From Gillisia sp. Hel_I_86 (GTDB taxonomy: Bacteria > Bacteroidota > Bacteroidia > Flavobacteriales > Flavobacteriaceae), in assembly GCF_007827275.1 (NCBI RefSeq), contig NZ_VISE01000001.1, positions 3,596,001 through 3,660,000 on the forward strand: a stretch of 64,000 nucleotides of DNA. The letters run 5' to 3'. Below the pieces are notes generated by a model. It did not search any database and had not been told where the DNA came from. It saw only the letters and a list, made by a program, of their open reading frames with translations. A program made the translations under genes and the position numbers. Positions 1 to 64,000 of the stretch are shown piece by piece (within the stretch, counting starts at the first letter, position 1; each line of letters opens with the position of its first letter).

Positions 1-2
1 AA

Positions 3-782
3 GCTTATGGTACCGAAACTTTTGTTCTAGGTTTGCATAGAAATCAGGCCAATTTTGAAGTTGCAAAACGTGAAAATTCGGTTATATTTTTGGAGGAAGA
101 TTACCAGATAACCTATGATGGTTTCGATCCTAATTCCCCAGAATCTTACATTGGAATGACCATTATGCAAGAAGAATATCTGGATCAGAGTATTTTATTG
201 GCAGATTTTGTTCAGAAAAAATTCACAAATGACCTTAATAGAAGTAATAGGGGAGTTAAGCAAGCTGGGTTTTTGGTTTTAAGGCAAACTTATATGCCCA
301 GTGTGCTAATTGAAACAGGGTTTCTTACCAATACAAGTGAAGGCAAATATCTTAACAGTACAAATGGCCAAACAAAAGTGGCTGGTGCAATTGTAGGTGC
401 AATTAAAGACTATAGCCACAGTATCAATCTTGGCGTATTGGATAATTTGGAGAATAATGCCAAAATCGAAGTTATTGCCCAAGAAAACAAGATCAAAGAG
501 TTTACGGACAATTACGAAGGTATCACGTTTAAAGTTCAACTTGCTGCCAGTTCTAAAAAACTAGAACCAAAATCTTCGAACTTCAAAGGTCTTACACCGG
601 TTTTTAGAGAGAAAGAGGGAAAATTGTTTAAATACTACTTTGGAGCCACCTCCAGTTATTCCCAGATCCAAAGCTTGCACGAACAAGCGAAAACCAAAGG
701 CTATAAGACCAGTTATTTGGTCGCTTTTAAGGATGGGAATAAGATTACAGTTAACGACGCGTTAAAATCACAAGCCAAATAG
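3..782 (+). CDS. N-acetylmuramoyl-L-alanine amidase, 5' end cut by window
   Basis: The reading frame is already open at base 3 and runs to a TAG at 780-782, so the gene starts before the window. The visible part begins inside an Amidase_3 domain (GTETFVLGLHRNQ, then ANFEVAKRENS). It continues with the family's second half, including 'PSVLIETGFLTN', where the Glu is the expected zinc-site or catalytic residue. The last 80 or so residues (FKVQLAAS ... YYFGATSSYSQ) look like a SPOR-type peptidoglycan-binding domain. Known role of the family: cutting the amide bond between MurNAc and the stem peptide in the periplasm, often at division. An MCE-domain gene follows 50 bp downstream. An apparent TTG start at 33 is internal to the domain and is not the real start. 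Confidence 0.88.
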   Translation, partial: AYGTETFVLGLHRNQANFEVAKRENSVIFLEEDYQITYDGFDPNSPESYIGMTIMQEEYLDQSILLADFVQKKFTNDLNRSNRGVKQAGFLVLRQTYMPSVLIETGFLTNTSEGKYLNSTNGQTKVAGAIVGAIKDYSHSINLGVLDNLENNAKIEVIAQENKIKEFTDNYEGITFKVQLAASSKKLEPKSSNFKGLTPVFREKEGKLFKYYFGATSSYSQIQSLHEQAKTKGYKTSYLVAFKDGNKITVNDALKSQAK

Positions 783-805
783 CAGTACTTTCCTATATTT
801 ATTTC

Positions 806-813
806 TAAATTTG
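806..813 (+). promoter_or_regulatory. Putative Bacteroidota -7 box (TAAATTTG)
   Basis: TAAATTTG matches the Bacteroidota sigma-ABfr -7 consensus TAnnTTTG. It lies 21 bp before the TTG at 835 and overlaps another possible TTG start at 811, which argues that translation of the MCE gene begins at 835. No clear -33 TTG was found at the expected spacing. Confidence 0.45.
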
Positions 814-834
814 TACGTATCTAAAAAAAAGCTT

Positions 835-1785
835 TTGAAATATTCTAGAGAGGTTAAAACTGGTATCTTGGCAATTATAGCCATCGCAATATTGATTTTT
901 GGTTATAGTTTTCTTAAAGGTAAAAACCTCTTGGATTCCAGCCGTAAATTTCATGCGGTTTATGCAGATGTGGAGGGGCTTTCCCCATCATCGGCAGTTA
1001 CCATTAATGGTTTAAAGGTTGGCCAAGTTAATAAAATAGATTTTTTAGATGGTACCGGGATTCTTCTGGTAACCTTTAGTGTAGATAGCGATTTTAAATT
1101 TTCAAGAAATAGTTTGGCACAAATTTATGGTGGTGGTTTAATAGGAGGGAAGTCCCTTGCTATTGTTCCAGATTATGAATCCAAGCAAATGGCAAAAACG
1201 GGCGATACTTTGCCTAGCGATATAGAAGAAGGTATCATGGAATTGGTAAATGAAAGGTTAACTCCCTTACAAGTTAAGGTAGAGCGGGTAATTGTAAGTA
1301 CCGATTCTTTGCTTACTGCTTTCAACCAGGTTTTAAATCCTGAAACCAGAAACAATATTTCTGCTACTTTCGATGACCTATCGGAAACAGTGCGTTCATT
1401 TAAAAATACGGCACGATCTTTAAATGGCATTGTAGCGGGTAATTCGGAAAAATTGGATAGAACTTTTACCAATTTAGATGAAATGTCCGGGAATTTCAAT
1501 AAGTTTTCAGACACCCTTGCTCGAGTAGATCTAAATGGAATGACCCAAAACTTGGAGAATGTTATTGCAGATTTCGAGCAATTATCCAGTAATTTAAATG
1601 ATGGAAAAGGGACGGCAGGGAAACTTTTAAATGACGATAAGGTATATGACAACCTGGATAGAGCAACCAGGCAATTGGAAGAATTACTACAAGATCTTAA
1701 ATTGAATCCCAAACGATATGTCCACTTTTCATTATTCGGTAAAAAACCGGGGTCATATCAGCCTCCCAAAGATTCTTTAAAATAG
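835..1785 (+). CDS. MlaD/MCE-domain lipid-transport protein
   Basis: One N-terminal membrane helix (KTGILAIIAIAILIFGYSFL) is followed by an MCE/MlaD domain (FHAVYADVEGLSPSSAVTINGLKVGQV, split here as FHAVYADVEGL and SSAVTINGLKVGQV) and a helical C-terminal region to about residue 316. MlaD-type proteins are the periplasmic lipid-binding subunit of ABC systems that move phospholipids between the inner and outer membrane. The permease and ATPase are not next to this copy. An upstream in-frame TTG at 811 would add eight residues but overlaps a likely promoter box. The TTG at 835 puts the usual 'KxSREVKTGI' sequence at the N terminus, so I chose it. It sits between the amidase and the membrane Fe-S gene, in the same direction and with short gaps. 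Confidence 0.85.
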   Translation: MKYSREVKTGILAIIAIAILIFGYSFLKGKNLLDSSRKFHAVYADVEGLSPSSAVTINGLKVGQVNKIDFLDGTGILLVTFSVDSDFKFSRNSLAQIYGGGLIGGKSLAIVPDYESKQMAKTGDTLPSDIEEGIMELVNERLTPLQVKVERVIVSTDSLLTAFNQVLNPETRNNISATFDDLSETVRSFKNTARSLNGIVAGNSEKLDRTFTNLDEMSGNFNKFSDTLARVDLNGMTQNLENVIADFEQLSSNLNDGKGTAGKLLNDDKVYDNLDRATRQLEELLQDLKLNPKRYVHFSLFGKKPGSYQPPKDSLK

Positions 1786-1793
1786 AATATCTT

Positions 1794-3134
1794 ATGCAAA
1801 TTATCGCTCAAATTGCCTTTCTAATTGTGCTTGTGGCAGGGATCGCATTTTTTACCAGAAACATCCGGCGTGTAATTCGCAACGTTAAATTAGGTAGAAA
1901 AGTAGATAGATCGGACAATCCCGGAGAACGCTTTGCCAAAATGGCTAGAGTTGCCCTGGGACAGTCAAAAATGGTTAAAAAGCCATTTGCTGGATTTCTA
2001 CATATAATTGTATACCTGGGTTTTATTATCATTAATATCGAAGTGCTCGAAATTATAATTGATGGTGTTTTTGGAACCCATAGAATATTATCCTTTTTAG
2101 GCTTTGGGTACAATTTTCTAATTGGTTCTTTTGAAATATTGGCACTTATGGTACTTTTGGGCGTAACCATTTTCTGGCTAAGGCGAAATGTGTCCAATAT
2201 TTACAGGTTCTTGGGCAACGAATTAAAAGGTTGGCCTAAAAACGATGCCAATTACATTCTTTATTTTGAAATGGTCTTGATGATCCTTTTCCTAACCATG
2301 AATGCCGCCGATTATCAATTGCAACTAAACGGAGCCGATCATTATGCCCAAAATGCGGGAATTGCAGGTTCTTTTCCCATTAGTCAGTATTTGCTCCCTT
2401 GGTTTGAGGGTTTCAGTAATGCTACACTTATTATTATTGAAAGAACCACTTGGTGGTTGCATATAGTTGGAATTCTAATCTTCTTGAATTATTTATACTA
2501 TTCTAAACACCTTCATATTTTATTGGCCTTCCCTAACGTATATCTTTCAAAATTAACACCACAAGGGAAATTTGATAATCTGGAAGCGGTTACCAACGAA
2601 GTGAAGTTGATGATGGATCCAGATGCCGATCCTTACGCAATGCCTGCGGAAGGAGCTGAAGATGAGGCACCTGAGAAGTTTGGAGCATCAGATGTGGTGG
2701 ATCTTAATCAAGTACAGCTTTTAAACGCATATACCTGTACAGAATGTGGTCGTTGCACCGCAGAATGTCCAGCGAACCAAACCGGCAAAAAATTATCTCC
2801 AAGAAAGGTCATGATGGATACCCGGGATAGATTGGAGGAGGTGGGAAACATTATCAATGAAAAAGGAAGTTTCGAGGATGATGGGAAACAACTTTTGGAT
2901 AATTATATTTTAAGGGAAGAACTTTGGGCATGTACCACGTGCAATGCTTGTGTGGAAGCTTGTCCAATCGGGATAGATCCATTATCCATTATTTTGGATA
3001 TGAGAAGATATCTGGTAATGGAACAAAGTGCTGCTCCCTTAGATCTCGCAAACGCAATGACCAATATCGAAAATAATGGAGCACCTTGGCCCTACAACCA
3101 AATGGACAGATTGAATTGGGCCAATGAGAATTAG
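1794..3134 (+). CDS. Membrane-anchored 4Fe-4S oxidoreductase (HdrC/NarI-like fusion)
   Basis: The first 245 or so residues carry several hydrophobic helices of the respiratory gamma-subunit (NarI/HdrE-like) kind. The C-terminal part is a ferredoxin-like HdrC domain with two complete four-cysteine cluster motifs, C315-C318-C321-C325 and C380-C383-C386-C390, each ending CP. The protein therefore probably passes electrons between the membrane and soluble partners. The next gene encodes CCG cysteine-rich domains, the typical HdrD/HdrB partner, so the two together resemble a split heterodisulfide-reductase-like module. The physiological substrate is unknown. It starts at ATG 1794, 8 bp after the MCE gene. 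Confidence 0.85.
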   Translation: MQIIAQIAFLIVLVAGIAFFTRNIRRVIRNVKLGRKVDRSDNPGERFAKMARVALGQSKMVKKPFAGFLHIIVYLGFIIINIEVLEIIIDGVFGTHRILSFLGFGYNFLIGSFEILALMVLLGVTIFWLRRNVSNIYRFLGNELKGWPKNDANYILYFEMVLMILFLTMNAADYQLQLNGADHYAQNAGIAGSFPISQYLLPWFEGFSNATLIIIERTTWWLHIVGILIFLNYLYYSKHLHILLAFPNVYLSKLTPQGKFDNLEAVTNEVKLMMDPDADPYAMPAEGAEDEAPEKFGASDVVDLNQVQLLNAYTCTECGRCTAECPANQTGKKLSPRKVMMDTRDRLEEVGNIINEKGSFEDDGKQLLDNYILREELWACTTCNACVEACPIGIDPLSIILDMRRYLVMEQSAAPLDLANAMTNIENNGAPWPYNQMDRLNWANEN

Positions 3135-3220
3135 ATTTAAGTAAAACTTCATGTAAATTAATTTAAGTGATTAAATATTAGATTCTTATGATAAATTTGA
3201 ATCTCTTAATTATAAAATCG

Positions 3221-3380
3221 TTTGTCCGTAAATGATCCTAAACTTAACAAGAACGTCATTCTGTCCCGACCGTTCGGGAGTTTCAGAATCTCATTTCATT
3301 GTAAACCAATGCAATATTGAGACCCTGAAACAAATTCAGGGTGACGAAAGAACTGTTGGGATAAAAAACGGATATACAAA
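3221..3380. repeat. Short inverted-repeat element, family A (copy 1)
   Basis: About 160 bp bounded by TTTGTCCGTAAA on the left and ACGGATATACAAA on the right, which are near-complements. Inside is an internal hairpin (GACCCTGAAAC...TTCAGGGTGACG). Related copies lie at 41396-41845 and 53490-54005. It fills most of the gap between the two Fe-S genes. No coding capacity was seen, so it looks like a non-autonomous MITE-like element. Confidence 0.7.
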
Positions 3381-3398
3381 TTATAAAAATATCAGAAA

Positions 3399-4190
3399 AT
3401 GGCAGAAGTAATAAAGGTACCAACAATGGCAGAATATATGGCTGAAGGAAAGAAGCCTGAAATCTTATTTTGGGTGGGCTGTATGGGCAGTTTTGATGAT
3501 CGCGCAAAAAAAGTAACCAAGGCTTTTGTGAAATTATTGCATGAAGCCAAAGTAGATTTTGCTGTCCTTGGAACAGAAGAAAGCTGTAATGGGGATCCTG
3601 CAAAAAGAGCGGGAAATGAATTTTTATTCCAGATGCAGGCTGCAACAAATATTGAAGTGCTTAATGGGTATGAGATAAAAAAAGTGGTAACTGCTTGTCC
3701 GCACTGCTTTAACACGCTAAAAAACGAATATCCAGCTTTAGGTGGAAATTATGAGGTGATGCACCATACTACGTTCCTAAAATCTCTTTTAGAAGAAGGA
3801 AGGTTAAAAGTTGAAGGAGGAAAATTTAAAGGGAAACGCATTACTTTTCACGATCCTTGTTACTTAGGCCGCGCCAACAATGTATATGAAGCTCCAAGGG
3901 ACCTACTTCGAAAACTGGAAGTGGAGTTGGTAGAGATGCGTAAATGCAAAAGCAATGGTTTTTGTTGTGGTGCCGGGGGTGGGCAAATGTTCAAAGAACC
4001 AGAGCCTGGAAATAAAGAGGTGAATATCGAGCGTACCGAGCAGGCAATGGAAGTTAAACCTGATATTATCGCAGCTGGATGCCCATTTTGTAATACAATG
4101 ATGACAGATGGCGTAAAAGGCAAAAATCAGGAAGGCACTATTGAAGTGATGGATGTTGCCGAAATGATTGCAAATGCACACGATCTTTAG
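3399..4190 (+). CDS. CCG-domain (Fe-S)-binding oxidoreductase subunit
   Basis: 263 aa with two cysteine-rich CCG (HdrB/HdrD) domains. Cysteines that fit the repeat are C28, C63, C100/C103 in the first half and C154, C189/C190 (FCCGAGGG), C228/C231 (GCPFC) in the second. In heterodisulfide reductase and lactate or glycolate oxidases, this domain binds a non-cubane or 4Fe-4S cluster at a disulfide-handling site. It is the natural partner of the membrane 4Fe-4S protein upstream, although an inserted repeat element separates the two. The electron donor and acceptor are not evident. The ATG at 3399 follows soon after the repeat. Confidence 0.86.
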   Translation: MAEVIKVPTMAEYMAEGKKPEILFWVGCMGSFDDRAKKVTKAFVKLLHEAKVDFAVLGTEESCNGDPAKRAGNEFLFQMQAATNIEVLNGYEIKKVVTACPHCFNTLKNEYPALGGNYEVMHHTTFLKSLLEEGRLKVEGGKFKGKRITFHDPCYLGRANNVYEAPRDLLRKLEVELVEMRKCKSNGFCCGAGGGQMFKEPEPGNKEVNIERTEQAMEVKPDIIAAGCPFCNTMMTDGVKGKNQEGTIEVMDVAEMIANAHDL

Positions 4191-4321
4191 CTTTTCGATT
4201 TAAAACGCAATCCTCAGGATTTTAACTAATAAAATGATGTTAACAACATCATTTTAGTGGTACTATATTTGAAGCTATCCCTTTAAAAAAGTAGCTTTGT
4301 AAAAATATAACTCCACAAAAT

Positions 4322-4807
4322 ATGCTTGTACCTTTTACCGAATTACCAGATTCTTCCAGAGTTTGGATATATCAGTCCAATAGATCGTTTACAGAGCTGG
4401 AACTTCAGGAGATCACGGCTAAATTAGAAGACTTTATTGCACAATGGACTGCCCATGGCGCCGATCTAAAAGCTTCTTTTGAAATAAAATACAAACGCTT
4501 TATCACTCTAGCGCTCGACCAGCAATTAAATGCTGCTTCAGGCTGTTCTATAGATGGTTCTGTAAAATTTATTATGGAATTGGAAAAGAAATACAATGTA
4601 GATCTTTTGGATAAAATGAACGTAAGTTATAAGCAAGGTGAATTTGTGGCTTATAAAACTTTGACCGAATTCAGAAAAATGGCAAAGGAAAAGGCCGTTA
4701 GCAAGAACACCATCGTTTTTAATAACCTGGTGACCAATAAAGGTGAATACTTATCAGATTGGGAAGTACCTGCATCAGATAGTTGGCACAACCGTTTTTT
4801 AAACTAA
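4322..4807 (+). CDS. Conserved Bacteroidota protein of unknown function
   Basis: 161 aa, no signal peptide, no transmembrane segment. It begins LVPFTELPDSSRVWIYQSNR and carries a conserved-looking core (QWTAHGADLKASFEIKYKRF, then SGCSIDGSV) with a C-terminal 'WEVPASDSWHNRFL'. Proteins like this in related genomes are often labelled 'ABC transporter ATPase', but I see no Walker A, Walker B or ABC signature, so I do not accept that name. It is 7 bp upstream of the GH3/beta-lactamase gene and probably in its operon. Function unknown; predicted cytoplasmic. Confidence 0.75.
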   Translation: MLVPFTELPDSSRVWIYQSNRSFTELELQEITAKLEDFIAQWTAHGADLKASFEIKYKRFITLALDQQLNAASGCSIDGSVKFIMELEKKYNVDLLDKMNVSYKQGEFVAYKTLTEFRKMAKEKAVSKNTIVFNNLVTNKGEYLSDWEVPASDSWHNRFLN

Positions 4808-4814
4808 ATACCGA

Positions 4815-7736
4815 ATGAGAAAACCCCAATTTTATTCTGTTTTCTTATTTCTATTTTTTGCCCATACTTGCTTCTCTCAAAGTACCAATCCCCTCATTGC
4901 AGAAAATTTTAAAGAGCAAAAGATCTGGGTAGATAGTATTTATGAGAATATGACCCTACAGGAAAAAGTAGGCCAGTTATTTATGGTGGATGTTTTTTCC
5001 AATCAAACAGGAAAAAACATCGAGAAAGTGCGTGATCTTATAAAAGATTATCATATTGGGGGAATTATATTTTCCAAGGGTGGGCCACAACGCCAAGCAA
5101 AGTTGAACAACGAATTTCAAGCCCTCTCAAAAATGCCACTTTTAATAGGTATGGATGCAGAATGGGGCCTTGCCATGAGGTTGGATTCTACCTTCGCCCT
5201 GCCTTGGAACATGACCCTGGGAGCTGTCCAGGACCTTAAACTAATTGAAGAAGCTGGGGCTGCTATCTCCCGTAATTCCAAAAGATTGGGAGTCCATATA
5301 AATTTTGCTCCCGTTGTAGATATCAATACGAATCCGTTAAACCCAATTATCGGAAATCGCTCCTTTGGGGAAGAAAAAATAAACGTTGCTTTAAAGTCGG
5401 TTTCCTTTATGAGGGGGATGCATAAAGAGGGAATTCTCTCTAGTGCTAAACATTTTCCCGGGCATGGAGATACCAAAAAGGATTCCCATAAAACCTTGCC
5501 TACAATTTCATTTTCAAAAAGCAGATTGGACAGTATAGAACTGTACCCGTTTAAAAAACTTATAGAAGAAGGGGTTTCCAGCATTATGGTTGCACATCTT
5601 AATGTGCCTGGTTTGGAAACACAAGAAACCATTCCATCTTCTTTATCCAAAGCAATTGTAAATGATCTGCTAAAAAAAGAATTAAAATTCAACGGACTTA
5701 TTTTTACTGATGCGCTTAATATGAAAGGAGCATCGAATTATAAAAACCCTGGAGAAATAGACCTTGCAGCATTTATGGCGGGGAATGATATTTTATTGAT
5801 CTCTGAAGATGTGCCGAAAGCTGTGGATAAGGTCATGGAGGCTTATAACGATGGAACCATTTCAGAAGCACGAATGGCACATTCGGTTAGAAAGATCTTA
5901 TTTGCCAAATATAAAGCCGGTTTAAATAATTATAAGCCCGTAGATACTACCAATCTTGTTTCAGAACTCAATACGGTAGAAGATCTTGCTCTTTATGATA
6001 AACTTATAGAGAATGCCATCACCATTATTAAGAACGATGTGGGCAATTTACCAATAAAGGAACTTGATACTAAAAAGATTGCTTATGTGAGCTTGGGAGA
6101 CGATGATGGTGCACCTTTTTATCATCACTTATCCAAATATGGACAAATAGATAGGGTACGGGCTACGAGGCTAGACGAGTTACTGGAAAAACTAAAGAAT
6201 TACAATCAGGTGATCATTGGGTATCATAAATCCAATGCCTCTCCTTGGGCCAGATATGCCTTTTCTGCGGAAGAGTTAAACTGGATCCATGAAATAGCAA
6301 GAAACAATACCACTATCCTAGATGTATTTGCAAGGCCTTATGCCCTTATGGACCTTAATTCGAGCAGTAATATTGAAGGGATACTAATGAGCTACCAAAA
6401 CTCTGAAGCTGCCCAAAGGAAATCTGCTGAAATCATTTTTGGAGCCTTGGGAGCAAAGGGAAGGTTACCGGTAAGCATCAGTGAAGCATTTCCTGCGGGC
6501 ACAGGTTATTATACCAAAAGCGTGAACAGATTGTCCTACGGGTATCCTGAAGCTGTTGGCATGAATTCCTATAAACTTCAAAAAATAGATTCATTGATCA
6601 ATTTGGCTATTTCAGAAGAAATGACCCCGGGACTACAATTAATTGTAGCTCGAAAAGGCAAGGTGATCTTTGAAAGGAATGCGGGTTATCATACCTACGA
6701 GAAGACTATAAAAGTGACAGACTCTTCTGTATACGATCTGGCCTCATTAACCAAGATCCTAGCGAGCTTGCCGTTGATCATGGAGCTAGAAGAAAAAGGC
6801 GAACTTAAATTCAATTCGAAATTAGGGGATCTAATGCCATTTTTTAAAGGATCGAACAAAGCAAATATCAAGTTACAGGATATGCTTATGCATTATGCGA
6901 AGTTAAAACCTTGGATCCCGTTTTATATTTCGACCATAGATAAGGACACAAAAGGCAGGTCTGTAAAATATTATAGAGATGAACCAATGGATATTTATAA
7001 TACCAAGATCGCAGATAAAATGTTTATTCGGGACGATTTACGCGACTCTATTATGGGAGTGATAAGGGATAGCAAGTTGGAACCTAAACTGGTCTACAAA
7101 TACAGTGACCTTCCATTTTATATTATGAAATATTTTATTGAAGATCATTATAACTCTTCCTTAAGCTATTTGGTAAAAGAACATTTTTATGACGCTTTAG
7201 GAGCAAATACCATTACCTATTTACCCTTGGCCACTATAAATGAAAATAGGATTGTACCTACAGAATATGATAAGCTTTGGCGAAAACAAGAAGTTTTAGG
7301 ATATGTTCATGATCAAGGAGCTGCAATGCAAGGTGGAATTGGAGGTCATGCCGGGTTGTTCAGCAATGCTACCGATGTGGCTAAAATAATGCAGATGTAC
7401 CTAAACGGCGGCAATTATGGTGGGAAGCAATATTTTGAGCAAGAAACCTTGGACAAGTTTAATACTTGTTATTATTGTAAAGAAGATGTAAGGCGGGGGG
7501 TTGGTTTCGACAAACCCCAATTGGGAAAAGCGGGCCCTACCTGCGGATGTGTTTCTTTATCCAGTTTTGGCCATACAGGATTTACAGGTACGTTGGCCTG
7601 GGCAGATCCGGACAAGGAAATAGTATATGTATTTTTATCCAATAGGACATATCCAGATGTGAACAATCGGAAATTGATTCGGGAGGATATTCGAGAAAAA
7701 ATACAACAAATTATATATGAATCTATAGAGGATTAA
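4815..7736 (+). CDS. GH3 beta-N-acetylhexosaminidase fused to serine beta-lactamase-like domain
   Basis: 973 aa with an N-terminal signal peptide (about 1-22). Residues 40-380 form a NagZ-like GH3 domain: KHFPGHGDTKKDSH at 212-225 supplies the His/Asp loop, and D299 in FTDALNM is the expected nucleophile. A GH3 C-terminal-like linker follows. From about 580 comes a class C beta-lactamase/esterase-type domain with S644-x-x-K647 (SLTK), a YSD motif and a final HTG triad at 920-922. Known biology of the parts: GH3 removes GlcNAc from muropeptides, and the second domain is a DD-peptidase or esterase fold. The combination suggests a periplasmic or surface muropeptide-trimming enzyme. bshA starts 3 bp later. 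Confidence 0.9.
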   Translation: MRKPQFYSVFLFLFFAHTCFSQSTNPLIAENFKEQKIWVDSIYENMTLQEKVGQLFMVDVFSNQTGKNIEKVRDLIKDYHIGGIIFSKGGPQRQAKLNNEFQALSKMPLLIGMDAEWGLAMRLDSTFALPWNMTLGAVQDLKLIEEAGAAISRNSKRLGVHINFAPVVDINTNPLNPIIGNRSFGEEKINVALKSVSFMRGMHKEGILSSAKHFPGHGDTKKDSHKTLPTISFSKSRLDSIELYPFKKLIEEGVSSIMVAHLNVPGLETQETIPSSLSKAIVNDLLKKELKFNGLIFTDALNMKGASNYKNPGEIDLAAFMAGNDILLISEDVPKAVDKVMEAYNDGTISEARMAHSVRKILFAKYKAGLNNYKPVDTTNLVSELNTVEDLALYDKLIENAITIIKNDVGNLPIKELDTKKIAYVSLGDDDGAPFYHHLSKYGQIDRVRATRLDELLEKLKNYNQVIIGYHKSNASPWARYAFSAEELNWIHEIARNNTTILDVFARPYALMDLNSSSNIEGILMSYQNSEAAQRKSAEIIFGALGAKGRLPVSISEAFPAGTGYYTKSVNRLSYGYPEAVGMNSYKLQKIDSLINLAISEEMTPGLQLIVARKGKVIFERNAGYHTYEKTIKVTDSSVYDLASLTKILASLPLIMELEEKGELKFNSKLGDLMPFFKGSNKANIKLQDMLMHYAKLKPWIPFYISTIDKDTKGRSVKYYRDEPMDIYNTKIADKMFIRDDLRDSIMGVIRDSKLEPKLVYKYSDLPFYIMKYFIEDHYNSSLSYLVKEHFYDALGANTITYLPLATINENRIVPTEYDKLWRKQEVLGYVHDQGAAMQGGIGGHAGLFSNATDVAKIMQMYLNGGNYGGKQYFEQETLDKFNTCYYCKEDVRRGVGFDKPQLGKAGPTCGCVSLSSFGHTGFTGTLAWADPDKEIVYVFLSNRTYPDVNNRKLIREDIREKIQQIIYESIED

Positions 7737-7739
7737 ATT

Positions 7740-8879
7740 ATGAAAATAGGTATTGTTTGTTATCCCACATTTGGCGGGAGTGGAGTCGTGGCAACGGAGT
7801 TGGGCATGGAACTCTCCAAAAGGGGGCATGAAATCCATTTTATCACCTACAAGCAACCTGTAAGATTGGAACAACTTACCGGAAATATAAAATTTCATGA
7901 AGTAACCGTTCCGGAATATCCTTTATTTCATTTCCAACCTTACGAATTAGCATTAAGCAGTAAATTGGTGACCATGGTAAAGCTTCATGAAATTGAAGTT
8001 CTACATGTGCACTATGCCATTCCGCATGCCTATGCGGGGTATATGGCAAAAAAAATGTTGGAAGAAGAAGGAATATTTATCCCTATGGTAACCACCCTAC
8101 ACGGCACCGATATTACCTTAGTGGGAAGCCACCCCTTTTATAAGCCAGCTGTGACTTTTAGTATCAATAATAGTGACATTGTTACCTCGGTTTCAGAATC
8201 CCTAAAAGAAGATACACTTAAGCTATTCAAAATTAAAAAGGAGATTGAAGTTGTTCCTAATTTTATTGATGTTGCAAAATTCAAAATTGGATTTACCGAC
8301 TGCCAGCGTACGTTGATGGCAGATGAAGATGAAAAGATCATTTCCCATGTAAGCAATTTTAGGCCGGTAAAGCGCATCTTGGATATTATTAGAATTTTTT
8401 ATATCGTTCAACAGAGCATAAAATCCAAGCTTATCATGGTTGGGGAAGGACCAGAAAGGGAAAAAGCGAAATTTTTGGTGAAAGAATTGGGAATTCAAGA
8501 TAAAGTAGTGTTCTTGGGGCAAAGTAACGAGGTAGATAAAATCTTATGTTTTTCAGATCTTTTCTTATTGCCTTCAGAAAAAGAGAGTTTTGGTCTGGCT
8601 GCTTTGGAAGCTATGGTAAATGGAGTTCCGGTTATTTCCTCCAACAGTGGAGGGCTTCCAGAGGTAAATAAACAAGGGATATCGGGATATTTAAGCGACG
8701 TGGGAAATATAGAAGAAATGGCTGCCAATGCCATAAAAATTCTTGAAAACGATGCAACTCTTGAAAAATTTAAGCTGAATGCCTGGAAGCAATCAACCAT
8801 ATTCGATATTCACAAAATAGTGCCATTATACGAGCGATTGTACGAAAAGGCTTTGATGGAAATAGAAAAGGCTGAATAG
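7740..8879 (+). CDS. bshA: N-acetyl-alpha-D-glucosaminyl L-malate synthase (bacillithiol step 1)
   Basis: 379 aa GT4-family glycosyltransferase with the BshA N terminus (KIGIVCYPTFGGSGVVATEL) and HGTDITLVG. The C-terminal GT4 nucleotide-sugar site shows SEKESFGLAALEAM with the E-x7-E spacing. BshA joins UDP-GlcNAc to L-malate to start bacillithiol, the low-molecular-weight thiol of many Bacteroidota and Firmicutes. It is tightly linked to the GH3 fusion upstream. No bshB or bshC was seen in the window. A hairpin terminator overlaps its stop codon. Confidence 0.93.
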   Translation: MKIGIVCYPTFGGSGVVATELGMELSKRGHEIHFITYKQPVRLEQLTGNIKFHEVTVPEYPLFHFQPYELALSSKLVTMVKLHEIEVLHVHYAIPHAYAGYMAKKMLEEEGIFIPMVTTLHGTDITLVGSHPFYKPAVTFSINNSDIVTSVSESLKEDTLKLFKIKKEIEVVPNFIDVAKFKIGFTDCQRTLMADEDEKIISHVSNFRPVKRILDIIRIFYIVQQSIKSKLIMVGEGPEREKAKFLVKELGIQDKVVFLGQSNEVDKILCFSDLFLLPSEKESFGLAALEAMVNGVPVISSNSGGLPEVNKQGISGYLSDVGNIEEMAANAIKILENDATLEKFKLNAWKQSTIFDIHKIVPLYERLYEKALMEIEKAE

Positions 8880-8904
8880 AATTTTAATTCCTTCAGCCTT
8901 TTTT
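8866..8904 (+). terminator. Rho-independent terminator after bshA
   Basis: An inverted repeat AAAAGGCTGAA ... TTCAGCCTTTT is followed by Ts. The left arm covers the last codons and the stop of bshA. The arms are complementary over 11 bp, so it could also end the convergent barrel gene on the other strand. Confidence 0.75.
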
Positions 8905-8922
8905 ATAAAATTTCTTTAGCTC

Positions 8923-9417
8923 CTAGAATTGGTATCTAACTCCTAAGGCGATATCTGGCGAGAAATCGTCTATTACATCATAATCGCTAAACCCAATTTC
9001 TGGTCTAAAATCCAATGAGATCAACAAAGGAATATCAAAATTATATTCGATTCCTATATTCCCAGCAAGAAAAAGAAACGTTCCATCATTTCGCCTTAGA
9101 TCGTCCCTTCTGTTATCGCTAACACTTCCTACACCTCCACCAGCACCAGCATACCAGTTAAACCCACCTTCAATGTTCCAAACCCACTGGTACAAAGCAG
9201 CTAATTTAAAAGAATCGTAGTTGTTTTTATCATTTCTCCAACCTAGATCCAGTTCCAATCTATTGTTTTCTCCTAAGGCCCTTTGGTAAGAGATCTCTGC
9301 TCCATAGGCATTTGCACCTCCAATACGTAAACCTATTGCATTATCAGAAATTGTTTGTGCATTGGTAGCAGCCGTTGCTCCAATTGCAAATATTGCCAAT
9401 AAAATTAGTTTTTTCAT
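8923..9417 (-). CDS. Small outer-membrane beta-barrel protein (porin-like)
   Basis: 165 aa counted from the Met at 9417, which opens a classic signal peptide (KKLILLAIFAIGATAATNAQ). The mature part alternates short polar and aromatic strands (IGLRIGGANAYGAEISYQRA, FNWYAGAGGGVG) and ends in F (LGVRYQF), as expected of an eight-stranded outer-membrane barrel (OmpW/OmpX size). A longer frame reaches 9465, but its extra N-terminal residues would bury the signal peptide and overlap a promoter box. No specific cargo can be named. Confidence 0.8.
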   Translation of the reverse strand: MKKLILLAIFAIGATAATNAQTISDNAIGLRIGGANAYGAEISYQRALGENNRLELDLGWRNDKNNYDSFKLAALYQWVWNIEGGFNWYAGAGGGVGSVSDNRRDDLRRNDGTFLFLAGNIGIEYNFDIPLLISLDFRPEIGFSDYDVIDDFSPDIALGVRYQF

Positions 9418-9443
9418 TTTTTGATTTATTTTAGTTTGTTCAG

Positions 9444-9451
9444 CAAATTTA
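9444..9451 (-). promoter_or_regulatory. Putative -7 box for the barrel gene
   Basis: CAAATTTA on the + strand is TAAATTTG on the minus strand, a match to TAnnTTTG, 27 bp before the ATG at 9417. Confidence 0.45.
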
Positions 9452-9556
9452 AACGTTAAAATCACACTTAAATTGCTTCCAGTGCCAATGTATTGTTAAT
9501 AATCATTAAAAACATGTTAAGCAAATGATCCATAAATTCGTAATTTTAGCGCAGCT

Positions 9557-12466
9557 ATGAAAGAGAAATTATTAGAATTAGAAAGTATCCTGGAAGGAGA
9601 ACTTCTGTTTGATGACCTACATAAAAGTATATATGCCACAGATGCATCTGTTTACAGGGAAATACCTGTAGCGGTTTGCTACCCCAAAGCAAAGGCCGAC
9701 ATTAAATCCTTAATCGAATTTGCAACAAAAAATCAGGTTGGTCTAATTCCCCGGACCGCAGGGACTTCTTTGGCAGGTCAATGTGTGGGAAGCGGGATTG
9801 TCGTAGATGTTTCCAAACATTTCAATAAGATTTTAAAAATCGATCCAAAAAATAGAACCGTCACAGTTCAACCTGGAGTGATCCGTGACGATCTTAATAG
9901 GGCTGTTGAGGAACATGGATTGTTCTTTGGCCCCAACACTTCTACCTCCAATAGATGTATGATAGGTGGCATGGTTGGGAACAATTCTAGCGGAACTACC
10001 TCTATTAAATATGGAACAACCCGCGATAAAACCCTCGCTCTAAAAACTATTTTAAGCGATGGGAGCGAAGCTGAATTTAGCACTATTTCAAAAAATGAAT
10101 TTGAAAAAGTTGAAAAAGGAAACTCTTTAAAGGCTGAAATATATGCGAAGCTTTATAAATTGCTTGCTCCTGCTGAAGTTCAACAAGAAATAATTAAAGA
10201 ATTCCCTTTAGGAACAATTCATAGGAGAAATACGGGCTATGCAATAGACAACTTAATTGATACCCAAGTGTTTTCTGAAAACAATAAATCACTAAACTTA
10301 TGCGAACTGCTTTCAGGAAGTGAAGGCACCCTAGCTTTTACAACCGAAATCACCTTACAATTGGATGTATTACCTCCAAAATATACTGCGATGGTAGCTG
10401 CCCATTTTTCAAGTATAGAAAAATGCATGTTGGCCGTAGTGCCTTCTATGGAAAGTGATTTGTTTACTTGTGAAATGATGGACAAGGTAATTTTGGATTG
10501 TACCATTCAGAATTTAAAATATAAAGAGAACCGGTTTTTTATTGAAGGGGATCCCAAGGCAATACTGATGCTGGAATTACGGTCCAACAGTCAGGAAGAT
10601 TTGAACAACCAAATTCACCAGCTTTTAAACAGACTGGAAAAAACAACTCTGAGCTATGCTTTACCAATCCTTTTAGACGATCAGATAGATAAAGCTTTGG
10701 AATTGCGCAAAGCCGGACTTGGCTTGCTAGGAAATCTTATTGGCGATAAAAAAGCGGTTGCATGCATAGAAGATACCGCGGTGGCATTGCCAGATCTGGC
10801 AAATTATATTGCAGAATTTTCAGTAATTATGAAGAACCATAAACAGGAAGCCGTGTATTACGCACATGCGGGAGCGGGGGAATTGCATTTAAGGCCCATC
10901 CTGAACCTAAAGAAGGATGAAGACGTAATCCTGTTTAGGAAAATTACTGAAGAAGTAGCTGCCTTGGTGAAAAAATACCGGGGTTCTATGAGTGGGGAAC
11001 ATGGCGATGGAAGGTTACGTGGAGAATTTATTGAACTGATGATAGGCACTGGGAATTACAAGCTTTTGGAAGAAGTAAAAGCGATTTTCGATCCGCATAA
11101 CATTTTTAATCCGGGCAAGATCACCAATACTGCCCCTATGGATACTTCTTTGCGCTATGAGGTAGATAGAAAGGAACCAGAAATTAAAACCCTAATGGAT
11201 TTTTCTGATTCTCAAGGAATTTTAAGATTGGCCGAAAAATGTAACGGGAGCGGGGATTGTAGAAAGTCGGTAGAAGCTGGTGGTATCATGTGCCCCAGTT
11301 ACCGCGCAACTAAAAACGAAAAAGACACAACAAGAGCACGAGCAAATGCTTTAAGGGAATTTCTCACAAATTCGGACAAACCCAACAAATTCGAACATGA
11401 AGAACTAAAAGAAGTATTTGATCTCTGCATAAGCTGTAAGGGTTGCAAAAGTGAATGTCCCTCGAATGTAGATGTAGCAGCCTTAAAAGCAGAATTTCAA
11501 TACCAGTATCAAAAATCCAACGGAAAATCCTTAAGAAGCAGGGCTTTTGCCAATAATGCAAAAATGAATGGTTTTGCCTCTAAAGCCACCGGCGTATTCA
11601 ACTTTTTATTTTCCAATTCTATTACTTCGGGAATTGCTAAAAAAGTGATGGGAGTGGCATCAGAAAGAACACTGCCAAAACTTTCCAAGCAAACCCTTTG
11701 GGATTATTATTCTAAAAACCATAGTGAGCTTACAGATCCCATTAAAACTGTGTATCTATTTAATGATGAGTTCACCAATTATTTGGATGCCCATATTGGA
11801 ATCGATGCATTGGAGCTGTTACAAAAATTAAATTATCAAGTTATTGTCCTTAAAAACCCAGAGAGCGGCCGAAGTTATATCTCCAAGGGGTTTTTGGAGG
11901 AAGCGAAGGAAGTTGCCAATAAAAACATTGAACTATTTTCAGATTTGATTTCTAACGAAACACCTTTATTGGGAATTGAGCCATCAGCAATATTGGGTTT
12001 TAGGGATGAATATCTTCGATTGGCCAATGATTCCGAAAAGGCTAAAGATTTATCCAAAAACTGCTTTTTGATCGAAGAATTTTTAAAGAAGGAAATTGCC
12101 CTTGGAAATATTGAATCCAGTTCGTTTACTTCAGAAAAAAATGAAATAAAAATTCATACGCATTGTCATCAAAAGGCAATGTCCAACTCTGCATACACTT
12201 TTGACATATTGAATTTACCAACCAATTATAATGTTCGAATAATTACCTCTGGTTGTTGTGGAATGGCGGGTTCGTTTGGATATGAAAAAGAGCATTATGG
12301 GGTTAGCATGAATATTGGGGAACAAAGCCTTTTTCCAGCGGTTAGGAAATGCACTTCAGATACTATAATTGCTGCCAACGGTACTAGTTGTCGGCACCAG
12401 ATTTTTGATGGCACAAAAAGAGAAGCTAAACACCCGGTAACAATTTTAAAAGAAGCCTTAGCCTAA
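9557..12466 (+). CDS. FAD-binding and (Fe-S)-binding oxidase (D-lactate/glycolate dehydrogenase type)
   Basis: 969 aa. The N-terminal half is a VAO/PCMH FAD domain (GLIPRTAGTSLAGQCVGSG; GGMVGNNSSGTTSIKYG) plus an FAD-oxidase C domain (SGEHGDGRLRGEF). After residue 555 come two 4Fe-4S-type cysteine clusters (CNGSGDCRKS...MCPSY and CISCKGCKSECP). The final third has CCG elements (TSGCCGMAGSFG). This architecture matches YdiJ/DLD3-like D-2-hydroxyacid or D-lactate dehydrogenases that feed electrons to the respiratory chain. The exact substrate cannot be told. It stands alone, with its own 90 bp upstream gap. Confidence 0.88.
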   Translation: MKEKLLELESILEGELLFDDLHKSIYATDASVYREIPVAVCYPKAKADIKSLIEFATKNQVGLIPRTAGTSLAGQCVGSGIVVDVSKHFNKILKIDPKNRTVTVQPGVIRDDLNRAVEEHGLFFGPNTSTSNRCMIGGMVGNNSSGTTSIKYGTTRDKTLALKTILSDGSEAEFSTISKNEFEKVEKGNSLKAEIYAKLYKLLAPAEVQQEIIKEFPLGTIHRRNTGYAIDNLIDTQVFSENNKSLNLCELLSGSEGTLAFTTEITLQLDVLPPKYTAMVAAHFSSIEKCMLAVVPSMESDLFTCEMMDKVILDCTIQNLKYKENRFFIEGDPKAILMLELRSNSQEDLNNQIHQLLNRLEKTTLSYALPILLDDQIDKALELRKAGLGLLGNLIGDKKAVACIEDTAVALPDLANYIAEFSVIMKNHKQEAVYYAHAGAGELHLRPILNLKKDEDVILFRKITEEVAALVKKYRGSMSGEHGDGRLRGEFIELMIGTGNYKLLEEVKAIFDPHNIFNPGKITNTAPMDTSLRYEVDRKEPEIKTLMDFSDSQGILRLAEKCNGSGDCRKSVEAGGIMCPSYRATKNEKDTTRARANALREFLTNSDKPNKFEHEELKEVFDLCISCKGCKSECPSNVDVAALKAEFQYQYQKSNGKSLRSRAFANNAKMNGFASKATGVFNFLFSNSITSGIAKKVMGVASERTLPKLSKQTLWDYYSKNHSELTDPIKTVYLFNDEFTNYLDAHIGIDALELLQKLNYQVIVLKNPESGRSYISKGFLEEAKEVANKNIELFSDLISNETPLLGIEPSAILGFRDEYLRLANDSEKAKDLSKNCFLIEEFLKKEIALGNIESSSFTSEKNEIKIHTHCHQKAMSNSAYTFDILNLPTNYNVRIITSGCCGMAGSFGYEKEHYGVSMNIGEQSLFPAVRKCTSDTIIAANGTSCRHQIFDGTKREAKHPVTILKEALA

Positions 12467-12560
12467 AAGGAGTAACTATTTAAATGGATATTTTAATTTA
12501 TGAATGTTTTCTTCATTATTTTAATATTGACTTAGATTTTTAAATCTGTAGTTAAAAAAT

Positions 12561-12568
12561 TACATTTG
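12561..12568 (+). promoter_or_regulatory. Putative -7 box for aroC (TACATTTG)
   Basis: TACATTTG matches TAnnTTTG and ends 14 bp before the aroC ATG. Confidence 0.45.
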
Positions 12569-12582
12569 TTAAAAATCGGGCT

Positions 12583-13647
12583 ATGGCAGGAAATTCCTTT
12601 GGCAAACTATTTAAACTTACTACATTCGGAGAATCACACGGGCCTGCTATAGGTGGAATTATAGATGGTTGTCCTGCTGGCATAAAATTGGACTTGGATA
12701 AGATTCAAGAGGATCTCAATAAAAGAAAACCTGGACAATCGGCAATCGTTACTCAACGCAAAGAACCTGATACTGTGGTTTTTCTTTCGGGGATCTTTGA
12801 AGGAGTAACTACCGGTACACCCATTGGTTTTACTATAGAAAATGCCAATCAGAAATCAAACGATTATTCCCATATAAAAGATACTTTTAGGCCCTCGCAT
12901 GCAGATTACACCTATTCTGAAAAATATGGAGTAAGGGATTATAGGGGTGGGGGACGTTCTTCAGCAAGGGAAACAGCTTGTAGGGTTGTTGGCGGTGCTA
13001 TTGCCAAACAAGTTATAAAAGATATTGAAATAGTTGCTTTTACCTCATCAGTAGGTGAGATTCAACTAGAGAAAGGGACTGCTGAACTGGATTTTGGTTT
13101 AATAGAATCCAATCCCGTACGTTGTCCAGATCCTGAGACAGCAGTGAAAATGGAAAATTATATCCGTGAGATTCGTTCTCAGGGGGATACCGTTGGTGGT
13201 ACGGTAAAATGTATCATTAAAAATATGCCCAAAGGTTTGGGAGAACCGGTTTTCGATAAATTACATGCGACTCTCGGCCAAGCAATGCTTTCTATTAATG
13301 CTGTAAAGGGCTTTGAAATAGGAAGTGGTTTTGAGGGTACAAAATTAAAAGGCAGTGAGCATAACGATCTTTTTAATCAAGATGGTTCTACAAAAACAAA
13401 TTTAAGCGGTGGTGTACAAGGAGGAATTTCCAATGGAATGGATATCTACTTTAAGGTAGCTTTTAAGCCTGTTGCTACAATTATGCAAAAGCAAGAAACT
13501 ATTAACTTCAAAGGAGAGTTGGTAGAAATGCAGGGAAAAGGAAGACATGATCCTTGCGTGGTTCCTAGAGCTATTCCTATTGTCGAGGCGATGGCAGCTT
13601 TGGTTCTAGCAGATTTTTGGCTACAAAACAAGATCTCCAAAATATAA
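12583..13647 (+). CDS. aroC: Chorismate synthase
   Basis: 354 aa, the normal length for the family. It shows the three family signatures: [19 protein letters not shown] near the N terminus, [20 protein letters not shown] in the middle, and [17 protein letters not shown] near the C terminus. It converts 5-enolpyruvylshikimate-3-phosphate to chorismate using reduced FMN, the last shared step to aromatic amino acids, folate and quinones. It has its own candidate promoter. The symporter gene begins 19 bp downstream, so the two may be co-transcribed. No other shikimate-pathway genes are nearby. Confidence 0.97.
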
Positions 13648-13665
13648 TTAAAGCAAAACGATATA

Positions 13666-14991
13666 ATGAAGAAATTAGCACTGCACTGGCAAATTTTATT
13701 GGGAATGCTCTTGGGGGTACTTTTCGCATTGGTATTGACCAATTTTAGTTGGGGGCCAGAATTTGTAAGCGATTGGATTAAACCATTCGGGAACATTTTT
13801 ATTAATGCCTTAAAATTAATTGCAGTTCCATTGATTCTAGCATCGTTGATAAAAGGGATCTCAGATTTAAAGGATATCTCCAAATTGTCCCAAATGGGAA
13901 CAAGAACCATTGTTACCTATATTATTACAACAGTGATAGCAGTTTCTATAGGACTTGGACTGGTAAACCTTATAAAACCAGGAAATGCTATAAGTGAGGA
14001 AACCAGGACAGATCTTATTACCAGTTACGAAACCGATGCCTCTGTGAGGATTGCAGATGCACAAAAACAGAAGGAATCAGGGCCTTTACAAGCTCTGGAG
14101 GACCTTGTGCCTAGTAATATTTTTGGTGCTGCAAGCGATAATGGAAATATGTTGCAAGTGATCTTTTTCGCTATTTTCTTCGGAATTGGTTTGATTTTAA
14201 TTCCAGAAGCTACTGCAAAACCTGTAAAGGATTTTTTTGATGGTTTTAATGAAGTCATTTTAAAAATGATAGATCTTATTATGTTGACCGCTCCCTATGG
14301 TGTATTTGCTCTTTTGGCAGCTTTGGTGGTAGAATCTCCTAGTGCCGATCTTTTTGCGGCACTTGCCATGTATGCAGTAACCGTGTTAATAGGGCTAGCA
14401 TTAATGATTGGTTTTTATATATTAATAGTATGGATATTCACTAAAAATAAGCCAGGTTTCTTCTTAAACGGAATTGCACCAGCTCAATTATTGGCCTTTT
14501 CAACAAGTTCCAGTGCAGCAACGCTGCCTGTTACCATGGAAAGAGTAGAAGAACATCTTGGGGTACATAAGGAAGTAACCAGTTTTGTCTTGCCAATTGG
14601 GGCCACTATAAATATGGATGGTACCAGTCTGTATCAAGCGGTGGCCGCGGTTTTTATTGCACAGGCATTTGGTATAGACCTTACTATTGGCGCCCAATTG
14701 GGAATTATAGTTACGGCTACTTTGGCATCTATAGGCTCTGCAGCGGTTCCTGGTGCAGGGATGGTCATGTTGGTAATTGTACTTGCTCAGGCAGGAATCC
14801 CAGAAGCTGGTTTGGCGTTGATCTTTGCCATAGACAGGCCTTTGGATATGTGCAGAACTACAGTGAATGTTACCGGAGATGCTGCCGTTTCTATGCTTGT
14901 CGCAAAATCTGTAGATCAATTAGGGCCTCCAAACGTGAAGGATTGGGACGATAATTATAAGCCTGCAAAAGAGAAGGAAGTCCTTCAGTAA
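13666..14991 (+). CDS. Dicarboxylate/amino acid:cation symporter (DAACS family)
   Basis: 441 aa, with hydrophobic helices throughout. The serine-rich re-entrant loop (FSTSSSAATLPVTMERVEEHLG) and the NMDGTSLYQAVAAVFIAQ motif are hallmarks of GltP/GltT/DctA transporters. The helix 8 motif region (DRPLDMCRTTVNVTGDAAVS) contains the substrate-binding Asp, Arg and Asn. It imports glutamate, aspartate or C4-dicarboxylates with Na+ or H+. Which one cannot be settled by eye, but Arg in DMCRTTVNV is the residue that in this family favours acidic amino acids. Confidence 0.92.
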   Translation: MKKLALHWQILLGMLLGVLFALVLTNFSWGPEFVSDWIKPFGNIFINALKLIAVPLILASLIKGISDLKDISKLSQMGTRTIVTYIITTVIAVSIGLGLVNLIKPGNAISEETRTDLITSYETDASVRIADAQKQKESGPLQALEDLVPSNIFGAASDNGNMLQVIFFAIFFGIGLILIPEATAKPVKDFFDGFNEVILKMIDLIMLTAPYGVFALLAALVVESPSADLFAALAMYAVTVLIGLALMIGFYILIVWIFTKNKPGFFLNGIAPAQLLAFSTSSSAATLPVTMERVEEHLGVHKEVTSFVLPIGATINMDGTSLYQAVAAVFIAQAFGIDLTIGAQLGIIVTATLASIGSAAVPGAGMVMLVIVLAQAGIPEAGLALIFAIDRPLDMCRTTVNVTGDAAVSMLVAKSVDQLGPPNVKDWDDNYKPAKEKEVLQ

Positions 14992-15061
14992 TAAGATCGC
15001 TTTTGAATATTGCAGGTGTTTCTGAAGAAGAGGTTGGGTTTAGGTTTATTCGTTATTTCTT

Positions 15062-15113
15062 CCCCCCCCCCGTGATAAAAAAATTTTATCTAGCGTAGGA
15101 AATTTACGTATTT
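15062..15113 (-). repeat. Right end of inverted-repeat family B, reversed, with C10 tract
   Basis: Read on the minus strand this is the same sequence that closes the family B copies at 40787-40825, 41758-41800 and 53685-53722 (AATTTCCTACGCTAGATA, then an A/T run and ATCACGG). Here the G run at its outer edge has grown to ten (C10 at 15062-15071 on the + strand). The matching left end was not found. Confidence 0.6.
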
Positions 15114-15201
15114 ATTAGCATGCCTTAGGAGATGCTGAAACGAGTTGGCAACAAGCTGATCGGAAATCCAAAAGAAAGTTTAAGGATTAAATTAGAATTC
15201 G

Positions 15202-15209
15202 TAATTTTG
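15202..15209 (+). promoter_or_regulatory. Putative -7 box of the toxin-antitoxin operon (TAATTTTG)
   Basis: TAATTTTG fits TAnnTTTG and ends 17 bp before the antitoxin ATG. No convincing -33 element was found. Confidence 0.4.
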
Positions 15210-15226
15210 ATAAAAAGGTAATTGAA

Positions 15227-15460
15227 ATGGATTTACAGTCAAGAAAAATAAAGTTTGTCCAAGATTTTTTAAAACTTCAAAGTGAGGAAGCTATTTCCCG
15301 ACTTGAAAAGTTACTTAAAAAAGAGAAAAAAATTGTTGTTGGAGAAGAATTCAAACCAATGACAAAAAAAGAATTGAATAAACGAATTGACCAATCTGAA
15401 TCTGACTTTAAGAAAAACCGATTTAAAAAATCATCCGAATTATTATCTAAATACAAATAA
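15227..15460 (+). CDS. Probable antitoxin of a RelE/ParE-type pair
   Basis: 77 aa, highly charged (many Lys and Glu) and helical, with no signal peptide. It has no recognisable family motif beyond the size and composition of Bacteroidota antitoxins that precede ParE-type toxins. Its TAA shares a base with the ATG of the next gene (TAATG at 15458-15462), a typical translational coupling of antitoxin and toxin. The C-terminal half (KKELNKRIDQSESDFKKNRF) would be the toxin-wrapping part. The role is inferred from context. Confidence 0.7.
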   Translation: MDLQSRKIKFVQDFLKLQSEEAISRLEKLLKKEKKIVVGEEFKPMTKKELNKRIDQSESDFKKNRFKKSSELLSKYK

Positions 15461-15777
15461 TGAATTTAGAAATAATTTGGTCAGATTTTGCAGAGAAACA
15501 ACTCGACGATATTTTCGAATATTATGAAAAAAATGCTAGTAATAGAGTTGCGAAAGAAATGGTTCAAAGTTTAATTAATGAACCTAATAGAATAGAAAAA
15601 GATCCATTTATCGGACAAAAGGAAGAACTCCTTAAAGAAAGGAAAATCACATATAGATATTTGGTTTTCAAACATTACAAAATCATCTATTCGGTGGATG
15701 AAGAAAATGGTTTTATTAAAATTGCAGATGTTTTTGGTACTCAACAAAAACCATCTAAAATAGAAAGATTCAAGTAG
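15460..15777 (+). CDS. RelE/ParE-family toxin
   Basis: 105 aa. It opens LEIIWSDFAEKQLDDIFEYYEK, the usual ParE/RelE helical start (W-S-x-x-A-x-x-x-L-x-x-I-x-x-Y), and closes with beta strands YRYLVFKHYKIIYSVDE and a final IADVFGTQQ, where family members have 'V-x-R/D-V-x-x-x-R/Q'. Members either cut ribosome-bound mRNA (RelE) or poison gyrase (ParE). The lack of the RelE catalytic set cannot be assessed by eye. It is coupled to the antitoxin upstream. Confidence 0.82.
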   Translation: MNLEIIWSDFAEKQLDDIFEYYEKNASNRVAKEMVQSLINEPNRIEKDPFIGQKEELLKERKITYRYLVFKHYKIIYSVDEENGFIKIADVFGTQQKPSKIERFK

Positions 15778-16223
15778 CAGCCAGTTGGCAACATTGGTTA
15801 AGCGCAAATAGCGGTCAATGTGGTGAAAAGTGCTATTTTAGACATCAAGTAACAAAGATACTCCACGCCCCTTGCCTTAACCAAGACCGTTCAACATGAC
15901 GGCAATTCTAAAATCAACATCGTCACCCAGTCCCGAGGATTCGGAAGTTTCAGGGTCTTTATTTATTATGATATTTAATTCTTAAAAAATTCTGATAACT
16001 TCAGCTGGAACAGAATGACAGAGATTTTCTTTTTATGATACTTTGCTGACAACCTTAATTTCACTTAAGAATTTCTGTAAATCAATTCGTTATGTTTTTT
16101 AATGATAAATGCTGTCAACAACAAGTCGCTAAAAATCAATCATATAATGACTAGCTAACCTCATGTCTTTGTTCTTGTCTCTTTCAGCGAAGTGGTCTTT
16201 AATCTTTAATCGGGTAATATTTC
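15778..16223. other. Gene-free stretch after the toxin gene
   Basis: No convincing reading frame was seen. It holds a weak relative of the dispersed repeats near 15918-15955 (CGTCACCCAGTCCCGAGG ... GGAAGTTTCAGGGTCT) and A/T-rich DNA before the minus-strand DCC gene. It may mark the edge of inserted DNA carrying the toxin-antitoxin pair. Confidence 0.5.
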
Positions 16224-16643
16224 TTAATCCAAAAATTTCGCTTTTAACTCTGGCGTTGGGATCATGCAGGTTTCTTTTTTTCCAAACCAACTATATCGGT
16301 TAGAGGCTATTATATTATAAACTCCATTCCTAATAAAATCAGGAAGAAACAAGAAATGTTTTAGCAAAGAATAGCCTCCAGAAAGCTCTTTGGCTATCTT
16401 AAGTGCCGCAGTGGATTTTTCGTAATACACAATTCCCGGTTCTATCAAGATAATAGAATCCAGAATTTCGGGGTCGATACCTCTTTCTGAAACCAGTTTT
16501 TTACCTAGATCGCCCTGTAAAGATGCAAACCTAAAAACATCTTTTTTATCATGTTCAATAATAAAATTGATGGCATTATTGCACAGGTTGCAAACGCCAT
16601 CAAAAAGGATGATCTTTTTATTTTCTGGTAAAACTGCTTCCAT
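16224..16643 (-). CDS. DCC-family thiol-disulfide oxidoreductase (DUF393)
   Basis: 139 aa. The N-terminal FDGVCNLCNNAINFIIEHD contains the DxxCxxC motif that names the DCC family, followed by RFASLQGDLGKKL. The family adopts a thioredoxin-like fold and is presumed to act in disulfide exchange, but substrates are poorly known. It starts 3 bp after the mutS2-like stop on the same strand, so it is probably in that operon. Confidence 0.88.
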   Translation of the reverse strand: MEAVLPENKKIILFDGVCNLCNNAINFIIEHDKKDVFRFASLQGDLGKKLVSERGIDPEILDSIILIEPGIVYYEKSTAALKIAKELSGGYSLLKHFLFLPDFIRNGVYNIIASNRYSWFGKKETCMIPTPELKAKFLD

Positions 16644-16646
16644 TTA

Positions 16647-18833
16647 CTATTTCTTTTTTGCCGGTTGCACTAGTTCCAATTGGCCTAGGTCTACGTTTGT
16701 GGTAAACATCCCATAATTCACGATGGCTTTTCCTTTTTCAATTTTATCTATGGAACCAACAGCGCGACCATCTTCCATGCGCACTCTGTCTCCAATCTTT
16801 AAGGATACTTTCGGTTTGTTCGCTTCTTTTTTTTGCTGAATGGCTTCTATTTTCTTTTCTTCCTTTTTACGCTCCCTAATAACTTCAACTTTCTTTTCAG
16901 CTTCTTGCAATACCTTTTTTTCTTTAACTTTTTTGACCTTGATTTCTTTTGGAGTTGCCTTCTTGCGTTTGGAGTTTTCTATTTCCACAATCTTCAAGAA
17001 TTCTCCAATAAGATCTTTCTTCTTTTTATTGCTGAAATATTTCTCACTAAGATCATTGATTTTCTGTCCGAGATATATTAACCGCTGATTGCTATCGTAT
17101 AATTCCTGATAGCTTTCCAGCTTCTGCTGAATCTTGGAATTGGTTTCTTCGAGTTTCTCTTTTTGTTGAGAGGCTTTTAATTCCTTATTTTTCAGGGAAT
17201 CTGTGGTTTTTTGAAGCTTGCTGCGTTCTCGTTGAAGATCGGCAATACTTTTATCGAACCTGATTTTTCCGCGTTCCACCTTCTTTTTTGAACGGTTTAT
17301 CAAGCTATATGGAATACCATTTTTCTGGGCAACTTCAAAAGTAAATGAGCTTCCTGCTTCTCCAAGATGCAATTTAAAAAGTGGCTCCAAAGTTCTGGAA
17401 TCGAACATCATATTGGCATTGCTCATATATGGCAATTCATTGGCCAACATCTTTAAATTGGTATAATGCGTGGTTAGGATCCCAAAAGACTCTCGCTCAT
17501 AGAACACCTCCAAAAAGGTTTCGGCTAAAGCACCTCCCAATTCCGGGTCACTTCCGGTTCCAAATTCATCTATAAGAAATAAGGTTTTATCATCACATTT
17601 CTTCAGAAAATAATTCATGTTCTTTAAGCGATAACTATAGGTGCTCAAATGATTTTCTATAGACTGATTATCTCCAATATCGGTTAAAATTTTATCGAAA
17701 AGACAAACCCGACTATATTCATGAACAGGAATTAAAATTCCGCTTTGCAGCATGATCTGAAGCAAACCAACCGTTTTAAGGGTAATACTTTTTCCACCTG
17801 CATTAGGGCCAGAAATAACAATAATGCGTTCTTCTTTGGAAAGTTCAATATTTTGAGGATAGGTCTTTTCGCCAGATTTTAGATTATTCCTGTAAAGGAG
17901 GGGGTGATAGGCATCTTTTATAAAAAGTTCCCGATCTGTTGTGATCTTTGGTAATAAGCCGTTAATTAAACGCGCATACTTCGCTTTTGCAGCAATCACA
18001 TCTATTTCGCTTAATAAATCTTGATATTCTTTTAGTAATTCAATATAGGGAACCAAAAATATAGTAAGCTCTTTTAGAATTCTGTCTATCTCTTCTTTTT
18101 CTTCATATTCCAGATTATTTAATTCTCTGGTATGGTTTAAAGTGGCTTCCGGCTGAATGTATACAATACTCCCGGTTTTGGAATTGCCCAAAATCCCGCC
18201 TTTCACTTTCTTGCGATGCATGGCCGAGACTGCCAATACCCGAATGTTATCCACAACACTTTCTTTTATATCATCTAAATAGCCAGCGCCACTGTATTTA
18301 GAAAGCGCATTGGTAAAACTGGAATTTATCTGGGCCTTTACCAAAGTCATGGCTCGGCGAGTATTTAGAAGCAAAGGAGAAGCATTATCTTTTACATCAC
18401 CAAACCTATCTATCACTTCATCTATCCTTTGGATAAGTACTTTGGTGTATTCTATCTCTTCTGTGGTTTTATATAAACTTGGATAAAGTTCCTTGAATTT
18501 ATTAAAAAATCGTAATTGGTCGTTGACCGTTTGTGAGAGACTAGAGATTTTCTTAAAACCCCCAATTTCTAAAACCGCATTTTCTATCCCTAAGAGTTTG
18601 ATTTCTTTATGAACGACATCAAAACCATGATTTGGGATTTTACTGTCCTGCATGTAGGAACCCACATATTCGTTTGTTTGGTGGAGACCAAAAATAGTGT
18701 CATCGTAAGAAGTATATGGAACAATGTCTAAAGCCTTTTCTTTCCCCATTTGAGTGGTGCACAACTCACTTATTTGTTTTCTAACGGTAGGAAACTCTAG
18801 ATCCTGAAGGCTTTTCGATGCAATTTTTATCAT
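16647..18833 (-). CDS. mutS2: MutS2-like ATPase lacking the Smr nuclease domain
   Basis: 728 aa. The core/lever helices are followed by the ABC ATPase: Walker A GPNAGGKS, Walker B TLFLIDEFGTGSDPELGGAL, and the family motif THYTNLK. After it comes a long Lys/Glu-rich coiled coil (about residues 520-660) and a small KOW/SH3-like end (IGDRVRMEDGRAVGSIDKIE). The protein then stops at KPAKKK-like residues without the LDLHG/Smr endonuclease domain that closes classical MutS2. MutS2 proteins act in recombination control or rescue of collided ribosomes. Without Smr, this one should not cut nucleic acid itself. It is divergent from ung. Confidence 0.85.
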   Translation of the reverse strand: MIKIASKSLQDLEFPTVRKQISELCTTQMGKEKALDIVPYTSYDDTIFGLHQTNEYVGSYMQDSKIPNHGFDVVHKEIKLLGIENAVLEIGGFKKISSLSQTVNDQLRFFNKFKELYPSLYKTTEEIEYTKVLIQRIDEVIDRFGDVKDNASPLLLNTRRAMTLVKAQINSSFTNALSKYSGAGYLDDIKESVVDNIRVLAVSAMHRKKVKGGILGNSKTGSIVYIQPEATLNHTRELNNLEYEEKEEIDRILKELTIFLVPYIELLKEYQDLLSEIDVIAAKAKYARLINGLLPKITTDRELFIKDAYHPLLYRNNLKSGEKTYPQNIELSKEERIIVISGPNAGGKSITLKTVGLLQIMLQSGILIPVHEYSRVCLFDKILTDIGDNQSIENHLSTYSYRLKNMNYFLKKCDDKTLFLIDEFGTGSDPELGGALAETFLEVFYERESFGILTTHYTNLKMLANELPYMSNANMMFDSRTLEPLFKLHLGEAGSSFTFEVAQKNGIPYSLINRSKKKVERGKIRFDKSIADLQRERSKLQKTTDSLKNKELKASQQKEKLEETNSKIQQKLESYQELYDSNQRLIYLGQKINDLSEKYFSNKKKKDLIGEFLKIVEIENSKRKKATPKEIKVKKVKEKKVLQEAEKKVEVIRERKKEEKKIEAIQQKKEANKPKVSLKIGDRVRMEDGRAVGSIDKIEKGKAIVNYGMFTTNVDLGQLELVQPAKKK

Positions 18834-18846
18834 AGTAATTTTTCCC

Positions 18847-18869
18847 TAATTTTGGGTTTTACAAATTTA
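18847..18869. promoter_or_regulatory. Overlapping divergent -7 boxes between mutS2-like gene and ung
   Basis: On the + strand TAATTTTG (18847-18854) lies 26 bp before the ung ATG. On the minus strand TAAATTTG (CAAATTTA at 18862-18869) faces the mutS2-like gene. Each box lies on the downstream side of the other, so the two promoters should exclude one another. Confidence 0.45.
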
Positions 18870-18880
18870 CTTAAATTATA

Positions 18881-19549
18881 ATGAAGCTCACTATCCATAA
18901 CAGTTGGAAAAAGGTACTAAACGATGAATTTAATAAACCCTATTTTCAAGATTTAGTAAATTTTATTTCCGAAGAGTATGAAAATAGTACCTGCTACCCA
19001 AAACAGGAGCATGTTTTTGAAGCCTTTAATAAAGCAACTTTCGATAAAGTCAAGGTGGTTATAATAGGGCAGGATCCATATCATGGAGAGGGACAAGCTA
19101 ATGGCTTGTGTTTTTCAGTAAATAATGGAATTGCCAATCCACCTTCATTAAAGAATATTTTTAAGGAATTAGATGCGGATCTTGGAGAAACCTATAATAC
19201 AGAAAATGGAGATCTCGAAAAATGGGCAAATCAAGGGGTGTTATTATTGAATGCTGTATTAACTGTTAGAGGTGGCGATGCAGGTTCCCATCAAAATAAA
19301 GGTTGGGAAAGTTTTACAGATGCTGTGATAAAAATTCTTTCTGAAGAAAAAGATAATCTAGTGTTTTTACTTTGGGGAGGTTACGCGAAAAAAAAAGGAA
19401 GAAAGATAGATACTGCTAAACACTTGATTTTAACTAGTGGCCATCCTTCTCCCTTAAGTGCAAATAGAGGCTTTTGGTTTGGCAATAAACATTTTACACA
19501 AACCAATAATTACCTAATAAAAAAGGGGAGATCCCCAATAAACTGGTAG
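18881..19549 (+). CDS. ung: Uracil-DNA glycosylase (family 1)
   Basis: 222 aa, family length. Motif A is GQDPYHGEGQANGLCFS with catalytic Asp65, and motif B is HPSPLSANRGFWF with His188. It removes uracil from DNA to start base-excision repair. The frame is intact with a clear ATG and its own promoter box. It is divergent from the MutS2-like gene and ends 1 bp from the convergent barrel gene. Confidence 0.97.
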   Translation: MKLTIHNSWKKVLNDEFNKPYFQDLVNFISEEYENSTCYPKQEHVFEAFNKATFDKVKVVIIGQDPYHGEGQANGLCFSVNNGIANPPSLKNIFKELDADLGETYNTENGDLEKWANQGVLLLNAVLTVRGGDAGSHQNKGWESFTDAVIKILSEEKDNLVFLLWGGYAKKKGRKIDTAKHLILTSGHPSPLSANRGFWFGNKHFTQTNNYLIKKGRSPINW

Positions 19550-19550
19550 T

Positions 19551-20147
19551 TTAGAATCGGAACCCTAGATTCACATTAAATTGCCCTACAACCACAGGGG
19601 AGTCATCACTGAATAAATTTCTTCCAATCCCAGTGCTTAGATCCAAGAAAAAACCTTGTTTAGAAACAAACTTGCCCCCTAATCCAAATCCAAGGGCGAA
19701 ATCTGTGTAATCTTTTTCTTCCGTATTATAAAAGAAATTACCATTTACAAATGTTTCTTCTGTAGTTCTAAATTTCCCCGAAGAAATCATGGCAAGTCCA
19801 TTTACATAAAAGCCCCAAGCAGTGCGGTCACCAAAGAAATGTTTGTATTTTCCTGTTAAAGAAACATCTTTATTAAAGGCATCGCCAATGTCCTCATTTT
19901 TCCTGTCTAGTGCCAATATAAAAGCTTCAATTGCCCAACTGGAATTTTGTGTCATGATACGTTCATAGGCAACATCCAAAGCCCCAAAGGCTACTAAATT
20001 TAATGTACCTATACTTAGTTCGTTTTTTGCAATGTCCCTCTTATAAACTTCTTCCTTAGCAGTGGTTTCGGTTTTGGTAAGATTTTCTTGTGAAAAGCCT
20101 AAAAATGAAGCAAGTAGAAATAGGGGGAGAAGTAATTGATTTTTCAT
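19551..20147 (-). CDS. Outer-membrane beta-barrel protein, unknown cargo
   Basis: 198 aa with a signal peptide (KNQLLLPLFLLASFLGFSQ). The mature chain is made of alternating short strands (SIGTLNLVAFGALDVAYERI; FALGFGLGGKFVSKQGFFLD) and ends NVNLGFRF, an aromatic terminal residue typical of barrels assembled by BamA. Similar DUF3575-like proteins are common in Flavobacteriaceae. No function can be assigned. Confidence 0.75.
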   Translation of the reverse strand: MKNQLLLPLFLLASFLGFSQENLTKTETTAKEEVYKRDIAKNELSIGTLNLVAFGALDVAYERIMTQNSSWAIEAFILALDRKNEDIGDAFNKDVSLTGKYKHFFGDRTAWGFYVNGLAMISSGKFRTTEETFVNGNFFYNTEEKDYTDFALGFGLGGKFVSKQGFFLDLSTGIGRNLFSDDSPVVVGQFNVNLGFRF

Positions 20148-20181
20148 ATAGTCTTTTGGAATAAAAATGATTTTTAAAAGA

Positions 20182-21033
20182 CTACAAATTATAAATTAAA
20201 TTGGAAACAGGATGTTTTTCTGAAATTAAATTCAAACTTAATAAATGTGTTTGAATATTTTCAATTTCTTCTAAAGTCAGCTGGGATTCACTCCAAGAAG
20301 TGATTTCCAACCATTCCTTAATATCTTCGAGTTTTTGATCGTATCTTTTTGCAAGCAGGGATTCAATTTCCGGGATTTCTTTAAAACTGATGGTTTTGGT
20401 ATTTATCACTTTCAGCATCTCCCGAACCGAGTCCCGTTGATATTCCAAAACTTCTTCTCGAACCGCAATTACAAAACATGGCCAAGGAGTAGGGCACTCC
20501 CCAACTCTTCTAAAAATCCCTTTATCTACCAAAGGTTTTGTGGTAAAACGCTCCCACATGAAGTATTGAGCAGTATCATCGGAAAGTGCTTTTACGGCAC
20601 CATCTATATCTCCCACAATTTCAAAATCTAAAGACTTGGTATCCCAGTGATGTTTTTCAGCATTTATATAGGCCATTAAATGAGACCCAGAACCCATCCT
20701 GGAAATGGCAGCTTTTGTATTCCTAAGGTCTTCAACGGAATGATAAGGAGAATTAGCATCAACATGTATTCCCCATATTAAAGGAGAATGAACGTATGTT
20801 TGCACTATTTTGGATGGATTCCCGGCAATTATGTCTTTAATAATGCCTTCAGATAGTATAATGGCAACATCTATTTCGTTACTTCTTAAAGCAGCGTTCA
20901 TGGCACCTGTTCCTCCAGGATAAGAATGCCATTCAATATGTAAATGATCATATTCAAAATCGCCATCTTCTATAGCAAGATGCCAAGGAAGGTTAAAATG
21001 TTCTGGAACTCCACCAACTCTAAGTGTTCTCAT
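20182..21033 (-). CDS. Cytoplasmic PBP-like protein (Ca3427/NMT1-related)
   Basis: 283 aa with the fold signature of a periplasmic-binding-protein type II (LRVGGVPEHFNLPWHLAIEDG; GGTGAMNAALRSNEIDVAIILSEG, split here at GGTGAM/NAALRS). It has no signal peptide or lipobox, so it should stay in the cytoplasm. It resembles fungal Ca3427-type proteins and SsuA/NMT1 relatives that bind small ligands. The ligand is unknown. It begins 1 bp after the ppk1 stop on the same strand, so co-expression with polyphosphate kinase is likely. Confidence 0.75.
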   Translation of the reverse strand: MRTLRVGGVPEHFNLPWHLAIEDGDFEYDHLHIEWHSYPGGTGAMNAALRSNEIDVAIILSEGIIKDIIAGNPSKIVQTYVHSPLIWGIHVDANSPYHSVEDLRNTKAAISRMGSGSHLMAYINAEKHHWDTKSLDFEIVGDIDGAVKALSDDTAQYFMWERFTTKPLVDKGIFRRVGECPTPWPCFVIAVREEVLEYQRDSVREMLKVINTKTISFKEIPEIESLLAKRYDQKLEDIKEWLEITSWSESQLTLEEIENIQTHLLSLNLISEKHPVSNLIYNL

Positions 21034-21034
21034 T

Positions 21035-23074
21035 TTAGCTATGTTTTTCTTTTAAGTACTCATAAATCTCATATTGAGAACGGATCGCTTTTTCATTCTC
21101 TCCTTTTTCAACATATCTATTGGATTCCGCTTCATCCTGAACCCTAGCCTTTACGTTATCCCATAACTGTATATGTAAGATTTCTTTAAATTCCCGAGCT
21201 ATATCTTCATCAAAAATGGGGGTTATTACCTCGATCCTCCTATCTAGGTTTCTGCCCATCCAATCTGCACTTCCAAAGAAAATTTGTTCTTCTCCACCAT
21301 TTTCAAAAAGATATATTCTCCCATGCTCTAGGAATCTATCTATGATACTGGTGATATAAATATTTTCACTCATCCCTTTAATTCCGGGAATAAGACTGGT
21401 AAATCCACGAATAAGCAATCTAATTTTTACCCCGGCATTGCTTGCCTTATATAAAAGTTCGATCATTTCTTCGTCTTCCAAGCTATTCATTTTAGCTATA
21501 ATAGAAGCCTTTTTTCCTTCTTTAGCGAACTTGATTTCGTTTAAAACGAGTTTGGTGAAATTTCTACGGGTAGAAAATGGAGAGATAAGTAAGTGTTTTT
21601 CCCTGGGAATTATCAATTTTCCATCTAAAACTTTAAAAACCCGATCCAATTCTTTGGTAACTCTTTTATCTGCCGTAAAGATTGCATGATCACAGTAGAT
21701 TTTTGAAGTCTTACTATTAAAATTACCGGTTCCTATGTAAGCATATCTTTTTGATTTTCCATTTTCACGCCGTTTCACCAACATGATCTTGGAGTGTACT
21801 TTTATCTTAGGATAACTATAAATTACATTGGCTCCTTTTTCTTCAAACTTCCTTCCCCACACGATGTTATTGGCTTCATCGAACCTTGCTTTGGCTTCCA
21901 CAAAAATGGTTACTTTTATACCATTTTCAATAGCCTTCAAAAGGCTGGAAGTAAGTGCAGATTCATCGGCAACCCTGTACAAGGAGATCTTGATTTTTTC
22001 TGTATCCGGATCTGAAGCCGCCTGCTCCAAAAATTTCTCCACATAAGCAAACGACATAAAAGGAAAATGTAAGGACTGATCTTTTTTGGCAATAGCCTCA
22101 AAATAATCTTCGGTATTTCCTAGCACCTTATGTTTAAGGGGTGGAAGCTCCTTATAGTGTAGTTGAGTATTATGGGATGGATCGGGAAAAGAAAAGAAAT
22201 CGCTAAAATTATGATATTGGCCACCCGGCATCATATCTATTTTGCCAAGATGTAAAAGCTTGCGCAGTTTTTTCTGAATTTCCTTAGGCATCTCTGCATC
22301 ATACAACAACCGTGTTGGTTGTCCATCGGTTCGTTGAGCCAAAGATTCGTAAATTTTTTCAGCTAAAACCCCATCAAATTCATCTTCAATGTATAACTCG
22401 GCATCTCTGGACATTTTAATTTCAAAAACCCCGGAAATAGATTCTTCTGGGAACAACTCTGGAATTATATTCCTTATAATGTCATCCAAAAATGTGATCG
22501 TATTGTTATTGAACTGAACAAATCTTCCACAGTCTTTAGTGGGAATATTAACAATTCCAAGCTTATTCTCATCGGCAAAAGTCACCGCAAAATAGAGTAC
22601 GTTATTGGTGAGAAATAGATCAGATTCGTGAGAAAGATCTATAATTTCAGGCCTAAGAAATTCTGCTACTTTATTTTTATAATAAACCTTGGCGGTAGCA
22701 TTTTGGTCTTTATTAAAATCCTTTGCCTCAATAAGGAAAACCCCATTTTTTGCAAGTTCAGGAATAATTTGATCATGAAAGACCTCTCCAAACCTGTGTT
22801 GCTGAAGCTCTACTTCTTCCAGAATTTCTTTTGTAAATTTATTGGGGCGTAAAGCAAGTTTCTTACGAATGCTCTTTTCTACTTTCTTTATCTGCCGCAA
22901 TTGGGACACGCGAACCCTAAAATATTCATCTAAATTGGAAGAAAAGATTGCCAAAAATTTTAGCCGCTCATAAAGCGGATTAATTTTATCTTCTGCCTCT
23001 TGTAACACCCGTTCATTAAAACTTAACCAATTAAGGTCGCGATGTCTTAAACGAGATTCTTTAGATATGAGCAT
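21035..23074 (-). CDS. ppk1: Polyphosphate kinase 1
   Basis: 679 aa, the usual PPK1 length. N-terminal domain: RDLNWLSFNERVLQEAED and FLAIFSSNLDEYFRVRV. Catalytic core: PFMSFAYVEKFLEQAASDP, KVHSKIMLVKRRE (the autophosphorylated His), YIGTGNFNSKTSKIYCDH, and a C-terminal DRFLEHGRIYLFENGG with the second conserved His. It reversibly makes polyphosphate from ATP, a stress and phosphate store. All key motifs look intact. Confidence 0.95.
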   Translation of the reverse strand: MLISKESRLRHRDLNWLSFNERVLQEAEDKINPLYERLKFLAIFSSNLDEYFRVRVSQLRQIKKVEKSIRKKLALRPNKFTKEILEEVELQQHRFGEVFHDQIIPELAKNGVFLIEAKDFNKDQNATAKVYYKNKVAEFLRPEIIDLSHESDLFLTNNVLYFAVTFADENKLGIVNIPTKDCGRFVQFNNNTITFLDDIIRNIIPELFPEESISGVFEIKMSRDAELYIEDEFDGVLAEKIYESLAQRTDGQPTRLLYDAEMPKEIQKKLRKLLHLGKIDMMPGGQYHNFSDFFSFPDPSHNTQLHYKELPPLKHKVLGNTEDYFEAIAKKDQSLHFPFMSFAYVEKFLEQAASDPDTEKIKISLYRVADESALTSSLLKAIENGIKVTIFVEAKARFDEANNIVWGRKFEEKGANVIYSYPKIKVHSKIMLVKRRENGKSKRYAYIGTGNFNSKTSKIYCDHAIFTADKRVTKELDRVFKVLDGKLIIPREKHLLISPFSTRRNFTKLVLNEIKFAKEGKKASIIAKMNSLEDEEMIELLYKASNAGVKIRLLIRGFTSLIPGIKGMSENIYITSIIDRFLEHGRIYLFENGGEEQIFFGSADWMGRNLDRRIEVITPIFDEDIAREFKEILHIQLWDNVKARVQDEAESNRYVEKGENEKAIRSQYEIYEYLKEKHS

Positions 23075-23145
23075 AAGGGACTATTTTTCAACAAAAATAC
23101 AAAGACTCCCATGCTCTCAACTTTAATGTTCTGTTAAATAACTTA

Positions 23146-24018
23146 CTAAATCCCAGCTATCCTATCCAGTGCATTTGCGATGAGTTTTTCTACCGTTTTT
23201 GTGGTGTTTTTGCTGAATTCCCCTGTTCCCCTATTGGCTATAATCGCGTTCAAGGATAAAGCTCTATGCCCAAGGAGTTGTGATAGGCCGTAGATCCCCG
23301 CTGTTTCCATTTCGAAATTGGTGATTCTTTTACCAGAATATTCAAAGCTGGCCATTCTGTCATTTAAGCTAGGATTGCTTAGCGGCAACCTAAGAACTCT
23401 CCCCTGTGGACCGTAAAACCCGCAATTTGTTACTGTGGTTCCTTTAAAATAGCTGGAATCATTAAAATGGGACAGTAAAGCTGAAGATGCATTTACGACA
23501 TAGGGAGTTCCATTATCTTTTGAAAACTCTAAATGATCTTTTAAGGCTTCAGAAAATACTTTATCCTGAATGTTTTCACTTTTATAAAAATGCAACAATG
23601 AGTCGAAACCAACTGCGGTTTCAGAAACCAAAAAAGAATCGATGGGAAGATCTGACTGGACACTTCCAGAGGTTCCAATTCTAATAATATCCAAAGAGGT
23701 AAGCTTTTCTTTAACTTTTCGGGTTTTAAAATCAATGTTCACCAAGGCGTCCAATTCGTTTAAAACGATATCTATATTATCGGTTCCAATACCAGTAGAG
23801 ATTACACTCATGCGTTTCCCTTTATAAGTTCCGGTTTGCGTATGAAACTCTCTTTTATGAACCCTATGTTCTATGGTGTCGAAATGCTTCGTTACATGGT
23901 TTACCCTATCTGGATCACCCACTGTTATAATAGTTGAAGCTAATTGTTCTGGTAATAGGTTTAAGTGGTATATACTGCCATCTTTATTTAAGATAAACTC
24001 TGAAGGTTTTAAAGCCAT
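23146..24018 (-). CDS. Nucleoside phosphorylase (PNP/UDP family)
   Basis: 290 aa. TVGDPDRVNHVTKHFD gives the phosphate-binding GDPxR motif. STGIGTDNIDIVLNEL and IRIGTSGSVQSDLPI follow, and FEMETAGIYGLSQLLGH carries the ribose-binding Glu-Met-Glu. Such enzymes split purine or uridine nucleosides with phosphate; the preferred base is not clear. It is 1 bp from the DUF1835 gene on the same strand. Confidence 0.9.
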   Translation of the reverse strand: MALKPSEFILNKDGSIYHLNLLPEQLASTIITVGDPDRVNHVTKHFDTIEHRVHKREFHTQTGTYKGKRMSVISTGIGTDNIDIVLNELDALVNIDFKTRKVKEKLTSLDIIRIGTSGSVQSDLPIDSFLVSETAVGFDSLLHFYKSENIQDKVFSEALKDHLEFSKDNGTPYVVNASSALLSHFNDSSYFKGTTVTNCGFYGPQGRVLRLPLSNPSLNDRMASFEYSGKRITNFEMETAGIYGLSQLLGHRALSLNAIIANRGTGEFSKNTTKTVEKLIANALDRIAGI

Positions 24019-24019
24019 G

Positions 24020-24949
24020 CTATAATTTTAAAATATTATGTGATTCGGAATCGTATAAAAAATCATACATTTTAACCCCGCCAAATGAATCCTTGTTTTT
24101 TAGGTCCTGATAAAAATTGCGAGCAGCCGTGTGAGCTTCTTCGCCTTTTGCAGTTAAAACAATCTTGTTGTTTTTAAGGCTGTAAAATGGTTTTAATTTG
24201 TCCAATAATCTTTGAATTTGCCTTTCTCCATACCCAAAATACCCTTGATATTGAATAGAATACCCAAGCAATTGGTTTAAGCTCGTGATGTTGTTCTCTT
24301 TTATTAATCGTAGGATATTTGCTTCAATAGTATTTAATCCGGTTTTGGAATTCGGGAATCGCTCTATGTGCGTTCTAACGCAGCTGGATAGATATTCGAA
24401 ATTGGATTTCTGCTTGATCAAAGCTTTTAATTTCAAGGGATTTTCTTCATTGTAATATTGCCATATTACATTGGCCATTTCTAGATCATCTTCATTTAGA
24501 GGTATCTTTTGGTCAAAATGGTTTTTTAAATGTTTTAAGGACAATTGAGATAAAGGCTGAAATTCTTTCTCTCCTTTTAGTTTTTTGCTGCACACCAGAT
24601 ATACCGGCAGATCGATCTTGTTTTCTATTAATCGGCTAATGGCAGCTATCATATTGATATGGGAAAAAAGATCGAATTCGAACCATAGTATAATTTCATC
24701 TACATTTTTTATCCTGTCTAATTTATGTAGTTCATCAAGAAATTTCTCTTTGTAATCTTCGGGATTAATTTGATAGCCTTTCTTTAAAAAGGCGGTACGC
24801 ATTTTAATAAATTCTGGTGTTCCCAATTCATAGGTGGTAGGTCCTTCACAAAGCATTTCGCGCCAAACTACAATATCTCCTTGGATGCCCAAATCCAAGA
24901 TGTTTTGTGCAAGGATATTTCCATTGGCAATATGTAATTGTCTAGGCAT
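24020..24949 (-). CDS. DUF1835 domain protein
   Basis: 309 aa, starting PRQLHIANGNILAQNILDLG and continuing IVVWREMLCEGPTT, the typical DUF1835 opening (H-x-x-N-G-x-x-x-x-x-x-L ... V-W-R-E-x-L-C-x-G-P). The C-terminal part (SYSLKNNKIVLTAKGE-like) resembles a winged helix. No enzymatic function is established for the family. It lies between nucleoside phosphorylase and SUI1 on the same strand. Confidence 0.85.
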   Translation of the reverse strand: MPRQLHIANGNILAQNILDLGIQGDIVVWREMLCEGPTTYELGTPEFIKMRTAFLKKGYQINPEDYKEKFLDELHKLDRIKNVDEIILWFEFDLFSHINMIAAISRLIENKIDLPVYLVCSKKLKGEKEFQPLSQLSLKHLKNHFDQKIPLNEDDLEMANVIWQYYNEENPLKLKALIKQKSNFEYLSSCVRTHIERFPNSKTGLNTIEANILRLIKENNITSLNQLLGYSIQYQGYFGYGERQIQRLLDKLKPFYSLKNNKIVLTAKGEEAHTAARNFYQDLKNKDSFGGVKMYDFLYDSESHNILKL

Positions 24950-24979
24950 GTTCTGAAATTAAAAAAGCATTAGTACTAA

Positions 24980-25333
24980 TCATCCACCAACTCGTTTCAC
25001 TTTATAACCCTCTTGTTTTAAAAACTCCATGACCTTGTTTCTAACATCTCCCTGAATAATGATCTCGCCATCTTTTACAGATCCACCAACCCCACACTTC
25101 TTTTTTAATGTTTTCCCAAGGGAGTTAAGGTCTTCATCATTCCCTTCAAAACCTTTGATAACCGTCACGATTTTACCACCGCGACCTTTATTGCTGTAAT
25201 GAGCTTCTAAATATTGATCTTTTGGTGCTGGGGTTTCGGTATCATCTGAATTGTTGGCACCTATATCAAAATCGTTATCTGTAGAAAACACAAATCCGCC
25301 CAGATCTTCAAGACCTAACTTTTTTTTGGACAT
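24980..25333 (-). CDS. SUI1/YciH-family translation factor
   Basis: 117 aa. The C-terminal 75 residues match the SUI1 fold (RGGKIVTVIKGFEGNDEDLNSLGKTLKKKCGVGGSVKDGEI, here described in parts: KIVTVIKGFEG, LKKKCGVGGSVKDG, IIQGDVRNKVMEFL). This is the bacterial homologue of eIF1, which affects start-codon fidelity. The N-terminal 40 residues are acidic and probably disordered. It starts 3 bp downstream of the IPNS-like gene. Confidence 0.92.
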   Translation of the reverse strand: MSKKKLGLEDLGGFVFSTDNDFDIGANNSDDTETPAPKDQYLEAHYSNKGRGGKIVTVIKGFEGNDEDLNSLGKTLKKKCGVGGSVKDGEIIIQGDVRNKVMEFLKQEGYKVKRVGG

Positions 25334-25336
25334 AAC

Positions 25337-26293
25337 TTACTTTTTAATCAAGCCTATCTCAACAAGACGCTGATGTAGAAATTCGCCAGCGGTAATATCT
25401 TCATGCTGCTTAGGATTGTTTTCATCTATGCATTCCTCCAAACAATTTAAAGGCATTTCCCCTCTTGGATGCATGAAAAATGGAATGGAATATCTAGGAT
25501 TGCTCCATTGTTCCTTCGGTGGGTTTACCACTTTATGAATTGTAGACCGCAATTTATTGTTCGTAAGCCTTTCCAGCATATCACCTACATTTATTACCAA
25601 TTCATCCTCTTGTGGAATAGCATCTATCCATTCCCCATCTTTTCTAAGTACTTGAAGACCGCCGGTCGAAGCTCCCATTAAAAGAGTGATCAAATTTATG
25701 TCCCCATGTGCCCCGGCACGTTCTGCTCCTTTTGGTTCTTCTGTGATGGGAGGGTAGTGGATAGGTCTTAAAATACTGTTTCCGTTACTGGCCCAATGGT
25801 CAAAAAAGTGCTCATCCAAGCCAATATATAAAGCTAGTGCACGTAATACATAGATTCCGGTTTTTTCCAGCATTCTATATGCCTCCATCCCGGTATGATT
25901 AAAATCCTTTAATTCCTCTACGATTACATTTGGAGGATACTCTTCTTTTAAATTCGCACCGGCTGTTGGCTCTTGTCCAAAATGCCAAAATTCCTTTAAA
26001 TCTCCTTCTTTTTTACCTTTTGCATGTTCTTTCCCAAAAGAGATATACCCTCTTTGTCCGCCTAAACCTTCAATTTCATAACTTCTCTTGGTCTCTTCTG
26101 GAAGATCAAAGAACGATTTTACTTCTTTATATAATTCCTCTACCAGCTCATCACTTAAAAAGTGATTTTTTAGGGAAACGAATCCAATCTCTTCATAGGC
26201 TTTACCTATTTCATCTACAAATTTTTGCTTGCGTTTTGGATCTCCAGAAAGGAAATCTGCTAAGTCTACACTTGGGATATTGCTCATTGCCAT
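25337..26293 (-). CDS. Isopenicillin-N-synthase-like 2-oxoglutarate/Fe(II) oxygenase
   Basis: 318 aa. N-terminal DIOX_N region (IPSVDLADFLSGDP; EIGFVSLKNHFLS) and a C-terminal double-stranded beta-helix with the iron triad H196-x-D198 and H253. The 2-oxoglutarate-binding R267-Y-S269 follows. It therefore has the full active site of the IPNS/GA-oxidase family. The substrate is unknown; conserved presence in Flavobacteriaceae next to SUI1 suggests a housekeeping role rather than antibiotic synthesis. An alternative Met two codons in would shift the start to 26287. Confidence 0.9.
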   Translation of the reverse strand: MAMSNIPSVDLADFLSGDPKRKQKFVDEIGKAYEEIGFVSLKNHFLSDELVEELYKEVKSFFDLPEETKRSYEIEGLGGQRGYISFGKEHAKGKKEGDLKEFWHFGQEPTAGANLKEEYPPNVIVEELKDFNHTGMEAYRMLEKTGIYVLRALALYIGLDEHFFDHWASNGNSILRPIHYPPITEEPKGAERAGAHGDINLITLLMGASTGGLQVLRKDGEWIDAIPQEDELVINVGDMLERLTNNKLRSTIHKVVNPPKEQWSNPRYSIPFFMHPRGEMPLNCLEECIDENNPKQHEDITAGEFLHQRLVEIGLIKK

Positions 26294-26322
26294 TTTACGG
26301 TGTCTTTATCATAGTTTACAAA

Positions 26323-26330
26323 CAAAGTTA
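26323..26330 (-). promoter_or_regulatory. Putative -7 box for the IPNS-like operon
   Basis: CAAAGTTA reads TAACTTTG on the minus strand, fitting TAnnTTTG, 30 bp before the ATG at 26293. Confidence 0.4.
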
Positions 26331-26389
26331 AATAAAATTAACGGAGTATATATTTTTCTTTTCAATTATAGGGAACTCATAAAATTAAT

Positions 26390-26397
26390 TACATTTG
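26390..26397 (+). promoter_or_regulatory. Putative -7 box for the E1 gene (TACATTTG)
   Basis: TACATTTG ends 19 bp before the ATG at 26416 and fits the Bacteroidota consensus TAnnTTTG. Confidence 0.45.
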
Positions 26398-26415
26398 ATT
26401 AACTAGAATTTTTTT

Positions 26416-28422
26416 ATGAAACCAACACCCACGGAGTTTACAACAATAAAATACCCAGATACCGAGCTTTCAGAGACCACTTTATTAAAGTTATATCGTG
26501 GCATGCTTAAGCCCAGGCTCATAGAAGAGAAAATGCTTATTCTTTTAAGGCAGGGAAGAATTTCCAAATGGTTTAGTGGGATTGGCCAAGAAGCTATTTC
26601 CATAGGGATTACCATGGCAATGCAAGAAGATGAGTATATCTTGCCAATGCATAGAAATTTAGGTGTTTTTACCGCTCGAGAAATTCCACTTTATAGATTG
26701 TTCTCACAATGGCAGGGAAAAGCGAATGGCTTTACAAAAGGCAGGGACCGAAGTTTTCATTTTGGAACCCAGGAATTCAAGATCGTAGGGATGATTTCTC
26801 ATCTAGGCCCTCAATTAGGGGTGGCCGATGGAATTGCCTTGGCGCACAAACTCAAAAAAGAGAAAAAAATAACTGCTGTTTTTACTGGAGAAGGGGGAAC
26901 AAGTGAGGGAGATTTTCATGAAGCTTTAAATATAGCTTCCGTATGGGATCTACCGGTATTATTTTGTGTGGAAAATAACGGCTACGGACTTTCTACTCCA
27001 ACCACAGAACAATACAGGTGCAAGAATATCATGGATCGGGGAATTGGTTATGGTATGGAAGCACATCAAATAGATGGGAATAATATTTTAGAAGTCTATA
27101 CCAAGGTTTCAGAAATTGCTGAAAGCCTTCGTGAAAACCCAAGACCTGTATTGTTGGAATTTATCACGTTTAGAATGAGAGGTCACGAGGAAGCCAGTGG
27201 TACCAAATATGTTCCGGAAGAGCTGCTGAATGAGTGGGCTGCGAAGGATCCAATATTAAATTTCAAAGAATTGCTTCAGGAAAAAAATATCCTTACTGAA
27301 GAGGTCGATAACGACTATATAAAAGAAATTAAAGCTGAAATTGATGAAAATCTACAGCTTGCATTTGACGAAGAAGTAATTGTCTCTTCTGAAAGTGAAG
27401 AATTAAATGATGTATATGAGAAGTTTGAATATCAGCATTTTGAAGAAAATAAAGAAGTTGAAACAATTCGGTTTATAGATGCCATAGCCGAAGCTTTAAA
27501 ACAATCTATGCAGCGGCATGAGGATCTTGTTTTAATGGGGCAAGATATCGCAGATTATGGTGGGGTTTTTAAAATAACGGAGAACAGTCTTGCTGATTTT
27601 GGAAAAGACCGGGTTCGAAATACCCCTATTTGTGAGTCGGGAATAGTGGCTACTGCCATGGGACTTTCCATTAAAGGAATAAAGTCCATGGTGGAGATGC
27701 AATTTGCAGATTTTGTGAGTTCTGGTTTTAACCCAATTGTAAATTACCTTGCCAAGGCTCATTATAGATGGAACCAGCCGGCAGATGTGGTTATTAGGAT
27801 GCCTTGCGGGGCAGGCGTAGGAGCAGGGCCCTTCCATAGTCAGACCAATGAAGCTTGGTTTACCAAAACACCGGGATTAAAAGTAGTATATCCCGCTTTT
27901 CCAAAAGATGCAAAAGGATTATTGAATACTGCTTTCACCGATCCCAATCCAGTTTTGTTTTTTGAACATAAAGCGCTGTATAGAAGTATTCGTCAAGAAG
28001 TGCCTACTAATTACTACACTATCCCATTCGGGAAGGCAGCTTTCCTTCAGGAAGGGCATGAGGTTACTATAGTTACTTATGGGGCCGCGGTGCACTGGGC
28101 AATGGAAGCCTTATTGGAATTCCCAGATCTTAGTGTGGACCTTATAGATCTTAGAACCTTACAACCAATGGATATAGAAACTGTTTTCAATTCTGTTAAA
28201 AAGACAGGAAGAGTCCTTGTAATAAATGAGGATTCCATCTTCGGTAGTATTGCATCAGACATTGCTGCACAAATAGCAGAAGAATGTTTTGAATATTTAG
28301 ATGCGCCCATAATGCGATTGGGAAGCATGGAAACCCCTATACCTTTTACACAAAACCTAGAAAATCAATACCTTCCCAAAAATCGTATTAATGAAAAATT
28401 AAAGGAATTAATGGCGTATTAG
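26416..28422 (+). CDS. 2-oxoacid dehydrogenase E1, alpha and beta subunits fused
   Basis: 668 aa. Residues 20-320 are an E1-alpha (GEGGTSEGDFHEALNIAS followed by NNGYGLS is the thiamine-diphosphate motif). From about 350 an E1-beta follows (GQDIADYGGVFKITENSL; RNTPICESGIVATAMGLS; MPCGAGVGAGPFHSQTNEAW). The two subunits are separate proteins in many bacteria but fused in this family. It most likely decarboxylates branched-chain 2-oxoacids, giving the iso-fatty-acid precursors common in Flavobacteriaceae. E2 and E3 are not in the window. It sits alone behind its own promoter box. Confidence 0.92.
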   Translation: MKPTPTEFTTIKYPDTELSETTLLKLYRGMLKPRLIEEKMLILLRQGRISKWFSGIGQEAISIGITMAMQEDEYILPMHRNLGVFTAREIPLYRLFSQWQGKANGFTKGRDRSFHFGTQEFKIVGMISHLGPQLGVADGIALAHKLKKEKKITAVFTGEGGTSEGDFHEALNIASVWDLPVLFCVENNGYGLSTPTTEQYRCKNIMDRGIGYGMEAHQIDGNNILEVYTKVSEIAESLRENPRPVLLEFITFRMRGHEEASGTKYVPEELLNEWAAKDPILNFKELLQEKNILTEEVDNDYIKEIKAEIDENLQLAFDEEVIVSSESEELNDVYEKFEYQHFEENKEVETIRFIDAIAEALKQSMQRHEDLVLMGQDIADYGGVFKITENSLADFGKDRVRNTPICESGIVATAMGLSIKGIKSMVEMQFADFVSSGFNPIVNYLAKAHYRWNQPADVVIRMPCGAGVGAGPFHSQTNEAWFTKTPGLKVVYPAFPKDAKGLLNTAFTDPNPVLFFEHKALYRSIRQEVPTNYYTIPFGKAAFLQEGHEVTIVTYGAAVHWAMEALLEFPDLSVDLIDLRTLQPMDIETVFNSVKKTGRVLVINEDSIFGSIASDIAAQIAEECFEYLDAPIMRLGSMETPIPFTQNLENQYLPKNRINEKLKELMAY

Positions 28423-28555
28423 CATAATATTGGCTTTTGGAGTTCATATTTAGGGTTCCTTAACAATTTCCTTGTTAAATTATTAATAATCTTTTGCGAG
28501 ATGCCCAGCCGTAAAGTAATTTAGCTTTAACTAATCTTTAAACTACTATTATATT

Positions 28556-28717
28556 ATGGTACGACTTATTGTTATTTTCCTTGTCATTGCTCTAGTTGCC
28601 GCAATCTTCGGTTTTGGAGGAATTGCAGAAGGATCTGCGGACATTGCAAAAATTATCTTTTATATTTTTATTGTATTGCTTGTTATTTCTTTATTAAGCA
28701 GATTATTCAGAAGATAA
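28556..28717 (+). CDS. DUF1328 (YtjA-like) small membrane protein
   Basis: 53 aa, below the usual length cut-off. ATG at 28556, TAA at 28715-28717. Two hydrophobic helices flank the family core [16 protein letters not shown], the DUF1328 signature (FGFxGIAxxxAxIAKI), and it ends SRLFRR. These tiny inner-membrane proteins are widespread and of unknown function. A strong terminator follows. Confidence 0.9.
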
Positions 28718-28734
28718 TTTAAATACAACATACA

Positions 28735-28775
28735 AATCCAATCAGATAAAATAACTTTATCGGGTTGGATTTTTT
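28735..28775 (+). terminator. Rho-independent terminator after the DUF1328 gene
   Basis: AATCCAA pairs with TTGGATT, and the inner GATAAA pairs with TTTATC; a TTTTTT tract follows at once. Confidence 0.85.
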
Positions 28776-28801
28776 CAAATCTTAAACAAAAAACGACCCT
28801 T

Positions 28802-29281
28802 ATGAAAAAAATGATTTTTATACTAACCACAATTCTTTTAATTGTTTCCTGTGGACCCACTAAGGTAGCCACAGAGGCCCGAAAAACCTTTAAAGGGGAT
28901 TGGATGCTAAACAATGTAACCTATCCAAATTCTCAAGGAACCTTCGATGTGACTTTGTTTAATGATGCTTCTGCCGCATGCTTTAAAGGAAGCAATTGGA
29001 GCTTTGTATCCAATAACAATACAGGTACTTATAGTACCGCTGGTGCCAACTGTACTGCAGGCGAACGTTATTTCGTTTGGTCTATAGACGAGGAAAATAC
29101 TCCAAGTGGAACTTTCGACTTTCTGTTGAAGCCAACAGATAACAAATGGAAATCTACTACGGGCAATCAAGGCTTCAGGATCAACCTGGTTTCTTTAACC
29201 GAAACTACAATGACTTGGGAGCAAACGGTAACTTTGGAGGGATCTCCATTTGTTATCCGAATGAATTTTACTAAACTTTAA
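28802..29281 (+). CDS. Lipocalin-like lipoprotein
   Basis: 159 aa. Signal peptide with lipobox IVSC at about residue 19 (KKMIFILTTILLIVSCG). The mature part (FKGDWMLNNVTYPNS ... GTYSTAG ... FRINLVSLTETTMTWEQTV) has the repeating strands and terminal 'W-E-Q-T' of flavobacterial lipocalin-like domains. It is expected in the outer membrane. It is 10 bp upstream of an OmpA-family gene and probably co-transcribed. Ligand unknown. Confidence 0.82.
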   Translation: MKKMIFILTTILLIVSCGPTKVATEARKTFKGDWMLNNVTYPNSQGTFDVTLFNDASAACFKGSNWSFVSNNNTGTYSTAGANCTAGERYFVWSIDEENTPSGTFDFLLKPTDNKWKSTTGNQGFRINLVSLTETTMTWEQTVTLEGSPFVIRMNFTKL

Positions 29282-29291
29282 AATATAAATT

Positions 29292-29987
29292 ATGAAAATT
29301 GGAATAAATAAATTTTTGGCCTTTGCATTTTCTGCAACACTATTAGTTGGTTGTGAAGCTACCAAGAATGCAAACAATACTCAAAAAGGGGCCGTGATCG
29401 GTGCTGGGAGTGGAGCCGTTATTGGTGGGGTTATAGGTAACAATGTAGGTAAAGGAAATAGCGCCTTGGGTGCTATTATTGGTGGTGTTGTAGGTGGTGC
29501 TGCTGGAGGATACATTGGAAACAGAATGGATGAACAAGCAAAAAAGATCGAACAAGAAATCCCTGGTGCCGAAGTAGAAAGAGTAGGGGAAGGAATTAAC
29601 GTGACTTTTGATGAGAATAGTGGAATCTATTTTGATACCGAAAAGTATAACATCAATGAAAAGTCAAGAGAGGCGCTTCACAAGTTGGTTGGTATTTTCA
29701 AAGAATATCCAGATACTGAAATTTTAGTAGAGGGACATACAGATGATAGAGGTAGTGATAGTTATAATTTAACTTTGTCCAAGAACAGGGCTCAAGCTGT
29801 AACGAACTTTTTAGTAAGCGATGGGATTTCTAAAGGTAGGTTCGATACCAAATGGTATGGAGAAGCCCAACCTAAGTATGATAATACCACTGAGGAGGGT
29901 AGAGCTAAAAACCGAAGAGTGGAGTTAGCCATTGTGGCAAATGAGCAAATGAAGAAAGAAGCTGAAGAAGCTACATCAGAGCACTAG
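29292..29987 (+). CDS. OmpA-family lipoprotein with glycine-zipper segment
   Basis: 231 aa. N-terminal lipobox LLVGC, then a Gly-rich zipper (GAVIGAGSGAVIGGVIGNNVG; GAIIGGVVGGAAGGYIGNRM) that probably inserts in the membrane. From about 105 to 215 comes an OmpA-C domain with EGHTDDRGSDSYNLTLSKNRAQA, described in parts, and the Arg of 'NRRVELAI' that binds peptidoglycan. Similar to YiaD. It ties the outer membrane to the cell wall. It is followed by a strong terminator that separates it from the polyketide cluster. Confidence 0.92.
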   Translation: MKIGINKFLAFAFSATLLVGCEATKNANNTQKGAVIGAGSGAVIGGVIGNNVGKGNSALGAIIGGVVGGAAGGYIGNRMDEQAKKIEQEIPGAEVERVGEGINVTFDENSGIYFDTEKYNINEKSREALHKLVGIFKEYPDTEILVEGHTDDRGSDSYNLTLSKNRAQAVTNFLVSDGISKGRFDTKWYGEAQPKYDNTTEEGRAKNRRVELAIVANEQMKKEAEEATSEH

Positions 29988-30009
29988 GACAACTCACAAA
30001 TTCATATTA

Positions 30010-30037
30010 AATCCCGGGGAAAGCCCGGGATTTTTTT
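30010..30037 (+). terminator. Rho-independent terminator after the OmpA-family gene
   Basis: AATCCCGGG / CCCGGGATT stem with a short loop, followed by TTTTTTT. Confidence 0.92.
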
Positions 30038-30061
30038 GTTTCAATTTAGTATCTTCAACAG

Positions 30062-31186
30062 GTGAAAAAGAAATCCATTGGGATTGTTGGTGGCGGTCTC
30101 TCAGGACTCGTTGCCGCCATCCATCTTTCTAAAAACAATATACCGGTTACGGTATTCGAAAAAAACAGGTATCCTAATCATAAGGTTTGTGGAGAATATG
30201 TGTCCCGTGAAATACTTCCTTATTTAGAACAGCTTGATATCCATATTAAAGAACTCGAGCCGGCTTTAATCAATAGGTTGCAATACAGCTCGGTTAAAGG
30301 AAAAATAGTAAGTGCCAAATTGCCTTTAGGTGGTTTAGGGATTTCCCGCTATGCCTTAGATGAATTTTTACATCAAAAAGCTATGGCATCTGGAGTAAAA
30401 TTTATACAAGCCTTAGTTATCGATGTAGATTTTATTGAAGATGAGTTTGAAATAATTACAAATCAGAAGGAATCTTTTAAATTTAATATAGTTCTGGGAG
30501 CATATGGAAAGCGGTCTTTATTGGATAAAAAATTGGATCGGGAATTTATAGATCAAAAGTCTGGCTGGCTGGCTATTAAATGCCACTATAAAAAAGATGA
30601 TTTCCCAGATAATTTGGTGATGCTCCATAATTTTAAAGGTGGTTATTGCGGATTATCCAAAACTGAGAGCGGAGCTATTAATGCATGCTATTTGACTTCT
30701 TATTCGAGTTTTAAACGATATAAGGATTCCCTCGATTTTAAAAACAAGGTCTTAATGCAAAACCCACATTTGAGATCTTTTTTCCAACAAGCTACGCCCT
30801 TATTTGAAAATGACCTTAGTATCGCACAAATCTCTTTTGAAAAGAAATTGAGTATTCAAAACCATATCCTGATGGTAGGAGATGCAGCTGGGTTAATTCA
30901 CCCTTTATCTGGCAACGGTATGGCAATGGCTATTCACAGTGCCAAGATTGCTTCCGAAGCTATCATTAATTATTACAAAAATGATGGAAGCTCAAGAGAA
31001 GCAATGGAGAAGGAATATCAGACAAACTGGAATGTCCAGTTTAGTTCCAGGTTACGGATGGGCAGACTATTACAAAACGTTTTGTTAAGTCCAGGACTTT
31101 CTCGATTTGTACAAAGAATTATAAGTACTTTCCCCTCATTACTACCAAAGATCATTTCAAGAACCCATGGAAAACCAATAGTATGA
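30062..31186 (+). CDS. FAD-dependent oxidoreductase (geranylgeranyl-reductase/monooxygenase family) of the type III PKS cluster
   Basis: 374 aa, GTG start. Rossmann motif GIVGGGLSGLVAAIHLSK followed by VFEKNRYPNHKVCGEY, where the Cys-Gly-Glu is typical of the GGR/tryptophan-halogenase-like branch. The second FAD motif is MVGDAAGLIHPLSGNGMAMA. It likely hydroxylates or reduces the polyketide-derived ring or chain. In streptomycete srs clusters a flavoprotein hydroxylase (SrsC) turns methylated alkylresorcinols into quinones, and this gene sits in the analogous place. It overlaps the methyltransferase by 4 bp (ATGA). Confidence 0.85.
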   Translation: MKKKSIGIVGGGLSGLVAAIHLSKNNIPVTVFEKNRYPNHKVCGEYVSREILPYLEQLDIHIKELEPALINRLQYSSVKGKIVSAKLPLGGLGISRYALDEFLHQKAMASGVKFIQALVIDVDFIEDEFEIITNQKESFKFNIVLGAYGKRSLLDKKLDREFIDQKSGWLAIKCHYKKDDFPDNLVMLHNFKGGYCGLSKTESGAINACYLTSYSSFKRYKDSLDFKNKVLMQNPHLRSFFQQATPLFENDLSIAQISFEKKLSIQNHILMVGDAAGLIHPLSGNGMAMAIHSAKIASEAIINYYKNDGSSREAMEKEYQTNWNVQFSSRLRMGRLLQNVLLSPGLSRFVQRIISTFPSLLPKIISRTHGKPIV

Positions 31187-31896
31187 TTGCTATAAATACC
31201 TCTAAGCGCAGTGAAACAATCGAGATCATGGATGATTTCGAATTAAAGGGGGGAGACTTGGAACAAACCCTGAGCGATCTTGAAAAGATAAATAAATGGT
31301 TGGGAGGAAATACAATTACTTTAGAGGGAATTCAATTTCTTCTGAAAAATACCCCTGAGAAAACGACTATTAGAATAGCCGATATTGGTTGTGGTAGTGG
31401 TGCAGTACTTCGGGAGATTGCCAATTGGGGAAGAAAGCAAAAATTTGATCTCGAACTTATGGGGATAGATGCCAATCCATACACTATTGAAATTGCTCAA
31501 AGGAGATCAGATTATTATCCTGAAATAAAGTTTGAAGCCTTAAATATTTTCAGCGAGGCATATAAAAAGCAAAAATATGATATTGTGCTTTGTACCTTGA
31601 CGCTCCATCATTTTAAAAATGAGGAGATTTTGGAACTGCTTAATATCTTTAAGGATCAGTCCAGTATTGGAATTGTAATTAATGATCTTCAGCGGAGTAA
31701 AACCGCCTATGTATTATTTCAAGCTTTCTGTAAAATGTTCATCAATAACGAAATTGCAAGAAAAGATGGATTAACTTCTATTCTGCGCGGTTTTAAAAAG
31801 AATGATCTAAAAAATTTAGCTAAAAAAATACCAACTCAAAAACATAGTATTAAATGGAAATGGGCCTTCCGCTACCGTTGGATCTTAAAGAAATAA
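31183..31896 (+). CDS. Class I SAM methyltransferase of the type III PKS cluster
   Basis: 237 aa. Motif I ADIGCGSGAVLREIA (D67-x-G69-C-G-S-G73), the acidic end of strand 2 at GIDANPYTIEIA, and post-motif LCTLTLHHF. The LTLHHF sequence is usual in small-molecule C- or O-methyltransferases. It is translationally coupled to the FAD gene and 6 bp before the type III PKS. It would methylate the phenolic or pyrone product, by analogy with SrsB. Confidence 0.87.
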   Translation: MIAINTSKRSETIEIMDDFELKGGDLEQTLSDLEKINKWLGGNTITLEGIQFLLKNTPEKTTIRIADIGCGSGAVLREIANWGRKQKFDLELMGIDANPYTIEIAQRRSDYYPEIKFEALNIFSEAYKKQKYDIVLCTLTLHHFKNEEILELLNIFKDQSSIGIVINDLQRSKTAYVLFQAFCKMFINNEIARKDGLTSILRGFKKNDLKNLAKKIPTQKHSIKWKWAFRYRWILKK

Positions 31897-31902
31897 CCCC
31901 TT

Positions 31903-32955
31903 ATGAGTGTAAGAATTATTAGTGTTCAAAAAGAACTTCCAAAATATTTTAGAGAAACTTCAGATATTATTCCGTTGGTGGAAGAGTGGTTGGATGAAAA
32001 AGATGAGCGTTTTAAAAGAAAGATCACCAAAATATTTGAAGGGGCGGGGGTGGATAAGCGATATTCCATAATGGCACCGGAAGAAGTTTTCACAAAGACT
32101 TCTTTTGAAGATAAAAACAATATCTATGTTCGGGAGGTCAAGAAATTAGGAAAGAATGTGTTAAAAGCTGCCTTAGAAGAGAATCACTGGGCACCGGAAT
32201 CTTTGGATTTTATTATAACCGTGAGTTGTACGGGGATCATGATCCCTTCTCTAGATGCGTATTTGATTAACGAACTAGAACTAAATCAAAACATCACACG
32301 ACTTCCGGTTACAGAAATGGGTTGTGCTGCAGGAATCTCAGGAATGATCTACGCCCATAAATTTTTACAAGCCAATCCAGGAAAAAGGGCGGCCATTATT
32401 GCCGTAGAAAGTCCAACAGCTACTTTTCAGTTGGAAGATTTTAGTATGGCGAATATGGTGAGTGCAGCCATTTTTGGGGATGGTGCGGCCTGCGTGTTGC
32501 TTTCTTCTGAAGAAGATGCTAAAGGCCCCAAAATTATTGGGGATGAAATGTATCATTTTTTTGATGCCACCCATCTCATGGGCTTTCATTTAGCCAACTC
32601 CGGTTTGCTAATGATCTTGGATGAGCGTGTTCCCGAAACGATTTCCAAACATTTTCCTGATATTATTTATCCTTTTCTTGAGAAGAATGGAAGTTCTATA
32701 GACAAAGTGGAGCATCTTATTTTTCATCCTGGCGGGAGAAAGATAGTACAAACAGTGTCTAATCTTTTTGGTACCTTAGGGAAGAATATTGATGATACCC
32801 GAGAAGTACTTCGATTATATGGGAATATGAGCAGTGTAACCGTACTGTATGTTTTGGAAAGATTTCTTCAGAAAGAAATTCCAAAAGGAGAGCAGGGTTT
32901 ACTTTTAAGTTTTGGTCCCGGGTTTTCAGCACAACGAATTTTAATAGAATGGTAG
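31903..32955 (+). CDS. Type III polyketide synthase (chalcone/alkylresorcinol synthase family)
   Basis: 350 aa thiolase-fold enzyme with the full Cys-His-Asn triad: C141 in EMGCAAGISG, H275 in LIFHPGGRKI, and N308 in LYGNMSSVTVLYVLE. The gatekeeper/GFGPG-like loop appears as LSFGPGFSAQ near the C terminus. Family enzymes load an acyl-CoA or acyl-ACP starter, extend it with malonyl-CoA and cyclise the chain to resorcinols or pyrones. With a private acyl-building set downstream, a long-chain acyl starter is likely. It overlaps the next gene by 7 bp. Confidence 0.93.
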   Translation: MSVRIISVQKELPKYFRETSDIIPLVEEWLDEKDERFKRKITKIFEGAGVDKRYSIMAPEEVFTKTSFEDKNNIYVREVKKLGKNVLKAALEENHWAPESLDFIITVSCTGIMIPSLDAYLINELELNQNITRLPVTEMGCAAGISGMIYAHKFLQANPGKRAAIIAVESPTATFQLEDFSMANMVSAAIFGDGAACVLLSSEEDAKGPKIIGDEMYHFFDATHLMGFHLANSGLLMILDERVPETISKHFPDIIYPFLEKNGSSIDKVEHLIFHPGGRKIVQTVSNLFGTLGKNIDDTREVLRLYGNMSSVTVLYVLERFLQKEIPKGEQGLLLSFGPGFSAQRILIEW

Positions 32956-33743
32956 CAGAATTTAAAGATCTCAATTATTGGGCGCTGATCCTTGGAGGCA
33001 GTAGCGGACTAGGGCTTGCAACAGCCAGAAAACTTGCCAAACACGGCATGAATATTATAATTATACATAGGGATCGAAGGTCTGAAATCCCCGATATCGA
33101 AGAAGCTTTTGAAGATATCAGAGAATCTGGAGTTCGGCTAGAGAGTTTTAATATAGACGCCGTACAGAAAGATAAACGGGAAGATCTTATCAAGGAGATC
33201 ACCAATATTCTAGGAGAGAAAGGTAAAATAAGGACGTTGGTGCACAGTATTGCCAAAGGAAATTTAAAGCCCATGAGCGGGAAAGGGCCTTTTTTGGAAA
33301 ATATAGACTTCCAAATCACTATAGATGCGATGGCCTTAAGTTTATACGATTGGACCGAAGCGGTGTATCAGGCAGGATTATTTGCCAAAGATGCCCGGGT
33401 TGTTTCATTTACCAGTGAAGGAAATAAAAAAGCTTGGGAAAACTACGCTGCAGTATCTGCAGCAAAAGTGGTTCTGGAAGCCATAACTAGAAGTATGGCG
33501 CTTGAATTTGCTCGTTATGGGATTCGTGCGAACTGTATACAGGCGGGAGTTACGGTTACCAGATCTTTCCAAATGATCCCCGGAAATGAAACTTTGCGCA
33601 TGCATGCCCTAAAACACAATCCTTTTAAACGTTTAACTGTTCCAAACGATGTTGCCAATGTGGTATATCTTTTAAGTAAAGATGAAGCCAGTTGGATCAC
33701 AGGGACTATAATTCCCGTGAATGGCGGGGAACATCTCAAATAA
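32949..33743 (+). CDS. FabI-like enoyl-ACP reductase / SDR of the cluster
   Basis: 264 aa SDR. NAD(P)-binding LILGGSSGLGLATARKLA. The active-site pair is Y166-x6-K173 (NYAAVSAAK), the FabI spacing rather than the Y-x3-K of classical FabG. VHSIAKG corresponds to the FabI 'VHSI' loop. It therefore probably performs the last reduction of a fatty-acyl cycle, though some related proteins are described simply as SDRs. The start overlaps the PKS stop (ATGGTAG). A repeat-filled gap follows before the dehydratase. Confidence 0.85.
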   Translation: MVAEFKDLNYWALILGGSSGLGLATARKLAKHGMNIIIIHRDRRSEIPDIEEAFEDIRESGVRLESFNIDAVQKDKREDLIKEITNILGEKGKIRTLVHSIAKGNLKPMSGKGPFLENIDFQITIDAMALSLYDWTEAVYQAGLFAKDARVVSFTSEGNKKAWENYAAVSAAKVVLEAITRSMALEFARYGIRANCIQAGVTVTRSFQMIPGNETLRMHALKHNPFKRLTVPNDVANVVYLLSKDEASWITGTIIPVNGGEHLK

Positions 33744-33785
33744 TTAGGTAGAGCTGTATTTCATCCAGCATGAACTGAAACATAT

Positions 33786-33856
33786 CGTCACCCTGAACTT
33801 GTTTCAGGGTCTCATCCTGATTTTTAGTGAGATGCTGAAACAAGTTCAGCATGACG
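33786..33856. repeat. Two facing copies of a 29-bp dispersed repeat
   Basis: CGTCACCCTGAACTTG / TTTCAGGGTCTCA on the + strand is followed by its inverted relative TGAGATGCTGAAACAAG / TTCAGCATGACG. Each copy is itself a hairpin (CCTGAA...TTCAGG) and the pair forms a larger palindrome. The same unit occurs at 3319-3347, 34469-34500, 40701-40770, 53596-53664 and 63974-64000. Confidence 0.75.
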
Positions 33857-33971
33857 TAAAACCTGAATGTTGCTACTTAAAATTAATAACTGTACAAAAT
33901 CGGAAAATCAAAAAATAATTTCTCAAACGATTTTTTTTAAATAAACATTAACCCAAATTTTTATTTCTCAG

Positions 33972-34421
33972 GTGAACTATAATTCGATCATTTCTGCACT
34001 ACCTTATTCAAAGCCATTTTTATTTGTTGATGAAATTTTAGAGGTCAATGCTGAAGCTTGTAAAGGAACTTATACATTTCTTGAAGACGCTTATTTTTAT
34101 AAAGGGCATTTTAAAGATCACCCTGTAACGCCAGGAGTGATCTTAACCGAGTGTATGTCACAAATTGGGGTGGTATGTCTAGGAATTTATCTTCTGAATA
34201 GTTTAGTAGATACTAAAAGTTTAGCTGCGGAAGAAATTGAAATCGCGTTGAGTTCTACTCAAATAGATTTCTTTTTACCGATTTATCCAGGGGAACAAGT
34301 GAGAGTGGTCTCAAAAAAAGAATATTTCAGGTTCCATAAATTGAAATGTGCTGTTGAAATGTTCAATAGTAATAACGAATTGGTATGTCGAGGAATGATT
34401 GCGGGGATGATGAAGACATAA
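33972..34421 (+). CDS. FabZ-like 3-hydroxyacyl-ACP dehydratase of the cluster
   Basis: 149 aa hot-dog fold, GTG start. LPYSKPFLFVDEI, then YKGHFKDHPVTPGVILTECMSQIGV, matches the FabZ motif with catalytic H46 and E60. It would dehydrate a 3-hydroxyacyl chain on the cluster's own ACP. FabZ with Glu (not Asp) fits simple dehydration without isomerisation. It is separated from the reductase by 228 bp of repeat DNA but points the same way. Confidence 0.88.
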   Translation: MNYNSIISALPYSKPFLFVDEILEVNAEACKGTYTFLEDAYFYKGHFKDHPVTPGVILTECMSQIGVVCLGIYLLNSLVDTKSLAAEEIEIALSSTQIDFFLPIYPGEQVRVVSKKEYFRFHKLKCAVEMFNSNNELVCRGMIAGMMKT

Positions 34422-34666
34422 AATTCAAAGTTCAAGATTTAAGGTTCAAGGTTATTGAAAAAGGTAAAGTGAGATCCTGAAATAAATTCAGGATGACGAG
34501 TTTTTGATTAGAATGTTATTAAAAATAATTCCACCTCTTATCGCTATGGGTTTCAAATGTCACATCGAGCGTAGTCGAGATGTTTTCATGACCCTTCGAC
34601 TGATCTCGAGGATTCAAAGTTTAAGGTTCAATATTATGAAGAATTCAAATTTTTGGAATAATTAAA
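34422..34666. repeat. Repeat-rich gap inside the polyketide cluster
   Basis: No gene was seen. Contains the dispersed 29-bp unit (GAGATCCTGAAATAAATTC / AGGATGACGAG at 34471-34500). A second short palindromic family is also present (CATCGAGCGTAGTCGAGATG at about 34563), and 'TTCAAAGTTTAAGGTTCAA' at about 34615 nearly repeats text at about 34425. Confidence 0.65.
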
Positions 34667-35941
34667 ATGGAAAAACGAGTTGTCATTACAGGATTGGGAA
34701 TTTGTGCTCCCAATGGGGTGAGTATCCCTAAATTTAAGGAAGCACTTCGTGCAGGTACGAGCGGGATCACTTTTCATCCTCAACTTAAAGAACTTAATTT
34801 TAGTTGCCAGATAGGAGGGAAGCCAGAAATTTCTGAAGCCAAGCTAGCTGAATATTTTACGCCATTACAATTACGAGGATTAAATAGCAGCGGAATAGTT
34901 TACGGTGTGATCTCTGGAACGGATGCCTGGAAAGATGCCGGACTTCAAATCTCTCATAAGGATTCACCAGATTGGGCTAGTGGGATCATTTTTGGCACTG
35001 GGATTTTAGGAGTAGATAAATTTAGGGAAGCCATACATTTAATAGATGCAGGAAAAACGAGGCGCTTAGGAAGTACCAGTGTGATCCAGACCATGGCGAG
35101 TGGGATAAGTGCGTATTTAGGAGGTATTTTAGGTTGTGGAAATCAGGTGACCACCAACTCTTCTGCATGTACCACTGGAACAGAGGCACTTTTAATGGGC
35201 TATGAGCGTATTAAAGCCGGAAAAGCAACCAGAATGCTAGTGGGAAGCTGTAGTGATTACGGACCTTATGTATGGGGCGGCTTCGATGCCATGCGGATTC
35301 TTCCCGGAAATTTCAATGAAAATCCAGAGGCCGCATCTAAACCCATGAGTGCCGATGCCTCGGGCTTTGTTCCAGGAAGCGGAGCCGGTTCTTTGGTTTT
35401 GGAAGATCTGGAGGCTGCATTGGAAAGGGGGGCGAAAATATATGCAGAAGTCTTGGGAGGAGAAGTAAACAGTGGCGGACAACGAGGAGCAGGAAGTATG
35501 ACGGCTGCAAATAACGAAGCGGTACAACGTTGCATAACGGGAGCTTTAAACAATTCAAAAATATCAGCATCAGAAATAGACTCGATAAATGGGCATTTAA
35601 CAGCTACGAGCAAGGATTCCATAGAAATCGCGAATTGGGCAGAAGCATTAAATCTGAAGAGCGTTGAGAGTTTTCCTTATATCAACTCTCTTAAGGGAAT
35701 GACAGGGCATTGCCTAAGTGCTTCCGGCAGTATGGAATGTGTAGCAAGTGTGCTGGAAATAGCAAAAGGTTTTGTATTTCCAAACATCAACTGCGAAGAA
35801 ATACATCCAGAGATCCTCGAGCTGATTCCTGAAGAGCGTATTCCCCGAAAAACAATTGAAAAACCGATTAACATAATAGCAAAAGCAAGTTTTGGTTTTG
35901 GGGATGTGAATGCGGTGGCGATATTTAAGAAATATGTTTAA
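34667..35941 (+). CDS. Beta-ketoacyl-ACP synthase (FabF-like) of the cluster
   Basis: 424 aa KAS-II-type enzyme. Active residues: C168 in NSSACTTGTEAL, H310 in INGHLTATSKDSIE, and K343/H348 in SLKGMTGHCLSASG. The complete Cys-His-His triad implies a working condensing enzyme rather than a chain-length-factor partner. The first His motif reads NGHLTAT instead of the usual NAHGTGT. It would extend acyl chains on the cluster ACP for the type III PKS. The ACP gene follows. Confidence 0.9.
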   Translation: MEKRVVITGLGICAPNGVSIPKFKEALRAGTSGITFHPQLKELNFSCQIGGKPEISEAKLAEYFTPLQLRGLNSSGIVYGVISGTDAWKDAGLQISHKDSPDWASGIIFGTGILGVDKFREAIHLIDAGKTRRLGSTSVIQTMASGISAYLGGILGCGNQVTTNSSACTTGTEALLMGYERIKAGKATRMLVGSCSDYGPYVWGGFDAMRILPGNFNENPEAASKPMSADASGFVPGSGAGSLVLEDLEAALERGAKIYAEVLGGEVNSGGQRGAGSMTAANNEAVQRCITGALNNSKISASEIDSINGHLTATSKDSIEIANWAEALNLKSVESFPYINSLKGMTGHCLSASGSMECVASVLEIAKGFVFPNINCEEIHPEILELIPEERIPRKTIEKPINIIAKASFGFGDVNAVAIFKKYV

Positions 35942-35996
35942 TTCAGAATTTAATATTTTTAACTTTTCACTTCAAATAGATTGTTATATTAGCCTC

Positions 35997-36248
35997 ATGA
36001 CAGACAACACTATTTTAGAAAAAATAAAAATCATTGTTACTCCGTATGTGCAACGCCAAGAAGGCCTGGATGATTTTGATGAGAAAACTGATTTTCTGAC
36101 AGACCTCGAAATAAATTCAGCAAACCTAGTAGATGTGATCTTGGATGTAGAAGACGAATTTAACATAGAAATAGATAACGCTTCTATGGAAGGAATGCTA
36201 ACGGCTGGCGATGCAAAGAGAATAATCTTAACCAAAATGGAGAATTGA
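35997..36248 (+). CDS. Acyl carrier protein of the cluster
   Basis: 83 aa counted from the ATG at 35997. A longer frame from 35910 overlaps the KAS gene and adds no ACP sequence. The four-helix ACP pattern is present, with the phosphopantetheine serine expected at S41 (EINSANLVDVILDVEDEF). The usual Asp-Ser-Leu reads Asn-Ser-Ala, so the motif is divergent. It is coupled by overlap to a phosphopantetheinyl transferase that could have evolved to modify it. Confidence 0.88.
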   Translation: MTDNTILEKIKIIVTPYVQRQEGLDDFDEKTDFLTDLEINSANLVDVILDVEDEFNIEIDNASMEGMLTAGDAKRIILTKMEN

Positions 36249-36826
36249 TTGGGAATGATATCATAGATCTTGAAATTCCGATCTCTCCAAATTGGAACAC
36301 TACCCGTTATTTAAATAAATTATTTACCTCATCAGAACAAACTGCAATTTTTGATTCCGAAGAGCCTGAAATTTGGCTTCAATTATTTTGGTCTTTAAAA
36401 GAAGCGGCTTATAAGGCACATCAACGCCAATTTAATTTACCCAGAAAGTATAATCCTCTTGATTTTATATGCGAAATAATTTCAGAAGAAAAAGAAGCGG
36501 TTCAGGGAATTTTAAGAATAAAAGGCCTTATTTATTTCTCTACTTCAACAATCACTTCAACCTATATCCACAGTACAGCTATGACTGGTTCAGAAATAAA
36601 TCGGGAAGCATGCATCAAAATTCTTGACGGGGAAAGCGCTCTTAAAGACAAATTATTTGCCGAATATTCCGTACTTTTAAAAGAGCCAAAAACCAATTTC
36701 AGAATTCAAAAGAATAAAAACAAATTCCCCGTTTTATATTTGAAGAACACGAAATTGGAGCAAAACTTTTCTCTCTCCCATCACGGAAAATTTGCAGCTT
36801 TTGCCATTGCGTTAAGGATCTCCTAA
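36245..36826 (+). CDS. 4'-phosphopantetheinyl transferase (Sfp-like) of the cluster
   Basis: 193 aa, TTG start inside the ACP stop region (4-bp overlap). IGNDIIDLE holds the first metal-binding Asp (D5), and the signature FWSLKEAAYKAHQ (W49, K52, E53, K57) is the PPTase W-x-x-K-E-A-x-x-K motif. It attaches the phosphopantetheine arm to an ACP. Coupling to the unusual ACP suggests a private activating enzyme. It is the last gene of the cluster. Confidence 0.9.
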   Translation: MIGNDIIDLEIPISPNWNTTRYLNKLFTSSEQTAIFDSEEPEIWLQLFWSLKEAAYKAHQRQFNLPRKYNPLDFICEIISEEKEAVQGILRIKGLIYFSTSTITSTYIHSTAMTGSEINREACIKILDGESALKDKLFAEYSVLLKEPKTNFRIQKNKNKFPVLYLKNTKLEQNFSLSHHGKFAAFAIALRIS

Positions 36827-36908
36827 ATGCTCGTTAAACATTATTAAAGGTGAAGCCTTTTGCAAGTTCACTTTGTAAATTGAATTATAATTTAAAAAAA
36901 AATATCTT

Positions 36909-37634
36909 ATGAAAACAGTAGATAAAATGGAAGTTTTACACAGCCAAACAGCCGAATTTATTTTACAAGGAGAGATAGGGAAATTTTTGAAATTGATCCC
37001 TGATACTTTTATTATTAAGGGAAGCGAACAAGAAAATGGATTTAATCAAGGATATGCTATTAGACATATTAATAGAAAAGACATTCTTTTAATAGATGTT
37101 GTAGAAAAAGAAACCCTTAAAGCTGTTAAGCAACTTGTGGCAGATGGATATACTATTAAAGGGATTATTCTAAGCAATTCTTCGGTTTATAAAAATGCGT
37201 ATGCCGATCTAAAAACAGTTTCTGAAGACGCTGGAGGTGCCCCAATTTATGCGCATCCAAGAAATTCAATAAACGATGCTTCTTACAAACCAAAGGACAT
37301 CACCGCCAAGCAAGAAATCGTAAAACATTTTGGTTTAAAAATCTATGATCTCCCAGGGAATGGGGGAGGTTCTATCCTGATCTATTCAGATATCAATGAT
37401 GGGATGTTATTTACTGGTGAAGATGCGATAGGTTCCAATTATAATATTGAAGAAAACACTTTTTCAAGACCTACCATGGACAGTAAAAATTCTGAATTTG
37501 GACTTGCTGAAAGTTGGGGTGCTTTTGAAGAACCCTTCAGTTACCTATTTCCTTTACATGGAAAGCCGGGGTTTAATTTAGAAGCTGGACAACAAACAGA
37601 TATTTTAAATAAACTTAGCAGAATTCAGTCTTAG
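36909..37634 (+). CDS. MBL-fold-like protein with degenerate metal site, function unknown
   Basis: 241 aa, cytoplasmic. The order of motifs recalls metallo-beta-lactamase-fold hydrolases: ILLIDVVEKETL, then IKGIILSNSSVYKNAYADL where HxHxDH is expected, GMLFTGEDAIGSN where 'LFTGDAL' is expected, and a late PLHGKPGF. The histidine ligands of the first motif are absent (SNSSVYKN), so it should not bind two metals in the usual way. The resemblance is by eye and tentative. It is 82 bp after the polyketide cluster and may or may not belong to it. Confidence 0.55.
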   Translation: MKTVDKMEVLHSQTAEFILQGEIGKFLKLIPDTFIIKGSEQENGFNQGYAIRHINRKDILLIDVVEKETLKAVKQLVADGYTIKGIILSNSSVYKNAYADLKTVSEDAGGAPIYAHPRNSINDASYKPKDITAKQEIVKHFGLKIYDLPGNGGGSILIYSDINDGMLFTGEDAIGSNYNIEENTFSRPTMDSKNSEFGLAESWGAFEEPFSYLFPLHGKPGFNLEAGQQTDILNKLSRIQS

Positions 37635-37802
37635 GCTGAAAAACAAAATTTTTAAAAGGACTATTTCCGAAGTTTTTTTGCATTGTCCACAATTTTGGTT
37701 TTCCTATTACCGAAAACATAAAATTCCGTTCAGTGTTCCTAAAAATTATTTCTCGAATAGTCTTTTTTTTTGTTTTAATGGATTGGATCTTAGGCCATGG
37801 TC

Positions 37803-38150
37803 CTATTCTTTCTTTTTCCTGGCATCTTCTTTTGCTTCATCAGCCTGGTCTTTTGCCTCCGCGGCTTCTTCTTTTGCCTCTTCAATTTCTTCTTCAACTT
37901 GTTTTACCATGGGATGATCTTTTACTCCGAATCCTACTATTAGAATTACATTGGAAATTGTTTCGTAAAGCATGGTTACTATTGCCACAAAACCACCACC
38001 TAAAATTGCGGCCATGGCCAGACTCACATAATATATTGTAGTAAACCAAGAGCTAGGAACTTCTTCACTTTCGGTGATTGGTAAATTCAGCATCAAAAAG
38101 GTAATTACCGAGACTATAATGAGAATGGTAACAAACTTGGCAATGGTCAA
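37803..38150 (-). CDS. Small membrane protein with charged C-terminal coiled coil, probably truncated
   Basis: 115 aa from a TTG at 38150. Two hydrophobic helices (TIAKFVTILIIVSVITFLML; TTIYYVSLAMAAILGGGFVAI) are followed by a helix of Glu/Lys/Ala repeats (EEEIEEAKEEAAEAKDQADE). The same frame stays open upstream for about 12 more codons with no ATG, next to a broken frame at 38158-38406. This suggests the true N terminus was lost or frame-shifted. No known family. Confidence 0.5.
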   Translation of the reverse strand: MTIAKFVTILIIVSVITFLMLNLPITESEEVPSSWFTTIYYVSLAMAAILGGGFVAIVTMLYETISNVILIVGFGVKDHPMVKQVEEEIEEAKEEAAEAKDQADEAKEDARKKKE

Positions 38151-38157
38151 TACATGG

Positions 38158-38406
38158 CTATAATGCGCCTTGGTAAGGTTCGAATTTGGAGCCCGTGCTT
38201 AAACTTAACAGGGGCAACATGAGCGCCAAAATTGTAGAATACCCCAAAATTACCGTATTACAAAGCATATTTATTCCGGCAAGGGAAGTAGAGAGCAACT
38301 CTTTGGCTTTATATCCAGATACTTATCCCAAAATATAGGTTCCAATTCCCATAATAATTGTGGAAACCACACCTCCTGCAATAGCACGCTTTACAATAAC
38401 ATTCAT
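38158..38406 (-). pseudogene. Broken membrane-protein gene with in-frame TAA
   Basis: From the ATG at 38406 the frame reads a membrane segment (VIVKRAIAGGVVSTIIMGI), then meets a TAA at 38323-38325. The same frame continues for 54 more codons of hydrophobic sequence (LLSTSLAGINMLCNTVILGY; ILALMLPLLSLSTGSKFEP) to a TAG at 38158-38160. Continuous hydrophobic pattern on both sides of the stop suggests a nonsense-mutated gene, perhaps once joined to the protein at 37803-38150 by a further frameshift. The family is not recognised. Confidence 0.55.
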
Positions 38407-38542
38407 ACTTATATTATATTTAAAATAATTTATTTTTACTTCTCACTTTTATTTTTATAGAGCGTTATAAGCTATAAGATATTGTTAAACAGGGACCAAT
38501 ATCCATCTAAATTCGATATTTTAAGGAGTAAAATCACAAAAA

Positions 38543-40543
38543 ATGAAAAACCTGAATGTTACCCAAAAGCTTATAAAATCACATTTACTAGAAGGTGAAA
38601 TGACTCCCGGCAAAGAAATTGGAATTAAGATAGATCAGGCTTTATTACAAGATGCTACTGGAACCTTGGTACAATTGGAGTTGGAAGCTATGGAGCTAAA
38701 AAAAGCCAAAACGGAAGTTGCCGTTCAATATGTAGATCATAATCTTTTACAAACAGATTTTAAAAATGCCGATGATCATTTATTCCTTCTTTCTGCTGCG
38801 CAAAGATTTGGATTATGGTATAGTAGGCCAGGGAACGGAGTGAGCCACCCTGTGCATATGGAACGATTTGGAAAACCTGGAAAAACATTGGTAGGATCTG
38901 ACAGTCACAGTTGTGCTGCCGGTTCTTTAGGCATGTTGGCAATTGGGACAGGAGGTTTAGATGTTGCCGCAGCCATTGCCGGGAAACCCTATTTTGTAAA
39001 GATGCCTAGAATTTGGGGTGTAAAGCTTTCTGGAAAACTGCCAGATTGGGTGAGTGCCAAAGATGTGATCTTGGAAATGTTACGCAGACATGATGTAAAA
39101 GGAGGCGTTGGAAAGATCGTAGAGTATTATGGTGAAGGTTTAAAACATTTAAGTGCTATGGACAGGCATGTGATTGCAAATATGGGAGCAGAGCTTGGAG
39201 CAACCACTACCGTATTTCCCAGTGATAATGAAACCAAACGATTTTTAAAATCTCAAGGAAGAGAAGAAGATTGGACTGAACTCTTAGCTGACGAAGGTTG
39301 TGAGTATGATCTTTATGAAGAAATAGTATTGGATGATCTTGTACCCTTAATTGCCTTGCCTACCAGTCCAGGAAATGTAGTACCCGTTAGGGATGTGGCT
39401 GGTAAAAAAATAAATCAGGTGGTAATTGGCTCTTCTGCAAATCCTGGTTTACGGGATTTTTGGATGGCAAGTGCTATTGTAAAAGATAAATCTGTGCACA
39501 GCGATGTTTCTTTTGATGTGAATCCTACTTCAAGACAGATCATCCAGAACATGATAGAGAACAAAGCCTTTGGAAACCTAATAAAAGCAGGAGCTAGATT
39601 TCACCAGTCAGGATGTATGGGTTGTATAGGAATGGGGCAAGCCCCAGCTTCAGGTACAATCAGTCTACGTACGATGCCCAGAAATTTCCCAAGTAGATCT
39701 GGGACAGAAGATGATCAAGTGCATTTATGCAGTCCGGAAACCGCAGCAGCTTCCGCATTGACGGGTAAGATCACAGATCCGAGGGATTTGGAAAAGTTAT
39801 ATAATATGAGTTACCCAAAATATATTCAACCAGAAATGGAAATTATCAATAAGGAAATGTTGGTAGCTCCCCTAGAAGACGGCTCCCATATTGAACTTCA
39901 CAAAGGACCAAATATTAAAAGCTTGCCACACATAGATAAATTACAAGAGAGTTATAACATTCCCGCACTCTTAAAAATGGGAGATAATGTTTCGACAGAT
40001 GAGATATTGAAGGCAGGAGCAGAGGTATTGCCGTTTAGAAGTAATTTACCAGAGATCAGTAAATATTCCTTTACTGTAATTGATGATACTTTTTATGATC
40101 GTGCGATGAAAGCTAAAAATGAGCATGGTGGACATATCGTAGTGGCCAAAGAAAATTATGCTCAGGGATCCAGCAGGGAACACGCCGCCTTGGCACCAAA
40201 ATATTTGGGACAGGTAGCAGTATTGGCTAAGAGCTATGCAAGGATCGCTTGGCAAAACCTGGTAAATTTTGGAATCCTTCCTTTGGAATTTATAGATATA
40301 GCCGACTATGATAAAATCGCACAGGGAGATATGGTGTTTTTAAAAAATCTTCCAAATAATATTTCGGAAAGAAACCAAGTTCAGATAACCATCAAAAAAC
40401 AAAATGGCGATATAGTAGAGATCCCAAGCAAGCATAGTTTAAGCGATCGGCAGATCACTATTTTACTTAAAGGAGGGATTATAAATGAGTTTAAAGAGCA
40501 ATTGCAAGAACGCGAGCTAGGGAATAACTCTAGAGATCAGTAG
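38543..40543 (+). CDS. Aconitase-family hydratase (putative aconitate hydratase)
   Basis: 666 aa, matching the shorter monomeric aconitase type. VQYVDHNLLQ, LVGSDSHSCAAGSLG and the swivel-domain motif NYAQGSSREHAALAP are all present, so the fold and substrate residues are those of aconitases. Of the three cluster cysteines, C358 and C361 (SGCMGCIGMG) are visible, but the first, normally in GSCTN, reads GSSAN with S298. Either this subgroup uses another ligand or it has altered activity. AAGGAG lies upstream of the ATG. It stands alone between decayed and repeat-rich DNA. Confidence 0.85.
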   Translation: MKNLNVTQKLIKSHLLEGEMTPGKEIGIKIDQALLQDATGTLVQLELEAMELKKAKTEVAVQYVDHNLLQTDFKNADDHLFLLSAAQRFGLWYSRPGNGVSHPVHMERFGKPGKTLVGSDSHSCAAGSLGMLAIGTGGLDVAAAIAGKPYFVKMPRIWGVKLSGKLPDWVSAKDVILEMLRRHDVKGGVGKIVEYYGEGLKHLSAMDRHVIANMGAELGATTTVFPSDNETKRFLKSQGREEDWTELLADEGCEYDLYEEIVLDDLVPLIALPTSPGNVVPVRDVAGKKINQVVIGSSANPGLRDFWMASAIVKDKSVHSDVSFDVNPTSRQIIQNMIENKAFGNLIKAGARFHQSGCMGCIGMGQAPASGTISLRTMPRNFPSRSGTEDDQVHLCSPETAAASALTGKITDPRDLEKLYNMSYPKYIQPEMEIINKEMLVAPLEDGSHIELHKGPNIKSLPHIDKLQESYNIPALLKMGDNVSTDEILKAGAEVLPFRSNLPEISKYSFTVIDDTFYDRAMKAKNEHGGHIVVAKENYAQGSSREHAALAPKYLGQVAVLAKSYARIAWQNLVNFGILPLEFIDIADYDKIAQGDMVFLKNLPNNISERNQVQITIKKQNGDIVEIPSKHSLSDRQITILLKGGIINEFKEQLQERELGNNSRDQ

Positions 40544-40670
40544 TTATGTTCATATAAAAATTATAATGTTGTAGTAGAAATGGGATGTCAGGTTGAGCAT
40601 TTTAGACTCGCTCAATACAGGCGAAAGTCGAAACATCCTTTTAAGTTAGAAAGTTCTCGACTGCGCTACC

Positions 40671-40825
40671 ATTGACGTGTTTTTATTTATTTGTGAATCC
40701 AAGACCCTGAAACCAGTTCAGGGTGACGATGCGGAATTGTCCTCATGCTGAAATTGTTTCAGCATCCCATCAGCTTATATAAAAAACACGTCAATTTCCT
40801 ACGCTGGATAATTTTTTTATCACGG
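40671..40825. repeat. Inverted-repeat element, family B (copy 1)
   Basis: Left end ATTGACGTGTTTTTAT (40671-40686). Right end ATAAAAAACACGTCAAT (about 40779-40795), running on into TTCCTACGCTGGATAA, a T-rich tract and ATCACGG. The ends are complementary over about 15 bp. The interior holds two facing 29-bp repeat units. MITE-like; no reading frame. Confidence 0.7.
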
Positions 40826-40929
40826 ATCTCGAACAGACAAAATAAAATATGTTAACAATTCAAAAATCAATAAGAGGAATTATAAAGATCGTACATCGTT
40901 ATCCCCTAAATCTCTATAATTTTATATAA

Positions 40930-40966
40930 ATAAAAAAAGCCTAAAAAGTATTACTTTTTAGGCTTT
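40930..40966 (-). terminator. Terminator of hpf
   Basis: AAAGCCTAAAAAGT / ACTTTTTAGGCTTT stem with a 2-4 nt loop. On the minus strand it is followed by a run of seven Ts. It lies 36 bp beyond the hpf stop codon. Confidence 0.88.
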
Positions 40967-41001
40967 ATAAGTCCGATCTTAAATATCAAAAAATGTCTTT
41001 T

Positions 41002-41301
41002 TTAATACGTCTTCATTTGCGCCTTGCGCTTGGAAAGTTGTCTGTCCAGGTCGCTTACCGTTTCAGCGATTGCTGCTTCAAATGAAGTTTCATTGGATTC
41101 TGCGAAAACCTGGGGGCCGGGAACACTTAATCTTATATTGCAAATAAATCCTTTAGGTTCCTCTCCATCTTGTTTTTTAAAGAAAACATCGGCACGGATA
41201 ACCCAATCGTATTTATTTTCCAGTTTATCTAGTTTTTGTTGTGTCAATTCCTCTAAACGCTCACTTTTTGTTAGTTGAACAAATTGAAATATAGCTTCCA
41301 T
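41002..41301 (-). CDS. hpf: Ribosome hibernation factor (HPF/RaiA family, short form)
   Basis: 99 aa, the short HPF type without the dimerising C-terminal domain. It has the S30AE beta-alpha pattern: IFQFVQLTKSERLEELTQQKLDKLE, described in parts, VIRADVFFKKQDGEE, ICNIRLSVPG, and the basic C-terminal SDLDRQLSKRKAQMK that touches rRNA. It stabilises idle 70S ribosomes or dimers in stress. It is monocistronic with its own strong terminator. Confidence 0.92.
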   Translation of the reverse strand: MEAIFQFVQLTKSERLEELTQQKLDKLENKYDWVIRADVFFKKQDGEEPKGFICNIRLSVPGPQVFAESNETSFEAAIAETVSDLDRQLSKRKAQMKTY

Positions 41302-41395
41302 ATAATTATCTTTTTTTTGGATTTAAATTCTATCTAAGAAACCCTTTTTTATAGCATTTTACAAATTTTCCTTTAAGAATTAATAAAGAATTGTG

Positions 41396-41845
41396 ATTGT
41401 CCGTAAAGTATTCTAAACTGAAAAAGGACGTCATTCTGTCCCGACATTTCGGGAGTTTCAGAACCTCATTTCCATGTAAATCAATACAATATTGAGACCC
41501 TGAAATAAATTACCATTGACGGATTCCTAAAATATATGAATTTCCTATGCTATATATTTTTATCAAAGGTTTTAGGATGACCAACAGTAAACAGGATCAT
41601 TGGCCACGAATGCACGAATTATTGGTTTTAAAAATCTTGAAAAATTATTCGTGAATTCGTGGCAATATCCAGAGAACCAACAAAACACCGAACAATGCTG
41701 TACTGGTCTCAAAATCTTAAAAACCTGGAAATAAATTACCTTTAATAGAATTTTAAACACGTCAATTTCCTACGCTGGATAATTTTTTTATTACGGGCCT
41801 CAGGGTGACGAAAGAGCCATTAGAAAAAAAACGGATATACATATA
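41396..41845. repeat. Family A element (copy 2) split by a family B element
   Basis: Outer ends GATTGTCCGTAAAG (from 41396) and ACGGATATACATAT (to about 41844) match family A. At 41511 the A sequence breaks off within CCTGAAATAAATT and resumes at about 41801 with CAGGGTGACGAAAG. Between them sits a B element, from ACCATTGACG (41512) to CACGTCAATTTCCTACGCT...ACGGGCCT (about 41800). A third hairpin (GGCCACGAATGCACGAAT ... ATTCGTGAATTCGTGGC, 41599-41687 region) is inside B. Confidence 0.72.
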
Positions 41846-41904
41846 AAGAATTATGACTGCATAAAGTGATGGAAAAATCAGGTTTATAATTGTTGTTGCT
41901 TGAC

Positions 41905-42811
41905 CTATTTTTCAAGATTATTGGCACTCTGAATAAACACTTGAGTGATAGCAGGTTGCTGCAACTGAATTTCATTCCGAATATTTTCCATCGTATTTTC
42001 AGCAGCCACCAATCCCAGCGAGTCTATTAGATCTATTTCTATTACCCAAAAGAATACTCTCTGGCCCAAAATGCATGGTTTGTGGCAAGGCCCAATCTTG
42101 TACACTTGGATGGTCTTTCATAATCTTTTCTACGGAAGCAATCACCGCAGGACTGGCACTTTCCCCCAACAACAGTCCTTTGCTTTCTTTTGCCAGAAAA
42201 TTGGCAACCACCAATAACAACACTCCAATAGAAACTGAAGCAGCTCCATCCAAATATGGATTTTGAAGTTGTTGCGATAAAAACACCCCTATTAAAGCGA
42301 TACTTAAACCAATAACCGCTGCTGCATCTTCTATGATCACGGCAAACGTGGCGGCATCTTTACTTTGAACGATATTTTTTATTAAGTTCCCCGAAGCCGC
42401 ACGGGATTTATTGAAGGCCTTTAAAGCTAAAAATAAAGCAGTTCCTTCAAAAATCAAAGCTGCGAAAAGTACGGCATAGTTCCATGTTGGATCTTCAATA
42501 ATTTTAGGATCTTGTAAAGCATGGATTCCTTCATAAATTGCAAATCCGCCCCCTAGGGCAAAAATAAGGATACTCACTACAAAACTCCAGAAATAAACCT
42601 CTTTTCCGTAGCCAAAAGGATGCATTTCATCTGGTTCTTGTTTAGAACGTTTTATACCGAGAAGAAGTAAAAGACCATTTCCGGTATCTACCAAAGAGTG
42701 AATTCCCTCTGCCAACATTGCAGAACTCCCGGTAAAAAAAGCAGCAATAAATTTTGCTATTGCAATTAATGTATTTGCGCCGTAGATAGCGATCTTAGAA
42801 TTACCCGCCAT
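41905..42811 (-). pseudogene. Frameshifted cation diffusion facilitator (CDF) transporter
   Basis: From 42811 the frame encodes a CDF transporter: SKIAIYGANTLIAIAKFIAAFFTG; SSAMLAEGIHSLVDTGNGLLLLLG with the metal-site H-S-x-x-D; and later VIIEDAAAVIGLSIAL, the second site. At about 42045-42051 (CCCAAAA on the + strand) the frame jumps after GPESILLG. The original C-terminal domain (IEIDLIDSLGLVAAENTMENI ... QVFIQSANNLEK) continues in the next frame to a TAA at 41905. One extra base explains it. The gene would export Zn2+, Fe2+ or Mn2+ if intact. Confidence 0.82.
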
Positions 42812-43070
42812 AAAGCTTTTTGTTTTAGTGATTGGATTAGCAGCCGGGAAATTACAATAATTAGTGCAGAAGTAGGGAAGGGGTGCTATTTTTCAAACAA
42901 TTTTTAGCAGAATATTTATGGATGCATTTAAAATAACAGCACAACTCGAAGAACAAAATAATTAATACAATTTGTTAAAAAACAGTAGTTTGTGTTGTAT
43001 ATTTATACAAGTCTGGGATTAAAAATTTTTCTTCTAAACTTAAACCTAAAGACTTTAAATTCAAGAAATC

Positions 43071-43898
43071 ATGAAAACACTAGTATGTTTTTTACTGTTC
43101 GTTTGCCTGACTCACATAGGTGTCGCTCAAAAAATGGATAAAGTAAAAGGGGATAAGGACGTTGTTTCCGTTACTAATTCCATAGACGAAGAATTCCATG
43201 TTTTGGAAGTCAACAACAATTTAAAGGTTACCGTGGCACAAAGCAACAAGAACAGTTACGTACTTACCACCGATAAAAACCTGGCAGATGTGGTGAGCTT
43301 TGATGTACACAATGGGGTTTTAAAAATATATACCACCGCTAAAATTACCGGCAGCAAAAAATTGGAGGTCTTTTTAAGTGCCAAAGGAATTTCAGAAATT
43401 ATATTGAACGATGATGCGGAGGTGGAATCTCGAGGAACGCTATCATCAGATATGTTTAGTCTTGTAGGAAAAGAATCTTCTAAATTTGATCTTGATATAA
43501 ATACCAAAAACACGAGTATGATTTTATCCAAAAATTCCGGGGGCAAATTAAAACTGAAGTCTAAAGAGGTAAGTTTTAATCTGGGAGACAGGTCAGATCT
43601 AAAAGGAAAATTGGATGCAGATAACTTAACAGCTCAATTATCCAAGTCGGCGCAATTGGACGTGGATGGAAAAGTGAACACGGCAGTATTTAACTTAAAA
43701 AATTCAGCCGACTTAAAAGCCAAGAAATTGAAAGCGGGTACCGCAAGTTTGAATGCATCCAACAATACAGATATCTATGTGCATGCCACCAAAAATCTAA
43801 TAATTGATGCGGAAGGAAAAAGCAAGGTGTATGTATATGGCAATCCGAAGATTGAGGTAAAAGGTTTAACCGACAGATCCAGAATAATTAAGAAGTAA
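43071..43898 (+). CDS. DUF2807 (GIN/head domain) secreted protein
   Basis: 275 aa with a signal peptide (KTLVCFLLFVCLTHIGVAQ). The mature chain is a right-handed beta-helix-like repeat of short strands (LEVNNNLKVTVAQS; ISEIILNDDAEVESRG; LDADNLTAQLSKSAQLDVDG) typical of DUF2807 'putative auto-transporter adhesin head GIN' proteins. Periplasmic or surface-exposed; often found with envelope-stress genes, but here alone. Function unknown. Confidence 0.85.
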   Translation: MKTLVCFLLFVCLTHIGVAQKMDKVKGDKDVVSVTNSIDEEFHVLEVNNNLKVTVAQSNKNSYVLTTDKNLADVVSFDVHNGVLKIYTTAKITGSKKLEVFLSAKGISEIILNDDAEVESRGTLSSDMFSLVGKESSKFDLDINTKNTSMILSKNSGGKLKLKSKEVSFNLGDRSDLKGKLDADNLTAQLSKSAQLDVDGKVNTAVFNLKNSADLKAKKLKAGTASLNASNNTDIYVHATKNLIIDAEGKSKVYVYGNPKIEVKGLTDRSRIIKK

Positions 43899-44018
43899 AG
43901 TAAGTTTCTATTTCCAAAAATTGCATGGTAAGTGGTGGTTCTTGGGATTAAAGCGGAGTAGCACACCTATTTATTATTAATACCAGAGCTTAGGAATAAA
44001 TCCACTTCCCCAACATTC

Positions 44019-44205
44019 TATTTTACATAATATAAATTATAGGACATTTTACAACAATTAGCGTAATAGCGCTTTTGGGCGATATTTGACATAATTGCAG
44101 ATATAATGTCTTTAGACTTATATCGATAGTAATTATGTCAAGCTAATTGTGGCTTCGTAGTTGTCATTATTATTGTGTATCTATAATTCTCTATTATGTA
44201 AAATA
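44019..44205. repeat. 187-bp near-perfect long hairpin element
   Basis: The left end (TATTTTACATAATATAAA, from 44019) is the complement of the right end (ending TCTATTATGTAAAATA at 44205). Nested inner arms also match: ACAATTAG with CTAATTGT, TTGACATAATT (about 44086-44096) with AATTATGTCAA (44131-44141), and GATATAATGTCT with AGACTTATATC around the centre. The whole sequence can fold as one hairpin. MITE-like; no reading frame. Confidence 0.72.
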
Positions 44206-44341
44206 TCCCAGAAAGTTTTTAGATTTAAAAGAATACTCAATACTTGGTCCCGTAAGATTTTTGCCGCAACAACTTAAAATTTCTCTGTGAGTAAATTTCT
44301 TGGCAGTTGCTCAAATATATCTTCTATTGAAGTTTAGCATG

Positions 44342-44845
44342 TTATTTTTTCAATGGTGAATGGTGCTCATGTACCATCTTCCATCCCTTATCCGTATTAA
44401 CGAACAACAAAGTAATTTGGTCGTTTACCACAACAAGGTCGTCTCCGAATTGGAGATGAAAATCTGAGTGAAAGGTTAAATTAGCGACATCGCCATAAAC
44501 AGCAATTTGTAAATCCTTTGCATCAAACTTTACGACTTCGGTGACAGAACCAAAAACACTGCGTTCATAGGCCTCATTGGCTTCACTACCATTTCTTGGT
44601 TCTCCATTTTTAAATTCGGTAAACTTTGGACCATAGGCGTGAAAGGAAATAAGTTTATCCATATCTCCATCCATAATGCTTTGTGCAATTGCACCAAAGG
44701 TTGCCATTACTTCTTGTTTTGCTTCCGGAAAGGCATCATTTACCAAATCAACTTTTACTTCTTGAAAGTTTTGATCATCTTGCGAGCATTCTGTGGTTAT
44801 AATTCCAAAAACCATAATCAATACTAATGTCAATTTTGTCTTCAT
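44342..44845 (-). CDS. SnoaL/NTF2-like lipoprotein or secreted protein
   Basis: 167 aa from the Met at 44845, which opens a signal sequence (KTKLTLVLIMVFGIITTECS) with a lipobox-like TTEC. A longer frame to 44926 would mask this. The rest (EVMATFGAIAQSIMDGDMDKLISFHAYGPKFTEF, described in parts; VFGSVTEVVKFDAKDL; VNTDKGWKMVHEHHSPL) has the strand/helix pattern and final 'GWK-V-H-H-S' of SnoaL-like domains, expected to bind a small hydrophobic ligand. It is transcribed in the same direction as the AraC gene upstream of it. Confidence 0.8.
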   Translation of the reverse strand: MKTKLTLVLIMVFGIITTECSQDDQNFQEVKVDLVNDAFPEAKQEVMATFGAIAQSIMDGDMDKLISFHAYGPKFTEFKNGEPRNGSEANEAYERSVFGSVTEVVKFDAKDLQIAVYGDVANLTFHSDFHLQFGDDLVVVNDQITLLFVNTDKGWKMVHEHHSPLKK

Positions 44846-44973
44846 AATTTTATATTTAATTGATAGACACCAAAAGTAGGATAGGATATTTCTCTGTAAT
44901 TCCACGTTTAGACCAAATAAATGCATTTTTAGACCAGAAGAAAATTACATGTAGCAATTTGAAAAACAGCTCT

Positions 44974-46065
44974 TTATTTATTCGCTATGAAATTCGATGG
45001 CAGAATGCCATATTTTTTATGGAAACATTTTGAAAAGTAAGCAGGACTATTAAAACCAGTTTGATAACCAATTTCAGAAATATTACAGTTTTGTTTTTCG
45101 AGTAATTCTAAAGCTTTATCTAAGCGATAATCTCTTAAAAATATATTAGGTGATTTACCAACCAAATTCATCATGGTTCTGTACAGTTTAGATTTACTAT
45201 ACCCTAAATTTTCTTCAAAATCATTAACGGTTATTGTAGTTCGCGACCATATGTTTTCGGTGTAGGTCATTAATAGCACCATAAAATCTTCCTCTGTAGT
45301 ATTTAAAACACTAATAGATTGGTGAGTTAACGGCTTATTTTGATTTTCTCCTTCGTAAAGGTCTTTCACTACTGTTGAAATAGAAAAACCGCCTTTGGTA
45401 ACATCGCTTAAATAATCTGCGGTTTTTATAGTATCCTCAAAAATGCTGTCTTTTTCAGTAACAGGAGTGCCAGCACTAATTCCTATTTTAAATTCTAAGT
45501 CTGGTGTAGTAACGCTATGGTATGACTCTTGAATTCTTATCCCACAATGTATAGCATCTGTTACAGAGTCAAAAGACATTAAAAATGTATTTGCTGCTTC
45601 TTTCACAATACGCCCGTTATAATGAGACGTTAAGGTCTTAATAGATGTTGTATAACCTCTAATCGCTGCTTTTAAGGTATTTATTTCGGTAGTTCTTAAG
45701 GTTTTGCTTTTTAATTTAACAACCATAAGCGTTCTAAATGCAGGATCGTTGATAATATTTAAACTAAGGTTTTTAGATTTTTCCGGATCTTCAATACGCC
45801 CTAAAAAAGATTCGACTATGGTACCATTAACCTCAATAATACGAGTGGGAATAGCGCCATGAGCATTTTCATGCAAGTCTATAAGTGCTTGTTTATTTGG
45901 TGCTTCTATTAAACAAAAGGCAGTTTTCCTTTTTTCATCACACCAATAGGTTAGTCCACGACAATCGTATTTGTGCTGAAGATCTAAATCGGCTTGATGC
46001 ATTTCTGCTACATGTACCGATGTAATGCCTTCAGGAAGATCATGTAAATCCAAAAATAATGGCAT
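44974..46065 (-). CDS. Three-domain regulator: DUF4242, nucleotide-cyclase-like, AraC HTH
   Basis: 363 aa. Residues 1-90 resemble DUF4242 (PLFLDLHDLPEGITSVHVAEMHQADLDLQ, described in parts; AHGAIPTRIIEV). Residues 105-250 follow the class III cyclase layout (IVKEAANTFLMSFDSVTDAIHCGIRIQ; FKIGISAGTPVTEKDSIFEDTIKTADYLSDV, each quoted in part) but lack the metal-binding Asp pair and so should be only sensory. Residues 265-363 are an AraC HTH (NISEIGYQTGFNSPAYFSKCFHKKYG). Presumably controls nearby genes such as the SnoaL-like one, but no operator was identified. Confidence 0.8.
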   Translation of the reverse strand: MPLFLDLHDLPEGITSVHVAEMHQADLDLQHKYDCRGLTYWCDEKRKTAFCLIEAPNKQALIDLHENAHGAIPTRIIEVNGTIVESFLGRIEDPEKSKNLSLNIINDPAFRTLMVVKLKSKTLRTTEINTLKAAIRGYTTSIKTLTSHYNGRIVKEAANTFLMSFDSVTDAIHCGIRIQESYHSVTTPDLEFKIGISAGTPVTEKDSIFEDTIKTADYLSDVTKGGFSISTVVKDLYEGENQNKPLTHQSISVLNTTEEDFMVLLMTYTENIWSRTTITVNDFEENLGYSKSKLYRTMMNLVGKSPNIFLRDYRLDKALELLEKQNCNISEIGYQTGFNSPAYFSKCFHKKYGILPSNFIANK

Positions 46066-46275
46066 AGTGTTGATTTTGAGTGTAATTTACGCTATTTTTT
46101 ATGGTTTAAATTCGAAAATAGATTGTTATCAACTTTGTGTTCTTGAGTAATAATTGCATTATTTACTTGTAAATACCATATCTTATTTCCATTCCATACG
46201 CATTCCACTCCCCTTCTGTCGTCTGTTCATATAATAAGTATTGCATTTTAATCTATAATTCCCGAGTATATAAAA

Positions 46276-47469
46276 TTATTTTTTCATAGCTCTCATTTGT
46301 TGAAACAATTCTTTAAATAACCCACGGGCTATCAATACTTTCATTATCTCATTGGTTCCGGCATAAATCCTGGCCACCCTATTATCGGCATACATCCGGG
46401 CAATTGGGTAATCCCACATATACCCATAACCCCCAAATAACTGTAGGCATTCATCTACTACTTTATTGTGCATTTCGGTTGCTGAGTATTTTGCCATGGA
46501 AGCACTCTCAGCAGTTAGTTTATCATCTGATAATAATAGTGTACAACGATCCAAAAAAGCTTGATGCACTTGTAATTGTGTAGCGCTCTCGGCAAGTTTA
46601 AATTGTGTGTTTTGGAATTTTGCAATAGGTTGCTTAAAAGCGGTTCTTGTAGAGGTATATTCAATAGTTTTTTCAATGGCTCCTTCTGCCCCACCAATTG
46701 CATTAAGCGCTACTATTAAACGCTCTCTGGCCAATTCTTTCATCATAATTTTGAAACCTGCCCCCTCTTCTCCCAATAAATTTTCTTTTGGGACTTTTAC
46801 ATTATCGAAAAATAGTTCACAGGTATCCTGGGCTTTCATTCCTATTTTTTTGAAAGGGATTCCCTTTTCAAAACCTTCAGAATCACTTTCCATTATTAAT
46901 AAAGACACGCCTTCTCTCTCTGTTCCTATATTGGTTTTTACTGCTACTATAGACATATCGCTCATACACCCATTTGTGATGAAGGTTTTCTGTCCGCTTA
47001 CCAAATAATAATCTCCTTTGTCTACCGCGGTTGTTGTGATAGCTTGAAGATCACTACCACAGTTTGGCTCCGTCATCCCAAGGGAGGTAATTAGTTGCCC
47101 GGTAGCCATTTTAGGGAGATATTTTTGCTTTTGAGCTTCGGTTCCATACTTTAGGAGATAGGGAGCAATAACATCTGAATGTAATGAAAAACCGGGCCCA
47201 CTCACTCCTTTTTTCGCCAGCTCTTCAATGAATAAGGCGCTAAAGCTGAAATCCAAACCACTTCCACCGTATTTTTCGGGCATATCAATGCACAGCAAAC
47301 CCAATTCTCCGGCACGTTCCCAGATTGCTCGGCTAACCATACCCTCTTTTTCCCATTTATCTTGTTGATCCATAATTTCATTGTTGATGAAATCTTGGAT
47401 CATCTTTTGGGTCATTTTATGTTCTTCCGATGAATATATTTCCCGTTCTAATAAAACATTTTGTAACAT
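46276..47469 (-). CDS. Acyl-CoA dehydrogenase
   Basis: 397 aa, full length. SLGMTEPNCGSDLQAI is the FAD-contacting signature 1, QLFGGYGYMWDYPIARMYADNR is near signature 2 and ends IYAGTNEIMK. In medium-chain enzymes the second motif is YEGT, whose Glu is the catalytic base; here it is YAGT, as in long-chain and isovaleryl-type enzymes that place the base elsewhere. Substrate chain length therefore cannot be set by eye. Single gene with gene-free DNA on both sides. Confidence 0.9.
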   Translation of the reverse strand: MLQNVLLEREIYSSEEHKMTQKMIQDFINNEIMDQQDKWEKEGMVSRAIWERAGELGLLCIDMPEKYGGSGLDFSFSALFIEELAKKGVSGPGFSLHSDVIAPYLLKYGTEAQKQKYLPKMATGQLITSLGMTEPNCGSDLQAITTTAVDKGDYYLVSGQKTFITNGCMSDMSIVAVKTNIGTEREGVSLLIMESDSEGFEKGIPFKKIGMKAQDTCELFFDNVKVPKENLLGEEGAGFKIMMKELARERLIVALNAIGGAEGAIEKTIEYTSTRTAFKQPIAKFQNTQFKLAESATQLQVHQAFLDRCTLLLSDDKLTAESASMAKYSATEMHNKVVDECLQLFGGYGYMWDYPIARMYADNRVARIYAGTNEIMKVLIARGLFKELFQQMRAMKK

Positions 47470-47807
47470 ACCTGATTTTTTGATTTATTGAAGATTATAA
47501 AAAACACAATTCCTTCAAACTTTTAATAGTCTTAGTAATCGCTATAATATATCCTTTGGATATTCCCAAATAGCTGTAAAAACCTAGTTATATAACACTC
47601 TAGTTTCAATGCCTATACAGAAAAATTAATGGGCAAGATGTAATCTGAAAATAACTATTGCCAACCTATTAAAGATAATATTTTAATTCCATTTCGCTCA
47701 CTTCCTCATATATGCACGTTACTTTAAAGAATCGATTAGTTATTGACTGATACATATATAGAAAAGCCGTGAATAGGATTATGTAAGATATCTCAATAGA
47801 TATATTG
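47470..47807. other. Gene-free stretch between acyl-CoA dehydrogenase and FtsX-like genes
   Basis: A/T-rich; no reading frame, repeat or hairpin stood out. Confidence 0.5.
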
Positions 47808-50351
47808 CTAAACCGTTTTTCTAAGCACTTCCAAAGGCGAACTCTTCAAAACTTCGTGAATATTGCTCAAGCCAATTCCTAAGACCAACAACGAAATCCC
47901 TGGTATAAAGATCAAAAATGGGATTACAGAGGGCACAAAAGGTTCTTTAAAAACAAATAGTGCCAATAAAAAACTACTAACAAGCGCCAATAGAATTCCA
48001 ACCAAACTGCCTAAAATCCCTAAAAAGAGATATTCCAGTGCGGTGATTGTTAGTATTTGTTTATTCTTTGCGCCCAAAGTCCGCAACAATACGCTTTCCT
48101 TGATTCGCTGGTATTTACTGGTGCGCACAGATCCTATTAAAACGATAATTCCTGTGAGAATGCTGAAAAATGCCATAAAGTTGATAATCCATGATATCTT
48201 GTCGAGTATGTCTTCTACTACGGTATACACCTGTCTCAAATCGATAATAGACACATTGGGAAATTTGCTCACCAAATCGCGTTGCAATCTGGCTGAACGT
48301 TCCTCTGTTGCCGCATAAGCTGTCAATACGTTAAACTGTGGCGCGTTTTCCAAAACTCCTTCTGGAAATACAATCGAGAAATTGAGTTGCAAATTGGCCC
48401 AATCCACTTTTCGAATGCTTTTCACACGGGTTTTCATAAGCACTCCTTGTACATTGAAAACGATGGAATCACCTATGTTCACATTTGCATCTTCTGCAAG
48501 ATTATCTGAAATAGAGATTTGAACAAGATCATTCTTATTTTGCAAGGCTACCCACTCCCCTTCCACTACTTCTTCAGAATCTATAAGTTCACTGCGGTAC
48601 GTGGTCCTAAATTCATGATTCAAAATCCAAGCTTTTATTTGGGCTGTACTATCGGTTCGCAATTTGTTTACCAGTTCATTTTTTATACTGTGAATGCGCA
48701 TGGTAACCAGCGGAATGTTATCTATTACAGGTAAATCGTGTGCCTCAAAAGTTTTGACCACATCATTTACCTGATCTGGCTGCACATCTAAGGTGATCAG
48801 GTTCGCACTTTCCAAGGTTTGACCTAATTCTGTTTTGTCCAATAAGATATCCTTGGTAAAATATAAAGTACTAATCAAAAATGTTCCCAAACCAATGGCT
48901 ACGAGCAGTACGACCGTTTGATTGTTGGGTCGGAATAGATTAAGTAAACTTTGTCGTGTTGTAAAACGCGCTCCTTTGGGAAAATAGTTTTTAACGACCT
49001 TCATGGTAAGGATAGCGATACCTGCCAACACACCGAAAGTTGCAAGAACTCCGCCAATAAAAGCCAGCGCAAACAGCCAGTCTTTGAGCAACCAAAAGGA
49101 AAAGCCATATAAGAACAATATAATCACCGCAATGGCCACAACTCGAGCCTTTTTTGATTCTTCTGAGATAGTACCGCTAACGCGTAAAACCTCCAAGGGA
49201 GAAACATACCATGTGCGCAATAAAGGTAACAGTGCAAATAAAACCGACATGACCAATCCCAGAATTACACCCATGATCAATGGCTGTGCCGTGATATTGA
49301 TGGTGAGATCAAAGGGTAAGAATTCTTTTAATATAAGGGGGAATAGCTCTTGAAGACCAATGCCTATTGCCGTTCCCATAATTCCTCCTATAATTCCTAT
49401 TCCTGAGATCTGTATCAAGAAAATCAAAAAACTTTGTTTTCTGGAAGCTCCCATACATTTTAATACGGCGATAGCTTTAATTTTTTCCTTGATATAAATA
49501 TTCACAGAACTGGCAATTCCCACACAACCCAGTAATAGGGCAATGAATGCGGTTAGATTTAAAAAGGAACCTACATTTTCATAACGTCGCCCCAACCGGC
49601 GGCTCGTGCTGGTATGGGTATCAAGATCTGCGTCTTCTGATTCTAGTAGTGGTTCCAGAAGCTTTTCTAAGGCTTCTAGATCTACCTCTGGTTGATGGTA
49701 AAAAAACTGATATTCCTTACGGCTCCCAAACTGTAACAATTCGGTTTCGTCAATATATCGATACGGAATTATAACTAGCGGTGCTACCGAAGTTGAAAGC
49801 GCTGTGTTCCCAGGAATCGCTTGTAAAGCACCAGCAATTGGTAATGTGAGTTCCCCTATTTTAATAGAATCTCCAGGATTTATTTTATACTGCAACATTA
49901 AAGTGGCATCTACCAGAGCTCCTCCAGATTCTTGATAAATAGTTGCCGCCTCAACAGGTTGTGTTTCAAGGATGCCATAAAAGGGAAAATCCCCTTGTAA
50001 TCCACGTACGCGAACTAACTTTGTACCGTCATTTTTGGGAAAGGCGATCATCGATACAAAATTCACTTCTGATGCATCGGGCTGTAATGAATCTATAATC
50101 GCTTGAGCTCGCTCAGTGGGAAGCTGTTTGCTATCTATAATAAAATCGGCACCCATGAGGGATTTGGACTGCCGCTGAATATTATCTTTAAGGGTCTGAC
50201 TGAATAGCTGGATGGAAACCACCGCAGCAATCCCTAGAATAATGGAAGCCATAAAAAGCAACAAGCGCACCCTACTTGCTTTTGCATCCCGCCATGCCAT
50301 TTTAAAAAGCCAAGGGACATTTAATTTTGATTTTAATCTCGTAGTGCTCAA
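47808..50351 (-). CDS. FtsX-like ABC permease (YbbP type)
   Basis: 847 aa. An N-terminal helix (RVRLLLFMASIILGIAAVVS) and a large periplasmic domain, then a bundle of three helices (FLNLTAFIALLLGCVGIASS; FLIFLIQISGIGIIGGIMGT), a central part, a second periplasmic domain and a final three-helix FtsX domain (INFMAFFSILTGIIVLIGSV; YLFLGILGSLVGILLALVSS). That double-FtsX layout of about 10 helices is that of YbbP. It overlaps the ATPase gene by 4 bp. Together with the divergent TesA-like gene it reproduces the ybbA-ybbP/tesA arrangement of E. coli. Substrate unknown, perhaps lipids or lipoproteins. Confidence 0.87.
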   Translation of the reverse strand: MSTTRLKSKLNVPWLFKMAWRDAKASRVRLLLFMASIILGIAAVVSIQLFSQTLKDNIQRQSKSLMGADFIIDSKQLPTERAQAIIDSLQPDASEVNFVSMIAFPKNDGTKLVRVRGLQGDFPFYGILETQPVEAATIYQESGGALVDATLMLQYKINPGDSIKIGELTLPIAGALQAIPGNTALSTSVAPLVIIPYRYIDETELLQFGSRKEYQFFYHQPEVDLEALEKLLEPLLESEDADLDTHTSTSRRLGRRYENVGSFLNLTAFIALLLGCVGIASSVNIYIKEKIKAIAVLKCMGASRKQSFLIFLIQISGIGIIGGIMGTAIGIGLQELFPLILKEFLPFDLTINITAQPLIMGVILGLVMSVLFALLPLLRTWYVSPLEVLRVSGTISEESKKARVVAIAVIILFLYGFSFWLLKDWLFALAFIGGVLATFGVLAGIAILTMKVVKNYFPKGARFTTRQSLLNLFRPNNQTVVLLVAIGLGTFLISTLYFTKDILLDKTELGQTLESANLITLDVQPDQVNDVVKTFEAHDLPVIDNIPLVTMRIHSIKNELVNKLRTDSTAQIKAWILNHEFRTTYRSELIDSEEVVEGEWVALQNKNDLVQISISDNLAEDANVNIGDSIVFNVQGVLMKTRVKSIRKVDWANLQLNFSIVFPEGVLENAPQFNVLTAYAATEERSARLQRDLVSKFPNVSIIDLRQVYTVVEDILDKISWIINFMAFFSILTGIIVLIGSVRTSKYQRIKESVLLRTLGAKNKQILTITALEYLFLGILGSLVGILLALVSSFLLALFVFKEPFVPSVIPFLIFIPGISLLVLGIGLSNIHEVLKSSPLEVLRKTV

Positions 50352-51037
50352 AAGTTTGCTGTTGTTTCGTTAGTCAAGATCTGGCCACCTTTTAATTTTA
50401 AGATTTGCTGTGTTCTTGCCGCTAGATCAAGATCGTGGGAAATAATTACCAAGGTAGTTCCTGCGTCTTTATTAAGATCAAAAAGCAGCTGAATCACTTT
50501 CTCACCAGTTTCCTCGTCTAGATTTCCCGTAGGTTCATCTGCAAATAAAATAGAAGGTCGGTTAGAGAAAGCTCTCGCCAGTGCCACTCGCTGCTGCTCG
50601 CCTCCAGATAACTGTGATGGATAATGGTGAATGCGATCTCCTAAACCAACTTTTTCCAATAATTCCTTGGCCCTACTCGCTGCATCTTTCGCTCCTTGTA
50701 GTTCCAGAGGAACGCTTACATTTTCAATGGCGGTAAGAGTTGGAAGCAATTGAAAATTTTGGAAAATGAAACCAACCTCCTCGTTTCGGAGTTGTGCGCG
50801 TTCATCTTCATTTAAGGTATTCAAATTATAACCACATAATTCCACCGTTCCTGCATTGGGTTCATCCAAGCCCGCACATAATCCCAATAAAGTAGTTTTA
50901 CCACTTCCCGAGGGACCCACTATAGAAAATGTTTGTCCTTTTTCAACTTCAAAGGATATATTTTGAAGAACCGTTAATTGCTTGGAGCCGCTCGTGTATC
51001 TTTTTTCCAGCCCGTTAATCTTTAATATCTTTGACAT
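50348..51037 (-). CDS. ABC transporter ATP-binding protein (YbbA/LolD type)
   Basis: 229 aa. Walker [15 protein letters not shown]-loop [14 protein letters not shown], signature [15 protein letters not shown], Walker [18 protein letters not shown]-loop [10 protein letters not shown]. Typical MacB/LolD-group ATPase that powers the FtsX-like permease next to it. Divergent from the esterase gene, 27 bp apart. Confidence 0.93.
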
Positions 51038-51064
51038 CTAATTTTTGTAATAATTATTGAACTC

Positions 51065-51817
51065 ATGCTGAAGTCTAAAACTACACAAACGCTTTTGAAC
51101 ATCGCAATTTCCAATCGTCGAAACCTCTTAAAGTTTTGTTATTTCCTTATGGCATTGGTGGTGATTTCCTGTGGCAATGAAACAAATTCAAAGGCAAAGG
51201 TAGAAAAGAATGAAGCGCCCACCACTAAAAATGAAACTCCTGAAACCACTTCCAAAAAGACCATCCTTTTTTTTGGGGACAGCATCACCGCAGGCTATGG
51301 TCTAGATGATACGAACGATGCTTTTCCCGGGGTGATCCAGGCTAAGATAGATTCTTTAGGATTGGATTATGAAGTTATAAATTCTGGATTGAGCGGTGAA
51401 ACCACTGCTGGCGGTAAAAGCAGAATACAGTGGGTCCTCAATCAAAATATAGATATTTTCGTGTTGGAGCTGGGCGCAAATGATGGATTGCGTGGTGTGG
51501 CTTTATCTGAAACCAGCGCTAATTTGCAAGCAATTATTGATGCAGTACAAGCAAAAAACCCAAATACAATAATTGTTTTGGCAGGGATGCAATTGCCACC
51601 AAATATGGGACAAGATTATACTTCAGAATTCAAAGCTGTTTTTACTGATCTAGCCGAAAAAAATAAGCTTGCTTTTATACCTTTTATTTTAGAAGATGTG
51701 GGCGGAATTAAGGAATTAAATCAGAATGACGGAATTCATCCTACTGTGGAAGGTCACAAGATCGTTGCTGAAAATGTTTGGGAAGTTCTTTCTACCGTTA
51801 TTAAATCTGAATCATAA
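51065..51817 (+). CDS. GDSL/SGNH-family esterase (TesA-like lipoprotein)
   Basis: 250 aa. Block I ILFFGDSITAGYGLDDTND has the catalytic Ser, block III LELGANDGLRG the Gly/Asn oxyanion residues, block V NDGIHPTVEGH the Asp and His. The start carries a lipobox (MALVVISCGN) after a short leader, so it is probably a lipoprotein. It would hydrolyse lysophospholipids or acyl esters. Its place opposite the ABC pair is conserved with E. coli tesA/ybbAP. Confidence 0.9.
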   Translation: MLKSKTTQTLLNIAISNRRNLLKFCYFLMALVVISCGNETNSKAKVEKNEAPTTKNETPETTSKKTILFFGDSITAGYGLDDTNDAFPGVIQAKIDSLGLDYEVINSGLSGETTAGGKSRIQWVLNQNIDIFVLELGANDGLRGVALSETSANLQAIIDAVQAKNPNTIIVLAGMQLPPNMGQDYTSEFKAVFTDLAEKNKLAFIPFILEDVGGIKELNQNDGIHPTVEGHKIVAENVWEVLSTVIKSES

Positions 51818-51912
51818 AACCATTATAGTTTCGAGGCTGATTTTGAAAGTGCATCAGTTGATTAGGAACTCGTTAAATTTCTTAAATAACTGAGGCCTTT
51901 TATCGAGAACAA

Positions 51913-52917
51913 TTAATTCAACTCCTTCATAATCTCAGCAAATAATTCATAAGATCTAATCCTGTCCTTTACATCATAAATATTGGTAACGGCAATAAGT
52001 TCATCTGCTTTGGTTTGCTCCATAAAATCTTTTACCTGCGTCTTAACGGTGGCTTTACTACCTATAAACGAATACTTTAGCATTTGGTGCACTTGCGGGT
52101 GTTGCATGATCTCTTCTAACTCATTGGTCATGGCTGCTGGGGGCTGAACATAATCCCGCTTACCTGTGAATATACCAAGAATCAAACGGATCAAAGAGGT
52201 GGATAAACGTTTGGCTTCTTCGTCAGTTTCTGCAATAATAATATTTGCCCCTGCCATCACATAAGGATTTTTTAGGTTCTTTGATGGTTGAAACTCCTTA
52301 CGATATATTTCTAGTGCCTCCCATAAATGGGTTGTCGCAAAATGACTGGCAAATGCATAGGGCAATCCTTTTTTTGCCGCCAAATGAGCACTGTCTGTAC
52401 TGGAACCCAAAATATAGATGGGCACTTCAACCCCTTCTGCTACGGTAGCACGTACTTTTGAACTTGAATTTTCTTTAGAAAAATATTTTTCGATCTTTTC
52501 CAATTCCTCTGGAAAGGATTGAGCAGCTTGCATAAAGTCGGAACGGATGGCTTGGGCTGTTTCCCTGTCGGTTCCCGGAGCTCTCCCCAATCCCAGATCA
52601 ATTCGGTTAGGATATAAAGACGCTAAAGTGCCAAATTGTTCAGCAATAATCAATGGGGAGTGATTGGGCAGCATAATACCACCAGAACCAATTCTAAGGG
52701 TGTTTGTACCTCCGGCTACATAGCCTATTAAGACAGAGGTGGCACTACTTCCAATATTGGGTGCATTGTGATGTTCTGCCAGCCAATAGCGTGTATATCC
52801 AAAGGTTTCGGCATGTTGCGCCAATTCAAGGACGTTATTAAAGGTTTGTTTTAGTGTATGTCCTTCAGAAACCAAAGCAAGGTCTAAGATAGAATATAAT
52901 GTATTTTGAATTTTCAT
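51913..52917 (-). CDS. LLM-class flavin-dependent oxidoreductase
   Basis: 334 aa bacterial-luciferase-like barrel. N-terminal NTLYSILDLALVSEGHTL, RYWLAEHHNAPNIGSSATSV and GSGGIMLPNHSPLIIAEQF are the standard motifs of the group typified by E. coli YhbW; LGLGRAPGTDRETAQAI follows. It uses reduced FMN supplied by another enzyme. Substrate unknown. Monocistronic with gene-free flanks. Confidence 0.88.
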   Translation of the reverse strand: MKIQNTLYSILDLALVSEGHTLKQTFNNVLELAQHAETFGYTRYWLAEHHNAPNIGSSATSVLIGYVAGGTNTLRIGSGGIMLPNHSPLIIAEQFGTLASLYPNRIDLGLGRAPGTDRETAQAIRSDFMQAAQSFPEELEKIEKYFSKENSSSKVRATVAEGVEVPIYILGSSTDSAHLAAKKGLPYAFASHFATTHLWEALEIYRKEFQPSKNLKNPYVMAGANIIIAETDEEAKRLSTSLIRLILGIFTGKRDYVQPPAAMTNELEEIMQHPQVHQMLKYSFIGSKATVKTQVKDFMEQTKADELIAVTNIYDVKDRIRSYELFAEIMKELN

Positions 52918-53489
52918 GGATATTTAAAGTCAGTTGTAAAGTTTCGTTTTAAAATTAAAACAGAATTAATTTCCTTAATTACTCTTTAAAATCTGGATTT
53001 GATAAAGTAGTATCTAAAGTCAGTTGAGGCTTACATCAAAAGTAAAAAATAATTACAAGCAAATGTAGCATTCCATACACATTCCTGCTTCGATATTGAA
53101 CTATGGAACAAAGAATCAATTATTTACTTCCGATTTAGTTTTTCAGGGATCATCGCCTTGGAACGGGTAAATATTTACATTAAAACCTATTATTTAAAAG
53201 ACGATAATAAAGTTCAAGAAGGGGTTTTTAGCAGTATAGATAATGAAAACAGGTTAGTGAATGGAGTGGTAAGTATAAATTTCATTCCTTGTTAATTAAA
53301 CACCATACCGGTCTTTTCATACTTTCAACCTACTTCCCTCTTACCTTCCCAAAAAGCAGGTACAATAGAAAGTGGTCTCTGGAATTTACAAATGTTGCCT
53401 TTGGCATAGGAATTAGAAGGTTTCTTGAATAATTAAAGAATATTCGTCCTAACTAAGCCTTATCTATTTACCAATACAGATATTCAAAG
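52918..53489. other. Gene-free stretch with a possible gene remnant
   Basis: An open frame with no clear start (about 53053-53295 on +) reads FDIELWNKESIIYFRF, IALERVNIYIKTYYLKDD and VVSINFIPC before a TAA. It looks protein-like but short, unrecognised and perhaps a relic. The rest is A/T-rich up to the family A repeat at 53490. Confidence 0.35.
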
Positions 53490-54005
53490 TTTGTATATCC
53501 GTAAAGTATCATAAAATGATAAAAAACGTCATTCTGTTTCGATAGCTATCGGAATTGTTTCAGAATCTTATAACACTAAGAATCAATGCCGTAATAGAGA
53601 CCCTGAAACCAGTTCAGGGTGACGATGCGGAATTGTCGTCATGCTGAACTTGTTTCAGCATCCCATCAGCTTATATAAAAACCACGTCAATTTCCTACGC
53701 TAGATATTTTTTTTTCTTAGGGGTCTACCATTGACGTATTTTGAATACTTTGTCATCCTGACGCTAGGAGGGATCTCTAGTTAAATTGATTCTGTTTTAT
53801 TGAGATTCTTCAGTCCACTGCGTTTCCTTCAGAATGACACTCCTTTTTTATTGTCTTCCCCACCTAGGAGGGATCTGCTCTGAGATCCTTCAACAGGCTA
53901 AATTTGAGGTAATTTTTAAACACGTCAATTTCCTGCGCTAGATTTTTTTTTCTTACGGGTCTCAGGATGACGAAACAACTATAGGACATAAAACGGATGT
54001 ACAAA
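53490..54005. repeat. Composite repeat island: family A (copy 3) carrying family B parts
   Basis: Outer ends TTTGTATATCCGT (53490-53502) and ACGGATGTACAAAG (53993-54005) are complementary. Within are two 29-bp units (53596-53664), a B right end (CACGTCAATTTCCTACGCT, about 53685), directly followed by a B left end (ACCATTGACGTATTTT, 53728). The matching right end is CACGTCAATTTCCTGCGCT (53921-53940), and A resumes with CTCAGGATGACGAAAC. The pieces show nested or tandem insertion. Confidence 0.7.
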
Positions 54006-54162
54006 GTTTTAAACATTCTTTTAAATCTATTTTTAGACATATCCCTAAAAATCACTATCTTAGATACATTATTTCTCCCCGCACTAGTTCCCTCCCACTT
54101 GTTTTCCTCTTGTCTTTTAATTCTTAACCTGTAGACTAGTAACTAATTTAAATTAATTTTCA

Positions 54163-54660
54163 ATGGAAACTAAAGAAAAAACCAACCCGACTAAAGGTGT
54201 AATTGCACCTAGAAGCAGACGAGTAGATGTAATTGTACAAGCCCATGAACTCTACCCTCTCATTCCAACAGAGAAAAATACCGATGACAATACAGCCCTT
54301 TCAGACGATAAAGGTTTTTCCAGTGAGTATGGGGATTCTAATAGAAACTATGAAACTGAAGTTTTTAAGAATTTTGAGATGACCTGGGATATTAAGGTTG
54401 CGGATAAGAATGGGAAGGATAAAGATTATAAGGTAGAGTTGGTATCTGTTACTCATAACCCTAAACCTCCTACAAATCCAAACATATTCAATCATAATCC
54501 ATTATTACCAAAGCCGGGAAGTAATAAAAAAAGTATAAATGGGACTATTGTTCACGCTTCACCCTCACCTGAAGACTACACCATCCATTTCCAGATATTT
54601 CATAAAGACAAAGAACCTAAACATTTTCATTTAGATCCAAAATTAAGAGTTAATGGTTAA
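54163..54660 (+). CDS. Hypothetical protein paired with the cyclase gene
   Basis: 165 aa, no signal peptide, no membrane segment. Contains a Ser/Asp/Asn-rich middle and a C-terminal half of likely beta strands (FEMTWDIKVADKNGKDKDYK; VHASPSPEDYTIHFQIFHKD). No family recognised. It lies 9 bp upstream of the TPR-adenylate cyclase gene in the same direction, so it may be a partner or target of it. Confidence 0.65.
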   Translation: METKEKTNPTKGVIAPRSRRVDVIVQAHELYPLIPTEKNTDDNTALSDDKGFSSEYGDSNRNYETEVFKNFEMTWDIKVADKNGKDKDYKVELVSVTHNPKPPTNPNIFNHNPLLPKPGSNKKSINGTIVHASPSPEDYTIHFQIFHKDKEPKHFHLDPKLRVNG

Positions 54661-54669
54661 TTACTAATT

Positions 54670-56448
54670 ATGTATTTTAAATTTAAAGCCTATTGTTTTC
54701 TGATAGGCTTCTTTTTTATAGGCTTTCAGTTTATTTGGAGCCAAGATCAGAAGGTAGCAGATAGTCTAGAAATTATTTATAAAAAAGGCCAAACTTCTGG
54801 GATCGCTAGGTTAGAACTACTTCGGAACCTTTCTTTTAACCAAGTCAATGATTTAGACGCATATATTAAGTATGCAGAAGAACTAATAATGCTCTCGAAA
54901 GCTGAGAATAATTTTCTGTATTTATATAGAGGGTATTTACAAAAAGGAAATGCTCATAGGTTGGCCGGAAACTTAGACCTTGCTTTAGAGAACTTTTTTA
55001 TGAGTATTGATGCCGCTATAAAAGCAGAATATAAAGAAGGTGAAGGTATAGCAAAAATGACTGTTGCAGATACCTATTCTGAAATGGGGAATTCTAACAA
55101 CGCCTCTATTTATTATGAGAAGGCGATCACGATCTTACGCGAAACCGATAATATTATTGCTTTGGCATCAGCATTATTAAATGCCGGAGATGAAGCCTTT
55201 AATACAAAAAACTATGAGTTAGCATTGCAATATTTCGAAGAGTCCGGAGCCCTATTTAAAGAGCAAGATTATTTGATTGGCACGGGTTATAATCTAGGAA
55301 ATATGGGAATGGTTTATGCCGAGCAAGGAAAAGATGCGCTTGCAAAATCTAATATTAATGAGGCCATTGCAATTTTAGAGGAACTGGAGGATTATTATGC
55401 TATCTCCGAGTATCTCACCTATATGGCCGATATTTATTTAAAACAAGGCAATCCGGCTGCCTCTCTTAATTATGCAGAGCGAAGCTTAGAATTGGCTGAA
55501 AAATATGGTCTTAAAAAGCAGATTAGCGAATCGAATCTTAAGTTAGCTGAGTTGCATGAACAGCTGGGGGATTTGCCGCAATCTTATGCCCATTACAAAA
55601 ACCACATTATTTATAGAGATAGTTTCATAAATCTAGAAAACGTTGCCAGCATGGCAGATATGCGCACCAATTTTGAAGTCTCCCAAAAGCAAACAGAAGT
55701 TAATTTATTGAATCAGCAAAAGAGAAACCAACTCATTATACTTGGGTTTACGGGGCTTTTGTTACTTACGTTGTTTTGGTATTACAGAAATATTTCAAAA
55801 GAGAAAAAACGATCTGAAGACTTACTGCTAAATATTCTGCCCGAGGAAACAGCACGAGAACTTAAAAAAAGCGGGAAAGTGAAGGCGAAAAAATTCGCTG
55901 CTGTCACAGTAATGTTTACAGATTTTGTGGGCTTTACTCGTTATGCAGAGAGTTTGGACCCAGAAATATTGGTAGAAAGTGTCAACTTTTATTTTTCGAA
56001 ATTCGATGAGATCATGGAAACCTATGGCTTGGAAAAAATAAAAACCATCGGCGATGCCTATATGTCGGCTGGAGGTTTAGAAGATCCTAAGAGTGATCAT
56101 GCCCTTAGAATGGTGAAAGCTGCTTTTGATATTTTAGAATTTGTGAAGGCTTCTAGAATCGAAAACCATAATAATTTTACGCGTTTTGATATTCGCATTG
56201 GGATTAACACCGGGCCGGTGGTGGCAGGGGTTGTAGGCACCAAAAAATTCTCTTACGATATTTGGGGAGACTCCGTGAATATCGCCTCTCGTATGGAATC
56301 CCACTCCGCCCCCGGGCAAATTAACATCGGGCATACTACCTATAACTTGATTAAAGAGGATTATGATTGCGAATGTAGAGGGAAATTACAAGTAAAAAAC
56401 AGGGGCAAAATGAAAATGTATTGGGTGCATGCTTCCAAAAATGTTTAA
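54670..56448 (+). CDS. TPR-repeat, membrane-bound adenylate cyclase (class III)
   Basis: 592 aa. Signal peptide (1-24), about six TPR motifs (residues 40-330: e.g. RGYLQKGNAHRLAGNLDLAL; YNLGNMGMVYAEQGKDALA), one membrane helix (354-373), then a cyclase homology domain. Metal-binding D418 (MFTDFVGF) and D462 (GDAYMSAGG), adenine-selecting K458 and D530, and the transition-state N537/R541 (VNIASRM) are all present. It should make cAMP in the cytoplasm under control of a periplasmic TPR sensor. Paired with the orphan gene at 54163. Confidence 0.92.
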   Translation: MYFKFKAYCFLIGFFFIGFQFIWSQDQKVADSLEIIYKKGQTSGIARLELLRNLSFNQVNDLDAYIKYAEELIMLSKAENNFLYLYRGYLQKGNAHRLAGNLDLALENFFMSIDAAIKAEYKEGEGIAKMTVADTYSEMGNSNNASIYYEKAITILRETDNIIALASALLNAGDEAFNTKNYELALQYFEESGALFKEQDYLIGTGYNLGNMGMVYAEQGKDALAKSNINEAIAILEELEDYYAISEYLTYMADIYLKQGNPAASLNYAERSLELAEKYGLKKQISESNLKLAELHEQLGDLPQSYAHYKNHIIYRDSFINLENVASMADMRTNFEVSQKQTEVNLLNQQKRNQLIILGFTGLLLLTLFWYYRNISKEKKRSEDLLLNILPEETARELKKSGKVKAKKFAAVTVMFTDFVGFTRYAESLDPEILVESVNFYFSKFDEIMETYGLEKIKTIGDAYMSAGGLEDPKSDHALRMVKAAFDILEFVKASRIENHNNFTRFDIRIGINTGPVVAGVVGTKKFSYDIWGDSVNIASRMESHSAPGQINIGHTTYNLIKEDYDCECRGKLQVKNRGKMKMYWVHASKNV

Positions 56449-56469
56449 ACCCTCAATGAGGGTTTAAAC
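56443..56469 (+). terminator. Perfect palindrome over the cyclase stop codon
   Basis: GTTTAAACCCTC - AAT - GAGGGTTTAAAC pairs perfectly over 12 bp. The TAA of the cyclase is inside the left arm. No T tract follows beyond the stem, so it may stabilise the mRNA end or work as a weak terminator. Confidence 0.5.
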
Positions 56470-56686
56470 AATAGAATTCCCCAAGGCTTGCCTCGAATTT
56501 TTAAAAATATTTTCCAATGCATGCCTCGTGGGCTTGCCCCGAGGTTCTTGATTAGAAGAATTTGAGGTGTTTAAATATAAGTCTCCGGTTATTTTGAAAT
56601 ATAGGGCTGTTAGGGATAGGGAAGTTTAACTTTCGGGGCATTAAAATTCATAGTCGTATATCAAAATACACTAAACTACCTTAAAA

Positions 56687-56911
56687 TCAATTTGTCGTTT
56701 GTTGTCGTATGATATAATTTCTTATCAAGTAAAATGTCCATTGTATTTTATCCACATATAGACCTACATATTTGTACGATGTCTTTCCATTTTTTGTGAT
56801 TCCTATAGCAATGGGAAACAACATTCTTCCATTTGGTTTGTTTCCAAGCACTGTTCTTATAAATGCCAGAACCCTTTTAACCCACATCAAAACGCTTACA
56901 TTCACGTACAA
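56687..56911 (-). pseudogene. Remnant of a tyrosine-recombinase arm-binding domain
   Basis: On the minus strand the frame reads KPNGRMLFPIAIGITKNGKT followed by YVGLYVDKIQW. This is the layout of the N-terminal arm-DNA-binding domain of Bacteroidota integrases ('G-x-x-P-I-x-x-R-I-x-x-N-G-K ... G-x-x-V-x-x-x-x-W'). The frame then ends, with no core domain on this strand. Assignment by pattern only. Confidence 0.5.
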
Positions 56912-56954
56912 TGGTCATCTGGACAATATAGATCCCGATCTTGGAACCACTAAA

Positions 56955-57130
56955 AATGTTAATATGCATATCGTACGTCAAAGTTTTGGTAATATTCTGG
57001 AGGTGAAATTCCTGTTCAAATGTTGCAGAAACTATATCGTCATTTTTCAGTTACACCACCCATAATGTATCAACCTAATTTTATGCAGGATGACGTGGAT
57101 GATGCATCGGATAAGGTGATCGATTTTTAA
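56955..57130 (+). pseudogene. Remnant of a tyrosine-recombinase catalytic domain
   Basis: On the + strand NMHIVRQSFGNIL gives an H-x-x-R box. After a one-base frame change near 57000 the sequence continues GGEIPVQMLQKLYRH, then SVTPPIMYQPNFMQDDVDDA with a tyrosine where the nucleophile is expected, ending SDKVIDF and TAA at 57130. The order matches the end of flavobacterial phage-type integrases. Frame broken and 5' part missing. Confidence 0.55.
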
Positions 57131-57156
57131 TTGATCTGGTGTCCCTTATTTACTTA

Positions 57157-57822
57157 TTACAGTAAGCCATCTTTAAGTTTCCTTGTATAAAATAATGTGG
57201 AATAATTAAAATTGCCTTTGCGTTTTAAACGCGAAACTATTTTTAAAAATACCAATGCGGTAATATAAGAATCCCCTTGTGCTGTGTGCCTGTCATGTTT
57301 AGTTATATTGTACTCATCGCATAATGCGTCAAGCGAAAAGTGACCACCTTGACTATTCTGCAGTTTTTTATACAAGATACCAGTATCGATGGTCTTATTA
57401 CTGAGTTTTGGAAGATTGTGGTTTTTTAGAGCGGTATTGATGATAGTTTCATCAAATGCAATATGATGTGCAATTAAAACTGCATTTTCCACATATTTCA
57501 AAAAGGCTGTGAGAGCATCGATCTCGTTCATTTTTTGAGTTTTGCCCTCTTTTAATATCCCGTGAATTTTTACGGTTTCCATATTGAATTTTTCTTGTTT
57601 AATGAAACATTCAAAACTATTGGCAATCTCTATCCTATTGTTGATAATACTTACGGCACCAATAGATAAAATTTTATCGTTTTTAGGGTCTAATCCTGTT
57701 GTTTCTGTATCGAAGGCTATAAACCTTGCCTCTTCAAAGAACCAGGGCGCTCTCTTCTTAAATAGATTCTTGAAACAAGTCCATATAGGTATATCCTTGT
57801 TATTTTTAGAGTTTGAAATCAT
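57157..57822 (-). CDS. DnaQ-like 3'-5' exonuclease of the symporter locus
   Basis: 221 aa. Exo I FIAFDTETTGLDPKNDKILSIGAV (quoted in part), exo II VLIAHHIAFDETII, exo III HDRHTAQGDSYITALVFLKI with the DnaQ H-x-x-x-x-D. All catalytic acidic residues are present. Such exonucleases are often found beside DUF294/CBS proteins in acetate-type symporter loci, but the reason is not established. It starts with a stop-start overlap (TAATG) with the DUF294 gene. Confidence 0.88.
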   Translation of the reverse strand: MISNSKNNKDIPIWTCFKNLFKKRAPWFFEEARFIAFDTETTGLDPKNDKILSIGAVSIINNRIEIANSFECFIKQEKFNMETVKIHGILKEGKTQKMNEIDALTAFLKYVENAVLIAHHIAFDETIINTALKNHNLPKLSNKTIDTGILYKKLQNSQGGHFSLDALCDEYNITKHDRHTAQGDSYITALVFLKIVSRLKRKGNFNYSTLFYTRKLKDGLL

Positions 57823-59738
57823 TACATTATCTGCGATAATCTGTATCGTGTATTTATTAATTCCTGAACATTTTTAATAGCCTTAAAGCATCCTTTTAAT
57901 CTTAATTTCTCTGCCTTGCCCAAGGTTTTAAGCTTTAGGTACCTTCCAGAGTTTTCATTGGTCAAGCCTTGTTCTAATTGGTAGCGTTTCAAAATTTTGA
58001 ATGATTCGATACAGGATTCATAAAGCTCTTTATTTTGGGGTTCCAAATCTGCCAATGTTTGATAGCGTTCAATGGTATTGTTCTTGTCTATAATTTTATG
58101 TGAAAGAATTAATAACCTCGCAGCATCAATTAGTGGCATTAAAGTTCTTGCTTTTAAGTCGAACTGATCTTTGTTTTCCCCGTCTGACTCTACAATCAAC
58201 TGTCTAAAAAAACCAATAGGAGGAGGATTTAGTAACGCATTTCTTCCCAAGTAGTTCAAGAATATTTCATAGGAATCGATGGATTTGAAAATGCTTTGAG
58301 AAAGTTCTGTTGAAAGCTCCTTATCTCCAAATAAAAAATTATAGTCGAAGAAGATAGTGCACATCATAATGCTGGTTTCTGAAGGTGTTTGTATCCACTT
58401 GATAAACTGATTTTTCCATTCATTCAGTGATAGGCACCATTTGGGATTACTCGCCATCATTTTAGATGGGCAATACTCAAACCCAATAGTGTTCAATTTT
58501 TCTGTTACTTTTTTTGATAATCCTAAAAAGTATGTTTTTGTTGCTGCATATGATTCTTGATCCACGTCCTGAAAAATCAAAGCATTGTCTTGATCTGTCA
58601 TCAACAATTGCTCATTTCGGCCTTGGCTTCCCAATGCGAGCCAAGCAAATTTAGCCGGGGGAACATCATCCATTTCTTTTAAGGATAGTTCTATGGCTTT
58701 GAGTGTGACAGCTTTGTTTATTTCAGAAATTATATTTGATATAAACCTAATTGAGGTTTCTTGTTTTAGGTATTGGGGCAATAAGATGTTGGCGTTTTGT
58801 CGAGTGAGTTTTAACATAGCCGTATCTTGCGCTCTATTGATTTTTTTAATGATAGCGGAAGGGTTGTTGCCCCTTAGCACAACAATATCGTGTTCAGATA
58901 AGATTCCTTTTATTTCAGAATTCCTTGTTCCTGTTTTTGTGACGCATAAATGAGAAATAGTATGTTGCAGCATCCTTATTTGAGCCTCGGCCACGGTAAT
59001 ATTATCTGCCACCGTAATAACCGGGGTTGACATTATTTCTTTTGTGTTTTTATTGATCGAAACGATCCCAGTGGCAATTTTGGAACGTAGATCTTTATCT
59101 GTAATAATCCCTTTTGGTTTTTTATTTTCTTCAATAACAATGGACCCAACACGATATTTGGTCATAAGCTGAGCAGCTTCTTTTATCGAGGTATTTTCTT
59201 TACAAGTAACTGGATTTGTACTATAGGTAGCTAATTGACTGTCAAAATACAAAGCGCTCTTTTTAAGAACAGTGTCGTTGGCGAATAAGTCTGCCGCTAC
59301 ATTTTTTGAGTATGGGTTTTTTATGTTGGTTGAAAAACTTGCTATCAAAAACTTATTTGCCTTATCGTTTGTCTTGACAATTTCTTTAAATATTTCAATT
59401 GGAATGGCATAAATTATAGACTCTTCTTTAGCTAAGGCACTCATTAAATAATTGTCGTTTTGGATCAACGGGCGCAGTCCAAAAACATCGCCTTCATCAC
59501 AAATATCAATTAATATGGAATCTTCCTCCATTCTTTTATATAGTTCAATAGCACCTTCTCCCACCACATAAAAGTGCTTGTGCGGCATATCGCCTTGAGA
59601 AAATAAGGACTGACCGATTTCCAGATAAATAACCCTAATGTGCGAAGTGATTTGTTGTAATTGATTTTTTTCAAGCACATTAAACGGGGGAAACTCTTTA
59701 AGAAAATCATAAATCCGTTGGGAGATTGTGTTGCTCAC
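57822..59738 (-). CDS. cNMP-binding/CBS/DUF294 nucleotidyltransferase-like signalling protein
   Basis: 638 aa. Residues 15-125 resemble a cyclic-nucleotide-binding domain (FSQGDMPHKHFYVVGEGAIELY). Residues 170-290 form a CBS pair (MTKYRVGSIVIEENKKPKGI; MSTPVITVADNITVAEAQIR). Residues 340-480 are a DUF294 nucleotidyltransferase-like domain with LALGSQGRNEQLLMTDQDNA (G-S-x-x-R ... D-Q-D). A helical C-terminal domain follows. Known as a regulator-like partner of SSS symporters. Divergent from the zinc-ribbon regulator with only 99 bp between. Confidence 0.87.
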   Translation of the reverse strand: MSNTISQRIYDFLKEFPPFNVLEKNQLQQITSHIRVIYLEIGQSLFSQGDMPHKHFYVVGEGAIELYKRMEEDSILIDICDEGDVFGLRPLIQNDNYLMSALAKEESIIYAIPIEIFKEIVKTNDKANKFLIASFSTNIKNPYSKNVAADLFANDTVLKKSALYFDSQLATYSTNPVTCKENTSIKEAAQLMTKYRVGSIVIEENKKPKGIITDKDLRSKIATGIVSINKNTKEIMSTPVITVADNITVAEAQIRMLQHTISHLCVTKTGTRNSEIKGILSEHDIVVLRGNNPSAIIKKINRAQDTAMLKLTRQNANILLPQYLKQETSIRFISNIISEINKAVTLKAIELSLKEMDDVPPAKFAWLALGSQGRNEQLLMTDQDNALIFQDVDQESYAATKTYFLGLSKKVTEKLNTIGFEYCPSKMMASNPKWCLSLNEWKNQFIKWIQTPSETSIMMCTIFFDYNFLFGDKELSTELSQSIFKSIDSYEIFLNYLGRNALLNPPPIGFFRQLIVESDGENKDQFDLKARTLMPLIDAARLLILSHKIIDKNNTIERYQTLADLEPQNKELYESCIESFKILKRYQLEQGLTNENSGRYLKLKTLGKAEKLRLKGCFKAIKNVQELINTRYRLSQIM

Positions 59739-59800
59739 TGTATTTCTGATATTAATGGACTATTAATTTAATAAAATCTAAGCGTCTATTTATAATTAAT

Positions 59801-59836
59801 TATGCTAAATTAATATATTTATACTAAATTAGTATA
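59801..59836. promoter_or_regulatory. Two tandem palindromic operator candidates
   Basis: TATACTAAATTAGTATA (59820-59836) is a perfect 17-bp palindrome around a central A. TATGCTAAATTAATATA (59801-59817) matches it in 15 of 17 positions, exactly 19 bp upstream. The second copy ends one base before the ATG of the zinc-ribbon protein gene, and both lie in the shared gap with the divergent DUF294 gene. Confidence 0.65.
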
Positions 59837-59837
59837 T

Positions 59838-60257
59838 ATGAAAATTGAGCTATGTCCGAATTGTGGTTCTGATAGGAACATTAAAAGTGGAATCGTAAAC
59901 AATAGGCAACGATATAAGTGCAAGCAATGTAATTATTTCTTCTCTGTTAACAAGATCGGAAAGAAGATCGACGACTATTATGTAAACAAATCACTTCAGT
60001 TATATTTGGAGGGCTTGACCTATCGGGAAATCGAACGTATTTTAGGTGTCTCTCACGTAAGTGTTATGAACTGGGTAAAGAAATATAATATCAAACGCCC
60101 TACTAATACGAACTATCATCCAACCTATAAAATATTGAATGCTGTAGAGCTTGGAAAATACTTTGCCAATTCTGAAAACATTAAAGGAGCAGGTGCCGTG
60201 GTTACCGAGTTGGGGGATAAATTTATGCTTATAAAATGGGAGCGTTTCAAAGATTAA
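59838..60257 (+). CDS. IS1-InsA-like zinc-ribbon/HTH DNA-binding protein
   Basis: 139 aa. N-terminal zinc ribbon with C6-x2-C9 and C28-x2-C31 (CPNCG ... CKQC), then an HTH at about 58-85 (LTYREIERILGVSHVSVMNWV). This is the same order as the InsA protein of IS1. No InsB/DDE transposase follows and no terminal repeats were seen, so it is probably a domesticated regulator. The C-terminal 40 residues (NAVELGKYFANSENIKGAGA) are not from InsA. It probably binds the palindromes at its own start. Confidence 0.75.
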   Translation: MKIELCPNCGSDRNIKSGIVNNRQRYKCKQCNYFFSVNKIGKKIDDYYVNKSLQLYLEGLTYREIERILGVSHVSVMNWVKKYNIKRPTNTNYHPTYKILNAVELGKYFANSENIKGAGAVVTELGDKFMLIKWERFKD

Positions 60258-60365
60258 GTATACCTAATTAACGATTAAATATATTAATTTTTAATTAACA
60301 GATTGTTTTTCAGAGTTTAGCAGGGCACACAGAACCAATTGTTAACCAACTAAACTTTTAAAACA

Positions 60366-61613
60366 TTGAGAAAACACACGCTGTTATTGATCGGGCTGTT
60401 CCTTGTGACCTTTCAATGTATGAATGCCCAAGGATCTCCTGATTACACAGGGGGGCTAAAATTCAACCTTAATGAGGACGGCTTAAAATATCTTCGGGTT
60501 ATTTCTTGGGCACAAGTACAAGGAAACTATAATTTAGATGACACTTTTGATGCCAACGGAAATGAAAATAGTCCTTTCAATTTCACCCTTCGACGCGCTC
60601 GTGTTTTAATGTTTGCGCAAATTAATGAAGACTTTTTAATATTGACTCACTTTGGTCTTAACAGTTTAACAAGTGCAACACTAAGCCCTACGGGCAAAGG
60701 AGATGGCTCCCAACTCTTTTTTCACGATGTATGGGCACAATATAATCTGGGAGCAAATCACACTGTAGGTGGTGGATTGCATTATTTTAATGGGATTTCA
60801 AGATCGAACAATCAAAGTACTTTAAATACGATGACCATGGACAACCATCGTCAATCTTGGGCTACTTTGGGCTTAACAGATCAATTTGCACGTCACTTAG
60901 GGGTGTTTGCAAAAGGAAATTTTGATAAACTTCAGTATAGGGTAGCGATCAACGATGCATCTGCATCCTCATTGGATGGTCGAACTGCTGTGGCAGGTGG
61001 AGCTGCTGTCTATAATGGTCGTGCTTCATTGGGCTCTAAAGCTGCTGGCAAAATCTATGCTGGGTATTTCGATTATCACTTTCTTGACCAGGAATCCAAT
61101 TTCTTGCCCTATAAAGTAGGAACATATCTTGGTGGAAAGAAAGTCTTTAATGTAGGGGCAGGTTTCTTTTTGCATCCCAAAGGTTCGGTAATAGATAATG
61201 GATCAGCTACCGCACCTGCTCTAGAAGGAGAAGATGTCTCTATTTTTGCTGTTGATGCTTTTTATGATGCCCCACTTGGTGAAGATGGAAGTGCTTTAAC
61301 AGCTTATGTAGTTTTTCAATCCAGTGATTATGGAAAAAATTACTTGTTCAGCGCTTATGGCACTGGAAGTATGTTTTACGGTCACGTGGGATATGTTTTT
61401 AAGGGCGACACGGCTAAAACACGGTTCCAGCCCTACGTGAGTTATGGTGCGCATAGTTATGACGCGGTAAGCGATAACAGAAATACTTTGGGTATTGGTA
61501 TAAACGCATTTATGAGTGGCCATAATTCAAAATTAACTTTGGAATATAAAAATGAAAATTTTGGGGCTATTGACTCAAACATTATTTCGCTTCAAGCGAT
61601 GATCTATCTGTAA
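60366..61613 (+). CDS. Outer-membrane porin of the symporter locus
   Basis: 415 aa, TTG start, signal peptide ending FQCMNAQ. The mature chain has porin-like strands (LRVISWAQVQGNYN; FTLRRARVLMFAQINEDFLI; LGIGINAFMSGHNSKLTLEY) and closes on LQAMIYL. It resembles Bacteroidota OprP/short-chain carboxylate-type porins. Expected to let the symporter's substrate cross the outer membrane. It is 12 bp upstream of the DUF4212 gene. Confidence 0.82.
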   Translation: MRKHTLLLIGLFLVTFQCMNAQGSPDYTGGLKFNLNEDGLKYLRVISWAQVQGNYNLDDTFDANGNENSPFNFTLRRARVLMFAQINEDFLILTHFGLNSLTSATLSPTGKGDGSQLFFHDVWAQYNLGANHTVGGGLHYFNGISRSNNQSTLNTMTMDNHRQSWATLGLTDQFARHLGVFAKGNFDKLQYRVAINDASASSLDGRTAVAGGAAVYNGRASLGSKAAGKIYAGYFDYHFLDQESNFLPYKVGTYLGGKKVFNVGAGFFLHPKGSVIDNGSATAPALEGEDVSIFAVDAFYDAPLGEDGSALTAYVVFQSSDYGKNYLFSAYGTGSMFYGHVGYVFKGDTAKTRFQPYVSYGAHSYDAVSDNRNTLGIGINAFMSGHNSKLTLEYKNENFGAIDSNIISLQAMIYL

Positions 61614-61625
61614 AACAAAAATATT

Positions 61626-61886
61626 ATGTCTGAAAAACAAAAAAACGCAACGGCGTATTGGAAGGAAAACCTAAGATACTTGGCTATTCTTTTGTCCATT
61701 TGGTTTCTGGTTTCCTTTGTATTTGGAATCCTATTAGTAGATCAACTAAATACAATTAAAATGGGTGGGTTCAAACTAGGGTTCTGGTTTGCCCAACAAG
61801 GTTCAATATATGTATTTGTCATCCTCATATTCGTCTACATAAGATTGATGAACAAGCTTGATAAAAAATACGGTGTTGACGAATAA
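61626..61886 (+). CDS. DUF4212 small subunit of sodium:solute symporter
   Basis: 86 aa. AYWKENLRYLAILLSIWFLV and FGILLVDQLNTIKMGGFKLG, then FWFAQQGSIYVFVILIFVYI, are the DUF4212 signature (two membrane helices with 'W-F-A-Q-Q-G-S'). Known as the small partner of VC_2705-type symporters (SSS family). It is between the porin and the large subunit. Confidence 0.95.
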   Translation: MSEKQKNATAYWKENLRYLAILLSIWFLVSFVFGILLVDQLNTIKMGGFKLGFWFAQQGSIYVFVILIFVYIRLMNKLDKKYGVDE

Positions 61887-61913
61887 ACTAACTAAAAATC
61901 AAACAAATATATT

Positions 61914-63620
61914 ATGGGACTATTAACCTGGACCTGGATACTCGTAGGAATCACCTTTGCATTATACATAGGAATTGCAATTTGGGCTAGAGCGGGGTCA
62001 TCAAAGGAATTTTATGTTGCAGGAGGTGGAGTACCGCCTATTATTAATGGTATGGCCACCGCTGCCGATTGGATGTCTGCTGCATCATTTATCTCACTGG
62101 CCGGGATTGTATCTTTTGGAGGGTATGATGGCTCTGTGTACTTAATGGGATGGACTGGAGGATATGTACTCTTGGCACTATTACTTGCGCCCTATTTAAG
62201 GAAATTTGGAAAATTTACAGTACCAGATTTTATTGGAGATAGGTATTATTCCAATGTTGCACGTATCGTTGCTGTAATTGCGGCATTGATCGTATCATTT
62301 ACGTACGTAGCGGGTCAAATGAGGGGTGTGGGCATCGTATTCTCCAGATATCTGGAAGTAGATATCGATACCGGTGTTTATATTGGTATGGCAATCGTGC
62401 TTTTCTATGCCGTACTTGGAGGAATGAAAGGAATTACCTATACCCAAGTAGCACAATACTGTGTCCTTATTTTTGCATTTATGGTACCTGCGATCTTCAT
62501 ATCGTTTGAAATGACGGGAAATGTTATTCCACAATTGGGGTTTGGAGCCACAGGAGAAGATGGAGTATATTTGTTGGATAAGTTGGACGGTCTACACGCA
62601 GAACTTGGTTTTAGTGAATACACCACGGGAAGCAAATCCATGATAGATGTATTTGCTATAACACTGGCTTTAATGGCTGGAACAGCCGGATTACCTCATG
62701 TAATTGTCCGTTTTTTCACAGTACCTAGGGTAAGGGATGCGCGCAAGTCTGCTGGTTGGGCTTTACTTTTTATTGCCATTATGTATACAACAATTCCTGC
62801 CGTAGCAGTATTTGCAAGGGTCAACTTAATAGAAACAGTAAGCAATGAAAATTACGAAGAGCTTCCAGGGTGGTTTGCAAACTGGGAGAAGACAGGGCTC
62901 TTGGGATTTGAGGATAAAAACAATGATGGTGTAGTTCAATATGTTGCAGATAAGGAGGTCAATGAGCTTACAATAGATCGTGATATTATGGTGCTGGCCA
63001 ATCCAGAAATAGCAAAACTACCTAATTGGGTAATTGCACTGGTAGGTGCTGGTGGACTGGCCGCGGCATTATCCACGGCTGCTGGACTCTTATTGGTAAT
63101 TGCTTCTTCTATTTCCCACGATTTATTCAAAAGGATGATAATGCCGGAAATTACTGAAAAAGGCGAGCTTATCGCTGCCCGTCTTGCTGCTGCTGTAGCA
63201 GTTGTGATTGCAGGATACTTTGGGATCAATCCACCAGGATTTGTTGCCGCAGTCGTCGCCTTGGCCTTTGGGCTTGCGGCCGCTTCCTTTTTTCCTGCCA
63301 TTGTATTGGGGATATTCGATAAACGAATGAATAAAGAAGGTGCTATTGCTGGTATGATTATAGGATTGGGGTTGATGTTGTTCTATATGTTAAAGTTTAA
63401 ATTTGGAATTTTTGATGGAGGAAAGGAAGCAGTTGATGGATTAACATCTAGCTGGTGGTTCGGGATTTCTCCAGAAGGATTTGGAACTATTGCGATGTTT
63501 GTAAACTTTGTAATATCTGTAGTCGTTTCAAGAATGACACCTGCACCACCAGAGAACGTTCAGGATATTGTAGAAAATATCAGGATACCTTCAGGCGCGG
63601 GAGAAGCTACCGGGCATTAG
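61914..63620 (+). CDS. Sodium:solute symporter, VC_2705 (acetate-type SSS) family
   Basis: 568 aa. About 13 helices; motifs EFYVAGGGVPPIINGMATAADWMSAASF (in part), ISLAGIVSFGGYDGSVYLMG and VPDFIGDRYYSNVARIVAVI are SSS hallmarks. LMAGTAGLPHVIVRFFTVP is the substrate-site region of ActP-like transporters. Between helices there is a loop with acidic DKNNDGVVQY, resembling an EF-hand-like calcium loop. Probably imports acetate or another short carboxylate with Na+. Last gene of the operon, followed by a hairpin. Confidence 0.92.
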   Translation: MGLLTWTWILVGITFALYIGIAIWARAGSSKEFYVAGGGVPPIINGMATAADWMSAASFISLAGIVSFGGYDGSVYLMGWTGGYVLLALLLAPYLRKFGKFTVPDFIGDRYYSNVARIVAVIAALIVSFTYVAGQMRGVGIVFSRYLEVDIDTGVYIGMAIVLFYAVLGGMKGITYTQVAQYCVLIFAFMVPAIFISFEMTGNVIPQLGFGATGEDGVYLLDKLDGLHAELGFSEYTTGSKSMIDVFAITLALMAGTAGLPHVIVRFFTVPRVRDARKSAGWALLFIAIMYTTIPAVAVFARVNLIETVSNENYEELPGWFANWEKTGLLGFEDKNNDGVVQYVADKEVNELTIDRDIMVLANPEIAKLPNWVIALVGAGGLAAALSTAAGLLLVIASSISHDLFKRMIMPEITEKGELIAARLAAAVAVVIAGYFGINPPGFVAAVVALAFGLAAASFFPAIVLGIFDKRMNKEGAIAGMIIGLGLMLFYMLKFKFGIFDGGKEAVDGLTSSWWFGISPEGFGTIAMFVNFVISVVVSRMTPAPPENVQDIVENIRIPSGAGEATGH

Positions 63621-63658
63621 AAATAAGAGTTTATTTTAAGTTTGATTAGTTAGACAGA

Positions 63659-63689
63659 AATCAGCATTGCAATTTTTGCAGTGCTGATT
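63659..63689 (+). terminator. Hairpin after the symporter gene
   Basis: AATCAGCA / TGCTGATT stem with inner TGCAA / TTGCA pairing. No long T tract follows (CCTTCATTC), so termination is plausible but not certain. Confidence 0.55.
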
Positions 63690-63763
63690 CCTTCATTCTA
63701 AACCACATAAATTTTTATCTTAGTAAGCGTAATAGTGTACTACTATTATATTTTAATTGGTAT

Positions 63764-63855
63764 TTGGGCATGACCGCAAGGGTCGGGCTTTACGTTTCAA
63801 TTCCTCGCACCTCCTTATAGTCAGGCTGCGGGATTTACACTGCAATCCCTCACGC
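63764..63855. repeat. Flavobacterial G/C-rich intergenic element
   Basis: GGGCATGACCGCAAGGGTCG then GGCTTTACGTTTCAATTCCTC, and GGGATTTACACTGCAATCCC at 63830-63850. The local G+C is well above its surroundings. It contains the hairpin GACCGCAAGGGTC and a second one GGGATT...AATCCC. Elements of this type are widespread in the family between genes. Confidence 0.45.
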
Positions 63856-63973
63856 AAAAAAAGTTGGAGGAATTAGATAAAATAAAAACCAACAAAAAAT
63901 GCAATTAATGAGTTCAATAATAAACCAATATGCATGCCCGTTTTTACTCATAAAATTAAAATTATGAATAAAT

Positions 63974-64000
63974 CGTCATGCTCAACTGGTTTCAGCATCT
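63974..64000 (+). repeat. 29-bp dispersed repeat, cut by window end
   Basis: CGTCATGCTCAACTGGTTTC continuing AGCATCT matches the repeat unit of 33828-33856 and 53636-53664. The window ends inside it. Confidence 0.6.

Follow-up and report, generated by a model that had tools for sequence, protein, structure and literature searches.

A cluster of eight genes in Gillisia sp. Hel_I_86 probably forms a single unit for the production of a phenolic or quinone-type lipid, in which a cassette of fatty-acid enzymes would feed an acyl-ACP starter to a type III polyketide synthase (PKS). The cluster lies in a window of 64,000 nucleotides, which is the whole stretch of DNA that was analysed. All eight open reading frames (ORFs) lie on the + strand at the positions given in the preliminary description, and each has a Pfam match above the gathering score. 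Hence, the eight genes that had been described as running in one direction are real and intact. That they mostly overlap or are closely spaced is true of five of the seven junctions, but not of the gaps between the reductase (ER) and dehydratase (DH) genes (33744-33971, 228 bp) and between the DH and ketosynthase (KS) genes (34422-34666, 245 bp). In Christiangramia and similar relatives, the cluster genes are almost contiguous, unlike the arrangement with two gaps in the window. The ER-DH gap contains a palindromic 29-base inverted repeat (33786..33856, no strand assigned). A 20-mer from this palindrome matched 195 genome sites with at most 2 mismatches, versus 0 for a control; the inverted repeat is a genome-wide repeat and no conserved part of the cluster.

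At the upstream end, a terminator-like stem-loop of 10 pairs followed by a T-run (30009..30033, + strand; a consensus match only) lies 3' of an OmpA-family gene and divides the cluster from that gene. At the other end, past the phosphopantetheinyl transferase (PPTase) gene, a 241-aa gene at 36909 gave no family match in profile searches. A scan of viral contigs found no relative.

The type III PKS (350 aa, 31903..32955, +) carries the triad C141-H275-N308. Its Chal_sti_synt domains scored 70.5 and 65.4 bits against a cut-off of 27, which places it among the type III PKSs. In an alignment of ORFs from 63 fetched loci, which also served for the other active sites below, each triad residue was kept in 64 of 65 rows (one locus has two PKS fragments). 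The nearest solved structure was Mtb PKS11 by sequence and CylI by fold, the latter with 24-25% identity in the structural match. According to their descriptions, the CylI entries have a beta-ketoacyl-SNAC substrate (8yst) or a resorcinol product bound. ArsB and ArsC were absent among the 60 PDB matches listed for a distant PKS query. An identity as DpgA (dihydroxyphenylacetyl-CoA synthase) was rejected at 162.6 bits versus an NCBIfam equivalog cut-off of 425. Passages of PMC8086630 describe ACP-bound substrates as usable by type III PKSs, including CylI, and a residue test for ring type is mentioned in a passage of PMC9927152.

The cassette begins with a short-chain dehydrogenase/reductase (SDR; 264 aa, 32949..33743, +), whose ORF overlaps the PKS ORF by 7 bases. 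Its Y166-x6-K173 motif has the spacing of enoyl-ACP reductases and was kept in 54 of 55 rows, the remaining row having a gap there (Y-x6-K in 54/54). The best NCBIfam model was FabL, at 137 bits versus a cut-off of 328, and ketoreductase models were also matched below cut-off (3-oxoacyl-ACP reductase, 106 versus 298). What was earlier labelled 'FabI-like' is an SDR with enoyl reductase spacing, a putative enoyl-ACP reductase. The FabZ-like dehydratase (149 aa, 33972..34421, +; FabA-like, 48.3 bits) keeps H46/E60 in 55/55 rows, and the FabF-like KS (424 aa, 34667..35941, +) keeps C168/H310/H348 in all 58 rows. The residues reported earlier as intact active sites in the PKS, KS, dehydratase and reductase are thus present, and conserved across the ORFs of relatives. 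DH and ER ORFs numbered 55 each by ORF calling, slightly different from the tblastn counts used below. In the acyl carrier protein (ACP; 83 aa, 35997..36248, +), which starts at the ATG at 35997 although the listed ORF began at 35910, INSANLVD replaces DSL around the attachment serine. The pattern INS[AS][NH]L[VI]D occurred in 54/54 ACP ORFs of related loci; these 54 ORFs in 62 loci are a lower bound by ORF calling, because at some loci an antisense ORF was called where the ACP gene lies.

The cluster KS forms its own clade in the tree and is 34-35% identical to FabF of the same genome. The idea that the cluster KS and ACP are the primary FAS-II copies was rejected, as the usual ACP-FabF pair lies elsewhere (C1:1469228-1470701) and the cluster KS belongs to a separate clade. 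Pfam and NCBIfam profile searches recognised no ketoreductase, malonyltransferase or KAS III in the cluster. Without a recognised ketoreductase the cassette is not self-sufficient, and the earlier phrase 'own fatty-acid-building machinery' does not apply in the sense of a complete FAS. Judged from sequence, the cluster would have enzymes of its own but no full reducing cycle, unless the SDR is the ketoreductase, in which case the enoyl reductase would be missing. The PPTase gene (193 aa, TTG start, 36245..36826, +; ACPS, 38.6 bits) is an optional member. A tblastn search (E up to 1e-4) located it at 18 of the 62 orthologous loci of Flavobacteriaceae, or at 19 if a locus broken by a contig end (G066) is counted, and the genome encodes another PPTase besides; its earlier inclusion in the set was overstated.

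Upstream of the PKS lie the genes of an FAD-dependent oxidoreductase (FAD; 374 aa, GTG start, 30062..31186, +) and a class I SAM methyltransferase (MT; 237 aa, 31183..31896, +; Methyltransf_31/25 matches). They adjoin the PKS in 62/62 orthologous Flavobacteriaceae loci; in 53 named loci, MT was present in 53 and FAD in 50. The oxidoreductase, which has a group A flavin monooxygenase fold, is a probable ring hydroxylase. It scored 101.6 bits with the geranylgeranyl reductase superfamily (cut-off 158.8) and 90.7 bits with the QhpG monooxygenase (cut-off 240). Flavin halogenases headed its fold matches, and 3-hydroxybenzoate 6-hydroxylase stood in 11th place. Although halogenases head this list, a halogenase was rejected, as the halogenase motif WxWxIP occurred in 0 of 64 related ORFs. 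The methyltransferase matched PRK06202 (138.6 bits versus a cut-off of 243), and no membrane-like stretch was found in its sequence. SrsB is a membrane ICMT-type enzyme. The analogy with srs clusters drawn earlier is therefore only functional for the methyltransferase gene, since the window encodes a soluble class I type.

The spread of the genes was investigated in 199 Flavobacteriaceae genomes, almost one per genus. A PKS ortholog was present in 63 genomes. The cluster KS ortholog was found in 62 of these 63 genomes versus 0 of the 136 genomes without the PKS, a co-occurrence for which the Fisher values treat genomes without regard to relatedness. The conserved order was FAD-MT-PKS-ER-DH-KS-ACP(-PPT), and its repetition in dozens of genomes makes the arrangement more than chance. 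Against the reading as one unit, ER was missing in 8 of the 63 genomes, and no DH was found beside the PKS in a search at loci L080 and L084/G138. G138 has FAD-MT-PKS-ER without a KS ortholog, and G031 has ER without a PKS or KS ortholog. In two genomes (G190 and G144), the DH-KS-ACP block is unlinked from the PKS and both are retained. The pairwise-distance correlation between KS and PKS was 0.89 versus 0.77-0.82 with a flanking control gene, which is not clearly higher.

Among other Bacteroidota, Chitinophaga has the flavobacterial order. The order is also the same in Halpernia, where a PPTase was not found and extra DNA precedes DH, and in Sphingobacterium, without ER. Two Dyadobacter loci have MT-PKS and ER-DH-KS-ACP-PPT as divergent neighbours, and no FAD homolog was found at either. 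In 5 of 38 genomes with the KS, the cassette does not stand beside a type III PKS, and the sole such enzyme in each of the five is a distant one at another place in the genome, which also counts against the single-unit reading. At L214 and L215, from two other Bacteroidota families, a related ER-DH-KS-(ACP)-PPT cassette adjoins the dialkylresorcinol genes darB-darG-darH; the ACP was called in L215 only, and the DarB proteins scored 634.8 and 614.7, above the family cut-off of 550. Because the KS follows the PKS so closely (62/63 versus 0/136), both are kept when unlinked and a related cassette stands by darB, which belongs to a different system for making resorcinols, we consider the FAS-like genes and the PKS as one unit. 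Two distant Bacteroidota PKS-MT-FAD sets (about 30% identity for PKS, 29-31% for MT, 38-42% for FAD) have UbiA instead of the cassette, so systems with a common core seem to differ in where the tail comes from.

In the proposed pathway, an acyl chain would be made or lengthened on the private ACP, once a PPTase has activated it, by the KS, the dehydratase and the enoyl-reductase-like SDR; primary metabolism would lend the ketoreductase and the malonyl-ACP. The type III PKS would take the acyl-ACP as starter, add malonyl units and close a resorcinol or pyrone ring, which may then be methylated by the methyltransferase and hydroxylated by the flavoprotein. If the ring is a resorcinol, the flavoprotein step could yield a hydroquinone or quinone. 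The earlier proposal that the FAS-like genes make the PKS starter is thus partly supported, in that both behave as one unit; the direction, with the chain given as starter and not extended later, and its hand-over from ACP to PKS are inferred.

An unlikely alternative use of the cassette is to make a second acyl group, put on the finished ring as an ester or second alkyl chain, while primary metabolism provides the PKS with its usual long-chain acyl-CoA or acyl-ACP, in the manner of the hid and planctomycete operons. The dar genes beside the cassette at L214 and L215 would suit such a role, as their dialkylresorcinol products have two chains, and a passage of PMC10896814 reports that planctomycete PKSs gave alkylresorcinols in a host that has no cassette of this kind. 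However, no protein of the window cluster matched an acyltransferase family, and the PKS and reductase genes share their 7-base overlap. Quite unlikely, in our view, is that the cassette delivers a beta-ketoacyl-ACP in place of a saturated acyl-ACP, the last KS turn being left unreduced for the PKS. Such delivery would agree with the lack of a recognised ketoreductase and with the solved beta-ketoacyl-SNAC complex of CylI, the closest fold. Yet DH and ER make sense only after ketoreduction, and the FabG that serves primary metabolism should work on many ACPs.

It is very unlikely that two independent pathways merely lie side by side, with the FAS-like genes serving membrane or other lipids. 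A related cassette does occur together with genes for GNAT-like proteins and glycosyltransferases, and at L216 it lies close to a serine-palmitoyltransferase-like gene; hence the cassette is not tied to type III PKSs by nature. The co-occurrence of KS and PKS, their retention when unlinked and a gene order conserved across families all disfavour this explanation.

Starter supply to the PKS has parallels in known systems. In the Azotobacter ars operon, a type I FAS is said, in work by Miyanaga of 2008, to feed type III PKSs. The principle of dedicated fatty-acid enzymes next to a type III PKS is shared, whereas the cluster has a discrete FabF, FabZ, reductase and ACP, one PKS rather than two, and additional MT and FAD genes; with discrete enzymes only and no multidomain type I FAS, an ars-type operon was rejected. 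In that methyltransferase and FAD oxidoreductase genes adjoin its PKS gene, the cluster resembles the srs/pkq/hid-like phenolic lipid operons and may be one of them. Operons of this kind are linked to alkylresorcinols or polyketide quinones in passages of PMC10896814 and PMC9927152. According to passages of these papers and PMC8086630, the hid (hierridin), planctomycete and pkq/srs operons likewise pair a type III PKS with neighbouring methyltransferase and oxidoreductase genes, and have ring formation, methylation and oxidation in common with the cluster. The cluster differs in its gene order FAD-MT-PKS and in a KS-DH-ER-ACP cassette on which those passages are silent. In the cyl cluster (cylindrocyclophanes), the type III PKS is likewise fed by a chain from an ACP-based pathway, but this chain is elongated by type I PKSs (PMC8086630, in passages). 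The dar/flexirubin clusters resemble the one in the window through the cassette beside darB, with DarB in place of the type III PKS. The window cluster itself was rejected as a dar/flexirubin cluster, no DarB family match being listed for its PKS or KS. Elsewhere, this genome carries a flexirubin/aryl-polyene-like locus (L108), named by inspection. Koreenceine, according to passages of PMC6498172, comes from a type II system of Pseudomonas. Published surveys have already counted type III PKS clusters of flavobacteria; the titles, abstract openings and passages searched contained no described product for this cluster.

A broader, tentative and rather doubtful extension treats ER-DH-KS-ACP(-PPTase) as a portable 'tail-making' cassette of Bacteroidota, marked by a separate KS clade and in many cases by an INSxxLVD ACP, that serves varied acceptors (type III PKS, DarB and possibly a serine-palmitoyltransferase-like enzyme). 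The flavobacterial PKS-MT-FAD set with this cassette would then yield a benzoquinone whose tail is alkyl and not prenyl, and which might act as an alternative redox carrier in the membrane; other Bacteroidota would add a prenyl tail via UbiA and a related core.

About a third of the sampled Flavobacteriaceae (63/199) keep the cluster in near-constant order, a pattern that points to an important lipid more than to an antibiotic of single strains. If the proposed hand-off is true, the cluster would be a discrete FAS-II counterpart of the relay from type I FAS to type III PKS in Azotobacter, and the role of its lipid would be genetically testable in a large, mostly marine group of bacteria.

The cluster, which comprises genes for a flavoprotein (FAD), a methyltransferase (MT), a type III PKS, a reductase (ER), a FabZ-like dehydratase (DH), a FabF-like KS, an ACP and a phosphopantetheinyl transferase (PPTase), is real and conserved. 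PKS searches (E ≤1e-30) of 199 Flavobacteriaceae genomes matched 64, of which 63, including the window, carried orthologs; the PKS of G072 was dropped as an ortholog because it was distant (34%). The 63 loci fetched were the 62 non-window orthologs and that of G072 (L095). According to tblastn (E ≤1e-4), FAD and MT were present in all 62 orthologous loci, KS and DH in 58, ER in 54 and PPTase in 18. G190 and G144 lacked KS at the PKS locus and carried DH-KS-ACP elsewhere in the same genome (L105, L106). In G066, also without KS at the PKS locus, the contig ended there and the remainder lay on a second contig (L107). A genome-wide search of G138 found no KS ortholog, and at locus L063 the reductase was reduced to a 61-aa fragment. 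At L094 (G150) the PKS frame was broken into two ORFs, by a frameshift or an assembly error.

KS scores were bimodal, with at least 487 bits in 62 genomes and 184 bits for the next best match. A KS ortholog occurred in 62 of the 63 PKS-bearing genomes, but in none of the 136 PKS-negative ones. The ER ortholog was found in 55 of the 63. One PKS-negative genome, G031, also has it; there, just three of the ten window genes tested over 19 kb were present: the upstream OmpA-family gene (omp), ER and a 241-aa gene. Between omp and the 241-aa gene only the reductase is left (L211, 8353-10768), which looks like the remnant of a cluster deletion. Because the sampled genomes are related, p-values for co-occurrence overstate the evidence, and the unlinked and rearranged cases weigh more than these statistics. 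The 241-aa gene (window 36909-37634) matched no Pfam or NCBIfam model, and is kept next to the cluster in Gillisia, Christiangramia, Gramella, Salegentibacter and Salinimicrobium loci.

Outside this family, the cluster was found in Chitinophaga ginsengisegetis, Sphingobacterium, Halpernia and Dyadobacter. Among 53 named loci, a sample weighted towards Gillisia and its close relatives and with a few loci truncated by contig ends, PKS, MT, DH and KS were each present in all 53, ACP in 52, FAD in 50, and ER and PPTase in 44 each. In two Dyadobacter loci an MT-PKS block diverges from an ER-DH-KS-ACP-PPT block, and the 15 kb searched yielded no homolog of FAD. Flavobacterium sp. HSC-61S13 and Sphingobacterium paired in the KS tree (support 100/100), with identities of 80% (PKS), 81% (KS) and 77% (DH), which suggests that the cluster moved between families as one unit.

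All eight window ORFs lie on the + strand, where the preliminary description had placed them. FAD overlaps MT by 4 bases, MT is 6 bases from PKS, PKS overlaps the reductase by 7 bases, KS and ACP (start ATG 35997) are 55 apart, and ACP overlaps PPTase by 4 bases. The gaps are wider between reductase and DH (228) and between DH and KS (245). A palindromic 29-base inverted repeat (33786-33856) lies inside the former gap, and a terminator-like stem-loop (30009-30033) precedes FAD. A 20-mer of the gap repeat had 195 genome sites (≤2 mismatches) and its reversed control none. As this repeat family recurs in the genome, the gaps look like repeat insertions; the reductase, DH and KS genes are nearly contiguous in Christiangramia. 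Some 20-mer sites near 463-464 kb are evenly spaced (~203 bases). Upstream, a 668-aa 2-oxoacid dehydrogenase E1-like gene (26416-28422, named by inspection) has a homolog in at least 44 of the 63 fetched loci, possibly as merely conserved chromosomal context.

Pfam and NCBIfam place the flavoprotein in the geranylgeranyl-reductase/monooxygenase superfamily, and the others as class I methyltransferase, type III PKS, SDR, FabZ-like dehydratase, FabF-like KS, ACP and PPTase. None of the NCBIfam matches shown reached its cut-off, so each of the eight is a divergent member. Orthologs retain the active-site residues previously described as intact. The SDR has Y-x6-K spacing in 54 of 54 cases, as opposed to Y-x3-K of ketoreductases, and also matches ketoreductase models below cut-off. 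The AlphaFold model of the PKS (pLDDT 86.6) best matched CylI and PKS11 (TM ~0.9). That of the FAD protein (pLDDT 88.0) matched flavin halogenases first, followed by a Cytophaga flavoprotein and 3-hydroxybenzoate 6-hydroxylase, and the WxWxIP motif occurred in none of 64 FAD ORFs. This protein would most likely be an aromatic hydroxylase; a halogenase or reductase is possible.

The host genome (one contig, 4.245 Mb; window 3596001-3660000) carries a single cluster-type PKS, with remaining matches at 23-28% identity; seven Gillisia records share 91-95% and two others 83% and 81%. It also has a second PPTase (~1.74 Mb), an ACP-FabF pair (1.469 Mb) and a separate flexirubin/aryl-polyene-like locus (~3.23 Mb, named by inspection) whose KS matches fall below cut-off. 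The motif INS[AS][NH]L[VI]D was present in 54 of 54 cluster ACP ORFs, and the FabF-linked ACP has ADSLDTVE in its place. An ACP-like 82-aa protein at ~4.225 Mb (L109, 6113-6361) has LGADILD at the expected attachment-serine position. In the KS tree, cassette KSs formed one clade that excluded both the FabF and the flexirubin-like KS of this genome, although the outgroup branches are long.

The cassette, ER-DH-KS-ACP(-PPT), also occurs beside other genes. Among 395 phylum genomes, 165 had a type III PKS (E ≤1e-30), 33 of them orthologous, with the boundary at a gap between 9e-157 and 4.5e-62. The KS ortholog (E ≤1e-75) occurred in 38: all 33 of these and five with only distant type III PKSs elsewhere. 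In two Bacteroidota families outside flavobacteria, ER-DH-KS-PPT diverges from darB, darG and darH (L214, 8776-16544; L215, 8155-15792), which scored 635/615, 198/191 and 454/443 NCBIfam bits, each over cut-off; an ACP was called in L215 (INSANLVD) and not in L214. This suggests that dialkylresorcinol synthesis, too, may draw on the cassette (background on darA/darB: PMC3992019, PMC9606717). L216 has ER-DH-KS-ACP, and L217 and L218 DH-KS-ACP without ER (motifs INSMHVID in L216, LDSFYVID in both others); no adjacent PPTase was found in any of the three. Next to them lie a glycosyltransferase of family 2 (L216 and L217 scanned) and a GNAT-family protein (L216, Pfam 25.6 over 20.7; L217/L218 counterparts by look-alike). 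A BioF/serine-palmitoyltransferase-like enzyme, under every cut-off, lies ~4 kb off in L216. These sets possibly form a lipid pathway.

Conversely, PKS-MT-FAD occurs without the cassette. The distant-PKS set comprised 18 phylum loci and L095, i.e. 19, of which 17 were informative (L202 and L204 gave no PKS match). Window-type MT and FAD homologs adjoined the PKS in three (L205, L206, L208; the L206 FAD match was weak, 43 bits). L205 (6386-10208) and L208 (5806-9694), from other Bacteroidota, have the order UbiA-PKS-MT-FAD (UbiA Pfam 66.5 and 79.7 bits), with FAD 38-42% but PKS just ~30% identical to the window proteins. No cassette genes were found in these 16-kb loci, nor a KS ortholog in their genomes. 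They possibly encode a prenylated polyketide quinone pathway.

Surveys already count flavobacterial type III PKS clusters as a class: they make up 9% of flavobacterial BGCs (PMC7440613) and 10.74% of BGCs (PMC10734526), and each of the Aquimarina genomes in a third study has one, credited with "likely novel type III polyketides" (PMC9323603). Neither a described product nor a mention of the cassette link was found in the open-access papers covered, which is a weak negative. Excerpts report that planctomycete PKSs form alkylresorcinols, which co-expressed methyltransferase and oxidoreductase methylate once, probably on carbon (PMC10896814), and that PKS-MT-oxidoreductase operons of Streptomyces and Mycobacterium yield polyketide quinones (PMC9927152).

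The cluster is most likely one pathway. Production of the PKS starter by discrete FAS-II-like enzymes on a private ACP, as initially suggested, is still the best-supported reading, but the cassette is now seen as a portable acyl-ACP module that is not complete; it would pass its acyl chain to the PKS, probably towards a phenolic or quinone lipid. We infer that PKS-MT-FAD is a shared ring-making core, to which either a prenyltransferase or the cassette would contribute the lipid tail.
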